Under the pieces are notes generated by a model. It did no database searches, was not told the DNA's origin, and saw only the letters and a program-made list of their open reading frames with translations. From Porphyra umbilicalis (taxonomy: Eukaryota; Rhodophyta; Bangiophyceae; Bangiales; Bangiaceae), in assembly GCA_002049455.2 (NCBI GenBank), contig KV918987.1, forward strand, positions 1 to 64,000: a DNA stretch of 64,000 nucleotides, given 5' to 3'. The position numbers and the translations under genes were made by a program. This document shows, in pieces, positions 1 through 64,000 of this stretch. The first letter of the stretch is position 1. Every line of letters starts with the position of its first letter.

Positions 1-421
1 CTCGTGCATTTGCTCTCCCGCGTGGAGGGCCCCCTGTACAAGGCCGTGCGCGGGGGCGGCCTCGCGTACGACGCGTCCCTGACGTTTGACGCGGGCCGCG
101 GGCGCCTCGTGGCGGGGCTGTCAGAGGCCAAGGCGCCCGCCGCCGCGTGGTCGGCGCTCACCACCGCGCTCGCCGAGGTGCGGGCGCGCCTCGCGGTGGG
201 GGGGGGGGACGTCGAGCGGGAGGTCGACACGGCGCGCGCGGCGGCCGTGTACGCGGCCGTCGAGTCCCGCTCCGCCCCGTCGCTCGTCGCGTCGGCGGCG
301 CTGCGGCGGTCGGGCTTGCGCTTGCCGGCGTGTGACGCGTCGGCGCAGGAGGCGCGCCTCGCGGTCGTCTCCCGCGCCGACTGCGTGCGGGTGCTCGACG
401 CGTACCTCCACCCGCTGCTGC

Positions 422-453
<32 letters not shown>

Positions 454-624
454 CGGCCGGCGGGCGTGCCGCCATCCACGGTCGTGCTCGTGGCGATCGT
501 GGCGCCGTCGGAAGTGGAGACGACGGCGGCGGAGCTCGGCGCCGCCGCCGTGCCCGTGCGGTGTGCGACGCTGGAGTCGACGGCGGGGGTGGCGGCGGCG
601 GTGTTGCCGAGCGTGGAGCTTTGA
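1..624 (+). CDS. M16-family metallopeptidase, C-terminal part (5' end outside window)
   Basis: The frame is open at the left edge and ends at a TGA at 622-624, so only about 207 C-terminal residues are visible. Near the start is EGPLYKAVRGGGLAYDASL. This matches the EGPLW..IRG.GLAYG motif of the C-terminal M16 (insulinase-like) domain, especially the C05D11.1/Sdd3-like subgroup. The motif belongs to the non-catalytic half of the protease clamshell, which holds the substrate, so the zinc-binding HxxEH half should lie upstream of the window. A helical repeat region rich in Ala and Arg follows, then a poly-Gly stretch near residue 145, then a strand reading TVVLVAIVAPSEVE as seen near the end of such domains. 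The poly-Gly insert is encoded by GGC repeats. Likely role: intracellular or organellar peptide degradation. The subgroup is inferred, and the family assignment rests mainly on the one motif. Confidence 0.8.
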
Positions 625-1818
625 TGGGGGTGGTGGAGGGGGTAGGAGGCCGACGGTTTTTTCCAATTTTTTTTTGTGTGGGTGCGTGCGCGCTGTGGTG
701 CAAGAGGCGTGCTCCCGCGGCGGTTGTGGGGCCATGATGTCGATCGGACTTTTGTAAAGTCATTGTTCAAGCGTGGGTGCGGCCGAGGCGGTGGTGAACG
801 GCACGTGCCGCCGCGCGGACCTCGTTGTGGCCCACGGACATCCAGCCACTGTGGCGGCGGCCGTTTGGCGTCATTGGCGTCACGCGCGGGCAGGCGTCGC
901 CCCGCCTGCAGGTGACCCTGCGCTGCGGCGGCGGCGGGGTCGGGCAGTATCACGAGCTGCCCGCCGCCTCGGCGTGCGGCGCGCCCGCGTCGGCCGGCTG
1001 CGCCCGCCGCGGCCGTCTTGCCGGCGACGGCCACACTGGCGGCGGCGGCGCCACGACCGCCGTGGAGATGGCAAACTTTTTTTGAGGGGGGGGGGGCTGG
1101 CAGGACGGAGCTCCCCGCGGCGGCCACGACGCCGCCGCCGTCCGTACAGCGGGGGTGCGGGCGCAAGACGGCGGGCGGGGACGGGGCGCGCGCGGGGGGT
1201 TGGGGGCGCGGCCGCGCCAGCGGCGCGGCGGGTGGCGCCGGTGGAGGGTGTGGCGCCGTGTGCGTCTGCGCCACCGCCGTGGGTGCGGCGGCGGCCGGCC
1301 CCTGGCGGTCGGTGGCAACGCGCACGCCCGAGGGCAGAAGGGGACTGCGTGGTTGCAGCATTCGATGGCTGGTCCCTCTCGTGTGGGTTTGATCGTTTTC
1401 TGGTCATGGTCCGTCGAAAGCGGGTGTGCACGCCGCTACCTCCATCACCTGTGCCTCTTCTGGCCGCAGGTCGGCCGCCAGCTGTTGGTGGAGAACGGGC
1501 GGCCGACGCGCATACCAGCAGAAGCACCGCCGGCCGGCCGACAGCCATAGGGAAGGAGGTGGAGGTGGCCGTCGTGCCCACCGTCGGCGCGGCGCTCGCC
1601 CACTTCCTGGAGCGGAGGGCGCCGCGGACAGCCCCCCCAACCCGTACTTGACCCGCACGGATCCGAATTTGTTGAAAAAACTGTGCGAGCGTCCCAGCCT
1701 TTATCGGTACGAAAAGTATATTTCCATCCGTACACCGACCAAGTGAGGCGACACGTCGGGCGGACGCGCAAGATTTTGCCAGCCCAGCAGGGATACAGCC
1801 GAGCGTCCATGCATAGGT
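625..1818. other. gene-poor GC-rich spacer
   Basis: This is the 3' flank of the peptidase gene. It has a short T-rich stretch at 657-677, then GC-rich low-complexity sequence. Long reading frames exist on both strands, but they are Arg/Pro/Ala/Gly rich and overlap each other, so I call none of them. A short repeat closes the stretch at 1719-1812. Confidence 0.5.
1719..1812. repeat. short dispersed repeat, copy 1
   Basis: This ~95-bp stretch matches 32541-32633 in the same orientation, with scattered mismatches. Both contain a block ending in a CAGCCGAG-type motif. Each copy lies just upstream of larger repeats: the duplicated unit here, and a palindromic MITE at 32641. It is likely a remnant of a transposon end, but I cannot name the family. 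Confidence 0.6.
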
Positions 1819-3239
1819 AGATTTCTTGTGAACGACCCGCATCCGCGGATCACGGTGCGCGGCGCGCCCGGGTCGGGCCCCCCGCCGCTGTCTCCACCCC
1901 CCTGCTCCTCCGTGACGCCCCGCATCTGTGGCCGTCCACCTCCTGCTCCACAGAAACGCGGTAAACGGTGGAGCGCACGCATGCACACCGGCGGCCAGAC
2001 GCGGAGCCGTTGCGGCTCGCGCCGCGACCCGTTACGGGTGCCTGTCCAAGAGCGGGCGTCGCCCCGGCGGAGAGGCAAAGGCCCCCCGTCGCGCACCGTC
2101 TGCGCCCCCCACGGGTGGTGGTGATGGCGGTGGCTGGGGGTCCACCGCAAATCTTGAGCCCAGCGATAGGGGCAAGGGAGGAGGCGCGCCCCCCGGCGCC
2201 CGAGGCGCGGCGGCGGCCGCCCCCGGGTCGTTGCTCCCGTCGTCGCCGGCCGGCGGGCCAAGCTGTCTGCTGCCACTCGCAGCAGGCCGCGCACGGCGAC
2301 CAAGGCGCGCGCGCGGGGCTCTCCCACCCCCCCCCCCCCGACGCGTTCCCCGAGCTTGCTGGCAGCCTCTCCACGCGCGCCCGTGGAAGGCGGGCCAGCA
2401 CAGCGAGCCGCGGCTCGGCCCGCGGTCACCCACCGCGGGGCCAGCGCATGGTTGCCGACGCGCCGCGGAGCCAGCACACGGTTGCGGACGCGCCGCGCCC
2501 GCGGCCCCGCCCGGACGCGCGGCGCGGCGGTGGCGGCGCGGCACGCCAGGCTGGTCGTAGGGGGCAAAGGCGGCCCGCCGGGGCGGCGGGCCCGCCCACG
2601 GGGCGGCGGCGCGGTGCGGACTCGCGGGGGGCCCACGAGCCCGCGCCGCCGCCGCTCGCGGGGGGCCCGCGAGCCCCACCCCCGCGTCGCCCAATCGCGG
2701 GCCGCGCGGACGCGTGGCGGGGGCGGGGCGCGCGGCGGGTAGCGGGCGGCGGGGCCCCTGACGCGCGAGTCGACGGGTCTGGCAATGGGGCGGCAGCGCC
2801 GCGCGGCGGCGCCCTCTGCGCGCGCGGCTGTGCGGCAGCCGCTCGCAGCTGCGCACGCGCACGTTCCTCTGCAGGGGCTGGCGTGTGTGGAAAGTGCGGC
2901 GGCGCCGCGTCCCGGCAGTACAAGAGGGCGCCAGCCAGCGCGCCTGGTGGGCTCGACGGCGGGCCCGGCGGTCACAGCCCGCCGAGTACCCGCGACGCGC
3001 CACAAGTGGCGTCTTCCTGCTCACCTGCTCTTTGGTGAGCGGCACCTACTCCCCGTCTTTGCCCACTCGAGGTTGGCGGTACCGGCTCCCCCTCTCCGCC
3101 CACTCTCTGGCACCTCGGCCCGAGGCGACCGCAACGGCCGGCGCTCTCACGCCGCCCTCGGTGTGCCACCAAGCCCGTGCGGCGCGCCCTCTCCCCGTGG
3201 CTATCCTTCCGTGTCTGCGCGTGTGCGGCAGCCGACATC

Positions 3240-3713
3240 ATGTGCTTGCTCGTGACGCAGGGGTACGACGCGGTCGCCAACAAAATCATCCAAAACGTCG
3301 TGCGGGACTGCCTGGACGCCGACTGCCAGTACTCTGTTATGAGTCGACTGGCGGAGCTAGATCCACCAGCGGGCTCTGCGCCTGTGCAAGATGCCGCTGA
3401 GGTTTCAGAGGACGACGACAACAACGACGCGCAAGACGACGAGGAGCAGGGCAGCGACGATGCGGAGCAGGGTGGGGTGCGGGAGGAAAGTGTGGACGAG
3501 GAGGGGGGTTGGCGGGAGGATGATGCTGAAGAGGAGGAGGGGGGTGATGAGATTATTGAGGATGAGGATGAGGGGGAGGAGGAGGTCTTTGAAGGGGAGG
3601 AAGAGGGCGATGCAGAAGAGGAGGCAGGAGCGCCCCCGGCGCCGCCCCAGGCTCCCGTTACGGACGACGAGCTGACGGACGACGAGCAGACGGATGACGA
3701 TCAGAACAAGTAG
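3240..3713 (+). CDS. acidic small protein, paralogue 1 of 3 (MCLLV family)
   Basis: The protein has 157 residues and I do not recognise the family. The ATG at 3240 is chosen because all three paralogues in this window begin there with MCLLV. Residues 1-36 form a conserved head: MCLLV, then a short amphipathic stretch (VANKIIQNVVRD), then a C-x4-C pair (DCLDADC) and an MSR motif. The rest is an acidic tail with long Asp/Glu runs, the shared words ESVDEEGG and APPAPPQAP, and TDDE repeats near the C-terminus. There is no signal peptide or membrane segment. The acidic tail suggests a chaperone-like, chromatin or disordered binding protein, but that is only inference. The kinase-like gene lies convergently 680 bp downstream. 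The flanks are conserved with the other two copies, so promoter and coding part were duplicated together. Confidence 0.7.
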   Translation: MCLLVTQGYDAVANKIIQNVVRDCLDADCQYSVMSRLAELDPPAGSAPVQDAAEVSEDDDNNDAQDDEEQGSDDAEQGGVREESVDEEGGWREDDAEEEEGGDEIIEDEDEGEEEVFEGEEEGDAEEEAGAPPAPPQAPVTDDELTDDEQTDDDQNK

Positions 3714-4391
3714 TCGATGCGCGCACTTGGCATGACGGGCTGTGCGGCGGGCTCGGCTTTGGGGTGTGCGCTTGCTTGGGCGCGGTCTAGCGCTGGGGAG
3801 AGTTGTTTGTGTTCTAGTTAGAGGCTTGTTCTTTCTACGGGGCGTTTGGTGTGATTGGTTTATCGAACATCAACTACTACTACACCGCCGCAGGGCTCAC
3901 TACGGCTGCTCTTTATCCAACATGCACACCACGCAAACACAAACACGTCATGCACCCACAGCGATAGCTACACGAAAGAAAACAAATGAAACGGGACCAA
4001 CCCGCACGCGACACATCGCACGCAAAGCAAAACAAATAGACAAAAACGAGCACGCGCGCTCTTGCCGCACCTGCGGCCTTACCAACCTGGCGCTGCCGCC
4101 ACTGGGGTAGTGCCACAGAAGCGAATATGGAAAGCGCCACGCAGCGCAGAGTTAGCAAGCCGGCCAGAGGGCGCTGCCGGCGCGCACGGTGGGACGTGGG
4201 TCAACGCAGCAAAAGGGTGGCACCTACGGGGCCGACGCTCATTGTGACAGAGCCGAGTGGAACGAGGAACTCACACTAGAACGGTGGGTTGATGTACGAC
4301 GGCCGCGACGCTCCAGGCCGCTGCGCAGCACGCTCGACGCGGACCAGCCGCCGACCGCCGAGCAGCGGTCAAGCGCTCAGCCCCGCGGGTC

Positions 4392-5237
4392 CTACCACCC
4401 GAACATGTCACGCAGCTCCGCCTCCAGCGCCTCCACGCACAACAGATCATTTTGCTCGCAGCTTGTGGTGGCGTCCGGGTTGAGTCGCTTCGTCGCCCCC
4501 CCCTTCGTCAGCGGCTCTCCCGGCGGCAGGCACGACTCAAAATTGACGAGCACCGCCTCTTCGTCGGCGGTCAGCCCAATGTTTTGAGGGCCGACGTCAT
4601 TGTGGCAGAGGCCGTACTCGTGGAGGTAGCTGAGCGCCGCCCGCACGCCGTTGATGACCTTGTCAACGTCCAGCGGGCGCAGCGGCGACTCCGTGCAGCG
4701 GAGCTGCAGCACGTTCGGGAGACAATCAAACACCAACCCGGGGATACGCCCGTTCGACTCAAGGACGCCGTGGTAGTTGATAATGTGGTCGGCTCGCGGG
4801 TCGGGGCCGTTCTCCATGTGGTACTTGCGCAGCTGCTCCATCACGTGCACCTCAGACGCAAGGCTGGCCTTGGACTGCGGGCGCGTCCTCGGATCCAGGT
4901 AGTCGATGAAGTCGGGAAACTTCAGAGTCAGCATCGGCCCGTACCTCGCGAACCTCTTCCACACGGTGTAGCCGCGGCGGAACTTGGGAAACGCCTGCAC
5001 CGGGTCAACCTGCAGCGGTGGGCCACCCTTGTTCCCCGGCGCCACGCGCTCCCCGTTTGGCAACGGCTGCTCCGCGGCGGTCAGCAGCGCCGGAAGATCG
5101 ATTGTGGGCAACCCCTGGCCCGGGCAGCGGAGGACAAAAAAGTCCATGTCTCTGCGCAAGACGACGGCTGTGTAGAGCTCCCCCGCGCCGTCGGCAGCCG
5201 GCTCGCGCAACGCCTTGTGAACATGTAGCTGATTCAT
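4392..5237 (-). CDS. protein-kinase-like protein, paralogue 1 (probable pseudokinase)
   Basis: The protein has 281 residues. The ATG at 5237 is chosen over upstream in-frame starts because the paralogue at 50408-51286 begins at the same distance from the shared ELYTAVV/DFFVL block. A kinase-like core is visible: a helix-C-like segment (ASEVHVMEQLRKY), a catalytic loop YLHEYGLCHNDVGPQNIGL with an HxD-type motif (HND) and the metal-binding Asn, then VLVNFESC in the place of the DFG strand. The Asp expected there is Asn, so this copy probably cannot bind Mg2+ normally. No APE motif or full C-lobe follows; the protein ends about 60 residues later. This short form resembles small phosphotransferase or lipopolysaccharide-kinase-like folds more than a canonical Ser/Thr kinase. 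The gene is convergent with the acidic-protein gene. Substrate and role are unknown. Confidence 0.7.
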   Translation of the reverse strand: MNQLHVHKALREPAADGAGELYTAVVLRRDMDFFVLRCPGQGLPTIDLPALLTAAEQPLPNGERVAPGNKGGPPLQVDPVQAFPKFRRGYTVWKRFARYGPMLTLKFPDFIDYLDPRTRPQSKASLASEVHVMEQLRKYHMENGPDPRADHIINYHGVLESNGRIPGLVFDCLPNVLQLRCTESPLRPLDVDKVINGVRAALSYLHEYGLCHNDVGPQNIGLTADEEAVLVNFESCLPPGEPLTKGGATKRLNPDATTSCEQNDLLCVEALEAELRDMFGW

Positions 5238-6822
5238 GTCGCTTTGGCGGCGACGTTTGGCCGCCGAGCAAGGGTAGCACCGCGCCTTAGCGGTTTGGGT
5301 GCTCAGGACGAGCAGCCTTGACCAAGCGCAAGGCGGTCTCGGTGAAAGAAAAGAAAACGCCATGAGTGGGGCAGGGCGCAACCAAGCGTCACCCACGTCG
5401 AAGCGGCGGCCGTAGCGAGTCAGACACATCATTGATCGTGGCGAGAGAGCGATGAAGACTGTGGGAGGCGCGTCAAAGCATGAAGCCACCATGAATCGCC
5501 ACGACGCAGGGACGAGCGAGTCACGCCCATGGCTCTCACTCGACAAGACGCGGGGGCGAACAAGTTACGCCGATGGCACTCACCCGATCCCCAAGGAACA
5601 GCTGTCTATGCCACGAACAAAGAGTCAACAGAGGCGTCGACAGGACGTACCAACAAGCATCGAAACAACTGCTGCTCCAGAAAGCCGTGGTGCCGCCCGT
5701 GCGCGGGGAGCACCGCCCGGCACAACGCAGGCAGTAGGGAGAGTCCGGGCAGTTGGTGGTGCGGCGACAACGAATGTATGGCGCCCCCACAGGTGCAAGC
5801 ACGACGCGGCTCCGACACGAGCACTTGAGAGGGGCGGGCATCCTCCCTGGGCGTGCACAGCGTGCGGGCGGCAGACGCGTGCCGCCCGCTCTTGACGAGA
5901 TTGTGCGGGCTGTGTGCTGTTTGGGCTCTCCCTCAATCGTCAGCGGTTGATGTTTTCCCCAATATGTCCCCAAAGCGTTTGGACTCGTTGTTCCAACGAG
6001 CACCCGGTCCGTCGGGGTTTGTTGAGGGACTCGTTGGCGCGTTGGGCACGTTGGGGAACATCTCCAACGAGCTCTGTCACGAGACAGAACCACATGAGGC
6101 GCACTCCTGGCCACAGATGTTTCAGGCCCTCTGTGAACTGCAATTGTCCTTGACTACTGTCGGACGTGGAGTGGGAAAGCAGTTGAGTTGAGCCGCTACT
6201 GCAGTCGAAGTGCACGCGAGCTGCATCTCTCGGCGTTGACAACGGTCTTAATATCAACATGATCTACTTTGACGCTCTCCCGCCGTCCTTAGCCCGTCCC
6301 TGCCGCGGCTCAACAGGCATCAATCGCGAGAGCTCCGTGCGAAAGGGCTCATCAAATCTGGAGCATGTCGGGCTGTTCGTTGCGACATGTTGGGCCCCGA
6401 TAAATCCCGACGAATGGCGGATTCCCTGGGTCGATGTCGCAACGAGCGAGTCGCTGGGCGTTCGTTGGAAAATGCATCAGGGGCTGACGATGTCGCCGCC
6501 GCACAGGGCCCTGCAAACCTGACTGCTGATTGGTCGGGCGATGGCGACCGCCCTGACAGACAGCTCGCAGGCTACACAGTCTACGTACAGGCCAAGTCAT
6601 GATTAACGACTCGCGTTGCTGGCCCACGTGTGTCGCGTCGACTCGGGTGGCTATAAGCCAATGGGAGACCCCAACTGTTGCCATGCATGACCTTCAACAA
6701 AATCCAGCACGACTGGACGAGTTTTACTGATCCACTTTGTGGATACTTCGTGGAAATGATGAGTCGCCAAAGAATGATCGGGTCTGGAACAAGCTCACAG
6801 CAGGTTGCAGTACTGTCAACAT
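5238..6822. other. 5' flank of the kinase-like gene and tail of duplicated unit 1
   Basis: No gene is recognised. The sequence from about 5530 to 5900 is diverged but alignable with the flank of the second kinase-like gene (about 51540-51900), and parts match 38400-38600 and 42780-43276. So the kinase-like gene was copied with at least 600 bp of upstream sequence. The stretch becomes more AT-rich toward 6822. Confidence 0.5.
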
Positions 6823-6838
6823 CCACTCATATGCCACG

Positions 6839-7541
6839 CCTAAAGGTCGATTTCACGCATTAAGGCGCATGAGCGCGACTCATATTGGCGCGCACAGAAC
6901 TCGACAATGGAACAAGCGTTGACGCTCCGCATGGACGCATCCTGGAGCCTACTTCATCAGCTTTTTTATGACCCACTTTCAGGCGGCTACGACAATAGGC
7001 TTGAGAGACAGACGTTTTTCCTTGCATCCCACCGTTGTCTTGAACGCCTTTTTGTGGAATAAATGGCCCGCTGATCACGCTGCAGGCGGTAACCCGACGT
7101 GGCTAGGCAACAAAATGCGTGTTATCGGTGCTGCGGGGAAGTCTGGACGACATGGGTGGCCGTTGGTCGACATGGGCGGTGGTGGTGGGGGGCAGGTGAT
7201 GCTCGTAGCCGGCCGACAGAAAGTGCATTTCCATGGGATGCCAGATCGGATCAATACGTGTCTTGCATGAGAAATTGGTCAGAGCCAGTTCTGGATCGGC
7301 AGAGACAAAGAAAACGGCGCGATTCTGGAGGGGCAGAGAAGCACCGAGGTGTATCTCAGCGCTACAAGATCCTTTGAGCGCCTAGTCTTTTTTCCTTGAG
7401 TACCCATGCCACGGAGACCAGTTCTATTTACTTCTCATGGTTAAAAAAAGTCTAGAATAGCAGAGAAAACCCTTTCGTCATGCGCCTAAATGCATGGAAT
7501 AGACCTTTAGTCAAGACGCAGTGTACCGGCTCTTCTGGGTC
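6839..7541 (+). repeat. left terminal inverted repeat of the long-TIR transposon
   Basis: This is the inverted copy of 11108-11800. The outer border reads CCTAAAGGTCGATT. The inner border of the 672-bp part, at about 7510, carries the same motif in reverse, so the arm looks like a small element with its own inverted ends. A 10-bp insertion separates the 672-bp part from the 16-bp innermost motif at 7526-7541. Confidence 0.85.
6968..7270 (+). pseudogene. arm-encoded reading frame, left copy (prematurely ended)
   Basis: It starts at ATG 6968 and reads MTHFQAATTIGL, then a stretch with WLGNKMRVIGAAGKSGR and a poly-Gly block. It ends after 100 residues at a TGA (7268-7270), where the copy in the right arm has TCA. 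Beyond the stop the same frame stays similar to the right copy. The product is not recognised. It is the disabled partner of 11240-11671. Confidence 0.4.
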
Positions 7542-8232
7542 GCGACAGAAACGGCGACGTACCATTGGCTTCTCGGTTCAAATGCAAACAACCATTGGTC
7601 AGTTCCAAAATTGTCAGCCTGTCGTCACATTGCGCGCCAAACCCGTCTCCTTTCTTCAGAATCGCAACGTGGAGCAGGTCAACCGCACCAGTGGGGCCTC
7701 GAGGGGGGGGGGGGATTCCTTGCAGGGATCTGTACCTCGGAGAATCGACACCGATCCACCCCTTTTTCCACGGAGAGAAGCTCATGAAGAACGACTGCCC
7801 TAGCCACCAAACCACAGGACCTCAGCCAGTCTGGCTGCTATACATCCTCCCCACTGCAACTACCATGAACACACAGGGCAAAACAATGGCACTTGGTCAC
7901 CGGGAGTCCTCTCGTAGACGACCCTCGTACGTGGCGACGGTCTGAGCCGCCACAGCGAACACCTCATCCGCCCACGTAGCCCGCTCGCCGGCGGCCTTCT
8001 CCCGCGTCTCGTCGCAGACGGGCACCACCGGCTTGTTTGCACGTAACCGCTTGTCGCCCGCCTTTGTCGCCAAGTGCGCCCCCTCCTTGGCGGACGACCG
8101 CTTGTGGGCAGACCAACCGATCACGGCCGGGCTTGCATCGCCAGCGAGCGCCATGGCGCGCACGAAGGCAGCGGCAGACGCTAGGTCCGACTCGCCCGGA
8201 TACAGCCGTGCCGTCTGCGTGTACCGGCCGTG

Positions 8233-10524
8233 TCATGCCTTCAAGCCCTGCTCCCCATACAAGCCAATGCTGCCAAACTCATCTAAGAAATCTGGGGCGT
8301 GCGCTAGCAAGAGGTGCAGCTTTGGAGACACATTGAGCCACGAAATCGAGCCCTTCAGGCCCGACACAAATGCCGCCACGTCAGCCCGGAACGCGGCAGC
8401 ATCGCCGGCTGCCACGATGCTCGCGCTGTTGAGGACCTTCCGAATCCGGTTCCACAGACCCCACGCGGTTTTGTACGCGTGGAGAAAGCGCCTGCTGACC
8501 GCGGCGTCCTCCCCTTTAAGCCCAGAGAGTTTCCTCTCGAGCGCCGCGCACACCGCATCGCTGTGCTCACCAATTGCGTGGCAGTCTCTCCCGATGAAGA
8601 GGCCACCATGGTAGGGCACTGGGTGCACATGCACTTCCTCATATAGCAGTTCGGCGAGCTCATGTGCGAAGGCAGACCCCGCGCGGTGGCCGCAACACAG
8701 GATCACGACCTCCACGGCCAGCCGCAACTCCCGGGAATTGATCCCAAGGGTGAGATGAACGGGAATTGGAACAATTTGACGCGGATGGGGGGATACCAGC
8801 GGCGCCCGTGTCACCGACAGGTGGTCGGCCTGGCCCAAATTGGCCACGTCCTCGACGCAATGTGCGTATTGATCAGCATCGCGCAAGTGCCATGGCCCCA
8901 ACACATCTTGTAGCGTCCCGTACTTCGCGTCAAGGGCAGCGTGGGCGATGCTGGGAGCCTTCGTGCTCTTGCACTGATAGCATGGCATGGTGGCATTGGG
9001 GCCTTTGTGTCCAACGACCGTCGTCTGGGACTCGTAGTCGCCCGAAAGAATCAAGCGCACAGGCCGACGTTCGCCACGTACGTCCAGTCCCCTGCCCAGC
9101 AACTCATCGATGCAGGGCATGTGTGTCGCCATCATGGCTGACACCTGCGGATAGTGTTCCTTGTCGCACGGGCACACAGCTGCAAGAATAGTGTTGCTGG
9201 GGTTGTTGGGCCGCTCTTGGTTGATAATAGTGACCACGAGTTTTTTGGAGCCCGGGTCACTGCCCTTGTCCAGTCCGACCGTGATGTGTACGTCAGGGAC
9301 CGTTGGGGGAGGGCGGCCGCCCCACGCCCCAGGATCAAAGTCATTGGGGACGGTGGCGTCCTCGGCTCGTAGGGGCTCGTGGTCGGGGCCGTACACGAAA
9401 CGCTCCACAAACTGGCCAGCGTCGCACAGGGCCGTAACGCGCTCCTGCACGGCCAGCGCCAAGTTTGCCAGATGCGCCCCCGTGCTTGTGACTATCACCT
9501 CCTTGGCTGGAGAGGATGCAAGCTCCCGCTTCGCAGCGCGCAGTACATGGCGGCTGGCCAGCCCGCTCTTGCTTCCACCCAGCGCGTGGCGCAACTTGCT
9601 GAATGTGGACCAGCTTATGCCCAGTTCAAAAACCAGCCCCACCTGGTGCCGCACGGACAGACCGCCGACCTTAACGGGGCTACCAGGGGTCCCAGACATT
9701 TCGTCTGCTCCCCACTTGGTCGCACCAGCCGATACCAGCTGTTGCCGCGCTGCTGCCCTCCGCTTGTTTTGTTGGCTTTTTTTAACAGCCACCTTCTGAG
9801 GTGAGACCTTCCGCACGTACACGCGTCGCCGCCCGTTCTTGTGCTGCAAAAAAATCTCATCTTGGTTGCTGCGTAGAAAAATCACCGACGCAATGCGCCC
9901 AAGAATGCGCTCATCCTGCGCATGTCCGACGCCACCCGACACCAAGTAATCCATGAAATCCTGGCACCTCGAATTAGCGTTTGCTTGACCCGCTGGTGAG
10001 ACGAGGGGCGGCATGCCTCCGACTTCTACGTTTGGGGTGGGTGAATCCAGCATCGACTTGGCACGGAGGTGGGCCTCCAGGTGACGCACACGTGCAACGG
10101 GTTCGGCGGCTGCCGCCAAGGCCTCACGCTCAGCGCGTCGCGCCGAATCAGCGTCGAGCCTTGCCGACGCGCACGAGGGGAACTCGGCCACACTGCTACG
10201 GATGACCGAAGACCCTGCTGCAGGTGCAGGGAGAGCAGAGAGGGAGCAAGGAGGGCACGGTGGGACTGCTGCAGGGGGGGGAGTCGAAAGCAGCAGCGGC
10301 AGACGCGCCCGCTTACTGGCATACGGGGGCAGGTCTGAGGAAAACTCGAGTCCCGGAGCAATCGGTGCGGGGTCATCAGAGGCTGACCTCTTGGCAGCCC
10401 GCTTCCGCCTTGAGTAGCAAGAATCGCAGCTGCCGCGCCTGCATGCAGACACAGGGATGCAGGCCACGCGCCAGCGAGCTGACCCATGTGGGCTCTGTAT
10501 CGCCTCTGCTCGCCAATGAGCCAT
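8233..10524 (-). CDS. transposase-like protein, DDE/RNase-H-type, superfamily not assigned
   Basis: The first in-frame ATG is at 10524 (763 residues). The open frame continues 19 codons upstream to 10581, where CVGCD adds a Cys pair. A CATTTTACAG acceptor-like site lies at 10586-10595, so an upstream exon is likely. In the longer numbering, a Cys/His-rich head (residues 6-55) suggests a zinc finger, a coiled helix lies at 145-175 and a basic stretch at 250-282. The core has VGLDKGSDPGSKKLVV (D438), LILSGDYES (D515) and MPCYQC (C534, C537), and it ends WLNVSPKLHLLLAHAPDF...EQGLKA. This pattern (DKG, then GDYE, then C-x2-C, then PKLH..L.H.P.F and EQG) is familiar from animal and algal transposase-like proteins of unsettled class. 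Relatives usually run on after EQG, so the C-terminus may be cut short. Confidence 0.7.
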   Translation of the reverse strand: MAHWRAEAIQSPHGSARWRVACIPVSACRRGSCDSCYSRRKRAAKRSASDDPAPIAPGLEFSSDLPPYASKRARLPLLLSTPPPAAVPPCPPCSLSALPAPAAGSSVIRSSVAEFPSCASARLDADSARRAEREALAAAAEPVARVRHLEAHLRAKSMLDSPTPNVEVGGMPPLVSPAGQANANSRCQDFMDYLVSGGVGHAQDERILGRIASVIFLRSNQDEIFLQHKNGRRRVYVRKVSPQKVAVKKSQQNKRRAAARQQLVSAGATKWGADEMSGTPGSPVKVGGLSVRHQVGLVFELGISWSTFSKLRHALGGSKSGLASRHVLRAAKRELASSPAKEVIVTSTGAHLANLALAVQERVTALCDAGQFVERFVYGPDHEPLRAEDATVPNDFDPGAWGGRPPPTVPDVHITVGLDKGSDPGSKKLVVTIINQERPNNPSNTILAAVCPCDKEHYPQVSAMMATHMPCIDELLGRGLDVRGERRPVRLILSGDYESQTTVVGHKGPNATMPCYQCKSTKAPSIAHAALDAKYGTLQDVLGPWHLRDADQYAHCVEDVANLGQADHLSVTRAPLVSPHPRQIVPIPVHLTLGINSRELRLAVEVVILCCGHRAGSAFAHELAELLYEEVHVHPVPYHGGLFIGRDCHAIGEHSDAVCAALERKLSGLKGEDAAVSRRFLHAYKTAWGLWNRIRKVLNSASIVAAGDAAAFRADVAAFVSGLKGSISWLNVSPKLHLLLAHAPDFLDEFGSIGLYGEQGLKA

Positions 10525-11107
10525 GCCGGTGCTCTGTTTAAAAAAAAGAGAGTCACAACCGACGCACTTGTAGGCCCACACAGACCTGTAAAATGCTGTG
10601 GCGACGTCTTCTGCGGTAGCCCTGTAGGAATAGAGGTACTCGAGGGCAGCATCGAGGCCACAGCAGCATTTGGAGCGTGGGGGAACGCAAGCAACCGTCA
10701 GCCATATGTGTCCGCAGCACAGATGAAACAGACAGCGCCAAGGGGGTCATAGAGGCGTGCATACACGCAGTGCACAACACTCACCTCCCGCAAAAAGACG
10801 CAGATTAGTGACTTACATTCTGCAACCCTTCGTGTCGACCACCTTGCGAACCTCCGATCGGCCACGGTTGCAGGGGAGGGGTGTGAGGAGACTGGTGGTG
10901 CCAACAGATGGCGCGGTCTGGGCAGGGCGATGCAAGCCATTGCGTTAACGAGAGACGAACGACTCCGATCGAAACCCAGCTGTGTCGAACCCCCGTCAGA
11001 GAGGCTGTTGTGGCAGGGTCGCATTTGGGTCGCGACCCAAATGGATTTTGACCACTCAGATTTCTGCACGTTGCATCACCGTTTTCAGTGGGTCACTGTC
11101 AGTCTCA

Positions 11108-11800
11108 GACCCAGAAGAGCCGGCTTGACTAAAGGTCTATTCCATGCATTTAGGCGCATGACGAAAGGGTTTTCCCTGCTGTTTTAGACTTTTTTTAACC
11201 AAGAGAAGTAAACAGAACTGGTCTCCGTGGCATGGGTACTCAAGGAAAAAAGACTAGGCGCTCAAAGGATCTTGCAGCGCTGAGATACACCTCGATGCTT
11301 CTCTGCCCCTCCAGAATCGCGCCGTTTTCTTCGTCTCTGCCGATCCAGAACAGGCTCTGATCAATTTCTGATGCAATACACGTAATGATCCGATCTGGCA
11401 TCCCATGGAAATGCACTTTCTGTCGGCCGCCTACGAGCATCACCTGTCCCCCACCACCACCGCCTATGTTGACCAACAGCCACACATGTCGTCCAGACTT
11501 CCCCGCAGCACCGATAACACGCATTTTGTTGCCTAGCCACGTCGGGTTACCGCCTGCAGCGTGATCAGCGCGCCATTTATTCCACAAAAAGGCGTTCAAG
11601 ACAACGGTGGGATGCAAGGAAAAACGTCTGTCTCTCAAGCCTATTGTCGTAGCCGCCTGAAAGTGGGTCATAAAAAAGCTGATGAAATAGGCTCCAGGAT
11701 GCGTCCATGCGGAGCGTCAACGCTCGTCCCATTGCCGAGTTCTGTGCGCGCCAATATGAGTCGCGCTCATGCGCCTTAATGCGTGGAATCGACCGTTAGG
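11108..11800 (-). repeat. right terminal inverted repeat of the long-TIR transposon
   Basis: This is the inverted copy of 6839-7541 without the 10-bp insertion. The innermost motif is at 11108-11123, then CTTGA, then the 672-bp part (11129-11800), which is the same length as its partner. It carries the uninterrupted copy of the arm-encoded reading frame. Confidence 0.85.
11240..11671 (-). CDS. arm-encoded hypothetical protein, right copy (143 aa)
   Basis: An ATG-started frame of 143 residues lies wholly inside the right inverted repeat. It reads MTHFQAATTIGLRDRRFSL at the start, has KMRVIGAAGKSGRH and a GGGGGGQVMLVGGRQKVHFHG segment in the middle, and ends SFERLVFFP. The left arm carries the same frame with an early stop, so only this copy could make a full product. 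No family is recognised. It could be an accessory protein of the transposon, a captured host fragment, or chance. The conserved frame beyond the stop in the left copy argues mildly for former coding function. Confidence 0.35.
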   Translation of the reverse strand: MTHFQAATTIGLRDRRFSLHPTVVLNAFLWNKWRADHAAGGNPTWLGNKMRVIGAAGKSGRHVWLLVNIGGGGGGQVMLVGGRQKVHFHGMPDRIITCIASEIDQSLFWIGRDEENGAILEGQRSIEVYLSAARSFERLVFFP

Positions 11801-11835
11801 CATGATGCGCACCGGTCATATGACCAGGGATAAGA

Positions 11836-11950
11836 GGCGATAATTATCACCCGAATATTATCGAGTAAAATTCTCGATATTTATCGAAACCATCAGCCGA
11901 GATCTGATAATTATCAACAAGTGTACTGTCATCTCGCGACACGTGGACTA
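11836..11950. repeat. AT-rich GATAATTATC-type repeat, copy 1
   Basis: This is a low-GC patch with several GATAATTATC and TATCGAAA words. It resembles 24234-24335 in order and spacing of these words, including an ACACGTG/CCACGTG at the right end. A weaker version lies at 17758-17800. It may be a small non-autonomous element. Confidence 0.45.
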
Positions 11951-14862
11951 GTGATGCACCAGTCCGGGTAGCCTGACTCCTCTCGATTGCAGGCCAAGAG
12001 CTCTACAGTACTCCCGTAGGACGGCCACTCCAGCACATGACCAGAGCAGCCACACCAGCTCAATGTGAACACCATGACGGCAACTCACCATCGCTCTCGC
12101 TCCCCACCCCCTCCCTTCCATTGTCTCTCTTCTCTCCCACCCGCCTACTTGACGAAATCCTTCTCCGCATCATCCGCCTCTGCTCCCGCCCCGCCGCTCC
12201 CGCGTCCGGCTCTCCGACGGCGTTCCGTGCGGCGCCGACGAGGAGGAAGCGGTGCAGGTCGTGACGGCCGACGTGGTGCTGCCGAGCGCAAAGCGCGCGG
12301 CCGCTGCCAATGCCACGGGGGGGGAAGGGTTTACGCTCGTGACCGTGGCCGCGCCGGCTCCCGCCGCGGGGCCGCTGGCGCAGAGGGCCGTCAACCCACT
12401 GCTTTCGCCCAATGCCTGCGTCTTCGCCGCCGATGCCGTCGAATTCTTCCTCGGGTGGGGTGGCGGCAGCACTCCCGCCTTCGATGACGGCGTACGCCCG
12501 CCCGCCATCCCCTCGACGGGAGCAAATCACCGGCCAAAGGCGGGGGGCACGCTACGCCGTCGGTGATGGCGAGCGGTGGGGGGGGGGGGGCGCGGTCGGG
12601 ACGGCAGCTCCGACTCGGCCGCCACCGGGGCCGCCGTGATGACGGAAAAGACGCCGCCGTCGCTGGCGCTGTCGTCGGCCGACGTGGCAAGGCCTGCAGT
12701 GGCTGTCGGTGAAGGGAGTGGTGGCGACACCGGCGCCGCCGCTGCACCCAAGGTTGTGCGCGCCAGCGCGTCAGACGTCGCTGCGGCGGCCTTGCTGCTC
12801 GGCGCGCTCGTCAGCTGCGGCAGCGTCTACGGTTGTAGCGACGGCAGCGGTCATTAGGCCGCCCGTCGGCCGCTGCCGCCACGTCGCCCGTCCTCCGCGC
12901 CTCCCCCCCACCTTCGATGTTGTCGTCGTGGACTTTGTGGCCACCGCCGTAGGGGTTGGCGTCCCCCCCCACACGCCCCGCAACGTCGATGGCGAAACGG
13001 GATCACTACGGGCACCCTCTGTTTCCTACGACGCGCCTGTCGCTGCTCCCCGCTCGGGTGTACCCGCCGCGGATGCGGCGGCCGCGCTGTGCCCGCCGCC
13101 CCGGCCCCCGGTGGCTGCCTCGACAACGACCTCGACTTGGTAGTGAGGCTCGTCGCCGCCCCGCTAGCTGTGGCGAGGTCCCGCCCGCCGCCGCTCAGCG
13201 ACACCTACTTCTTCACAGCGGACGCGCTCGGCCACCAGCCGCCGGGCGACGGAAGGAGAGCGCACGTCGGTGGCCGTGCCTGCAGCGTCGCGTCCGACGC
13301 GGCGGCTGCGACGGCGGGCAGAGGGGGGTGGCCCTCGCTTGCAGGTCTGACGGTCGCTGTCGGCCGCTGTCTCTGACCACCTGGAGAGCCCCCCGTGACT
13401 CCACACGGCCCCCCTGCATGCTGCGGGCGCGCTGGCCGTCGGGCGCGCCGCCAAGGCGGCCGGCGGGTGGCCGCCCGCCGCCCCCACCATCCTTTCCGCG
13501 GTGCTGTCGGGGGTTACCTCCCTGCGCGGCCGCTACAGACACAGGAGAGCTGCGGCTCTTCCTACCGCGCGCGTCCAGAAAACGCCAACCGGCGAACTTT
13601 GTGGTGGTCGGATGAGCACGGCGGTTCGGACGATGAAATGTACACGGCGCCGCGCTGAGCAGGGAAATAAAGGTAAATAGGTCATTGGGGCGCAAGTCTG
13701 GCAGGCAATTGCCAATCGGGCCGCTACACCCCCACCCCTCGGAGTAATCCAATAGCACGCGCGCACAGCACCCCACAAAAAGGTGGCGGTGGCGGCCCGG
13801 GCGCCGCCGCACCGGGTGCGGCCGAGGCACCCCCCCGCCATCCCCCCACCTCGTCATGACAGGCGGCGTGGCGCCGCCGCAGTCTGGTGCACGAGCACCA
13901 CCACGTCCATGATTGGGGGCTTTCCAGCGGCGCAGCCGCCAGCGGCGGCCGCCGCCAACGCCATGACTCTGCGCACTGACACGTCGGTCTCCGAGTCTGC
14001 CGACGCCGCAGTCCTGGGGCGGCGGAGTGTCAGAACACGAACGCAGCGTCGCCGCTCGCTGTCCAACATCCCGGCGGACGACCGTCTCTCCCCCCGCGCT
14101 GCCGCCCCCCGGCACCACTCCCTCCTTCGCCCCGGCCGCGGTGGCACTCGGTCCGCTCTCCCGCAGGGCCACCTCGCCACCCTGCGACAGGCGCCACCAA
14201 CCGGCCCGCCCGCAAAGGTGTCAGTGTCATCCCACTTCCCGCCTGAGCATGCGTGCTGGCCACGGGCAGCCTCACTGCCGCCTCGCCAGCCACATCTGGC
14301 CAGCCTGCAGCGATGGAGGCTACAACCGCCTGCTCGGGGCCGGGGCTGTTGGCACGGAGGGCCGCGAGGGCAGCGGCGACGGCCAGGGCCGTCGCCGTCG
14401 GGGCGGTGCCGTCACCGCTACTGTCGGGCGGGTGGGATGCTCCCCTGCCGCGGCGGTGGCGACGCGGGCGGGGCGTCAGGTCCAAAGCAGGTGGAGTCGG
14501 CGGAGGTCGCGGGAAAAGGGAAGGGGCGAGGTGATCGGTCTGCGTGCCTCAGCAGTTCAGGTGCGCGCGCAGACCCCCATCCGCGGCGCGCCTGTGGTCT
14601 GGGGAGTCGGCGCTAGCGCACCGGCAGCGGAGATGGCCTCCGCCGTTGTGGCACCGCGGTAGGACCACTCTGGTGGCGTCGGCCCGGTGGTGTGTGGGGC
14701 GTTCCGCCCGTGGCTGGGTCTGCCTCCCTGTTTTTCTTTGTGCTCCGCCGCGTGAACGCGGCCCCGCGGGTGCGGCGGCGGCGGCAGTGGCGGTGTCGTG
14801 ATCGTAAGAAATGGGGACGGTGGGTGCGGATTAAAATTTGCAAGCCTTTATCCTCCCAATAA
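11951..14862. other. gene-poor, mostly GC-rich stretch
   Basis: Nothing is recognised with confidence. Several short frames on the plus strand around 12252-13376 read less randomly than their surroundings, for example a segment with NPLLSPNACVFAADAVEFFLGWG. They lie in different phases and none resembles a known family. They could be a decayed gene or chance in GC-rich sequence. From 13670 to 13770 the sequence is more balanced, then GC-rich to 14820. Confidence 0.4.
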
Positions 14863-17034
14863 TCACGAGGTCGACTGCTGCGTCCCCAACAGTCCGCTCG
14901 CTCCCAAATCGCCATCCATCTCCTCGTCTCCCCCCCCTTGACTGTCAAGCCCCTCGCCCAGCAACTCAGTGGCAACTCCAGCCATGTGGTTTGCAGCGCT
15001 GTGCAGGTTCATGCTCCCCTCCCCTACCTCTGCGTCTGTATCCACTCCATCCTGCTCAAAAGATGGGCTCTCGACGCCACCTGTCGTCCGCGCGCTAGAG
15101 GCCTCGTATTCTGGCGGTAAAGTGGGCAGCGCCCTAGAGTTGAAGTAAATGAACAGCAGCTTGTGGAAGGTGGCATAGGACAGCCGGGTGCGCAGCTTGG
15201 ACTTGATGTTCCCAGCGTTGGAGAAGGACCGCTCACCCGCCGCAAAGCCCGCGGGGAGCTGCATGATCTTCACGGCCAACACCTGCAGACACGGGACCGA
15301 TTTGCCCCACGTCCGCCACCAGCGCATCGGGTTGGCCATCTTCGCTCCCTCCCATGCAAGCGGCAGGGAGAGCAGGCCGCCGTCCTTCGCTTTAAACGCT
15401 GTGTACTCGGCCATGACGTTCTCGGCGTGGGTCTTGTCGTAGTCGGCGGGCAGGTCCTCCTCCTGGCTGCAGCGATGAATCTATAATGCGAGCTTGCCGT
15501 CGTGCGCCGCGGCCATGGACTTGAGAAGCTCAAAGGCATCTCTCACCTCATTGTTGGTCAGCTGGTCGGTCCTTCCGACAAATCGGGGGTCCAGCATGTA
15601 CGCAAGGTTGTGAATGGGCCGCAGGCTGTAGGTGCGGCGCTCCGTCAGCGACTTGAGCACGTGCTGCTTAAGCAGCATCCGCTCGGAGGTTTGTGGGTAG
15701 GCAAAGTTGATGAAATGGGCTTGCAGCTGGAAGAAGGCGTCCCGCACACGGCCGATGCCGATCCCGTCGCTCTGGCCGTTATCTAACGCCACTGCCAGCG
15801 GTTTAAGAAGCTGCGCTACGGCGCGGAGCTCCTCCCAGTTGGTCTCGTTCTTGACGGCCAGGACAGCCTTTGCGACCGACCTACGCTGCTCCGCAGAGCC
15901 GCCATTGATGCACTCCCTCTTGAAGACAGCGTCCACCACCGCCTTCTCCATCGCGCACTGGGTCTTGAGGAGCGACTCAGCAGCCGTGTACTGCGACTTC
16001 CACCGCGTGTCGCCGGGCCGCTGCAGCTGAATCACTTGCCCGTACTCGGCGACCTGGCAGCGCTCGAGCGTGGCCTTTGGAAATCCCTGGTTTCTACAAA
16101 ACAGGTGCATATTGTTGCAAAATTCCAGGGACCGCGACACAAACGCGTTCTTGCAAATGTCCCCAAAGAGCAGGTTGAACGCGTGGGCGGCGCAAGGCAG
16201 CATCAGCATCCAAGGGTAGCGGTCTTGCAGGAGGTCCCACAACGCGCGCATCTTGGGCTCGGTGTCGGACACAAACGCACACACGTTGCGGGCGCCGAGC
16301 GCGTCGATGCGCGCGGCATAAAACGCCGCCGTATTCTCGGCTGTGTGGCGGCTCTCTCCCCAAACCTTGGTCTCCACGTACAGTGGGTCGGGGGTAAAGA
16401 CGACCACGTTGTAGATGCTGTTCTTGGACAGGTCCGACCACCCATAGCCGCCGACGACAATGTTACCGACGGCGACGCAACGCTGCACAAAGGCGTCGAC
16501 AATCTTTTTGAGCGCCAGGAATTCGTTGTCGAGCAGCGGGCCGGCAAGGGAGAAGCGGGAGGGAGGTTTGTACGCAGGGTTGAGGGCCCGCGTGAAGGAG
16601 AGGAAGGCGGGAGACTCGGTCGTTTGCAGGGGCAGCGCGCCTTGGTAGATCCAGCGAGCACATTTGGAGTCGATGGCCGCGTTCTCCTTTTGCGTCATGC
16701 GCGACACATAGTTGCTGAGGCCTCCCTGCTCTGAGCTTGCTGTCCCGCCGACCTTTGCTCTCTTGGAGCTCGGCTCGGCGGGGCTCTTTACACAGTCAGC
16801 CGCCTCCATGGCCGATGACAGCCGTGCTTCCTTGTTACCTCGCTTGCCATCATGGAGCCTCCGAGCCATCGCGACGCGGACGTCGGCAGGGGCCTTGCAA
16901 GTGTTTTTGAGGATGTGATCCTTCATAAATGTTGGGTTCTTGAACATTTCTGCGCTGCAGAACGTGCACTTGACTCGCCGCGGGGTGGCCGTGGAGGTAA
17001 AGTACAGCCACACAGGATCCTTGGGGGCAGGCAT
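14863..17034 (-). pseudogene. hAT-family transposase, copy 1, damaged
   Basis: The frame spans 724 codons from ATG 17034 (MPAPKDPVW) to 14863. An N-terminal BED zinc finger is visible (C23, C26, H40, C46). The hAT core is at about residues 190-300, and the C-terminal dimerisation motif near 15150-15290 reads AAGERSFSNAGNIKSKLRTR. Two lesions are clear. The GDGW motif that carries the first catalytic Asp in the sister gene reads GGYGWS here (Tyr197). One in-frame TAG lies at 15481-15483, after which the same frame continues with recognisable hAT sequence (LPADY...AEYTAFK). The second Asp motif, FVSDTEPKM (D257), is intact. The gene is therefore a dead transposase. It is closely related to the copy at 18748 on the other strand, which lacks this gene's C-terminal part. 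Confidence 0.85.
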
Positions 17035-18747
17035 TGCAGCCGCCACAGGCACTTTGGCTCACCAGTGTGTTGGGGGGAAGACGCAAGAGCGGCTGCAACC
17101 ACAGCAACGGCAGACGCACGACTCAGGGGACAACGTGGCACGGACGTCGTTGAGGTGCGCGTGCGCACAATCAGGAATCCGTCGATGGGACGGTATCCGC
17201 TTCTGGCGTACGCAGGCGGGATGGAGCCCGCTCCTCAGGTGGGCCCTGCGCTGGCTGGCCGCTTGTCAAAGTCTGAGCTCAGAGGATCCTGACAAGGCCC
17301 CTGTTCTGGCAGGCCGACAACAAGGCTCGGCACTGCCTTGCTGACAGAGGCCTAACACTACATCGCTGGAGACTTGCCACTGAAACGTACTATGAGGCAG
17401 GGTCGCGGACAACAATCCACCGCCGCCGGGGTCTGAGGGACCGCTGGTCGACACGGTTGTCTCCTATCGATGGGCCTGGACAGTGGAACGGTCAACGAGG
17501 CAACAAGGGGCCTCTCTGGGTCAGAAGAAGGCCTGCGGCGGTGCATACGTCCAGTTGTGCTGTCGAGGTTGAGCCGCTGGCTCGCTCGGGGGGCAACGAC
17601 GTTACCATCCTGTGTCACTGCGGCGGACCGAAGCCGTGGCTGGGGCAGATACGTGCGTTCCACAGGCAGCGTGCCGCCTTCATGGAATGGATCAGCTCCT
17701 CGCTGACTGCGATTGAGCGGTCACGTGATCCTGATACTTGGCACACTGTCAGCCGCCCATTGATCAATATCACGATAATAATCGAAAAATATCAATAATC
17801 TACAAACCATCCATGATTTCGGCCAAAACGCTCATCCCTGCATATGACTTCCTGTCATGTATTGCTGACCTCGCAAAAAACGGCGGTCGCAGAGTGGTTG
17901 CAATCATTCAACAGCGTACGTGGACCAATGGAAAAGCTAGGAATCATGTGAGTTCCTTACACAGTCTCCTCATGCAGCTCTGCGCGCTGGAAACGCACAT
18001 CAGGATGTTAAGAAATCTGGAGAAATTTATTGATCTCATGACAAATCACAGGTCTGGCCCAGAACCCTCTCCATCAGGGTTGCAAGTTTACGGTGTACTC
18101 ATCCGCTGAAGGTTTCATTTCAGTATAATTATAGAAAGGCTGACAGTATAGTTATAGTAAGCATTTGTGGAAGACTTATGCGTTCCACGCTCCAATATAT
18201 ATAAACTTTTATTCCGACCGTTTCGCCTGGCGATCTACCTTGTCACCGGCAATGGCGCGAGCTTACGGTGGCGCTGCTGGCAATGCCAGGCAGCCGTTTC
18301 GCGGGGGGGGGGGAGCTGCAGGCAATGCCAGGCTGCCGTTTCGCTGGGGGGGGCGGCGCTGCGGGCAATGCCAGGCAGCCATTTCGCGGGGGGCGGCGGC
18401 ACTGGCTGTGTCGCCAGAGCGCGTTGTGGCTGGAGCACTGGGGGGGCCTGCGGGCACAGCTCCCGCAGGGCGCCAATGCCTGCCCCGCACGCCACACTGC
18501 CCACCGCCTGCCCGAGCCCCCCTCCCAGGTGCACAGTGCTCATGCGCGGCCGTCGCCCACCGCCTACCCCCCCCTCCACATAAGAGCGGGGGGCACAACA
18601 GGGGCCCACTCCCCCCCACGTCCAGGCCACTCATCCCGCCACACCCGGACCACTCCCACCCCCGACGCCCCCGCCCCCCCCCTCCCCCAGCGCCACGCCA
18701 ACCCCCCCCCCGCGCCCCTCCCTCCCGCCCCCGCCCCCCCGCGTGCC
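17035..18747. other. spacer between the two hAT genes
   Basis: The two hAT genes are divergent and share this 1.7-kb space. It is balanced in composition to 18240, with an AT-rich patch at 17758-17810 and an ATATATATAAA run near 18197-18207 that could act as a TATA element for the right-hand gene. From 18280 it is GC-rich with three imperfect direct repeats of a CAATGCCAGGC..CCGTTTCGC block (about 18280-18390), then C-rich. No gene or clear hAT terminal repeat was seen. Confidence 0.5.
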
Positions 18748-20784
18748 ATGGGGGCTGCCAAGGACCCCGTCTGGGCCTACTTCACTGCCACCGACGACCC
18801 GCGGCGCTTTGTGTGCAAGTTTTGCACCAAAACCCTCTCTGGCAATCCGACGATGCTCAAGAAGCACGTGGTCTCCAAGGTGTGCACCCCGCCGGCCGAC
18901 GTGTACCGCATCCTCCTTGAGCGGCTCGTCGGCAACCAGCGCAAGGACACCCTGGGCTCCAGCCGTCGCCGGGAGCAGCTGGTCGACTTGACGCGCGACC
19001 GGGTGCATGACGCGTCTGCAGGGGGGCCGTCCATGCACACGGAGAGCACTGGACAGGCGGGCGGTAGGGGTGCTGGTGTTGGTGTCGGCGGTGGCCCTCT
19101 GTCGCCGTATGTGCGGTCGCTGTCCAGCAGGGTGTGCGCCGAACTCGACGCCCGGTGTGCACGGTGGCTGTATGGCAGTGCGCTCCCCCTGCGCCCGACT
19201 GAGGCTCCTGCCTTTCAGGCCTTCTGCAAGGGGCTCAACGCGGCCTACAAGCCGCCGTCGCGCTTCTTCTTGGCCGGTCCCCTACTCGACCGGGAGTTTG
19301 CAGCGCAGTCGGTGCTGGTGGACGCGTTTGTGGCGCGCAGTGTGGCCGCTGGGGACATAATCATTTGCGGTGACGGCTGGACGGACCGGCAGCGCAACAG
19401 CATCTGCAACGTCATGCTCTTCACCCCCGAGCCGCTGTACGTGGAGACGGGCATGTGGCCCGAGCAGCGGCACACGGCCGACAACACGGCGGCGTTCTTC
19501 ATGAAGCGCATCGAGGTGCTGGGCCAGAGGAGCGTATGTGCTTTTGTGTCGGATACGGAGCCCAAGATGCGTGCCGTTTGGGGCCGCCTTCAGGAGGAGT
19601 ACCCCTGGATGCTGATGGTGCCGTGCGCGGCACGCTGTTTTGACCTCCTCTTCTCTGACCTGTGCAAGAACGGGGCGCTGGCGGACGCGGTGGCTTTTAG
19701 CAACCACATGACCCAGTACTGGAGGAACCACAACCTCCCCAAGATGGTGCTCGAGCGGTGCCAGCGCGCCGAGTATGACGGCAAGGTCATACAGCTACAG
19801 CGGCCCGCCACGACGAGGTGGAAGTCGCAGCTGGTGGTTGCCTCGTCGTTGGCGGACACCCAAGACGCGATGGAGAAGGCGGTCGTGGACGCCGCGTTCA
19901 AGTCACAGTGCCTCCGGGGGGGCACGACCGAGCAGAGGGGGGCGGCGGAGGAGGCGGCCAAGGCGGTGCGGGACGAGAGGAAGTGGGGGGCTCTGACGTT
20001 GCTGGTCAAGTTGCTTCGGCCGCTTGCCACGGCGCTCGACAGCGGCCAGGCGAACGGTCGCGGGCTCGGGTCTGTGCGCCGTAGCTTCTACGAGGTGGAG
20101 GCGCACTTTGGCAACTTTGACTACGACGTCCCCGGCCGGCGGGGCGACGGTGGCGACCGGTGGCGCTTCATGCAGCACACGCTACGGTGCCTGCGGGAGC
20201 GGGAGCGGTACATGTTGCAGCCCATCCACTCTTTGGCGTACCTGCTTGACCCCCGGTATACCGACGCGGCAGAGCAACCGGACGCGGCGGAGGCCACCGA
20301 GGCCTTTGCGGTTATCAAGGAGCTGGCGGCGGCGCACGACGTCAAGGTAGCGCTGGCGCTTCACGGTGTCGACGACGAGAGCAGCCTGCCCGCGTCGTAT
20401 AGCCGGACCACACAAGAGCACATCATGCATGAGTACGCGCAGTTCAAGTCCAAGGCGGGGGGGCGGTTTGCGCTGGACGTTGTGTGGGAGGGGGGTCGTA
20501 TCTCGAAAAAAACGACCCACGATGACACGTGGGCTACAAGAGATCATGGGTGGGGCTACAAGAGATCGTGGGGGCTCCCTGGGGAGGTGTTGGGGGGGGG
20601 GGGGGGGATTCGAGGGATTAGGGGGGTGCTGGGGGGGTGCTGGGGGGGGGTTGGGGGGGGGTTGGAGGCCGGGTTGGGGGGGGTTTGGTGGGGGGTCGGG
20701 GGAGCTGAGCGGCGTGCTAGGGGGGCTCGGGGGCGCAAATTGGCATTGTGGGCGGGTCGTCAATTTCGACGCACACTGGCCTGA
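18748..20784 (+). pseudogene. hAT-family transposase, copy 2, C-terminus lost
   Basis: The ATG at 18748 (MGAAKDPVWAYF) aligns with the start of the other hAT gene. The BED finger Cys/His (C23, C26, H40, C46) is kept, as are the intact GDGW motif with D209 and FVSDTEPKM with D269. Homology to copy 1 continues through LPASY and EYAQFKSKAGG to about 20505, then stops. The frame runs on through a G-rich low-complexity tract to a stop at 20784. The C-terminal dimerisation domain with the ERSFS motif is missing, so the protein is expected to be inactive although its visible catalytic Asp residues are normal. The two copies therefore carry complementary kinds of damage. Confidence 0.8.
20575..20745 (+). 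repeat. G-rich tract (GGGGGTTGGGGG type)
   Basis: Runs of 5-11 G are separated by T, TT or TGCT. They replace the lost 3' part of the hAT gene. Just before, GGCTACAAGAGATC occurs twice in direct repeat (20530-20570). The tract could form G-quadruplexes on the plus strand. Confidence 0.8.
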
Positions 20785-22659
20785 CACGTGCAGAGGAGCT
20801 GACGTGGCCGATACCATCGCCCCACCAGTGCTGTGTCAGTGCCGCACCGCACCCCACTCCTCGGCTACCGCGGCCGTCCCTGCCCTTCTCCCCACTGACA
20901 GCCCGTCGCCACTACAAGTGTTTCTCGTTTTGTGTGTTTTCCTGCCTGGCCGCCCACCCGGCCGCTGCCGACGTGTCATCTGCCAAGGAGGTCCTGCTGG
21001 ACAAGAAGAGACGCGCGAAGATAGAATTCCCGTATTGTTTCCAGCTGGTCAGAAAGAACAGAGTACAGTATGGGAGACCGGCCGCAGTGCTGTTTCCAAC
21101 GAAAAGCAATGGGAATCGCTATAGGCAGGAACAGAAGGCACATTCGGTATCCAAAGGATGGGGCAGTGCCAGAAAAACGCACGTGATCCATTGGACTGGC
21201 AAGTGTTGGCACTGCTTTGACGTACAATCCGGGACACTCCAGCAATGCGCTCCTAGTTTATTCTCGATGGCACGCGCACAGCGGTGGTCCGGTCCACCGG
21301 AGCAATCCACAGCAGGTGGCCAAATACATCCCCCATGGCTGGCTACCGCCGCAACGGCGGGCACGACAACGGTGACCTCATGCTACTTCCACTCACGTGT
21401 GTACCCCACCTAGGTCCTTCCCCCCTTGTGCGAACGTATGAGCTATCACTTGCTCGTATACGAGGATCGGGAGGGGGGAGCTGTGAGACCATGGCGGCAT
21501 GCGGGCAGTGACCCTCGTCTCGGATTGACGGGGCCCATGGGAAGATCCTGCGCCAGAGGTTGTAGCTAATCGGCCGAAAAGCGACCATCAATAGATAATC
21601 AGGTACTGTTCAGATGACAGCTTTCACTGGACGTATGTTACTGAAGTCTCGTGGCACGGTCACTGCCTTGGGAGCCGTGTCGGTCAGGCGTCAAGCGTTC
21701 TGAGGCCTCTCAATGGTAGTTGCATGCAAGGAGCTGCGGTTGTGTCGTGCTGTACTCAGGCTGCACATCGTCTCGACGTTGAATAGATAACTTTTGACCA
21801 CTGGACCTGATTAGAGTATTCTACAAGATTCACTCAGACCAACTTCGTTTCAAGCTCACATCGGTCGCGGGGCACGCGTGTAGGGCAGCAGGTAGGGTGT
21901 CATATGAGCATGAAGGAGCCCTTGTGGTACTATTCTGAGCACACCGACGTGACCAGGGATTGTCCTCCATCCTACTTGAGCTCTTCGGTTGATTGTGACG
22001 TGGTGTTCTTTTTGGGTCGGACGTCTGCTAAAACGCGGAGGATGCCATGGACATGCCGAGCGGGCAAGGGCAACACGTCTTGGGACAGTAGGGAGTCAAA
22101 AACAAAAGTCGTGCGGCCCTTGACTTCATCATTTCCTCTGGGTAAAGTGACATCCCTGATCACGCCTATACAGTCAGAATGGACTGATACTCACACCAAC
22201 ATGCTGTTTTGTACCGATATGTATCCAGCAACAGTGCTTTTACGCACATGCGAGCATTGCGTGAGAACCGCTGCCGCGGCGTGGCTGCGAAGCCCGCCGC
22301 GGGGCCGGCCGGCACCATCCCACCGGCGGCCCCGCCGGCGGCGGCGCCCCCCCCACCGCCCCCACCGCCGCCGCCGCCGCCGCCGCCGCCACCCCCGTGG
22401 CCGTCGACCGTCGATGAGCGGCGGCCGGAGCGGCCGCCCGCCCCCGCCCCCGCCCCCGCCGCGGAGCGGGTCACGACGGAGCCGCTCGCCAAAAAGACGG
22501 CCGGTTCGGGGGCGCTCCCCCCCCCCCCGGCACGTCCGACCGGTAGAGCAGCACCACCCCCAACCGCAGCTCTGCATACGCAGCGTACGCCTTGGCCCCC
22601 CGCCCGCCGCCCGTCGCCGCACTCGCCGCCGCCGTCGTGGCGGCGGCGATGCCGCCAAA
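20785..22659. other. gene-poor stretch
   Basis: Composition is balanced to about 22250 without a recognisable gene, then shifts abruptly to GC-rich sequence with CCG repeats at 22340-22400. No family resemblance was seen in any frame. Confidence 0.45.
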
Positions 22660-23838
22660 TCAGCCCCGCCGCGATGGCGGCGCCGGCGTTGCGGCCGTGG
22701 CGGCGGCCGCAGCGGCGGCGGCCGCGGCGGCGGCCGCCGCCGCCGCAGGCGGCCCCACCCCGGGCGCCGCCGCCTCGGCGTCGAGGCGCAGCACCGTCAC
22801 GTCTGCCGCCGCGTCGGCGGGGAGGCGGGCCACGAGCGCCAGCGGGTGCACCCCCGTCGGCGTCACGAGGGGGGGCGGCGGCGGCCGCCCCGCGGCGGCG
22901 GCGACCGCCCCCGCCGGCGACGTGGCCGCCGCCGCCTTGGCGTCGGCGGCCCCGTCGGGGGGCTTCCCGCCGCCGCCCTTGGCCGAGGCGCCCCGCTTGG
23001 CGTCAGACGCCGCGGAGCGGCTCGACTCTCGCGACGCGCGCCAGCCGCCGCGCTCGGCGGGGGCGGCCTTAGCGTCGGCGCCGCCCCAGCCGCGGTCTCG
23101 CTGCCGCTCCCTCCCGCGCCCCCGATCCCGGTGCCGGTCGCCCGCGCCCGCAGAGCCGCTGAGGCGCCCGAGCGGCAGCGACACGGACCACGTGCGGCGG
23201 CGGCCATTGCCGGGCTTGTCCGTCCCGGGCGACAGCAGCTGCCGCAACGCCGACCGCGCGCGCTCTCCAGACGTGCGCGGGGGGGGCTGCAGCGCGCGGG
23301 GGGCGGGCGGCGTCCGCTCCGCCCGCCCGGGCAGCGGAGAGACGCTGACCACCGCCAGGGGCGCCGCCGCCGCGACCTTGGCTACCGGCGACCGCTGCGT
23401 CGGCAGCGCCGCGTCGGCCGACGCCGACGCGCTGGCGGCGGCGGCGGCGGTGGCGGCGGCAGCGGCGGCGGTGGTGGCGGCGGCGGCGGCGGACGCGCTC
23501 CCCGCCCGCTCGGCTGTCGACACAGCCGCCGACGGCGCCACGTCCCCGTGCCCTTCGGCCGCGGCGCGCGCTGCGGCGGCCACTACGACGGCCGCCTGGG
23601 CTGCCGGCGGGGCGGCGCCAGCGGCGCGGTCGCTCATGGGCATGCCGGCAGCGGTAGACCGGCAGCCGGCACCCGGTATAGGCGCCGCCGTTCGCTGCCC
23701 CCCGCCCCGCCACATGGCATGTTTGACCGTTTTATCGCGTGAATGCGAGGTCCCCCCGAGCAATGAGGAGGCTACAATGGCTTCAAATCGGGTGAAAAAT
23801 TGAACATGAGCAGCACAAGGCGCGGAAAGTGGCCCCAT
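22660..23838 (-). CDS. possible Ala-rich low-complexity protein
   Basis: An open frame of 392 codons starts at ATG 23838. A start at 23643 (MPMSDRAAG) would be as plausible. The product is mostly Ala/Gly/Pro with an RS/RD-like segment in the middle (GDRHRDRGRGRERQRDRG, then SRESSRSAASDAKRG), as in some splicing-related or RNA-binding proteins. A smoother stretch near the end reads HPLALVARLPADAAADVTVL. GC-rich DNA gives long open frames by chance, and the opposite strand is also open here, so this may not be a gene. No domain is recognised. Confidence 0.25.
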   Translation of the reverse strand: MGPLSAPCAAHVQFFTRFEAIVASSLLGGTSHSRDKTVKHAMWRGGGQRTAAPIPGAGCRSTAAGMPMSDRAAGAAPPAAQAAVVVAAAARAAAEGHGDVAPSAAVSTAERAGSASAAAAATTAAAAAATAAAAASASASADAALPTQRSPVAKVAAAAPLAVVSVSPLPGRAERTPPAPRALQPPPRTSGERARSALRQLLSPGTDKPGNGRRRTWSVSLPLGRLSGSAGAGDRHRDRGRGRERQRDRGWGGADAKAAPAERGGWRASRESSRSAASDAKRGASAKGGGGKPPDGAADAKAAAATSPAGAVAAAAGRPPPPPLVTPTGVHPLALVARLPADAAADVTVLRLDAEAAAPGVGPPAAAAAAAAAAAAAAAATAATPAPPSRRG

Positions 23839-25469
23839 CGCAATGGCGTCAGGAGGGGGATTTGGATCTAAATCGTTTGCAACTCTACCCCCTCTCAGGC
23901 GTTGGAAACGGCCCCCACGATCGATTCTAGAGGTTTAATCTCTAGAATAGAACGTGGGTCCGTTTCTCCTGAGATCCTACACGGTGGGAGGTGTCCACCG
24001 TGCGTGACCCGCCGTGCTGGTGGGTGACGTGGGGCAAGCACGTGCCGATTTCTATTACAGTACTTAAACACACCTTTACAGGAGTAAATGGAAAGCAACT
24101 ACCAACACGTGGTGCACACGTTGCATAATTAGAGTCTGCCGATCCATGGTTTGCGTTAATACAGTGAAATTTTTATGTGTATTAATCCGACTATAATTTT
24201 CCCCTTTCAACCCTGCTCTCCATGCAGGGATGTGGGTCGATAATTATCACGCGATAAAGATCGTCATAATTATCGCACGCTTATCGAAATCATGGCAGCA
24301 CGCGCTGATAATGATCGTCGGTGGGCCACGTGTTCGCACTTAATTTGAAGAGCATACATGTCATGCCGCAAGTGGAACAAGCGGATCCTGGACTCGCTAT
24401 CACCGCCTCTGTCGGTCTTTGTTTCCGGAGCTCGCCTGCTCAATGCCCCTACTGCACCACCGGCATGTGCGCACCCGACCGCCGCCGTGCAGGCGGGAGG
24501 AGTACTGATATATGCCATGCTACACTCCTGCCTGGCCGCACGCCGCGTGGCGGCGGCCGCCGCTATCGCCGTCGTGAGGGTGTGTGTCGGTTTGGTGGTC
24601 GTCGCCGACGCGTTCCCGCTCTCATGCATGCCATCTCTTCGCAAGGTGGTCGCCATTTCTCCTCCCCCCTGCATTATCGAGGGCAACGCCTCACACACCA
24701 TAACCCTGGTGAGGGTGTCCGTGTGGCGAACGCGGTCGGCCCACAACCACCCCCCCCTCCGACCCCCCCCCAGACCCAAAGGCGGCGGCGGCCGCCGCGC
24801 GAGCTGTCCCCCCCGTCGCCCTAAATGACAGCGAGCATGTGCCGCGCGGTGGAGGCGGCGGCCCACCCCCATAGGCATCGTGTGTAGGCGCGCGAGAGAC
24901 GTACTGAAGGAGAACTAACAGGCTGTTAGACGAGACATGATTCAGGTCGTCCATCAGGTACTTTCAGAAGAAGTCGGGCTGATAGTTTCTGTAACCATGA
25001 ACGGTAACTATTAATAACTATGAAGAAAAAAAACCCATCAATGATGATTTCGTCGAAATCTTACAACCCTGTCTCCATGCCCTCTTCAGGCCCAAGCAAG
25101 CGGCCCAAAAATCTCAGGAAATCTCATTGCTGATTGTAATGGCTCTGCGTGACCCCTGCAAGACACGTTCATTGGCTTGCAAGATTACTGGCGGCAACTC
25201 TCAGCCAACAGTACGATCGTGGCTTGTCGAACAGCCAATCCGACTTCATTTCTATGCTGCGTCGTCGGCTCTGCCTGCCTTCTCTCTGCAACCGCCATTT
25301 TTTAGAGGTTATCAATAACTGGAAAAGCGATTATGCCCAGAATCGGCCCTCTGGCACTGTCGAGTGGGGTGGTGCAGCACGGCTGGAGGGCCGAAAGACA
25401 CTCGGTCACTCGACGCTCTCCAATATAGAGTTCTTGCAACGCTCGTGAGAAGGGTTTGTGAGAAGTTCT
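23839..25469. other. gene-poor, balanced-composition stretch
   Basis: No gene is recognised. A short inverted pair around TCTAGAGGTTTAATCTCTAGA lies at 23928-23948. A GATAATTATC-type AT-rich repeat is at 24234-24335. A G/C-rich patch lies at 24740-24870. The rest shows no structure I can name. Confidence 0.45.
24234..24335. repeat. AT-rich GATAATTATC-type repeat, copy 2
   Basis: It has CGATAATTATCACGCGATAA, then ATAATTATCGC, TTATCGAAATC and CTGATAATGATC, ending near GGCCACGTG. Word order resembles 11836-11950. Confidence 0.45.
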
Positions 25470-28060
25470 CGACAGCTTCGGCCGGATGAGCTCTGTGCAA
25501 GGCGCCGGATAGAGCGACAGATACACGTTTCCTTCTTACGACCTTGTCGGCGACTTCGCCGTGTTGGCGTTTGCCACTCGTACCGTGGTACATGCTTCTT
25601 CTTCTGTCGAAGAAAGCGCACCACCAAGTTGCGTGGGAGGTTCTCCAGGGGTTCCCAGGTGTCGTCCTTCGACCCGTAGTAGAACCAGCGCACCTTAGCG
25701 CTGCAGCTGTCGCCCGTCTGGCGTAAGCCTAGGAGTTTGTCAATCATATACTCGTCGGCGGTTGCCGTGGGTGGCTTGCGTTGGCCTAGACGATCTGGCA
25801 GGGGGTGCGGCACCGTGTCCGTCGTCGTTGGACGAGGAGCTGGTGTGACATGGTCACTGCGGACACGTTTTTCCTCCCCGTCAATGTCAATGACAAACGT
25901 GGAGGCATCCGCGTCCGCGTCAACGACCACGAAGGGTCCAATGGCCTTTCTTTGCAGCTTGTCTTGCCGATCGTGGTTGGTCGTGTATACGAAGTCGCCG
26001 ATCTTGACGTCCGCATTGCGGGTTGCGACCCGATGGTCGAATATACGTTTGAAACGTTGTTGCGTCTTACGCAAGGCCTCGAATACAATGGGGATCTGCC
26101 TGCGAAGGCGGGCCATGAACTCGCGTTTGCGAGCTAGGGGTGACGCATCCTTGAGCGTTCCCTTATTGGCCAGCGGAGTGCCCGGGGTCAAGTTGCGAAC
26201 CGTGAGGTTGGGGATCCGCCTTGGGATAACGAGCTCAAATGGAGCGATACCCGTAGACCGGTGCGGTTGGCTATTATATGCCATGGTGATTACCGGGAGT
26301 AGCTCGTCCCATCGTGATGGGTCATCAGCGACGTAATGTCGAAGCTGAGTAGCCATGGTACGGTTGTACCGTTCAACTTGCCCATTGGTTTGGGGGTGAT
26401 ACGCCGTGGTGCGAACCGTTTCAATGCCAAGCATTTTCATTACAGCGATGAAGAAGTTCGACATGAACTGGGGCCCTTGGTCCGATAGGATCCGGTCCGG
26501 TGGGCGGTAGGCGGACACCCATGCGTCGATAATGGCTGACGCCACGGACATGGCCGTAATTCGTCGTAAGGCGACGACACACTTGGTGAGCTTGGCGAAG
26601 CGGTCGGTGATAACCAAGATGAAGCGATTGCCCTTCTTGGAGGCCGGGATGGGCCCAAAGATGTCAACGGAAAGTTCCGTGAGAGGCTCAGTAGCCGGTA
26701 ACAGTGTCAAGGGCGTGGTGTGTCGCCGCAAGGCGAGGCAGTTTTGGGCACAAGTTGTGCACTTGGTGATGGTGGTGTGGATGTCCGTGACCATCGAAGG
26801 CCAGTAATATGCCTTTCGCATGGTGTAATACGTCCGGTTCATACCAGGATGGGCTGCCACTGTGGCGTGGTGCTCGAGCGTCAAGACGCGTTCACATAAT
26901 GATTTTGGTATGACCAATTAGTTGCCGTAAGGCGTCCGGCGATACAGAGCGTGATGCTCTTTGCGGAAGAAGGCCTTGGCGGTTCCGCGTTTCACGAGAG
27001 TGGACATCTCGACACAGTAGTCGTCTGTTTGCTGTGCTTCAACAACGTCGTAGAACTCCACCGGTTCGGGTGTGTCGGTACCCGTGTACCTCCCCGTCCT
27101 TACGCCGTTGGCCGTCTCGGCCAATGCCAGGCAAGGTATATCATCATGGATATCTTCTGGCGGCGCCACCGTAGAGGCGCGCGACAGGAAGTCGGGCAAG
27201 TGGTGCGATGCAACTGGTTTATAAACCATATCGAATGTGTATTCGGAGAGGCGAAGTCGCCATCGCATCAAGCGTCCGCTTGAGTCGGTCGTGCTGTAGA
27301 TTCAGCTAAGTGCTTGGTGATCCGTTCGGATGAGGAACCGTTGCCCGTCGAGGAAGTGCCTCAACTTGAGGACTGCCCACACGACACCGAGGCATTCTCG
27401 CTCCGTTGTGGAGTAGTTTTGCTCTGCAGCAGTGAGTCCTCGGTTCCAATATCCGACAGGATGAAGCAAGTCGCCCGGTTCCTCCTGAAGGAGTGTACAA
27501 CCGACTTGGTCGGCGCATGCGTCAACGTCGACGACGAGCTTCCGATTGGCCTTTGGCAAGGCAAGTACCGGTGGGAACAATAGTGCGTTGCGAAGGTCCT
27601 CGAATGCGGCGATGGCCACGTCCGTCGGTGGTGGCAGATCCGGTGGGATCTCGGCCCTAGTCAGGGCGTTCAGGGGCTTCGCGCGTTTGGCAGAGTCCTT
27701 GACGAAACGTCGATAGACGTTGCACATGCCCAAGAAGCTTTTCAGCTGGATCTTCGTCGTTGGGAACTTGGCGTGCTTCATAGCATCCACGTTCTTGTCA
27801 TGCACGTGCAGTTGCCCGGGGCGGACAATGTCTCAGAGGTACTCGACTTCGTCGGAGAACCATGTGCACTTTTCCAAGTTCAGGGTAACCCCGGCTTCGC
27901 GCAGACGGTGCCGAACCGTGTCAACGTCCTTGAAGTGTTGTTCCGCGTTCGTGGAGAAGATGATGACGTCGTCTAAGTAGACAAGGCATATCTGCCACTT
28001 CAAGCCCGAGAGGATAGTATCCAACGCACGCTGAAAGGTAGCAGGCGCGTTCGCCAATCA
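25470..28060 (-). mobile_element. Ty3/gypsy chromovirus-type LTR retrotransposon, pol remnant (fossil)
   Basis: Read on the minus strand, the parts follow the Ty3/gypsy order: reverse transcriptase sequence at the right end, RNase H, integrase with a zinc-binding head, the core including a TDRFAKL segment and a YHPQTNGQVERYN motif, and finally a chromodomain-like tail ending near 25580. The tail places it with the chromoviruses. It is broken in several places, and gag and protease sequence was not recognised. I found no flanking long terminal repeats, so its age cannot be judged from LTR divergence. It appears old. Confidence 0.85.
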
Positions 28061-28189
28061 GAAAGGCATTGATAACCAGTGGTATATATTTCAATGCGTT
28101 GTGAACGCCGTCTTCTCTTGGTCGTCCTTGCGTAAGGGCACTTGCCAGTACCCCGCGGTGCAGTCCAGAGACGTGAACACCTGGGCACC

Positions 28190-28385
28190 ACCCCGCCCCA
28201 TCCCACCCGCTCAACCCCACCACACCCCATCCCGCCCGCGCCACCCGCAGCACCTCACCCCATCCCCACCACCACACCCCACCCCACCCAACCACACCCC
28301 ACCACATACCACCCCTCCCCACACCACCCGCTTAACCCCACCGCACCCCACTCTACCCCACCCCACCCGCCCCACCTCACCCCTG
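28190..28385 (+). repeat. C-rich simple repeat (CCCCACC type)
   Basis: This is an irregular array of CCCCACC/CCACACC words with almost no G on the plus strand, lying just right of the retrotransposon fossil. No coding meaning. Confidence 0.8.
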
Positions 28386-28650
28386 GTCATAGTTAGTTTT
28401 GTCTGGTCATTCGTTTGAAAAAGAGTCAATTGTTTTGTACATAATTCTGTCGTAGGGCCTGGAACGCCGACCGAACCGCACTTCATGTACAGGCCGTGCC
28501 ATGAAACCCGTAAATATGTACGAACACTGGCCCGCTGGCTGGAATCGGGGGTGCACACTGACACTGTTGAACGATCAGCAATCCGGGGTGGTCGCGGCCG
28601 GACTGACAAAAGTAGCCTTCAACCGTCTTTAAGAGAGTAGATTGAATGAC

Positions 28651-28791
28651 TACAGCCGTTCTCCCGAAAATCCCGCACTCCAACACTTGCAAAAGAGTTC
28701 CAAATCGGCCTCTATGACCCCGCAGAGCAGAGGCTGATTTGGAACTCTTTTGCAACAGTTGGAGTGCGGGATTTTTGGGAGATCGGCTGTA
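28651..28791. mobile_element. palindromic MITE, family 1, copy A
   Basis: It is a near-perfect foldback of about 137 bp between TACAGCCG and CGGCTGTA. The arm contains TCCCGCACTCCAACA and GAGTTCCAAATCGGCC; the centre is CTATGACCCCGCAG. The ends are CAGCCG..CGGCTG with TA on both sides, as for Tc1/mariner-type target duplications. Further copies lie at 32641, 50204, 59285 and 61715, with half a copy at 48228. Confidence 0.8.
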
Positions 28792-30789
28792 TGTAGAAAT
28801 CGGTGCAATCACCAGGACGATTCTAACAATCGCCGAGCGCATCCGGCCCGCCCACCCGCCGGGTGCACAGCGCGCCGCCGCCCCCCCTTCCCCCCAGAGG
28901 TTTCACACGGCATATTCCCATCAATCTCATGTGAAACCGTTCACGAGCATTTCTTACCTCCATTTGAGAGGGTGGCGAGATGGGGTGCATCTCCAGGCCG
29001 TTTGGGCATCTCGCCACTATCCCCCCTCCCTACGGGAAATGCCGGATCAAAAATGCTCCACGTCCTAAGAACGGGCCAATCAGTATCGCGCACTTGCTCC
29101 TGCGACCCAATCGGGATTACCTCGGATGGAGTTGAAGACCTGACTCGGATCAAAGGGTGCTCCACTGCAGCACACTGCACCGTGAGTGGCCAGAGTATCA
29201 GCTGTAAACTGTAAGCTGTTCAGATGTCATATCGAATTCGATGTAGCCCACGAGGGTTGCCTCGTGGAAGTGCATTTGGAAAAGTAGCCGTCGAGAAATG
29301 TCAGGTGATCCAGTGCCATGCTGTTCGAATTCGATGCCGTCGCCGCCGTCGTGCCCGGCACCCACAGACGCTTCTCATCGGCGACCGCTGCCGATCGACC
29401 GTCACCATCTGACTGCCGCTGGCATCGTCTTTGCTCGGCCATCGCACTCAACACCCTTTTGGCACCACCATCCCCACCACTCACACAATCTTCATCATCC
29501 CCACCGCTCGGTGACCTACAAGCCCGGAGACCCGGGGAATGGCGAGCGTTTTTCCCGGAGGCCGCGACGCGACCATCATCAGCTTACTACCTCCAGCCTA
29601 CACTGCTGGCGCCCGACGCCGGACCAAGGCGGCGGAGGTGGGGGCGGGTGCAGGGGGGGAGGGGGAAGAGGGAGGGAGGGGGACGTGGCGGACGGGGGGG
29701 GAGGTGGGAAGGCTAACTTTGTTCTTGGAGTTCTGGGCGTGGGTGGTGGGTTTGATGGGGGGGTCGGGGGAGGCGCGGTTGCCGAAGTGGCTGCGCCGGA
29801 AAGGCATTATACCCCCGCCGACGACAACGCCGACGACACCGGCCTGTCGGACCCAGAGGAGGAGCACGACGCTGGCAAAAGCTTCCTTTCATGCTTGTAG
29901 TGTGCGGCATGGCCGGGGGGGGCCCGAGGCGAGGGGGCGGGGGGAGGCGAGGGGAAGGGGAGGCGAGGGGGGGGGAGGCGAGGGGGTGGGTGAAGTAGGC
30001 GGGGCGGGGGGGGGGCAGCGAGCGTGGGGGTGTGGGGGACGGAAAAAGGGGAGGTAGGTAGACGTCGCGGTCGGGTCTTCAGCGGCGAAGTAGCCGAAGA
30101 AGCTGTAGGCACCCCAGAAGAAAACGTTTAGAATTACACGCCAGCCCGGATCATGATCGTTTGCAAAGTGGGGCGCATGCTTATTTGCTGTACTAGCGCC
30201 GGTACCCACAATTTTCAAATTGCCTCCGAACGCGTCCAGTACAGGCTGAAATGGCACGTACTAGGCCATATTCGACCCCCCTCCACACTGCAAAACTTCC
30301 AATATAGTATAGAAACGATATTCGCGTTTTAGACCGCTGCGCTCCTCTGCACGCGCCCAGTATAGGAATACACTGCGCCCACCACGCGCCTGGCTGCCAC
30401 TCCACGGCACCGACACTGCTCAGACATCGCGTACGCGGGAGTCTTTCCGGCGCTGGGTGGGGACACGTAGAACTCGCAGGACATCCCACGATCAAGAAAC
30501 GTAACGCAGCACCTGCAAACGGCGGTCTATCACGCTTCCCTTGCGGGCTGTCGTGAGGCTGTTTGTTGGTCTGCAGGGGGGCCGCTTTTGCCTCGTCTCA
30601 TGCGTTTACTCTTTGGCTGCGCTTCCTCTGCAAACACTGCATAACATATCAAGCAGAGTCCAGGCCAGAAGAAAGGACCAAGAATAAAAACTAAAGCAGA
30701 GGTTACACCGCCCCGGCTTGATCGCATGCTGGACCCCGCGTGCCCTGCTGAGCGCGTCAATGAAATAGAAACGAGTGGAACAGCGTCGA

Positions 30790-31040
30790 ACGCAGAAAAC
30801 CCAGAAAGAGATAAACACGTAGCCAATTACGAGAAGCAAAGAGATCGACGAGCAACACGGAAATGCGAGACGTGCGTCAGTACAATGACAAAAGAATTCA
30901 GTACGCCCGCGACACCCGCAAACACGTAGCCAATCACGAGAAGCAAAGAGATCGACGAGGAACACGGAAACGCGAGACGTGGGTCAGTACAATGATACAA
31001 AAACCCAGTACGTCCGTGAGAACCGCACCGGCACCCACAA
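30790..31040 (+). repeat. tandem repeat, ~107-bp unit, about 2.3 copies
   Basis: The block beginning AAACACGTAGCCAAT occurs at 30813 and 30920. Each is followed by GAGAAGCAAAGAGATCGACG and later CAGTACAATGA. Partial units lie on both sides. Copies differ at several positions, so it is not very recent. Confidence 0.7.
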
Positions 31041-31693
31041 AGTACGCAGGTACAACACGCCACTGAACTGTGTTACTCTGAGAAGCTGCACGACAAAGCA
31101 TCCGCCTCACGGCACGTACCGAGGAGCCTGCGGCAGATCGGAGACGGATCGAGGGGGTGGCGAACGACGGCGACGCCGGCGTGGCGTGCGACGACGCCAG
31201 GAGGGTGGGCGAGGGTGTCGGTCTCGACCCGACTAGACGACCTGTGGCACAGCCTCAGATACGCCGCCCTCGCGGTCACGTTGGATCTTATGAGGCGAGC
31301 GCACTGTTTTTCGACCCTCTCAGACGCACCGAGAGGGCACATTGTGCGCGGTCCGCCCAGCCTCTTTCGACTCAGTGTGCAGCTGCGCGCTGTTGTTTGC
31401 GACTCATACGTGATGCGTTCCATGAAACACAGCGATAGCCTCCCTGTCAGCTCTCGACAGCAATGCTGCGTCATCAAACTATGTGCACGTATCTGATTGG
31501 GCAACGATAGCTTTTCGAATGGAAAATTGACCGGTATCCACCTTCGTTGCTCGTTTTGATACGTGCTGAACGCTGGTGGCTTCTGGCAGTCCAGGGACGC
31601 CCGACACAGATTGATGTGTGACAAACCGTCCTGACCGGCCCTGGCACGCTGCGAAACGACGAAGACACACCCGATTTCCTTGTGTGCGCGTCA

Positions 31694-31723
31694 CTTGTAG
31701 CCTGCTTCAGCAGGGGCTACAAG
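31694..31723 (+). repeat. short strong hairpin
   Basis: CTTGTAGCC and GGCTACAAG pair around an inner TGCT/AGCA stem with a two-base loop. It could be an RNA hairpin or a chance palindrome. The same GGCTACAAG word recurs near the hAT copy 2 breakpoint (about 20530-20565). Confidence 0.5.
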
Positions 31724-32265
31724 CCCACGAATCCGGCCCGATTTACCTGGTACACCCCACGGGGCCAGCACGTGGGACTTATAGCCCACGTTCTGGACCC
31801 CCCCCCCCCCCAGATGACGGGCGTTCGGCCCCCCCCCCACGGCCGCCGCTCTGAATTGATGCCAGTAAGGCAATCGGGCCTGCAGTTCATGAAATTTAGC
31901 CTAGTACGCGTCTTATTACACGCCTAGTATGCGCCCCACTTTCCCGACGATGGCTTACGTGCATTCTATTCGCCAGATCTATGTGCCTGGATCAACGGCA
32001 GCCGCTCAATCGAATCAATGGCAGCCACACAATCCGTTAGGGGAGCCTCCTAGGCCCTTTCCAGAGTCTCATTTATTGAGCTTTTTTGATCATCAGGCCA
32101 ATGAGGAGCCGGCCTCAGTCTCAACCTCAATTTCCAGCCGAGTGGGATTTTGCGAATTCCCAACTACTCGAAGTGGAGCTTTTTTGTTCCGGCATTTCCC
32201 GTAGGGCCTCCATTGTCGCAGAGACGGTGGCGAGACGCCGAGTGTCATTTTGCACTCCCCCGCAC

Positions 32266-32380
32266 CCCCCCCCCGAGCCCCCCCTCAGCCCCCCCAGCAG
32301 CCCCCCCCCCCCCCCCCCCCAAAATCCCCGCGCACGCCCCCCCCCCCCCCCCCACAGACCCCCTGAGACCCCCCCCCCGT
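32266..32380 (+). repeat. C-homopolymer-rich tract
   Basis: Runs of up to about 18 C are interrupted by single A, G or T. It is low-complexity, and run lengths are likely uncertain in the assembly. Confidence 0.8.
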
Positions 32381-32540
32381 CGATTGTGGCTCACCTACAC
32401 GTCGAACCGACCGCGTGCGTATTGTTTGAAATACAACCTCAAGGTTCTCAACGAAGGTTGGCTCAGAACAGTGTTGTCAACAACTTGAAAGAAGACTCGC
32501 TACTAGCCCACCTGCTCTGGGGTTGCCACCCATGCTTTAC

Positions 32541-32633
32541 GTCCATACACCGACGAAAATAGGCCACACGTCGGAAGGACGCACGAGTTTTGGCCAGCCC
32601 AGAAGGGATGCAGCCGAGTGTCGGTCCATTCCA
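32541..32633. repeat. short dispersed repeat, copy 2
   Basis: It matches 1719-1812 in the same orientation with about one mismatch in six. It directly precedes palindromic MITE copy B. Confidence 0.6.
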
Positions 32634-32640
32634 CACTGTG

Positions 32641-32774
32641 CAGCCGTTCTCCCAAAAGTCCCGCACTCCAAGAGTTGCAAAAGAGTTCCAAATTGGCCTG
32701 TACGACCCCGCAGAGGCCGATTTGGAACTATTTTGCAACAGTTGGAGTGCAGGAGTTTTGGGCGAACGGCAGTA
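32641..32774. mobile_element. palindromic MITE, family 1, copy B
   Basis: The foldback is the same as copy A, but more diverged. Its right end (CGGCAG) abuts a TA at 32773-32774, which is also the left target TA of the next element. So a second element inserted at the TA bordering this MITE. Confidence 0.75.
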
Positions 32775-35574
32775 TGGTGCGTGTCCCAAAAATGATACAT
32801 GCGCGTTTTCTGAAGGACTGACACTTCACTGCACGGGGGCAGGCGGCGTGGGGTACGAGAAAATTCTCGACTGGCCTCCATGGAAAGAGCCTCTCCCGAC
32901 GCGTGCTTGGCTGACAACTCCTTAATACCCGCCTGTGGGCCCTGTTCCAAGACGGGTAATCGCAGCCTTGACGGCCGTCAAGGTAACTTTGACGGATGGA
33001 TATGATTGATCCACGCACACCATCTCTGAGGGGAGCTATCGGCCAGCCCCCCCTGCCGCAGTTGGGATGCTAACGACCCCGACAGGTCTGCGTCGCCCAA
33101 CCTATTTACTCTATCCTATAGAACCAGGGTTGCCAGATCCGTCTGCCTGCGGGGGGGCTCGCGGGGCATCGCTGCCGCTGGTGCAGCTGCCACTCATGGG
33201 GGCCGCCGTCCCGCTCACGCCGCCGCCCTCTCCCTCTGGGTGGCTGCTACTACCCCCCTCTCTGACCGTCTGCCGCCCTTGGCGGCGCGCCTGTTGCGGC
33301 GGCCTGCCCCCCCTAGCGCTCCGCGTGCCGCCCCCCGCGGGGCACCGCTGCATGCCGCGCGACCGACCGCTCGCCACCCGCCCATCGCGCCGCCACCGTC
33401 GCCGACGCCCGCGCGGTCAGCCAGGTTGCGGGGCGACTCCCCCACTCCCACGGTCGCCGGCGTGTGCACGGCGTGCATGGTGGCAGCCACGCCACGGCCG
33501 TGGCCGATCGCCACCGTAACATTGCCGCGACACATCGGCGTGCCGCCACGGAGGGGGGGACCTCTGGCGCGCGGCGGCGCCAGAACACCAACTGCAGCGG
33601 CGGCAGCGGCAGCGGCACCGGCGCGGCCGCGCAAAACGCTTCCGCCGCGCGCCCGCCCAGGGGGTGGGACCACAGCGCGCAGCGGCGCGACGCCGACGCT
33701 ACGGCGACGCCGCGACGACCGCACCTGCTCACACACCGTCGCGGCACCGTGGGGCGCTACCGACGGCTGTCCGCCGCCGCCGCCGCACCCGCCACAGCCA
33801 CCCGGTGCACCACGGACGTGTGTTGCTGCCAGACGTCGCCGGCGGCGGCGCCACCCTCTCCATCGCAACCGCAGACGCCCACCGCGAGCGGGCGCGGTGG
33901 CTGGCAGGCGCACCCCCCGCCTTCCCCGCCGCCGGCCGCGGCGGTGCCGCACCGCCCGGCCCGGCGGCCGGCCGGTTGCACCCGATACGCTGAGATAGCC
34001 GACGCCCGACCGCCCGTCGCCAGACGCATATTTTTCCATGCCCCGCGCTGCTGCCGCCGCTCTGTGGCGTCGCCGGCGGCCTCCACAGTGGCGGTGTCGG
34101 CGGCGCCGACGGCGGCGGCACCGCCACCGATGCAGCGCCACTCACGGTGCGGGGGGGGCGAGGGTGTCCGAGGGACGGGGGAGTATAGGGTGCGGATGGA
34201 GCCGCCGCCACAGACGGCGACGCGGCGCCCGACGGCGAGCGGTCGTCGCGCGCGGCTCCACAAGGCGAAGCGCACAGCGCCACCGCTGCGCACGTTGCTC
34301 CAGGTGCGGTGCGCGTTTTCTACCACGCCCCTCCCCGTGGCCTGGCCGTGGCCGCCGAGCGACACACGAGGGGGACACGCTGCTCTGTAGCGTCGGCGGT
34401 GGCGTCGGCGGCGGCACCCCCCGCCGTGCCGTCGCCGGCCAGTGGGGAGAGTGGCTGCGGTGGGGGGGGGGCAGCGCACGGTCGTGCGGGGCGCGATGGC
34501 CACGGAAACACTGGTTGCCATCCAAACATCCGCCTCGCCGCCATCGCGACGGCCGAAACGGTCGCGGCGCGCGCCGCCGACCGCCGGCCGTCGGAAGATT
34601 ACGGCGGCCGCAGCGCACAACTGGGCGCCCGGCACCCCGTCACAGTGGAGCCACCCTCCCCACCGCGGTCACCGTGGCTGTCACGGCGGTGGCGGTGGCC
34701 GATCGCACACGCGTCCGCGCCACAACAGGCCAACCGGCCGCTTCAGGCGCGTCGGCGATTCTCGCCCGCGCGCCCGCCCCCCCCGCCCCATCAGCGTGAC
34801 GCCATCCAACACGAGGGCCGCCAGGGGCGCAGCGCCCCCCCTCCCGCCCTTGCTGACCTCGGCCGCGACCAGCACCGGCGGGAAGTGGCCCGCCAAGACG
34901 CTTTCCCGCCCGACCTCCGCCGGGCACCCCGCCCAGGGCCCCCCTCCCCTCGACGCGGTGCGTGCCGACGGCCGTCCGTAGGGCGCGGCGCGCCCGCACG
35001 TGTGGGGCGGGGGCAGCCGCCGCGGGCACGGCCGACGCGACGGTTACTAGCGGGGGGGGAGGTTTGCGTGCCGCCGCCTTTCCCGCCGCCTCCGCCCTGC
35101 CCGCCTACGTGCCACAGCGGTGGGTGCGGGCGCCGCTCCGCCGCCGACGCCTTGCGCCACCGTCGGCTCATCCCGGCTTCGCACACGTTCGAAACTACAC
35201 TTTGGTTTGGGCCATCTTGCCTAGTACTGCCGAGTGCCTCCGCTGGACAGAGCTACTTTTTGAGGGCGATCATGTGTTCAGTAGAAGTTTCCTTCGCGCC
35301 CCCCGCAAGAAGCGTATCCTGGGGCCCGTGGAAGAGTACGCCGGAATCGACTGATGCGCGCAAAAAATGACACCGCCCGTGTTACATGAGCACAGTGCCC
35401 TTGCCTCAGAGGAGGCGCGGGTATTAAGGAGTTGTCAGCCAAGCACGCGTCGGGAGAGGCTCTTTCCATGGAGGCCAGTCGAGAATTTTCTCGTACCCCA
35501 CGCCGCCTGCCCCCGTGCAGTGAAGTGTCAGTCCTTTAGAAAACGCGCATGTATCATTTTTGGGACACGCACCA
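32775..35574. mobile_element. 2.8-kb TIR element with GC-rich core, TA target site
   Basis: The terminal inverted repeats 32775-32934 and 35415-35574 are about 160 bp and nearly identical; I see one mismatch. They begin TGGTGCGTGTCCC. TA flanks both sides (32773-32774 and 35575-35576), consistent with a TA target duplication. The core (about 33000-35150) is very GC-rich. Its long frames on both strands are Arg/Ala/Pro-rich and show no transposase motif, so the element is probably non-autonomous. The near-identity of the ends points to a recent insertion. A lone end of the same family lies at 36179-36200. Confidence 0.8.
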
Positions 35575-35576
35575 TA

Positions 35577-36202
35577 GGAATCGCTCATTCAGGGGGAGCA
35601 CATTCCCCGTGCTCCCCCCGACCGTGTCAGCCCGCCCACCCACCCCACTCCAGATTCCCCTCCCCCAAACCAACCTTGACGTAGCCTTGACTTGACAAGA
35701 TCCTTGCATCTCGTCAACCCTACGATTACCAAGGTTCCTGTTCTGTGGACCTCTCAGATAGCCCCGATCTTGGAGCCAGTCTTTTTCAGGTTCTTGGGGT
35801 TAAAGGTTTGCAACGCCAAAGCTCATGTGCTAACTGGATCTTCGATGAGGGGTGTCTCAAATCGTGTTTTCCTCACAGGGGGCTACATGGGGGTCTTTTT
35901 CACGTTTTTATTGGTCAGGTGGTGCCCTTTTCTTCGTGCACAAATTGTCAGCACATGCCTGCTCTAGTATCTGTGCATTTGATTGGGCCGCGTGATCGTC
36001 ACCTGTCGAAGTTGCAATGAATGACACTTTCCCCCATGACACGTCAGGATGTGCCGCCTCTGCTATCACCGTCAGGGGCTATTCTGGAAGCACAGCGGGA
36101 CCGAGTGGGTCACATTACATTATCGGACAGTTGCAGAAGGCCAGTGGGCCGAGAAAAACAGAAAAAACCGCCATGACTCATTTTTGGGACACGCGCCATA
36201 GC
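35577..36202. other. spacer with a solo TIR end of the 2.8-kb element family
   Basis: The sequence is balanced and no gene was seen. At 36179-36200, TTTTTGGGACACGCGCCATA matches the outer right end of the 2.8-kb element with one change. It lies directly against the left border of duplicated unit 2, so the unit may have been broken or moved through such an element. Confidence 0.5.
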
Positions 36203-37270
36203 CAGATTTTTTGTCAACGACCAGCGGATCACGGTGCGCGGCGCGCCCGGGTCAGGCCCCCCGCCGCCGTCTCCCTTTGCTCCTCCGTGACGCCCCGCAT
36301 CGGTGGTGGTCCACCTGCTGCTCCACGGAATCGGCAAACGGTGGCTCGCCAGCCCGCACACCGCGGTGTGCCGGTACCGGCAGCCAAACGCGGAGCCGTC
36401 TCGGCTCGCGCCGCGACCCGTTACAGGTGCCTGTCCAAGAGCGGGCGGCGGCCCGGCTATGAGGCGTAGGCTCCCCGGCGCGCCCCGTAAGCGCTCACCA
36501 CGGCGGGGTGATGGCGGTGGCTGGGGATCCACGGGAATATCCAGCCCAATGATAGGCAAGGGAGGAGGCGTGCGCCCCCCGGCGTTGGAGGCGGCGGCGG
36601 CCGCCCCCGGGTGGTTGCTCCCGTCGTCGCCGGTCGACGGGCCAAGCTGTCTGCAGCCACACGCAGCAAGCCACGTACGGCGACAAAGACGCGCACGGGG
36701 TTCTCCCCCCCCCCCCCGCCGCGTTCCCCGTGCTCGCTGGCAGCCTCCCCACGGCCGTCGGCGCGCGGGCCACGGGCGCCTGTGGAAGGCGGGCCGGCGC
36801 GGCGAGCCGCGGCGCGGCCCGCCGACCCCGCCGCGGGACCAGCGCATGGTTGCCGACGCACCGCGCGCAGGGCCCGCTCCGACGAGCGGCGCAGCAGCCG
36901 CGGCGCGGCACGCCAGGCTGGCCGTGTTGCACGCGGCGCGTCGGGGCGGGGCCCACCCGCGGGGCGGCGCGGCGGTGTGCGCTCGCGGGGGGCCCGCGAG
37001 CCCGCACCGCCGCCGCCGCTCGCGGGGGGCCCGCGAGCCCCGCGTCGCCCAATCGCGGGCCGCGCGGGCGCGCGGCGGGGCGGGGCGCGCGGCGGGTGGC
37101 GGCGGGGCCCAGACGCGCGGCGAGCGACGTGTTCGGCGCTGGGACGGCAGCGCCGCGCGGCGGCACCCTCTGCGCGCGCGGCTGTGCGGCAGCCGCACAC
37201 AGCGACGCACACGCCGCTCCTGTGCAAGGGCTGGCATGTGTGGAAAGTGCGGCGGCGCCGCGTCCCGCAG

Positions 37271-37276
37271 TATAAG
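37271..37276 (+). promoter_or_regulatory. TATA-like box of acidic-protein paralogue 2
   Basis: GCAGTATAAGAGGGCGCC lies about 320 bp upstream of the ATG. The other copies have TACAAG (2919) and TAGAAA (about 60512) at the homologous place. The catalase gene has a similar CTATAAGAGGGG upstream, which supports a shared core-promoter form. Confidence 0.4.
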
Positions 37277-37591
37277 AGGGCGCCAGCCAGCGCGCCCGGT
37301 GCGGTCCGACGGCGGGCCCGGCAGTCACAGCCGGCCGAGTACCCGCGACGCGCCACGAGCGGCGTCTACATGCTCACCTGCTCTTGGTGAGCGGCACCTT
37401 CTCCCCGTCTTTGCGCACTCAAACTGGGCGGTACCTGCTCCCCCTCTCCGCCCACTCTCTGGCACCTTGGTCCGAGGCGACCACAACGGCCGGCGCTCCC
37501 ACGCCGCCCTCGGTGTGCCACCGAGCCCGCGCGGTGCGCCCTCTCCCCGCGCCTGTCCTTCTGTGTCCGCACGTGTGCGGCAGTCGACATC

Positions 37592-38026
37592 ATGTGCTTG
37601 CTCGTGTCGGAGGGGTTCGACCCCGTCGCCAACAAAATGATCCAGAGTGTCGTGCGGGACTGCATGAACCCCGAGTGCACCTGGTCTTCCATGAGTCGAC
37701 CGGAAGGACCACCAGCGAGCCCACCGCAAGGTGGCGCTGAGCATCCAGAGGACAACAACGATGACGAGGAGGAGCTGGAGAGCAACAATGCGGAGCAGGA
37801 CGGGGAGCGGGCGGAAAGTGTGGACGAGGAGGGGGGTTGGCGGGAAGATGATGCTGAAGAGGAGGATGAGGGTGACGAGACTATGGAAGTGGAGGAAGAG
37901 GGGGAGGAGGAGGAGTTTGAAGGGGAGGAGGAGAGCGATGCAGAAGAGGAGGCAGGGGCGTCCCCGGCGCCGCCCCAGGCTCCCGATACGGACGACGAGC
38001 AGCCGGGTGACGATCAGTCCAAGTAG
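37592..38026 (+). CDS. acidic small protein, paralogue 2 of 3 (MCLLV family)
   Basis: The protein has 144 residues from ATG 37592. The conserved head reads MCLLVSEGFDPVANKMIQ, then VVRDCMNPEC (the C-x4-C pair) and MSR. The acidic tail contains ESVDEEGGWREDD, Glu runs, EEEAGASPAPPQAP and a short C-terminal DDEQPGDDQSK. It is closest to paralogue 1, from which it differs by short in-frame gaps in the acidic tail. That pattern is expected if the frame is maintained by selection. Of the three copies it has the best TATA-like box. No kinase-like gene follows in this unit, so any partnership is not obligatory in cis. Function unknown. Confidence 0.7.
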   Translation: MCLLVSEGFDPVANKMIQSVVRDCMNPECTWSSMSRPEGPPASPPQGGAEHPEDNNDDEEELESNNAEQDGERAESVDEEGGWREDDAEEEDEGDETMEVEEEGEEEEFEGEEESDAEEEAGASPAPPQAPDTDDEQPGDDQSK

Positions 38027-38943
38027 TCGATGCCCGCACTGAGCGTGACGGGCTGTGCGGCGGGCTCCGCTTTGGGGTGTGCGCTTGCTTGTGCGCGGAC
38101 AAGCGCTTGGGAGAGTTGTTTGTATTCTAGTTAGAGGCTTGTTCTTTCTACGGGACGTTCGGTGTGTTTGGTCTACCGTGCATCAACTACAACTACACTG
38201 CCGCAGGGCTCACCCCGGCTACTCTTTATCCAACATGCCATGCCACACAAACACGTCATGCACCCGCAGCGATAGCTACAGGAAAGAAAACGAATGAACG
38301 GAGACAAATGATGAGAAACACGCGTTGAATTTCCCCCCCCGAGTGCCCACCGGCACCACGCCGTCGCCCCCATATGGGCACGGCCCAGGGTAAATCCTGG
38401 GCACACTCGATCGCCCAGGAACAGCTGTCTTCGCCACGAACAAAGAGTCGACAGAGGCGACGAAAGGACGTACCGACAAGCATCGAAACAACAGCTACTC
38501 CAGAAAGCCGTCGTGCCGCCCGCGTCGGGGAGCCCCACCCGGCACAACGCAGTCAGTAGGGAGAATCCGGGCGGTTGGTGGTGCGGCGACACCGAGTGTA
38601 CGGCGCTCCGAGGTAGTATTTGACATTCTCGATCACGTACCGTTTTTTGGTGCGTGAGGGGGGGGGGGGGGGCGGCCTGTGCGCGCGCCACGTGGGGGGA
38701 TTCAGGGGGCGCGTGGGGGGTGATTTGGTGGGGGGGCTAGCTCTTTTTGAATTCTGTCGATTTTGTGCCACGATGCGACCTCGTGCATTTTTGTACTTGC
38801 AATGAAGCTCGTGACCAGACATGACCGCCCCGACACCTGTGTCTGGCATCACGGTGATCCAGATGGGTGTTGGGCTGTCCTCCTCACTCAGCGGGGGGGA
38901 TCTGCACTGTCACTAGTGACAGTGCACTGGGCGTGCACGAACT

Positions 38944-39720
38944 GCCGCCGCCCCCGCACCCGCTGCCGCCGCCGTCGCCGCCCCCGCCCCCGCCTCTACA
39001 CTCGCCGCCGCCCCCTCCGCCGCCGCCGCCCCCGCGGCTGCCGCCCCCGCCGCCGCCACCGCCCCCGCCACTGGCCGCGGCTCCCGCCGCTGGCGCCTCC
39101 TCCGCCCCTGGCCGCCTCCCCCGCCCCTGGCCGCCTCCCCCGCCCCTGGCCGCCTCCCCCGCCCCTGGCCGCCGCCCCCTCCGCTGGCCCCCGCCCCCCC
39201 CTCGGGCCGCCACGCCCGCTGCTGCCGCAGCCCCCGCCTCCGCCGCTGCTGCCGCCCCTGAACTCGGCCCCCGCCACTGGCACCGCCTCCGCCGCTGCCC
39301 GCTGCCTCCCCTGCTGCCGCCGCCCCCGCCGCCGCCGTCGCCGCCGCCCATGGCCGCGGCCCCCACCCCCGCCGCCGCTCCCGCCCCTGGCTGCAGCCCC
39401 CGCCACCGCCACCGCCCCCGCCCCCGCCGCTGCACTCGCCGCCGCCCCCGCCCCCGCCCCCGCCCCCGCGGCCGCAGCCTTCGCCGCCGCCACCGCCCCC
39501 GCCCCTGGACGCGGCCCCCGCCACTAGCGCCGCCGCCGCCGCTGGCCACTACCCCGCCTGCTGCCGCTGCCCCCGCCACCGCCGCCACCCCCGCTCTTGG
39601 CCGCGACCCCCGCCACCGCCGCCGCCCCCGTCCCTGGCTGCAGCCCCCGCCGCCGCCGCCGCCCCAGCCCCTGGCCGCGGCTCCCGCCGCTGGCACCGCT
39701 CTCGCCCCTGGCCGCCTCCC
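38944..39720 (+). repeat. C-rich arm of the foldback-like element
   Basis: It consists of CCGCC/CCCCGCC words, partly in ~15-bp repeats around CCTGGCCGC (39100-39170). All three frames on both strands are open for hundreds of codons, a consequence of composition rather than coding. Confidence 0.75.
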
Positions 39721-40276
39721 CTTAGGCTCATTGGAGCGGCGTGGGTATTGGGCTGGTGAGAAAGGTGTCGCCGTGGGTGGTGGACGAGATGGGGTACGGG
39801 GTGAGGGGGGAGGATTGGTACTGAGGCGCAGGTGGAGCATGGTACAGGGTGGGAGGGCAGCGAGGTTTGGGTATGGTCCGAGGTAGCTAACTGGATGGGG
39901 GTGGAATCGGGGTACTGACTGGGCGTGTTTCTGGCGACCGGGGCGTGTAGCCGAGCGGGCACGGGGAGGTGAATGCGGCGTGTGCTCAAGAGAAACATCT
40001 TGGGACCTGTCGCCACATCCTGACCACTGTATTACTGTTTTCTGAAATTTGGCCCACTTGGACAGGAACAGGACTGGACCGAAACGTGATCTGATTGGTG
40101 CACGTCTTTTTTCTGTTGCGCCCATTGGCCGAGGCGGCTGTTTCTGCCGATGTTGTTCTTGTTCGCATCTGCTAAAATTCAGCAAACAGCAATATTCGGT
40201 AAGATCGCTGACACTGCATGGCCCAGTTGATCACACGTCTGTCTGATGACACTGCACAATCCAGTGGAATCGTTGG

Positions 40277-40918
40277 TTGCGCTTCCCTACCTGCCTACAG
40301 CAGCTCTCGTTGTGCTTTCACAAAAAAAAATACCATTGCACATCACTAACAAGTTTATGTGTGCTTCCTGACCAGCTGCGAAAAGAAAAGGTGCTGCTGG
40401 GTGCACTTGCTTCACGCGTTCCTTCACTTGTGCAGTTCTGCTCACATCGGAGGTACGTCGAGCACTTCTGGGACAAACACGAGCAAAACACAACTTTCTT
40501 GGAGAGGATCCTTGTTGGGTCTTTGAAGGGCGCTGGTTACGGCATTGTGGGTCTTTTTGTGCACAAACACTTCTTTCATACCGTTTCTGCCCTCCAAAGG
40601 TATCAGTCACCAGTACCCGACACCACCTCCCCAGCCTGCCATACCCATCCATACCCCAGGCGTTTTAGCGCACTGCCACCGGCATGTACCAGCCCCTCAG
40701 TAGAGCCCAAAAGACGGGACTACTACTATCACAGGAAGCCTAGAGGACGTCCTCTGCCACGTACTTTCCCCAGACCTGCCCAGCTATGGGCACGAGCTGC
40801 CTACAGAGGTCCCAAGCTATCAAAGTACTCTGAGCCACTCTGGAAGTTGTGTACACCCCCTGCAAGGAATGTATCCATGGTATGCGGCCCCCCCACCGAC
40901 GTGTATACGGCAACTTAA
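40277..40918 (+). CDS. doubtful reading frame in the foldback-like element
   Basis: An open frame of about 213 codons lies in the balanced centre of the element. There is no ATG near its start; an acceptor-like CCTACCTGCCTACAG ends at 40303, so it could be an internal exon. The peptide contains HRRYVEHFWDKHEQNTTFLE and a basic KPRGRPLPRTFPRP stretch. No family is recognised. I list it because it is the only non-low-complexity frame inside the element and a candidate for its remaining protein. Confidence 0.2.
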   Translation: MRFPTCLQQLSLCFHKKKYHCTSLTSLCVLPDQLRKEKVLLGALASRVPSLVQFCSHRRYVEHFWDKHEQNTTFLERILVGSLKGAGYGIVGLFVHKHFFHTVSALQRYQSPVPDTTSPACHTHPYPRRFSALPPACTSPSVEPKRRDYYYHRKPRGRPLPRTFPRPAQLWARAAYRGPKLSKYSEPLWKLCTPPARNVSMVCGPPTDVYTAT

Positions 40919-41164
40919 CGATTGCTCCTTCCGGCTACGGAAGGCAACAAAGTCATGTGGCGGTCAACAACACACTTTACAAGGTGCGTATACACATGGA
41001 GTAGCACAGAGACTGTGCGGGCTCCATAGAACTCGCCAGGGCAAAGTACAACACGACATTATACCCCCCCAACTGACCACACCAAACCAGCCCAGTACCC
41101 CGACGGCGCCTACCCCCGTCCGCCCGAGTCAGGGGGAAGTGGTAGGGACAAAAGGCACCCACCT

Positions 41165-42420
41165 GTGGCGCGAGCCGCCACCAGGGCGGCACCAACGAAC
41201 GGCTGCAGCAGCCGCCGCGCGGACGGCAGCAGCCGGCGGCAGCGGCAGCCGGTGGTGGCGGCGGCGGCAGGCGGCGGCGGCAGGCGGCGGCGGCAGGGGG
41301 CTGCGGCGGCAGAGGTGGTGGCCGGGGGCCGCGGTGGCGGCACGCAAGGGCGGCGGCGGCAGGGGGCGGGGGCGGCGGCAGCAGGAAGCGGCGGCAGGGG
41401 GCAGCGGCGGCGGTGGTGGCGGCAGGAGGCCGCGGCAGTGGCACGCAGGGGAGGCGGCGGCACGGGGCGGCGGGCGCGGTGGCGGCGGCAGAAGGCGGCA
41501 GCGGTGACACGCAGGGGCGGCGGCGGTAGAAGGCAATGGCGGCGGCGGCAGCGGCGGCAGGGGGCCGTGGCGGTGGTGGCAGCGGCGGCGGCGGTCGCTG
41601 GTGGCGGCGACGGCAGGCAGGGAGGGCGGCGGCAGGAGGCAGCGGCGGCTCCGGCAGCGGCACGGGGCGGCGGCGGCGGCAGCGGCGGCAGGGGCTGGCC
41701 GGAGAGAGGGCGGCAGGGGCGGCGGCGGCGGCGGGGGCGGCGGGGGCGGGGGCGGGGGCGACGGCAGCCGCGAGGGCGGCGGGGGCGGCAAGGGCGGGGG
41801 CGGGGGCGGCGGCGGCGGGCCGCGGGGGCGGGGGCGGGGGCAGGGGCAGCGGCGGCGGGGGCGGGGCGGTGGCAGGGGCGGCGGGGGCGGCGGGGCGGCG
41901 TGGGTGGGGGCGGCGGGGGCGGGGGCGGTGGCAGGGGCGGCGGGGGCGGCGGGGCGGCGTGGGTGGGGGCGGCGGGGGCGGGGGCGGGGGCGAGGGCGGG
42001 GGCGGCGGGGGCGGGGGCGGCAGGGGCGGGGGCGGGGGCGGCGGGGGCGGGGGCGGCGGGGGCGGGGGCGGCGGGGGCGGGGGCGGGGGCGGCGGGCGGG
42101 GGCGAGGGCGGGGGTGGCGAGGGCGGGGGTGGCGGGGGCGGGGGCGGCGGGGGCGGGGGCGGGGGCGGCGGGCGGGGGCGAGGGCGGGGGTGGCGGGGGC
42201 GGGGGTGGCGGGGGCGGGGGCGGCGGGCGGGGGCGAGGGCGGGGGTGGCGGGGGCGGGGGCGGCGGGCGGGGGCGAGGGCGGGGGCGGGGGCGGCGGGGG
42301 AGGGGGCGGGGGCGGCGGGCAGGGGCGGGGGCGGGGGTGGCGGGGGCGGGGGCGGCGGGGGCGGGGGCGGGGGCAGGGGCGGCGGGGGCGGGGCCGGCGC
42401 GGGCGCGGCGGCGATGGCGG
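41165..42420 (+). repeat. G-rich arm of the foldback-like element, GGGGGC hexamer array
   Basis: From 41165 it is built of GGCGGC/GGCAG words. From about 41700 to 42400 it becomes an almost pure array of GGGGGC with GGCGGG interruptions. It is the approximate inverted complement of 38944-39720. It could form stable G-quadruplexes. Confidence 0.85.
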
Positions 42421-43276
42421 TGGCGTGGTCGTCGTGCCCGTCATGACGGTCACGGTTTACACCCCCAGGCGAGGCCTGTTGGTGGGGTCGTGGGTAGCAG
42501 TGTAGGGGGGGGGGCAGTCATGGATTCTGGTCATGCCCGGTCACGCCCACGGTGGGGTGATTACTCATACAGGAGTGCATCCGAGGAGGGTAGGTAAGTA
42601 TCGAACTGGGCACGTGGCACTGTTGGGTGTCGTGGCAGGTCCCGCCGCCGGGCCGAGGAGCGGGCCCGGCGCGGCCGGGCGCGGCCCGCTGGCCGGGCGC
42701 CGAGCGCTGAGAGCGCGTCTCCGCACCAAAAAACGGTACGTGATCGAGACTTCCAGATACTACATGGGCGCTCCCGCCCGCACAAGCAGGGAGCGGCCCC
42801 GGCACGAGCAGTTGAAGGGGACGCATCCTCCTTGACCGTGCACAGCGTGCGGGCGGCAGACGCGCGCCACCCGCTCTATCTCTGGAGCGAGAGCTCGCGA
42901 CGCGTTTGTGTGGGCTGCGTGCTGTTTGGGCTCTCCCTCAATCAAATGTCGCTGCACAGGGCTCTGCAAACCGGACAGCTGGTTGGTCGGGAGTTGACGC
43001 CCTTCCCTCGCGGGCGGCGAGCAGGCCACACAGCTGTATGGATACGGGAACAGTCATGATTTGCGACTCGCGTTGGTGGCCCACGCGTGTCGGGTCGTGT
43101 CGGGTGGCTGCAAGCCAATGGGAGACCCCGACTGTTGCCATGCATGACCACCAACGAAATCGAATGCGGCTAGAGACTTTTTTTATCCACTTTGTGTATA
43201 TTTTGTGGATGTAGCGAGTCGCCAAAGAACGATCCGATCTGGGAAAAGCTCACAGCAAGTTGCAGTATTGCAGTCT

Positions 43277-46260
43277 GCCCCCCGCCCCCTCACGCCCGCC
43301 CGCCGTCAACCGTGTCCCCCCGGCGCGTCGGTGGTGGCCGACCGAGCAGACGGCGAGCGGGGCACACAGCGGTGGCGCCCCGCGCCCCGAGAAGCGGTGG
43401 CCCCCGCCGACGCCCGCTGTCCTTGTGCGCGCGCGGCCGGTCGGCCGCCCCTGGGGCGCGTGCCGCCACCGCCGCGGCCGTCAGGCCGGCGGCCGCCCTC
43501 CCCGGCGGCGACGTGCGGCCCACCCCACGGGGTTGTTCCCGCCCGTGCCGGCTGGCCGCGCCGGCCCGCCGCGCCGGAGCGCCGCCAAACCCTACCTGCT
43601 GTGACCGTGCCGCCTCGCGGTCGGCGGCGACGCGGCGCGCGGGCGCGCCGCCGCGCCGCGGCACGGGCGCGCGGTTTGGCGGGGGGGGGGTGCGCCCGCT
43701 GCGGCGCCCGCGGCGGTCCAACGCTGGCCCGTGGCGCCGCCCGCCCCGACGCGTGTGCGCCGGGGGGGACGGCCCGCCGGCGGGGGCAGCGCCCGCGGCG
43801 CGACCGCCACGTGGACGGCGGTGGGCTACAGGGGGCAGCCGCCGGCGGTCGGGGCGTGCCCGCCCCACCCGCCGCGCGTGCGGTGGCACCCTGCGGCGCG
43901 GTGCGTGCGCCCCCACGGCGGGCGGGCAGACGGGGGGGATGTCCCCGTACGCGCCTGCTGGCCGCCGCTGGCGTGGGGGGCACCTCGGTCGTCGCTGGGT
44001 TGCAGCCCGGGTTTCCGCTGAGGGTGGGGGACACCCGAAAGGTCTGGGGAGAGGGCGGTGTGGGGTCTGTGGCTCGGCCGGGAGCGGCCGTGGGGCGGGG
44101 CGCTCGCGTCGGGGGCGTCGCGCCTGGCGCCGCCCGTGGGCGGCGCACCGCGCGTCGCCGCGTCGGAGCGGCCCGCGTCTCGCGCGGCGCCGCTGTAGCG
44201 CGTGGCGCACCTGCCGTGCCATCTATCCTCCGCCTGGTGCGTCCGTGGCGTGCCGACGCGGCGTCGCGGGCGCCGGTGCGGACCGCACGGGCCGTCGCGC
44301 CGGGGCGGGCCGGCGGTGGCAGCGCCATGCCCAACCTTTTGGAGTTCTGCACGTCGACAGACACGTGGCACGCGGAGGAAGCCTCGAAATCTCAGAAGAG
44401 AGACCCCATTCATCAAAACAAAACCAAAAGGGCGCAGGCATGGGTGGCGAGCCACGAGTCTGGCGCCGCAGTCGCCTCGCTGGTGACAGACGACGGCTGC
44501 TCGGTCCTCAGACCTGTGGATTTTCAGCGTCGAGGGCCGACGCACCGGTGATCTCCGTGACGTGCGACATCGTCCCGTCATGACTTCTTCCAATCGAGAC
44601 CCCATCGAGGCCTCATTTGCGATGAGGTTAGCATCGCTCAGGATATGATATCCTGCAGAGTTGCTCGATGGACATTGTTGGGCTTTGCGATGGGCTGAAC
44701 TGGGTGGCCACAAGCGCCCAGACCGTCGACCTATAGGATGCGTGGAAGAGCAGTTACTTTCGCTGAGTTGATTTGAGAAACTCCTACGAACTAAAATAAA
44801 TACAATGGGACGACCACCGTCGTCCCGCCACCTCCTTCGACATCTTGCCGGTCTGTGACTCCTGGCCGAGCTCGAGCTTGGGCGAACTGAAGTGGAGTCA
44901 GTGTGTGGTGCGTGCGCGCGGGCGACGTACGTCGACATGAAGAGTGTTCGAGACAATGACTGTGCTTTCAATGGTTTTTTCGCTTTCTCATCGACGTGCG
45001 ACTGTCTCTATGTACACTTCTGCGGTTGATGTCATCGGCCCGACGAGCTGTTGCAGACGCCAAGTCAGATGCCGCCGGGGATGCTTCTTGCGAAGAAGAC
45101 GTGGTCACGACGACGGTGAGACGGAGAACTTGTAACGCGATGTTCATCATCATTCGTGCACGAATGCTTGGATTTTCTATTGACAGAACGTTGGTCGACA
45201 CGTTAAGACACTTCGGAATCAACTGCCCAATCAGGATGGCTGCATCTAGTTTAATGACAGAACAGTCAGACCCTCGAAAGTTGACAGGACCTCATCGCGT
45301 CGATGACTTCGATGGGATGACCGATGGACAGGAAAAAGCCCATCGACGGTCTTTTTTCGCCCATCGAACGTCCATCGAGAGCTCGATGGGTCCGCTATGG
45401 GAGAATGACCAGAGCGGATGATCCGCGGTTACAGCAAGCCCGGCAGATCCAGCACTGTGCGTCGAAAGTGGTGGGGTCGCCCGCGTCAGCCCTTGGCTGC
45501 TTGAGTCTAAACTCTGGGCCACCGCGAGAAACGTCGGCCCGTTGGCAGAGAAGGCACAGCACCGTAGCGGCTGACAGGAGACAGGGCATCCGAGGCCACG
45601 GATCTCAGCCGAGCACCCCGTTTTGCCTGGCAGTGCCCGCCGGACGACGCTGCCCTGTCATCCCAACCGTCTGGGCGGCGAAACCCGGCCGGCGACCGGC
45701 GACACACGCTGCGGAGAGTGAGGAGGTAATCACAATAGAGCAGTCTATCCGGTCTCTCGTCCTCCCCGCTGACAAGTGGCAGGACACACAGGTGACGGGA
45801 CAGGCTCCCCGCATGGACCGCCCCGCCTGTTTCTCGTCTATGCAACAGCCGTCATCTGTGTTTCCCCTTTTCGCGTGAAGCGGAGTTACAGCCGGGGCAT
45901 CACCTGAATGATTGACACAGCCGCGTGTTTTGTTTTTTCTGTGGCGGGGCACCGGCGCCATCGCCCTCCACCCGCTCGTTGGCGCGACGTGATCGGCGCG
46001 AGGACACATGTCATTGACATTGGTTTGGTGTCGTGATTCTCCTTTTTCCCCGTCCGCCCGACAGTGGGACCGCTGGCGCCGAGTCGGAGCCGCTCACCAT
46101 GTGGCCGCACCAGGCACACTGGCGCCCGGCTGAGTGCAGCAACGCGGTCTGGCCAGGTGCGCGCACTCGCGCGCGTCGTCAGATTGGGTACGAGGACCGG
46201 ACCCTGGACAGGCGAGGCGGCGGCGGTGGCCACTCTGCCCTTGTCGCCAGGGACCAGTGC
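43277..46260. other. gene-poor stretch with a GC island
   Basis: 43277-44335 is a GC-rich island directly after unit 2, with long frames of biased composition on both strands and no recognised product. 44340-46030 is balanced; a cluster of ATCGA/TCGAT words lies at 45300-45387. No gene seen. Confidence 0.45.
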
Positions 46261-46274
46261 CTGCCCATTTCGAC

Positions 46275-46280
46275 TATAAG
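46275..46280 (+). promoter_or_regulatory. TATA-like box upstream of catalase
   Basis: CGACTATAAGAGGGG lies about 190 bp before the chosen ATG. It is the same TATAAGAGG form as at 37271. Confidence 0.45.
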
Positions 46281-46467
46281 AGGGGACGGCCATTTCGCAA
46301 CAACATGGCACTCTTGGTGCATCACCAGCAGCGCACCCGCAGCCACAAAAGCCACCTTCGGTCGGATTCTACCCCCGTCGAGGCACTCCAGTTGCCTCCC
46401 GCGACTGACTACCGCGACGTCCGCGTGCCCTCCCCCTTTCCTAGCCAAGATCCGTGCCGCCACGATC

Positions 46468-48147
46468 ATGGCCTTTGCTGTCGCCTCCACTGTCGCAGCG
46501 GCCGCCATCCTCGCCACCGCCCCTGCTGTTGCCGCCGGCCAAGGCGTTCACACGTCGGACTTTGGCACGCCGGTCGGCGACAATACCAACTCCCTGTCGG
46601 TCGGCCCCTCGGGCCCGCTGCTTGTGGAAGACGGTCGCACGTTTGAGAAGCTCGCCCGCTTCAACCGGGAGCGCATTCCCGAGCGCGTCGTCCACGCGCG
46701 CGGCGTCGGCGCGATTGGCGAGTTCGAAGCGCTCTCGGACGAGTCGGCGCTGACGGCGGCGGGCTTCCTCGGCGGCGCCGGCCGCAAAACGGACGTCTTC
46801 ACCCGCTTCTCCAACGTGGTGCCCCCGCGGGGCTCACCCGAGGCGCTGCGGGACGTGCGGGGCTTCTCCGTCAAGTTCCGCATCCCCACGCGCTATGGCG
46901 GCGGCATTTGGGATTTGGTCGGCAACTCGCTCGACGTCTTCTTCATCCGTGACCAAATCACCTTTCCCGATCTTGTGCATGCTGTCAACTTTGACCCGGT
47001 GCTCAACGTGCCCAACCCCAACCGGGCTTTTGACTTTTTCGGCGCCCTCCGGGGCGCGGCGACGAACATGCTGACGACGCTCTACTCGGACCTCGGCCTG
47101 CCGGCCAACCACCGCACGATGAATGGGCACTCGGTACACGCCTACGAGTTTGTCAATGTGCGCGGCAAGCGGTCGCTCGTCAAGTTCCAGTGGCTGTCCG
47201 CGCAGGGCATTGTCAACATGTCCAACGAGCAGGCCGCGGCGGTGCGCGCCGAGGACTTCTCGCACGCCACCCGCGACTTGTACGACGCGATCAACGCGGG
47301 GCGGTTTCCCAAGTGGGACCTCCAGATCCAGGTGCTGCCCCGGGAGCTCCTCAAGCCGGGGCGCCTGCCCTTCAACCCGCTCGACGCGACCAAGTTCTGG
47401 CCGGTGGACATTGCGCCCTTCCGCACCATTGGGAGGATGACGCTCAACAAGGTGCCCGGCAACTTTTACCAGCAGACGGAGCAGGTTGCCTTCTCGCCGG
47501 CCAACTTCCTGCCGGGCTCGCTGGAACCGTCCGACGATGCTCTTTTGCAGGGCCGCCTTGTCAGCTATGCCGACACCCAGCGCTACCGCCTCGGCAACGC
47601 CTACGCGACGCTGCCCGTCAACCGCCCCGTCTCGCCCGTTCGCAACTATGCGCAGGACGGGCCGCTCGACACGGGGACGACGACGGGCGACTTTAACTAT
47701 GGCCTCTCCCTCGTCAATGAGGTCTTTGAGACGCCCGACTCGGCCCGCTTTGCCCGCCGCCGCGTCTGTGGGGTGGTCGCACAGGCGCCCATCGAGGTGA
47801 CGGCCAATTTCCTCCAGGCGGGCCAGCGCTACGAGTCGTTTAGCGACAGCGACAAGGACAACCTCATCTCCAACCTCGCGGCCGACCTGGGCGCAGTCAC
47901 GTCGGAACTCGTGCGCAACACGATGTGCTCCCACTTTTACTTGGCCAACGTTGAGTATGGGCGCCGCGTCGCGGCGGCGGTCAACTGCAACTTGCGCGAG
48001 GTCGTCCGCATCGCGGCGTCGCTCGACACGGGGCTGCCCGACGGCTTTGACGCGGCGGGCGTGCCATCGGGCGGCGCGGCGGGCGCCAAGGTCGGGACGA
48101 AAATCGAGAAGGACGGGGGCAAGAAGGCGAGCGCCTACGAGGCCTAG
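46468..48147 (+). CDS. CAT: heme catalase, with probable signal peptide
   Basis: The enzyme splits hydrogen peroxide to water and oxygen. The 559-residue frame is uninterrupted. ATG 46468 is preferred because it begins a hydrophobic leader (residues 1-23, ending ATAPAVAA); the frame extends upstream without homology. Key residues are visible: the distal His in RIPERVVHARG (H76), the Asn in VGNSLDVFFIRD (N153), and the proximal heme-ligand Tyr in RLVSYADTQRYRLG (Y367). Length fits small-subunit catalases plus a leader. No SKL-type peroxisomal signal is present (it ends ASAYEA), so a secreted or organelle-targeted enzyme is inferred. The last 50 residues are Gly/Ala/Lys-rich. A copy of its 3' end lies at 52474-52664, which shows that a MITE fragment now sits about 80 bp after the stop codon. 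Confidence 0.97.
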   Translation: MAFAVASTVAAAAILATAPAVAAGQGVHTSDFGTPVGDNTNSLSVGPSGPLLVEDGRTFEKLARFNRERIPERVVHARGVGAIGEFEALSDESALTAAGFLGGAGRKTDVFTRFSNVVPPRGSPEALRDVRGFSVKFRIPTRYGGGIWDLVGNSLDVFFIRDQITFPDLVHAVNFDPVLNVPNPNRAFDFFGALRGAATNMLTTLYSDLGLPANHRTMNGHSVHAYEFVNVRGKRSLVKFQWLSAQGIVNMSNEQAAAVRAEDFSHATRDLYDAINAGRFPKWDLQIQVLPRELLKPGRLPFNPLDATKFWPVDIAPFRTIGRMTLNKVPGNFYQQTEQVAFSPANFLPGSLEPSDDALLQGRLVSYADTQRYRLGNAYATLPVNRPVSPVRNYAQDGPLDTGTTTGDFNYGLSLVNEVFETPDSARFARRRVCGVVAQAPIEVTANFLQAGQRYESFSDSDKDNLISNLAADLGAVTSELVRNTMCSHFYLANVEYGRRVAAAVNCNLREVVRIAASLDTGLPDGFDAAGVPSGGAAGAKVGTKIEKDGGKKASAYEA

Positions 48148-48227
48148 ACGTTGCTCCTGAGCTATGGGGGCCACCGCCTTCATCAGGCCTTTGTGTTTGC
48201 GCTTTTGGCGAACTGTCTGACTTGCTG

Positions 48228-48262
48228 AGTTGGAGTGCGGGAATTTTGGGAGAGCGGCTGTA
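48228..48262. mobile_element. palindromic MITE, family 1, half copy
   Basis: Only one end (TTGGAGTGCGGGAATTTTGG to CGGCTGTA) remains, 80 bp after the catalase stop. Directly after it, 48263-48298 resembles the 3' flank of the acidic-protein genes (3821-3856 and about 38131). Confidence 0.6.
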
Positions 48263-48299
48263 GAGACCTGTTCTTTCCTCGGGGCGTTCGGTGTGATCG

Positions 48300-50111
48300 T
48301 CTCCGCAGACAATCAGGGTCATTGGCGGTCATTGGGGCTCATCATGGGCCATCGGCCGATTCCAAAAATCCGTTAAAATGACGTCGTCGATGCGGCAAAC
48401 CGATGAAGTCGAACCATTGGCGAAGAGCTCCTACGATGACCGACCATCTTCGAATTGCGTGTATATAAATCTGGAAGCATGACCCACAACGAGAAGAATA
48501 TAATAATGTTATTTTCAGCAGCGCAACACGATATCCATGATCGGGCATGCGCCACACCACGCCCGCGTCCCGTCGACGCGGCGCGGCACCCCCGCGCCCG
48601 CCACGGCGCCGCCGCGCCCCACACCGCACCACGGCGCTGCGGGGCCCCCGCGCCCGCCGCGGCACCCTGGCGCCCCCGTGCCCCCCCACCACCCGGCGCC
48701 CCCGTGCCCCCCCACCACCCGGCGCCACCGCGCCCCCGCGCCGCCGCTCCCCGGTGCGGCGGCGGCCCCGCGGCCCCGCGCCCGCTTCCCCGCGTCGCCG
48801 CGCCTCCGCGCCGGCGCGCCCGGGCGCCCGGGCACCCACAAGAGCCCTGCCTCGGCGGCGCCCCCGCGCCCCGCCGCGGCGGCGCCCGCGCACCCCGCCG
48901 CTCCTCGGCCCCGGCGCCGCCGCGCCGCCGTGCCGCCGCCACTGCACCCCCGCCCCGTCGCGCCCTGGTGCCCTGGCGCCCTGGCGCCCCCCTCACGGCT
49001 GCATTCCCGCGCGGCAGCGCCACTGCGCCCGGGAGGGGCTGCGCCGCTGCTGCTGCGCCCATGCGCCACGGTACACAGCGCTGCCGTGCGGCGACGACAT
49101 GGCGCCCCCACACGCACTACCACCCTGGCGCTCGGGTGCCCTGGTGCCGCGCCCCTTCGCCGCGTTTCCGCAGCGCCCCCACGCCCCATTGGCTTCGTAT
49201 CAAGCCGCCGCCTTCCTCAGCGACGCCAACTGCTTCCGTGCCGCTTGTTCTTCACGCTCATTTTTCTCTGTTTGCCCTTCCCCTCGTTCGGCCTCGGCTC
49301 CATCCTGTGCCCCACTTCCTAACGCGGCTAGTTTTGCACTCGCGACTGCTGATGTGGCTGTCGCTTGTGCTCCGGGTCGTCCACGTTGGCCCCGGCTTTT
49401 CTAACCGGATGGCGCGCCGCGGCACCGCGATGTGAAGGCGGCGCGGCCATCGTACATTCCGCCTCCGGATGACCTACGTGAGGTGCGATACCATGGTGAT
49501 GAGTTTTACCTTTGGAAGTAGAGACGGATGCCAGTGTCTTCTCTGTTGGTGTTCCTTCTTAAAACGTATTCCCTCTTCCTCAGCTGGCGCCGCCCTTCCC
49601 GTTTCCTTCATACCCGGCCACCACCCTCGGATGCGCCGACGGCGGGTGTCTGCCGCCGCCCCCGCTGCTGCGACGGTCGTTCCACTGTCTGCCTCATAAT
49701 TTGACGACGCTGGCGGCAGACGACCGGCACTGGCGTCGTCGGCAGCGCTCACCACTCCCTCCCGCTGACACTCCCTCTTTCTGTGGTCGGCAGCGGCGAT
49801 TGGGGCGGTGGCAATTGTGGCGGCCGTGGTGCCACTCACTCTCCCAAGCAGACGTCTCCCGTCCCCACAGTCGATGACGAAGGACGCGGCGGTGGCGGTG
49901 GCGGTGGCGGCGGTGGTGGGGGCGACCGTGTGGAGGCAGCGGTGGTGTGGGCGGCGGTAGTGAGAGCGGTGGTCGCGGGGGCGGCGATGGCCGTGCCAGG
50001 GAAGCGCGTCGCCCTCCGTTGCGTCCAGCCTGGGTGGTCACGCCGCTGGCTGCCGGCAGTGCGATCGCGACAAGGCCCAAGAGCGACTGTCAGGCCTCGA
50101 GATATCTCGAC
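48300..50111. other. gene-poor stretch with a GC island
   Basis: 48540-49170 is a C-rich island with Pro/Ala/Arg frames in all phases. 49420-49780 is balanced. 49880-49990 has G-rich GGCGGT repeats. Nothing recognisable. Confidence 0.45.
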
Positions 50112-50163
50112 GATCAGAGCACACCTGATCCAAATCTAGATTTGGATCAGGTGTGCTCTGATC
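50112..50163. repeat. perfect 52-bp palindrome
   Basis: The arms are 26 bases with no loop, centred between 50137 and 50138 on AAATCTAGATTT. The arm begins GATCAGAGCACACCTGATCC. A perfect spacer-free palindrome of this length is unusual in cloned or assembled DNA. It lies 40 bp before MITE copy C. Confidence 0.85.
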
Positions 50164-50203
50164 ATCCATAACGTGGCACTATCGACGAGATCCCCAGAGT
50201 TTC

Positions 50204-50305
50204 CAGCCGTTCTCACAAAAATCCCGCACTCCAACAGTTGCGAAAGAGTTCCAAATCGGCCTCTACGACCCCGCCGAGGCCGATTTGGAACTCTTTTGCA
50301 ACAGT
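50204..50305. mobile_element. palindromic MITE, family 1, copy C (right end missing)
   Basis: It starts CAGCCGTTCTCACAAAAATC and runs through the centre CTACGACCCCGCCGAGG to CTCTTTTGCAACAG, then stops. The last ~30 bp of the element are absent. It lies 100 bp beyond the 3' end of the second kinase-like gene. Confidence 0.7.
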
Positions 50306-50407
50306 ACATGGAACAACGGTGAGATGACACTCGATGGCGGTGACGCTCCGGGCCGCTATCCGGCGTACTCGACGCGGACCAGACGCCGACCGCTGCTCGG
50401 CGCGGCG

Positions 50408-51286
50408 TCAAGCGCTCGGGTCGGTGGGCTCGACAGCCCGGAAGGTCCGACGCAGCTCCGTCTCCAGCGCCTGCACGCACCGCTCGTCATTCTCCTTGCA
50501 GCTCGTGGTGGCCGCCGGGTTGATCCGCTTCGTCGCCCCCCCCTTCGTCAGCGGCACTCCCGGCGGCAGGCATGCGTCAAAGTCAATGAGCACCGCCTCT
50601 TCATCGGCGGTCAGCCCAACGTTTTGAGGGCAGACGTCATTGTGGCAGAGCCCATGCTCGTGGAGGTAGTTGAGCGCCGCCCGCACGCCTCTGACGACCT
50701 TGTCAATGTTCAGAGGGCGCAGCGGCGACTCTCTGCAGCGGTCCCACAGCATGTTCGGGAGTCGGTCAAGAATGAGCGCCAAAATGCGACCTTTCCAGGT
50801 CCAGGCGCCGTGGTACTTGACAATGTGGTCGGCTCGCGGGTCGGGGCCGTTCTCCATCCGGTACTTGCGCAGCTGCTCCAGCACGCGCACCTCGGACGCA
50901 ATGTGTGCCTTGGCCTGCTTGCGCAACACCGGATCTGCATAGTGGATGAGGGAGCCAAATTTGGCATACGGGGGCGGCGCGTCGCTCTCGCTCGCGGATG
51001 AAGTCCACTCCATGTAGACGGCGGGGCGGAACTCGGGAAACGCCTGCACCGGGTCAACCGGCAGCGGGGCGCCACCCTTTTCCCCCGGCGCTGGGCGCTC
51101 CCCGTCGGGTAGCGGCTGCTCCGCGGCGGCCAGCAATGCGGGAAGGTCGAGGGTGGGCACACCCTCGCCCGGGCAGCCAAGGACAAAAAAGTCCAAGTCT
51201 TTGCGGAATACCACTGTCGTGTAGAGCTCCGTCGTGCCGTCGGCGGCCACCTGTTGCGCAAACCCAAAGAGAAACGGCTCAGCCAT
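50408..51286 (-). CDS. protein-kinase-like protein, paralogue 2
   Basis: The protein has 292 residues from ATG 51286 (MAEPFLFGF). It aligns end to end with the gene at 4392-5237. It has the shared AADGTTELYTTVV/DFFVL block, a helix-C-like ASEVRVLEQLRKY, a YHGAW..KGRI segment and a hinge-like LILDRLPNML. The catalytic loop YLHEHGLCHNDVCPQNVGL carries HND and the Asn, and VLIDFDAC keeps the metal-binding Asp that the other copy has lost. The C-lobe is short, with no APE motif. A phosphotransferase role is plausible, but the substrate is unknown. About 600 bp of its 5' flank is homologous to that of paralogue 1, but no acidic-protein gene lies at its 3' side; a MITE fragment and a perfect palindrome do. 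Confidence 0.75.
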   Translation of the reverse strand: MAEPFLFGFAQQVAADGTTELYTTVVFRKDLDFFVLGCPGEGVPTLDLPALLAAAEQPLPDGERPAPGEKGGAPLPVDPVQAFPEFRPAVYMEWTSSASESDAPPPYAKFGSLIHYADPVLRKQAKAHIASEVRVLEQLRKYRMENGPDPRADHIVKYHGAWTWKGRILALILDRLPNMLWDRCRESPLRPLNIDKVVRGVRAALNYLHEHGLCHNDVCPQNVGLTADEEAVLIDFDACLPPGVPLTKGGATKRINPAATTSCKENDERCVQALETELRRTFRAVEPTDPSA

Positions 51287-52235
51287 GAGGCCTTGGTGGT
51301 GGCTGCGAGTTTATCGGCAGAGAAAAAGACAGCACCGCGCCCTGGCGGTCTGGGTGCGGACGGAGAGCAACCGTATTCAAGCGCAAGCAGGTATGGGAGC
51401 CCAAGAAGACAAAACGAGTTGCACAAAGCCAAGCTAGGCGACACCCAGGCCAAAGCGGCGGCAGTAGTAAGTCAGACACATCATCGAGTGCGGCAGGCGA
51501 GCGCTCAAGACTGTGGAAGGCGTGTCTCAGAGAGCTACCAGAACTTGCCGAGACGCAGGGGCGAAAGAGGCACGCGACTGGCCCTCAACTGATCGCGAAC
51601 GCACAGTCGTCTTCGCGACGAAGAAAGAGACGAAAGAGGCGGAGACAGAACGTACCGCCAAACCTAGGAACAAGGGCCGGTACAGAGCGCCGTCGTGCCA
51701 ACCGCGCGCCGGGAGCCGCACGCGGCAGAGACCAGGCAGCGGGGGTAATCTGCGCAGCTTGTGTCGCCGCGATGCCGTGCGGGTTAGGCGCGCGCGCCAA
51801 CCCTCTGCGTGGCTCCAACCAGAGCAGTGGCAGGTGTCGCATCCTCCTTGAGCGTGCACAGCGAGGCGGATGGCAGACGCAGACGTGAGCTGCGTGCGGT
51901 AGGGCCTCTCTCGTTGTGTTGCTGAGCAGTTTCTGCAAACCGGTCAGCCGGTTGGTCGGGCGATGCCCGGGCAGCCGCGAGAGCCGACGCCGTGATTTGC
52001 AACTCCCGCGGGTCCAGTAGCCGACCCGAGTGTAGGGATGTCCGACCGGGGCACAGTATTACTGTGATTGGTTAAAACTGGTTTACATTGGGTGAAAGTC
52101 GGACATCGCTTGCGAAGTGGTTTCGGATGCAAAGTATTGGTCGATCTGACTCTTTGTATGGAACTGTTGCGGTCATGTGACCAGAATTTACCCTGTTCTC
52201 TGGTGTTGGTTTTGGCCAAAGAAAAAAAAACGAAA
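51287..52235. other. 5' flank of kinase-like paralogue 2
   Basis: The first ~650 bp are homologous to 5290-5900. A motif near 51930-51960 (CAAACCGGTCAGCCGGTTGG) also resembles 6510-6540 and 42960-42990. The rest, to 52235, is balanced sequence without a gene. Confidence 0.5.
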
Positions 52236-52482
52236 AAGAAAAAAAAGAGAGGGAACGAGCGCGCCCGTTTAGTCGCTCCCCCCCTTGTCCCCGCCCCCGT
52301 TGCTCGCTGCACTCGCCGCCGCCTTGGCCTGCACATAGTCCGCCCGTGGGGGTGGCCGCTCCGGGGAGGCGTAGAAAAACGAAGAAGCAAAAAAGAGAGA
52401 GAACGGGCGCGCCCGTTGTTTAGCCGCTCCCCTCCTCGTCCTGGCCCTCGTTGCTCGCTGCACCCGCCGTCGCCTTGACGCG
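52236..52482 (+). repeat. direct repeat, ~95 bp, two copies
   Basis: An A/G-rich start (AAAAAGAGAG), then GCGCGCCCGTT, TCGCTCCC and GTTGCTCGCTGCAC, occurs at about 52236-52331 and again at 52390-52482. The second copy runs directly into the catalase 3' fragment. Confidence 0.6.
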
Positions 52483-52664
52483 GCGGGCGTGCCAACGAGC
52501 GGCGCGGCGGGCGCCAAGGTCGGGACGAAATTCAAGTAGGACGGGGGCAAGAAGGCGGGCGCCTACGAGGCCTAGACGTTGCTCCTGAGCCATGGGGGCC
52601 ACCGCCTTCACCAGGCCTTTGTGTTTGCAGACTGGGCGCTTTGGGTGAACTGTCTGACTTGCTG
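52474..52664 (+). pseudogene. catalase 3'-end fragment
   Basis: It matches 48048-48226: the last ~33 codons of catalase, the stop codon region and ~80 bp of 3' flank, with about 10% differences. It encodes no complete product, and an in-frame TAG replaces a codon of the parent tail. In the fragment the flank continues GCTGGCGCTGCTCGCCTCGG, whereas the real gene is interrupted there by a MITE half. The fragment thus keeps the older arrangement. Because it includes non-transcribed-looking flank and no poly-A, DNA-level duplication is more likely than retrocopying. Confidence 0.75.
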
Positions 52665-53655
52665 GCGCTGCTCGCCTCGGACCGGGCGTCTCCTCGCCGA
52701 CGAGCCGCTGCGCCAGCGCCTCAACATTGACTGTGTTTCTCTCTTCTGTGCTCTCTGTTTTTTCTATTTCCGCGAGCTGCGGCGCAGCACGCGACGCGCG
52801 GGGTCCACGCGGGACTTTCATCTTTCATCTCGCGGTCGGGCGCTGTCGTGTGGGCACCACAAAAAACTCACTGTCCTTTATGAGCACACGTGCACTGGCT
52901 GCGACCGTCTCGCCGCCGCGCCTCTGCCGCACCGACGTGGTCACCGCCGTCGACCACCTCCGCGGGGCAGCCAGAGACGGCGAAAAGCCGCTACGACCGC
53001 GCGCGACGCCACCCCCGGTCCCCCCCGGGGGCCCGACGCCCCACGCGACGCTCCGCGTCCACGCGGCGGTGCCCCCGCGGGTGCTGCGTCCGCATCACAT
53101 AGGCGGTGAGCGCGTCACAAGTACCACCGTGGACGACAAGGGACGGGGTTGGGATGCACGGCGGGACCGGACCGTTTGCACGGCGGCCACCCACTACCGT
53201 GGGCGAGCCACCAACCAAAAAGACGGAGGCCGCTTGCCTTGTATGACAAGCGGGCTGCTTTGAGTATGACGCAAGCACTGGAGGAAAAGGAGGGTTGGCG
53301 ACCGGGAAGAAGCGGCGGTGGCCGCTCGACCGCAGCGCCTGTGCCGGCGCTTCCCCAACCGCCGGGCCGTTGCCCGTCGGGAGGGGGGTCCCCGCCGGCC
53401 ACGTGGGCGCGTCATCCACCCTGCATTTGACGCCGATTCGTGCGCCCGTGCCGATGGATTGATTTGGGCACACCCACTGCTGACGCTTTCATCGTGGCTC
53501 CACGGTGACGTCGGCCGCGTGCGGCGCGGCGCGTCCACCGGCGTGCCCTCCCGCACCCCGCGCACCCCCGTCTTGCTCCCACGTGCCTTCCACCTTCCCC
53601 CCCCTCCCCCCCCACTCTTCACAGCCGCCCCTCGTCTGCCCCCCGCAGCGTCACC
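52665..53655. other. upstream region of the ASCC2 homologue
   Basis: It is GC-rich without a recognised gene. The last 70 bp before the ATG are C-rich and end in CGTCACCATGG, a good start context. The promoter is presumably here; I see no clear TATA box. Confidence 0.45.
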
Positions 53656-55969
53656 ATGGCCGCCCCCCCCCCCCCCTCCGCCCCTTCCAGCCGACCGACA
53701 ATCGGCTGCTGCGCCCCCCCCCCCCCCCCCCCCCCCGCGGCCAGCGCCGACGGCGCGGCGCTCAACGCGGCGCTGGCCGCGCTGCGCCTCCCCCCCCCCT
53801 CCCTCCCCCACCCTCACCTTCCTCACCTCCTTCCTCGCGTGCCGCACGCCACCGCGGGAGCGGTCGGCGCCCGCCGCGGCGGGCGTCCTCGGCGCGCGCC
53901 CCGGCGCGGCGCCCGCCTTTGCCGCCACCGCCCTCGACGTGGGCGTCTACACCGCCGTCGCATCGGCGGTCGCGGCGGGGGTGCCCCCGTCCCTCGACGG
54001 GCCCGCCCTCCTGCGCTGGTGCGTCTTGTACCCGGGGGCGGGCGGGCGGGCCGTGGCCGCGGCGCTGCTCGCCGCTGCCCCGGCGGGGGCCCTCGACGGC
54101 GCGCTCGCCGCGGCGGCGGGGGCGGCGGTGGCGGGGCCGCCGCCGCCATCCCCGTTGGGGGGGGGGACACCGCGGGTGGCGTCGCCGCCGCCCTCGACGC
54201 GCTTGTCGGCGTGGCGGTTGTTGGCGCGGGGCCGGCGGCGGCGGTCGGCGCGGCGGTGCACCGCGCGGCGGGGGGGGGAGGGGGGGAGGGGGGGGGGCGG
54301 GCGGGGGGGGTGGGGGATTCCCCGCCTCCGCACCCTTGCCGCCGGGGGGGGGGGGGGGGGGGGGGGTCCGCTCCTGGTGCGCCGCCCGTGCGGGGGACTT
54401 GGCGGGGGTGCTCGAGGCGGCGGCCGCGGCGGCCGATTCGCCGTCGGCCGGGGATGGTGGCGCAGCCGCGGCTTCCGCCGCCGCGCCGCCGAGCGGGGCG
54501 GTGGCGCAGCTGGCAGAGCTCCTCCCCGCAGAGCCGCCGGGGGTGCTGGCCGCCGCCCTCGCCGCTGCCGACGGGTCGGTCGACGGCGCCGCGGCGCGGC
54601 TGTTGGACGGGTGGCGTCCCGACGCGGCGGCGGTCGCCGCCGCCGCCGCGGCGGTGGCGGCCGCCCCCCCGCGGCCGCCGCGGGTGGTGCGTCGACCGCC
54701 GCGGCGGCGGCGGCCGCCGTCCCCGCCCGCCGCAACGTCTTTGACGGCGACGCGCTCGACGTGTTCCACCGGGATGATGTGGACGTTGGGCGCGCGGCGG
54801 TCGGCAAGGCGGCCCCAGGGGGGGCCGTCGGCCGCGACGGCAAAGCCGCCGCCGCGTCGACGCTCGACGACCGCGGCGACCGCGTCGGCCGCGAGTGGTA
54901 CGCGTCCCGCGCGGCGGCCGCAGAGGCGGCGCGGGAGGCAGACGAGGCGGCGGCGGCGGCCGCCGCCGCGGCGGTCGCGCGCGGCCCAGCGGCGGCGGCG
55001 GCGGCCGCGGAGGAGGAGGCTGTCCTCGGTCCCGCGGTGGCGGCGGGCACCTCCCGCGCGGCGCGGGAGCGGGCGGAGCGCGGGGAGGTGCCCGACTACG
55101 GCTACTTGCTCGACGCAGAGACGGACGAGGAGGAGGAGGGGGGGTGGGGCCTGCGCGGGCTCGCCCTTGGAGGGGGGGACGCCGACGACGAGACGGACGA
55201 TGACGGGTGGGCCGACGAGGAGGAGGAGGTCCTGGGCGGCGCCCGACCGTTGGCGTATGGGGCGCAGGGGGGACGCGGCGGCGGGCGGGGGGGGGGGGGC
55301 GGGGGGGGCGGGGGGGGGGGGGGGGCCGGCCCGTCGCGGAGCGCCGGTCGCGGCCGCGGTGGCGGCGGCGGGCGGGGCGGCGGCGGCGGCGGCGGCGGCA
55401 GCAGCAGCGGTGCGGCCGACGGCCCCGTTGACGCGGCGACGCTGCGCCGCCGCGCGCGGGAGCAGCGGCACAAGGCGGTGTCGGGCAACCACAACCGCAA
55501 GGCGGGGGCGGCGGCCAAGGCGCGGCGGGCGGGGGGCCGTGACGGGCGCCGCGACGGGGGGAGGGGGGGTGGCGCGCGCGCGCGCCGGGCGCCACTTCGT
55601 GTGCGGGTGTGGGGGGGGTGGTGGTGCACGCCCTGCGCGGGGGTGAGGGCCCGTGCGCGAGGTGGCGCGGGGGTGTGGCGGCGCCCGCCGGCGGGCAGTC
55701 GACGCTGCCGGCGGTACGCCCACGCGGGCGGCCGTGGCGTCACGGCGGCAGCGGACGGTGGCAGCGCGTTTGAGGGCGAGACCCCGCGGCTCACCCGCAG
55801 CCACGCAGCCGAAAAACAGCAGCCCGGCACGCAGCGCCGGCGCGCCCGCCGTTCCCGCCGGTGCGGCCCGCGCTTTATTTTCTCCCCGCGCCGCTGCTGC
55901 CGTGCGTCCGAGGCCGTCACCGCCGGCGCCGGCGTGGGGTCCGACTCATTTGTTGTCCTTGTCCGTTGA
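53656..55969 (+). CDS. ASCC2: ASCC2 homologue (CUE-domain cofactor of the ASC-1 complex), frame changes in assembly
   Basis: ASCC2 binds K63-linked ubiquitin and works with the ASCC3 helicase in alkylation-damage repair and in splitting collided ribosomes. The ATG at 53656 has the context ACCATGG. Recognisable parts in order are: a helical N-region with PALLRWCVLYPGAGG, like the LCVLFGKGN segment of animal ASCC2; a CUE domain (about 54490-54620: VAQLAELLPAEPPGVLAAAL...AAARLLDG); RRNVFDGDALDVFHRDDVD, like RHNVFQNDEFDVFSRDSVD; acidic stretches; a Gly-rich part; and the conserved NHNRK tail (55488-55505). These parts lie in three different phases, which change near long C or G runs (53700-53730, 54343-54367, 54665-54672). 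Either homopolymer lengths are wrong or GC-rich introns are present. The end at 55969 is the first stop in the NHNRK frame; 55646 is possible in another. Identification about 0.8, exact structure low. Confidence 0.8.
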
Positions 55970-57709
55970 CGGAGAGGGGTCGGCACGCGCTCTGGTTCTT
56001 CCAACTATTGTCGGCATCGGCGTGGTGTCTGGCGCGTCCCATCGGCGCTGACCTCGCCTCTTTCGCATGTCCCGCTTCGTAGCCCCCCTCCTCCGCCGCC
56101 TCCTCTGCCCTGCCCCGCCTCGCTGCGACGTTGTGCCCTGCCCTCGGGGAGGGCAGCCCGACCGTGCCCCCCCTGTGCTTCTTGTGGCCGCCGCTATGGC
56201 CGCGCGGTCGCCGCGTGCGCCCACCTGTACTGGTGCGTTGGCCCACCCGCCCTCACCCAACACCCCCCACCCACCCCATCCACTCTCTCTCTCGACCCGT
56301 CCGTCCCCGACGGTGAGCGGCAGCGCCACATGGCCGCCGCCATTGCCATCATCCAGTCGTCAGACGACGCGGCAACCGGCGCCGCCGTCAACGGCGGCGG
56401 CGGCAAGGACGCTGCCAGCCTCGGCGCGTGTGTGGTAGCCACACGTCAACGGGACCGGCGGTGGGTGGAGGGGGGGGGGGGGGCGAGGGCCCACCGCGAG
56501 GTGGCAGAGGCGACGGTGGCCACCGCCGCGACGGCGCCAGCGACGCCAACGGCCCCTACCGCCGCCGCCGGGGTGCAGACGCCCCGGCCCGCGGGCACAC
56601 GTGCCACGCTCGCGGCGGCGGCGGCGGCAGCGGCGGCGACAACCCCACCGGCCAGTGGCGGTGTGCCGCCGTTTGGCGCCACGACGCCGCCGCCAGGTGC
56701 CGCGCGCCCGCTTTGGCGTGTGGCGACGGGGCCGCAGCGGCACGGCCGACGAGGCCACCGTCGGAGCGCAGCGCAAGAGGCGCCCACGTGCCAGCGTCTG
56801 CGTCAACGCGGCTCACGCGGCCGCGTCCGGACGCGGCGGCCGTGGACGTCCACGGCCGCCTGTCGGGGTCTTCTTGCCGATTCCTCCCCCCGGCCGCCTG
56901 CGCACCGAACAGTCTCTGCGGATGTTTGGTTGAATCTCGCTATTAACACCGGGAGGTTGCCCAATGACTGACCGGGTGCCTAAAGACTGATCCGGCTGTA
57001 AGCAGCCGATTGCAGCTCCCTGAGCCACCTTTCTGCCTGCTTCGGACCAAGTCAACGGCAAGAAGGGGCAGAAATATAGAGTCTGCGCCGTCCAGACGAC
57101 TGGGTGAAGCAGACCTGGCATCTAGGGATGAGCATAGGACAAGCAGGGGCACATTTCTTTCCTGTGCGAAGGTATGAGATGGTTTGCCTGAAGGACGAAG
57201 AAACTGTAGGTCCTTCACTGTGCATCATCGGGTGGCAATCCCACCAGGGGAGTGGCAACTGGTGTCGATATCGAGTCCCTGGAGCCAGGCGAATTGTGCC
57301 TTTGTCAAGGAGAGGTCTTCTTTGACAGTGGGGGGTGTCTGTGCACCCTCAGTGGCCCCTAAAAAACAGGGAGACACCAGCTTTTTGTCGATGGGCGGTA
57401 GAGGGGGGGGGAGGCGGGCGGTGTGGGGCCGGTAGACGGACTACTGAAAGTAAAGCATCCACTCAAGATACCGTTTACAAGCGCAGCGAGCCGCCTGCCG
57501 CTTTTTGGTGTTTTTTTTTTTGTAGCAGGAAGGTCACCCACGCGCTACGATGGGCGCAACCCTGCAGGCTGGATGGCCTCAAGCAGTCGGATGAGGTTGG
57601 GGAGGAGGCCCAAAGATGATGATCCGCACAAGGAATGTGCTCTGACGGGGTCAGAAACGGGTGCTTACAGATCAGGTGTTGGGCACCGATCCGCCCGATT
57701 TCGGGCCTA
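55970..57709. other. 3' side of ASCC2 inside the inverted duplication
   Basis: 56050-56900 is GC-rich. A fragment MAAAIAIIQSSDDAATGAAVNGGGGKDAASLGACVVATRQ at 56330-56450 reads coding-like but opens into low complexity (identification not possible). 56930-57709 is balanced, with a T run at 57512-57522 and no gene. Confidence 0.45.
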
Positions 57710-57816
57710 TCGTCCTCCTTTGTGTTTTCTGCATCTACAGCCGATCTTTCTCGCCCGATGCACATCAACCGATCCTTACCCGATTTCGATGCAGTCTCGG
57801 ACGCGCATCGTATGTC

Positions 57817-57949
57817 TATTGTGCTGCTCACAAAAACTGGATCCGCAACATCCGCTTCAGCATCATTAACCGCCCCCTGAGCCAATGAAACAGTGATTTT
57901 GCATCGGAAGCTGATGCACCGAGGTCCAGTTTTTGTGAGAAGCACAATA
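57817..57949. repeat. palindromic 133-bp sequence, family 2, copy 1
   Basis: It is bounded by TATTGTGCTGCTCACAAAAA and its inverse, with TCCAGTTTTTGTGAG at the right side. It is the inverted copy of 59063-59195, with the same length. The inner part carries GATTTTGCATCGGAAGCTGA. Confidence 0.7.
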
Positions 57950-59062
57950 ATCCTGGCCATCGTTGCGATGCGACTTGACAGGCGACCGGCGATGCGGAAA
58001 TCGGAGGCCTCGCCTGAACTTGGAGGACGTGGGGGGGGCTTGAGGGCTCAATGAAGGCCTTCTTGTGTAAGTTTATGGCAAAAACAAGGAGTTAGAAAGC
58101 CCCACACCGACGGTGCCTTGATTCTGCGTCTTCAGGAGGCCACGTTGCCTTCCGGCGGGCCGCTCGTGGCTCACTCACCCGACGAGGCTCCCTTCGGCGT
58201 GCGTGGCCCGCGGTTGACTTGACCGTGGGCTCGCTCCCCACCGGTGGGCACGGTGCACCGTGTGGGGTCCGTGACGTTGCGCCCCGCCTCCTTCCAGATG
58301 GTCGTTATCGTACACCTTGTCGTGCATGTGTGCTCGGTACGTGACTGTGCCTGCCTGGTGAGTGCTCTGCATGTTCCGGTGATTAAGTGTCCCTCGGACG
58401 TGATGGATCCGCCGGGGCATTTCCTTTTTTGACGTCGGCGTTTTCAACCGCTATTTGCCTGGGCGCACGATGTGCTTGGGCTTGGAACACGCACCATTAC
58501 AATCGCTGTATCATACTGTGTTTGCTCTTGCTTTTGGGTTTTCCTTCCTTATGAAGTGGTGGCTGACAATCTTCTGTACTCTGTTCTGTTTATCTCGCTG
58601 CCACACAGGCGCATCCGTATGTTCTCCGAGGAGGTTGGGGGGGAGGAGTGCCAGCGGATCGGTGGCGTGGGAGACGTGGGCGTCGTTGGGGGTGGTGAGA
58701 TCAGTGGCGGCAAGTGGGCTCTAGACTCGTCACACGCGCTCTGCTTGCTCTGTACTGACGTCAGTTCAAGTTGACTGTGCGCTCTATGTTGTGTTCCTCT
58801 CTCTTGCTGGCTGTATTGGTTTGCCCTCTTCATCCCTTCTGTTCTGTTCCATGCACCTTCTCCACTTACCGTACAGCGTCCGGAACTGGATCGCGTGCCG
58901 CATTCAATCAATAAAATCTCGAAGGGCACGTGTCTCAACTGGCTCGTCATGATTAAATCCCACTACTTGAGTTTAGCGCAATTGTATCGGTGGTCTGAAC
59001 TTATGTTATGTCCGAATCGGCCCGCATTTCCCCGATGTGCATCGCATCGTCGATCTCAAGTG

Positions 59063-59195
59063 TATTGTGCTTCTCACAAAAACTGGACCCCCGTGCATCA
59101 GCTTCCGTTGCAAAATCAATGTTTCATTGGCTTAGGGGGCGGTTCATGGTGCTGAAGCGGATGATGCGGATCCAGTTTTTGTGAGAAGCACAATA
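59063..59195. repeat. palindromic 133-bp sequence, family 2, copy 2
   Basis: It is the inverted partner of 57817-57949, about 90% identical. It is bounded by TATTGTGCTTCTCACAAAAA and its inverse. Together the two form the subterminal inverted repeats of the 1573-bp element. Confidence 0.7.
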
Positions 59196-59284
59196 GCGGA
59201 ATCGATCTTCGATGCACTGTATGCCACATCGGTGCCAACATCGAAAATCGCAAATAGATGCACTCGGACCAAATCAGGACGATA

Positions 59285-59415
59285 CAGCCGTTCTCCCAAA
59301 AATCCCGCACTCCAACTGTTGCCAAAGAGTTCCAAATCGGCCTCTGCGGGGTCGTAGAGGCCGATTTGGAACTCTTTCGCAACTGTTGGAGTGCGGGGTT
59401 TTTGGGAGAACGGCT
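59285..59415. mobile_element. palindromic MITE, family 1, copy D
   Basis: The foldback runs from CAGCCGTTCTCCC to GGGAGAACGGCTA, with TA on each side. Its left TA (59283-59284) is also the right target TA of the 1573-bp element. It lies in the left arm; copy E is its partner in the right arm. Confidence 0.8.
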
Positions 59416-59503
59416 ATATGTAGGGGAGACACAATGCCACAAAAAAAGAAAAAGACAGAGACGTCAGGCAACGTTTTCCTTAAACAAACATACTCCGCTA
59501 CGT

Positions 59504-60015
59504 CATCAGCTTGATAAAAATGTATCTTTTGCGCTATGGCTCCTCCACGCTCTATTTCTCTGTGTTTGTTTGTTCATAAAAGGTCAGATGATAGGCAACC
59601 TCCAAGTACCCTGCACTACCCTGCACAGGCACGGACGCGTCCCCAGTCCCTTCGACGGGGCTCCGCCCCGGACAGTCGGCGGGCCCCGCCCCGGCGGCCG
59701 CCTGCAACACCGCCTGCCCAGCGTGCCTCCCGCGACTGTTGCGCCACCGTGTTGGGGCGCATCAGCTTGACAAAAATGTATCTTTTGCGCTATGGCTCCT
59801 CCACGCTCTATTTCTCTGTGTTTGTTTGTTCATAAAAGGTCAGATGATAGGCAACCTCCAAGTACCCTGCACTACCCTGCACAGGCACGGACGCGTCCCC
59901 AGACCCTTCGACGGGGCTCCGCCCCGGACAGTCGGCGGGCCCCGCCCCGGCGGCCGCCTGCAACACCGCCTGCCCAGCGTGCCTCCCGCGACTGTTGCGC
60001 CAACGTGTTGGGGCG
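59504..60015 (+). repeat. direct tandem duplication, 256-bp unit, two copies
   Basis: Units 59504-59759 and 59760-60015 are nearly identical. They begin CATCAGCTTGA(T/C)AAAAATG and end GTTGGGGCG. The start of the unit is also in the right arm, inverted, at about 61528-61627. The first ~100 bp are AT-rich with GTTTGTTTGTTCATAAAAGG; the rest is GC-rich. Confidence 0.85.
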
Positions 60016-60838
60016 GGACCCGTACGCGGCACGTCGCCAACCAGGCGTTAGCCGCGCCCCGAGGCGGTTCAGCGGACCGTGGTACGGCTCGCCGCGCCGG
60101 CCCGTCGTTCACAGCCACCCGTTGCCGGCACAACCGCGGCCGTGGCGGGGCCTGTCGCCGGGCTCGGGGAACGCGGCGGCGGCGGCGGCGGTGCCGGCTG
60201 GAGGGTGGCCGGGAGCCCCGCCGCCCCGTCGGCCAATTGCGTACCGCGCGGGTGTGCATCGCTGGGAACCGGGGCGCGACGGTTTTGGCGGCCTGTAGGC
60301 ACGACGGCGGCTCGGCGAAGAGGAGACAGCGCTGCGCAGCGCCGCGCTGTGCGGCAGCGCCGCGCGGCGGCGCACTGTGCGCGCACGGCTGTGCAGCAGC
60401 TGGACTCAGCCGAGCATGCGCACGGCTGTGCAGAAGCTGCGCGCAGCCGCACATGCGCATATTTCTGTGGAAATGCTTGCATGTGCGGGGAGTGAGGCGC
60501 CCACCGCGTCCGGCAGTAGAAAGGTGCCGGTCAGCGCGTCTGGTGCGGTCCAACGACGGGCGCGGCGCTCAAAGCTGGCCGGCTACCCGCGACGCGCCAG
60601 GAGCGGCGTCTATCTGCTCACCTACACTTTATAAGCGGCGGCGCCTTCTCCCCAGCCTCGCCCACTCCTGCGAGGCGGCACCTTCTCCCGCTCCCCACCC
60701 ACCCCGTGGCAGCCCGGTCCGAGGCGACCGCAACGGCCGGCGCCCCCACTCTGCCCTCGGTCTCTCACCGAGCCCGTGCGGTGCGCCCTCTTCCGGTGGC
60801 TGTCCTTTCGTGTCCACACGTGTGCGGCAGTCGACATC

Positions 60839-61312
60839 ATGTGCTTGCTTGTGAAAGAAGCGTACAACTCCATCACCGACAAGAAATTCGAAGGTGTCGT
60901 GGACTGCTTGAGCCCCCTGTGCCGGTTCTCTGCTATGAGCCGGCGTCCGGAGCTGCAGCGACTGTCGGACGCAGCCGCCAAGAGAGATGCCGCTGAGAAG
61001 CCAGTGTCCGATGGCAAAAACCACGCGGTCAAGAAAACGATGCAAGTCGACGACGAAGAGCAGGGCGGCGACGATACGGAGCAGAGTCGGAAGAAGGCGG
61101 AGAGTGTGAACGAGGAGGGGGGTGTCCAAGAGGAAGATGCTACACATGAGAAGGAGGAGGAGGTCTTTGAAGGGGAGGAGGAGGGAGAGGAGGAGGACTT
61201 TGAAGAGGAGGAGGAGGGAGAGGAGGAGGACTTTGAAGAGGAGGAGGACGGAGAAGAGGAGGACTTTGAACAGGAGGAGGAGGGAGAGGAGGAGGATATT
61301 GAAGGGGAGTAG
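60839..61312 (+). CDS. acidic small protein, paralogue 3 of 3 (MCLLV family), shortened C-terminus
   Basis: The protein has 157 residues from ATG 60839. The head reads MCLLVKEAYNSITDKKFEG, then VVDCLSPLCRFSAMSR, keeping the C-x4-C pair and MSR but otherwise the most diverged copy. The tail contains KKAESVNEEGG and then an 11-residue repeat, GEEEDFEEEEE, in about four copies (33-bp DNA repeat, 61180-61310). The frame ends at a TAG (61310-61312) where the paralogues have GAG. The sequence beyond it still resembles the family tail (GASPAPPQAP..DDDQSK, ending 61408), so about 32 residues were lost by one base change. The copy sits in the spacer of the large inverted duplication. No kinase-like gene is near. 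Confidence 0.65.
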   Translation: MCLLVKEAYNSITDKKFEGVVDCLSPLCRFSAMSRRPELQRLSDAAAKRDAAEKPVSDGKNHAVKKTMQVDDEEQGGDDTEQSRKKAESVNEEGGVQEEDATHEKEEEVFEGEEEGEEEDFEEEEEGEEEDFEEEEDGEEEDFEQEEEGEEEDIEGE

Positions 61313-61527
61313 GAGAGCCATGTAGAAGTGGAGGCAGGAGCGTCCCCGGCGCCGCCCCAGGCTCCCGGGAAGGACGACCAGCAGCCGGACGACGATCAGT
61401 CCAAGTAGTCGATGCGCGCACTTGGCATGACGGGCTGTGTGGCGGGCTCCGCTTTGGGGTGTGCGCTTGCTTGTGCGCGGCCTATTAATAGCGCTTGGGA
61501 GATTTGCTTGTGTTGTGGTGTCTACTG

Positions 61528-64000
61528 GGAGGTTGCCTATCATCTGACCTTTTATGAACAAACAAACACAGAGAAATAGAGCGTGGAGGAGCCATAGCGC
61601 AAAAGATACATTTTTATCAAGCTGATGACGTAGCGGAGTATGTTTGTTTAAGGAAAACGTTGCCTGACGTCTCTGTCTTTTTCTTTTATTGTGGCATTGT
61701 GTCTCCCCTACATATAGCCGTTCTCCCAAAAACCCCGCACTCCAACAGTTGCAAAAGAGTTCCAAATCGGCCTCTACGACCCCGCAGAGGCCGATTTGGA
61801 ACTCTTTGGCAACAGTTGGAGTGCGGGATTTTTGGGAGAACGGCTGTATAGGCCCGAAATCGGGCGGATCGGTGCCCAACACCTGATCTGTAAGCACCCG
61901 TTTCTGACCCCGTCAGAGCACATTCCTTGTGCGGATCATCATCTTTGGGCCTCCTCCCCAACCTCATCCGACTGCTTGAGGCCATCCAGCCTGCAGGGTT
62001 GCGCCCATCGTAGCGCGTGGGTGACCTTCCTGCTACAAAAAAAAAAACACCAAAAAGCGGCAGGCGGCTCGCTGCGCTTGTAAACGGTATCTTGAGTGGA
62101 TGCTTTACTTTCAGTAGTCCGTCTACCGGCCCCACACCGCCCGCCTCCCCCCCCCCTCTACCGCCCATCGACAAAAAGCTGGTGTCTCCCTGTTTTTTAG
62201 GGGCCACTGAGGGTGCACAGACACCCCCCACTGTCAAAGAAGACCTCTCCTTGACAAAGGCACAATTCGCCTGGCTCCAGGGACTCGATATCGACACCAG
62301 TTGCCACTCCCCTGGTGGGATTGCCACCCGATGATGCACAGTGAAGGACCTACAGTTTCTTCGTCCTTCAGGCAAACCATCTCATACCTTCGCACAGGAA
62401 AGAAATGTGCCCCTGCTTGTCCTATGCTCATCCCTAGATGCCAGGTCTGCTTCACCCAGTCGTCTGGACGGCGCAGACTCTATATTTCTGCCCCTTCTTG
62501 CCGTTGACTTGGTCCGAAGCAGGCAGAAAGGTGGCTCAGGGAGCTGCAATCGGCTGCTTACAGCCGGATCAGTCTTTAGGCACCCGGTCAGTCATTGGGC
62601 AACCTCCCGGTGTTAATAGCGAGATTCAACCAAACATCCGCAGAGACTGTTCGGTGCGCAGGCGGCCGGGGGGGAGGAATCGGCAAGAAGACCCCGACAG
62701 GCGGCCGTGGACGTCCACGGCCGCCGCGTCCGGACGCGGCCGCGTGAGCCGCGTTGACGCAGACGCTGGCACGTGGGCGCCTCTTGCGCTGCGCTCCGAC
62801 GGTGGCCTCGTCGGCCGTGCCGCTGCGGCCCCGTCGCCACACGCCAAAGCGGGCGCGCGGCACCTGGCGGCGGCGTCGTGGCGCCAAACGGCGGCACACC
62901 GCCACTGGCCGGTGGGGTTGTCGCCGCCGCTGCCGCCGCCGCCGCCGCGAGCGTGGCACGTGTGCCCGCGGGCCGGGGCGTCTGCACCCCGGCGGCGGCG
63001 GTAGGGGCCGTTGGCGTCGCTGGCGCCGTCGCGGCGGTGGCCACCGTCGCCTCTGCCACCTCGCGGTGGGCCCTCGCCCCCCCCCCCCCCCTCCACCCAC
63101 CGCCGGTCCCGTTGACGTGTGGCTACCACACACGCGCCGAGGCTGGCAGCGTCCTTGCCGCCGCCGCCGTTGACGGCGGCGCCGGTTGCCGCGTCGTCTG
63201 ACGACTGGATGATGGCAATGGCGGCGGCCATGTGGCGCTGCCGCTCACCGTCGGGGACGGACGGGTCGAGAGAGAGAGTGGATGGGGTGGGTGGGGGGTG
63301 TTGGGTGAGGGCGGGTGGGCCAACGCACCAGTACAGGTGGGCGCACGCGGCGACCGCGCGGCCATAGCGGCGGCCACAAGAAGCACAGGGGGGGGCACGG
63401 TCGGGCTGCCCTCCCCGAGGGCAGGGCACAACGTCGCAGCGAGGCGGGGCAGGGCAGAGGAGGCGGCGGAGGAGGGGGGCTACGAAGCGGGACATGCGAA
63501 AGAGGCGAGGTCAGCGCCGATGGGACGCGCCAGACAGCACGCCGATGCCGACAATAGTTGGAAGAACCAGAGCGCGTGCCGACCCCTCTCCGTCAACGGA
63601 CAAGGACAACAAATGAGTCGGACCCCACGCCGGCGCCGGCGGTGACGGCCTCGGACGCACGGCAGCAGCGGCGCGGGGAGAAAATAAAGCGCGGGCCGCA
63701 CCGGCGGGAACGGCGGGCGCGCCGGCGCTGCGTGCCGGGCTGCTGTTTTTCGGCTGCGTGGCTGCGGGTGAGCCGCGGGGTCTCGCCCTCAAACGCGCTG
63801 CCACCGTCCGCTGCCGCCGTGACGCCACGGCCGCCCGCGTGGGCGTACCGCCGGCAGCGTCGACTGCCCGCCGGCGGGCGCCGCCACACCCCCGCGCCAC
63901 CTCGCGCACGGGCCCTCACCCCCGCGCAGGGCGTGCACCACCACCCCCCCCCACACCCGCACACGAAGTGGCGCCCGGCGCGCGCGCGCGCCACCCCCCC
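61528..64000 (-). repeat. right arm of the large inverted duplication (runs off the window)
   Basis: It is the inverted copy of 59603-59283 followed by 57709-55563. Differences are few: single bases and homopolymer lengths. It carries MITE copy E, the emptied site of the 1573-bp element (TATA at 61847-61850), and the region 3' of ASCC2. Frames in it mirror those of the left arm and are not listed again. If the duplication continues beyond 64000, part of a second ASCC2 gene lies there on the minus strand. Confidence 0.85.
61715..61846. mobile_element. palindromic MITE, family 1, copy E
   Basis: It is the partner of copy D in the right arm. The foldback runs from AGCCGTTCTCCC to GGGAGAACGGCTG, followed by TATA and then the arm sequence GGCCCGAAATCGG. 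Confidence 0.8.

Follow-up and report, generated by a model that had tools for sequence, protein, structure and literature searches.

Apparent long terminal inverted repeats of a Chapaev-like transposon in Porphyra umbilicalis are best read as two insertions of a 665-bp MITE

We analysed 64,000 nt of Porphyra umbilicalis DNA (assembly GCA_002049455.2, contig KV918987.1, positions 1 to 64,000; hereafter the window) and conclude, with a probability of about 0.93, that the repeat-flanked element it contains is a Chapaev-like transposon with an independent insertion of a 665-bp derivative of an IS630-Tc1-mariner (ITm) element in each terminal inverted repeat (TIR); the apparent 'long TIRs' are these insertions. 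In the proposed course of events, a Chapaev-like cut-and-paste transposon (TIR CACGCCTAGTCAAG..., 4-bp duplication ATGC) would have landed at the locus, and a 665-bp IS630-Tc1-mariner-type deletion derivative would have entered each TIR independently at CTAG, with duplication of TA. In each Chapaev TIR the insertions would thus part the terminal 8 bp from the remainder by 0.67 kb. What can be read from the DNA itself comprises empty and filled sites, TA and 4-bp duplications, solo arms, an arm-free core, and a larger relative that shares the ends of the unit and has a putative transposase frame.

Comparison of repeats within the window gave inverted arms at 6835-7518 and 11121-11804 (684 nt, 96% complementary), slightly wider than the long inverted repeat of the initial annotation, which is borne out together with the inverted motif at both borders of each arm (33-36 nt, 86-88% complementary). 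The element itself is real, but its extent, given earlier as 6839..11800, is corrected to 6835..11804 (4970 bp), with the ATGC duplication outside. Direct reading gives the order ATGC, CACGCCTA, 665-bp unit, TAGTCAAG, core, CTTGACTA, 665-bp unit, TAGGCATG, ATGC. The two copies of the 4-bp duplication lie at 6831..6834 and 11805..11808; most relatives have such a duplication too. Of the Chapaev-like TIRs, the outer part on the left, CACGCCTA, occupies 6835..6842 (plus strand) and that on the right, TAGGCATG, one change from TAGGCGTG, occupies 11797..11804 (minus strand). The left unit (6843..7507, plus strand), characterized as a non-autonomous IS630-Tc1-mariner-type MITE from its near-full copies and its correspondence to the ends of the larger relative, lies between TA copies at 6841..6842 and 7508-7509; the right unit, of the same family and length (11132..11796, minus strand), lies between TA copies at 11130-11131 and 11797-11798. 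Both have their outer ends outward. The Chapaev-like body between the units extends from the G of TAGTCAAG to the C of CTTGACTA (7510..11129). Two neighbouring features were seen in the window: a frame at 14863-15414 (minus strand) with the hAT C-terminal dimerisation domain PF05699 (E 6.8e-10), left over from another transposon next to the element, and a 384-codon frame at 4392-5546 (minus strand) that looks kinase-like by eye (HNDVGPQNIGL).

Both arms are situated at one CTAG of the core TIRs (CACGC-CTAG-TCAAG), starting at the sixth base. The empty site CACGC-CTAG-TCAAG corresponds to a filled site CACGC-CTA-[unit]-TAG-TCAAG, in which the TA inside CTAG is duplicated; the empty form CACGCCTAGTCAAG is present in L047, L050, L051, L055 and L057, while the filled site of the window reads CACGCCTA[unit]TAGTCAAG. 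Removal of both units and the duplicated TAs from the element leaves 4970 - 2 x (665+2) = 3636 bp, which is the length of an arm-free copy of the core, C294, with a continuous CACGCCTAGTCAAG (97% identity; 3.0% divergence from the window core). The unit insertions would postdate the split of these two cores. Full elements with the same arms at a second place, as envisaged in the initial annotation, did not emerge: the three other long core matches (C294, C24 and C390; 40 of 117 candidates scored) have no arm match within 1.5 kb on either side.

The genome (83.8 Mb, 665 contigs) was searched for further copies. With 40 of 174 candidates scored, the left arm gave at least 51 matches, of which at least 40 are near full length and 92-100% identical, a number far in excess of chance; 14 of 40 copies fit neither TIR junction of the core even at 2 mismatches. 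As the arm is found without the core and the core without the arms, nesting is supported. Of the two structures proposed earlier, a composite or TIRs enlarged by capture, what survives is the pair of nested small elements, in view of the solo arms and the arm-free C294; a composite moving as a unit does not. With up to 3 mismatches the end pattern of the unit occurs 190 times in the genome (reversed control 0), a count that includes outer ends and some inner ends, and nearly all of the 20 copies that were read start with CTAAAGGTC and finish with GACCTTTAG. Two of the copies, L002 (C177) and L008 (C584), have a common left flank (91% over 969 bases); their right flanks start differently and do not match each other.

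Some of the matching ends are spaced more widely than in the unit. One such pair, on C263, delimits the larger relative of the unit, L066 (3.25 kb), which has the same ends and is itself located inside the same Chapaev TIR site. Positions 2-240 of the 672-bp outer arm part align to L066 46-282 (80%) and positions 261-672 to 2890-3301 (83%). This correspondence skips the transposase region; the unit corresponds to the two ends of L066 and, like other MITEs, is non-coding and derived from a larger element by internal deletion. In its TA duplication (empty CTAG vs CTA[unit]TAG) the arm family resembles ITm elements. The DDE_3 domain expected of an ITm transposase was found through L066, where a minus-strand frame matches PF13358 with E 1.3e-4, though its 22.3 bits are below the curated 28.6. 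In this frame 91 residues separate the second Asp from the Glu; an in-frame stop stands just ahead of the first Asp, and there are motifs DET, IDRAP and NPIE, which we take to be Tc1-mariner-type motifs. Protein relatives of the frame number 130; among the 120 listed many carry PF13358 by precomputed annotation, and one from Globisporangium ultimum is named Tc1-like transposase. The transposase has 72 matches in the genome (all 75 candidates scored), and a PDB sequence search with a piece of L066 gave a weak match to Sleeping Beauty (E 0.063). The units would have been moved in trans by the transposase of L066-like elements.

Membership in Sailor (DD82E) was considered and rejected. The spacing of 91 residues falls within 78-111, the range given for Sailor (DD78E-DD111E) in PMC8533490, where a TATA duplication is ascribed to the majority; unlike most Sailor elements, the arm family targets TA within CTAG. 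At C4:139819-144324, two unit-type ends enclose ∼4.5 kb, within which C4:142100-142849 matches the transposase; the ends of this locus matched neither TIR junction pattern.

The core has termini CACGCC...GGCATG with the 4-bp duplication ATGC; termini of its relatives read CACGCC...GGCGTG, from which the right end in the window differs by one change in GTG. Duplication of 3 to 4 bp at the target, a hallmark of Chapaev, is thus present in the window, and an exact 4-bp duplication was observed in nine of the 12 distinct relatives with both ends read (lacking in C228, C294 and C297); in one of the nine, C32, the TIRs are 3 and 2 mismatches off the pattern. The hallmarks used for comparison were drawn from PMC4079192 and PMC3985635, and the latter equates DUF1280 with Chapaev. 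The initial annotation had left the transposase outside any named superfamily; profile searches now give Chapaev (CMC; DUF1280, PF06918) as the closest, with relatives P0006, P0009 and P0010 scoring 25.3-27.1 bits against a cut-off of 25, and P0001 (23.5), P0002 (19.7) and the window copy (19.9 bits, E 6.2e-4) below it. Scoring of 7,998 candidates from a large protein collection yielded 18 relatives of the core protein. From the 5'-CAC...GTG-3' termini, the 4-bp duplication, DUF1280 in relatives and the matches of a low-confidence predicted model to RAG1 and Transib, we regard the core transposase as closest to Chapaev, next to RAG1/Transib.

That model (AF2, mean pLDDT 49) has RAG1, RAG1 and Transib as its top three Foldseek matches, with query TM-scores of only 0.16-0.17 and rmsd near 20 Å for the RAG1 alignments; its predicted secondary elements follow an RNase-H-like order with a helical insertion. 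A PDB sequence search with the core protein returned only chance-level matches (best E 0.24). D438 (9268-9270) is invariant across 11 aligned rows and D515 (9037-9039) is nearly so. The Glu of a GLEA/IEA motif is present in 24 of 24 other loci, and its equivalence to RAG1 E962 emerges only if the aligned range is extended.

The 782-codon frame at 8233..10581 (minus strand) with DKG, GDYE and C-x2-C motifs (C534 to C537 at 8971-8982) is confirmed; it is a truncated copy rather than a complete gene, since a Trp stands where the frame stops in all 24 other loci (23 elements, C294 counted twice as L027 and L034; L021 among loci L021-L045 is the window itself). An E-A-W-H motif is kept in the same 24 loci and in the seven database relatives that reach it. 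In the window it has Lys for the conserved Glu (codon 8242-8244) followed by the stop, and the remainder of the C-terminus continues in frame past the stop at 7897..8232 (minus strand; the listed frame 7897..8163 is included). Some other core copies also have stops elsewhere. The transposase frame of the window is therefore broken and probably inactive. In contrast to Chapaev in general, the window copy has both TIRs split and a broken transposase; it would no longer be mobile.

Insertion at the Chapaev TIR site was found to be recurrent. Patterns for the two junctions, with up to 2 mismatches, occur genome-wide at 68 and 52 places (9 in both lists), which pair into 27 elements, 21 of 679-686 bp including junction letters and six of 987, 1310, 1437, 1565, 3265 and 3266 bp. 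When all junction places were used, 16 of the 40 arm copies had both TIR junctions and 10 had one, the 14 mentioned above having none; orientation of the 16 was 8 vs 8 (run on 50 of the 68 and 35 of the 52 places). With up to 1 mismatch allowed, 203 intact TIR sites were counted (reversed control 2). If TIRs account for 230 of the 8,461 CCTAGT sites of the genome, 16 of 40 copies in TIRs has P 3e-15; this figure for TIRs is an underestimate, and P rises to 0.01 only once ∼1,950 sites are TIRs. CTAG-containing words look depleted in the whole genome (CCTAGT 8,461 vs 27,887 for the same letters backwards).

The site is also used by others. A second small family (ends GTGTCTATT) occupies it in L060 and L054, and 17 junctions of this family with the outer TIR half were counted with up to 1 mismatch allowed (control 0). 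The pattern CACGCCTA-N(0-10)-TAGTYAAG, the remnant expected when a TA-duplicating element leaves the TIR site, has 20 occurrences with 0-8 extra bases (reversed control 0). In L054, a non-autonomous Chapaev-like relative (C221:116366-117480 region), one TIR reads CTATAG and the other has the second MITE family beside CTG-TAG; apparently, as far as the letters tell, an insertion followed an earlier excision and the site was re-used.

Elements with units in both TIRs are C227 and C3:333121-335772 (the left inner junction of the latter was not recovered), i.e. 2 seen vs 1.6 expected under independent hits with the ends taken as one pool. With the second family and scars counted, 7.7 double elements are expected on the same pooling and at least five are seen: C227, C3, C221 (L054) and the paired scars C146 and C332. 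A possible sixth is C299 (L061), where the inner half of either TIR leads into a unit-like end; 49 bases of these ends are 75% identical to L066. The paired scars belong to short elements, C146:159734-160554 and C332:62946-63158, where pattern matching gave a scar-type motif in both TIRs.

We considered whether the excess of units in TIRs reflects amplification of Chapaev elements after a unit had entered them. Some flanks would fit such hitchhiking: L001/L006 and L019 have inner flanks of 88-97% identity, and between L003 and L006 there is a 74% match over 94 bases. However, the units of L001 and L019 are oppositely oriented, with an 8:8 split overall; the elements inserted at the site fall into six size classes, from about 680 to 3266 bp; and, among the 20 loci, the unit-adjacent inner flanks of L004, L007, L013 and L015 match no other TIR copy, L007 matching L019 only ∼1 kb further inward. 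The second family and the scars at the same site argue against it as well. Given unit orientation, size classes and largely unrelated flanks, hitchhiking is disfavoured and we consider it improbable.

Still less probable is a composite transposon, in which the units would act as IS-like ends carrying the core as one block. It would account for a core flanked by inverted units of one family and for C3:333121-335772 as a second locus with a unit at each end. The 4-bp duplication, however, lies outside the Chapaev termini, the 97% identical core of C294 is armless, and the C3 double locus is absent from the core matches (40 of 117 candidates scored). Since units occur in TIRs as single insertions in both orientations, with double occupancy close to the independent expectation, a composite unit is unsupported.

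A single long-TIR (foldback-like) transposon, its TIRs grown by capture and its arms homogenised, was also considered. In its favour, the right arm has the left arm as its closest among the 20 copies (96.1% identity), and two variants are common to both arms and absent from all other copies of the 20. The left arm, in turn, is nearer to the copies in C177 (97.5%) and C27 (97.3%), and the arms, compared as trimmed units, differ at 26 positions; this 3.9% divergence exceeds the 3.0% between the window core and the arm-free core. Moreover, the arm is mobile alone, with its own TIRs and TA duplication, and we hold a foldback-like origin to be very unlikely. A tree of the 20 copies (10 bp of flank per side included) was weakly supported, with 2 of 17 inner branches starred. 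Independent insertions from related source copies fit the divergence of the arms best, and the two units would then derive from two source copies; an old conversion between the arms, or one shared source lineage, may explain the closeness of the right arm and the two shared variants.

Both arms carry an inward reading frame, MTHFQAATTIGL..., of 143 aa in the right arm (11240-11671, minus strand) and 100 aa in the left (6968-7270, plus strand), as the initial annotation described; its standing as a gene is unsupported. That the frame is a genuine gene for a small protein, borne by the element, can practically be dismissed: the 143 codons are open in seven of the 16 copies read individually (one of the seven without ATG; L009, L013, L018 and L020 were omitted for want of an anchor), but substitutions against the majority sequence of 20 copies (142 replacement, 59 silent, 10 stop) are close to those expected without selection from the unit's own mutation spectrum (147.9, 54.4 and 8.7), the replacement/silent ratio against L066 (0.90) lies inside the range of five other frames (0.71-1.03), and L066 has a stop within the frame. 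Substitutions per site are alike inside (0.49) and outside (0.52) the frame. By this neutral pattern among copies, both are classed as chance reading frames.

The preferred reading, a Chapaev-like transposon hit independently in each TIR, raises the question of why one site is hit so often; candidate causes are transposase preference, accessibility of TIRs and selection against insertions elsewhere. The unit end CACGC-A-TTAAGG resembles CACGC-CTAG-TTAAGG of some Chapaev-like TIRs (L044, L045). Among 5,000 dinucleotide shuffles, 6 had such a look-alike by chance, as did 4 of 5,000 plain shuffles and 9 of 8,000 random window stretches; as it was noticed after the fact, its weight is modest. A tentative and rather doubtful possibility is that an ITm lineage is parasitic on Chapaev-like transposons: it would be drawn to their TIRs, insert at CTAG, leave TA-n-TA scars and re-use the site, with a DNA-binding domain possibly recognising both its own look-alike end and the target, and with the host transposon maybe silenced by its split TIRs.

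Each part of this arrangement is known in kind; the recurrence of one transposon in the TIRs of another is its unusual aspect. Like the arm units, bacterial IS630 inserts at the TA of CTAG; the 5'-CTAG-3' target was reportedly described by Tenzen and Ohtsubo in 1991, and we know of no preference of IS630 for the TIR of another transposon. Such a landing of a mobile element in the terminal inverted repeat of another is the feature shared with IS4321/IS5075, which, reportedly according to Partridge and Hall in 2003, target TIRs of Tn21-family transposons. As described in PMC11187229, those elements belong to the IS1111 family, have a transposase of the DEDD type and use an RNA guide. Here, unlike there, the element is a eukaryotic one of ITm type with a DDE transposase, and TIRs are preferred rather than used exclusively. 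At the level of titles and abstracts, we found in the open-licence literature no report of a eukaryotic ITm element or MITE that prefers TIRs; a eukaryotic analogue of the bacterial TIR-targeting IS elements is unproven.

What appeared to be a new long-TIR transposon with an arm gene has thus dissolved, and a natural experiment of a transposon landing in TIRs has taken its place; in addition, this genome contributes a Chapaev/RAG1-like family. Should the preference be a property of the transposase itself, this would be a eukaryotic counterpart of bacterial TIR-targeting IS elements, a system for studying the acquisition of target specificity by a Tc1-mariner-type enzyme, and an example in which one transposon disables another.
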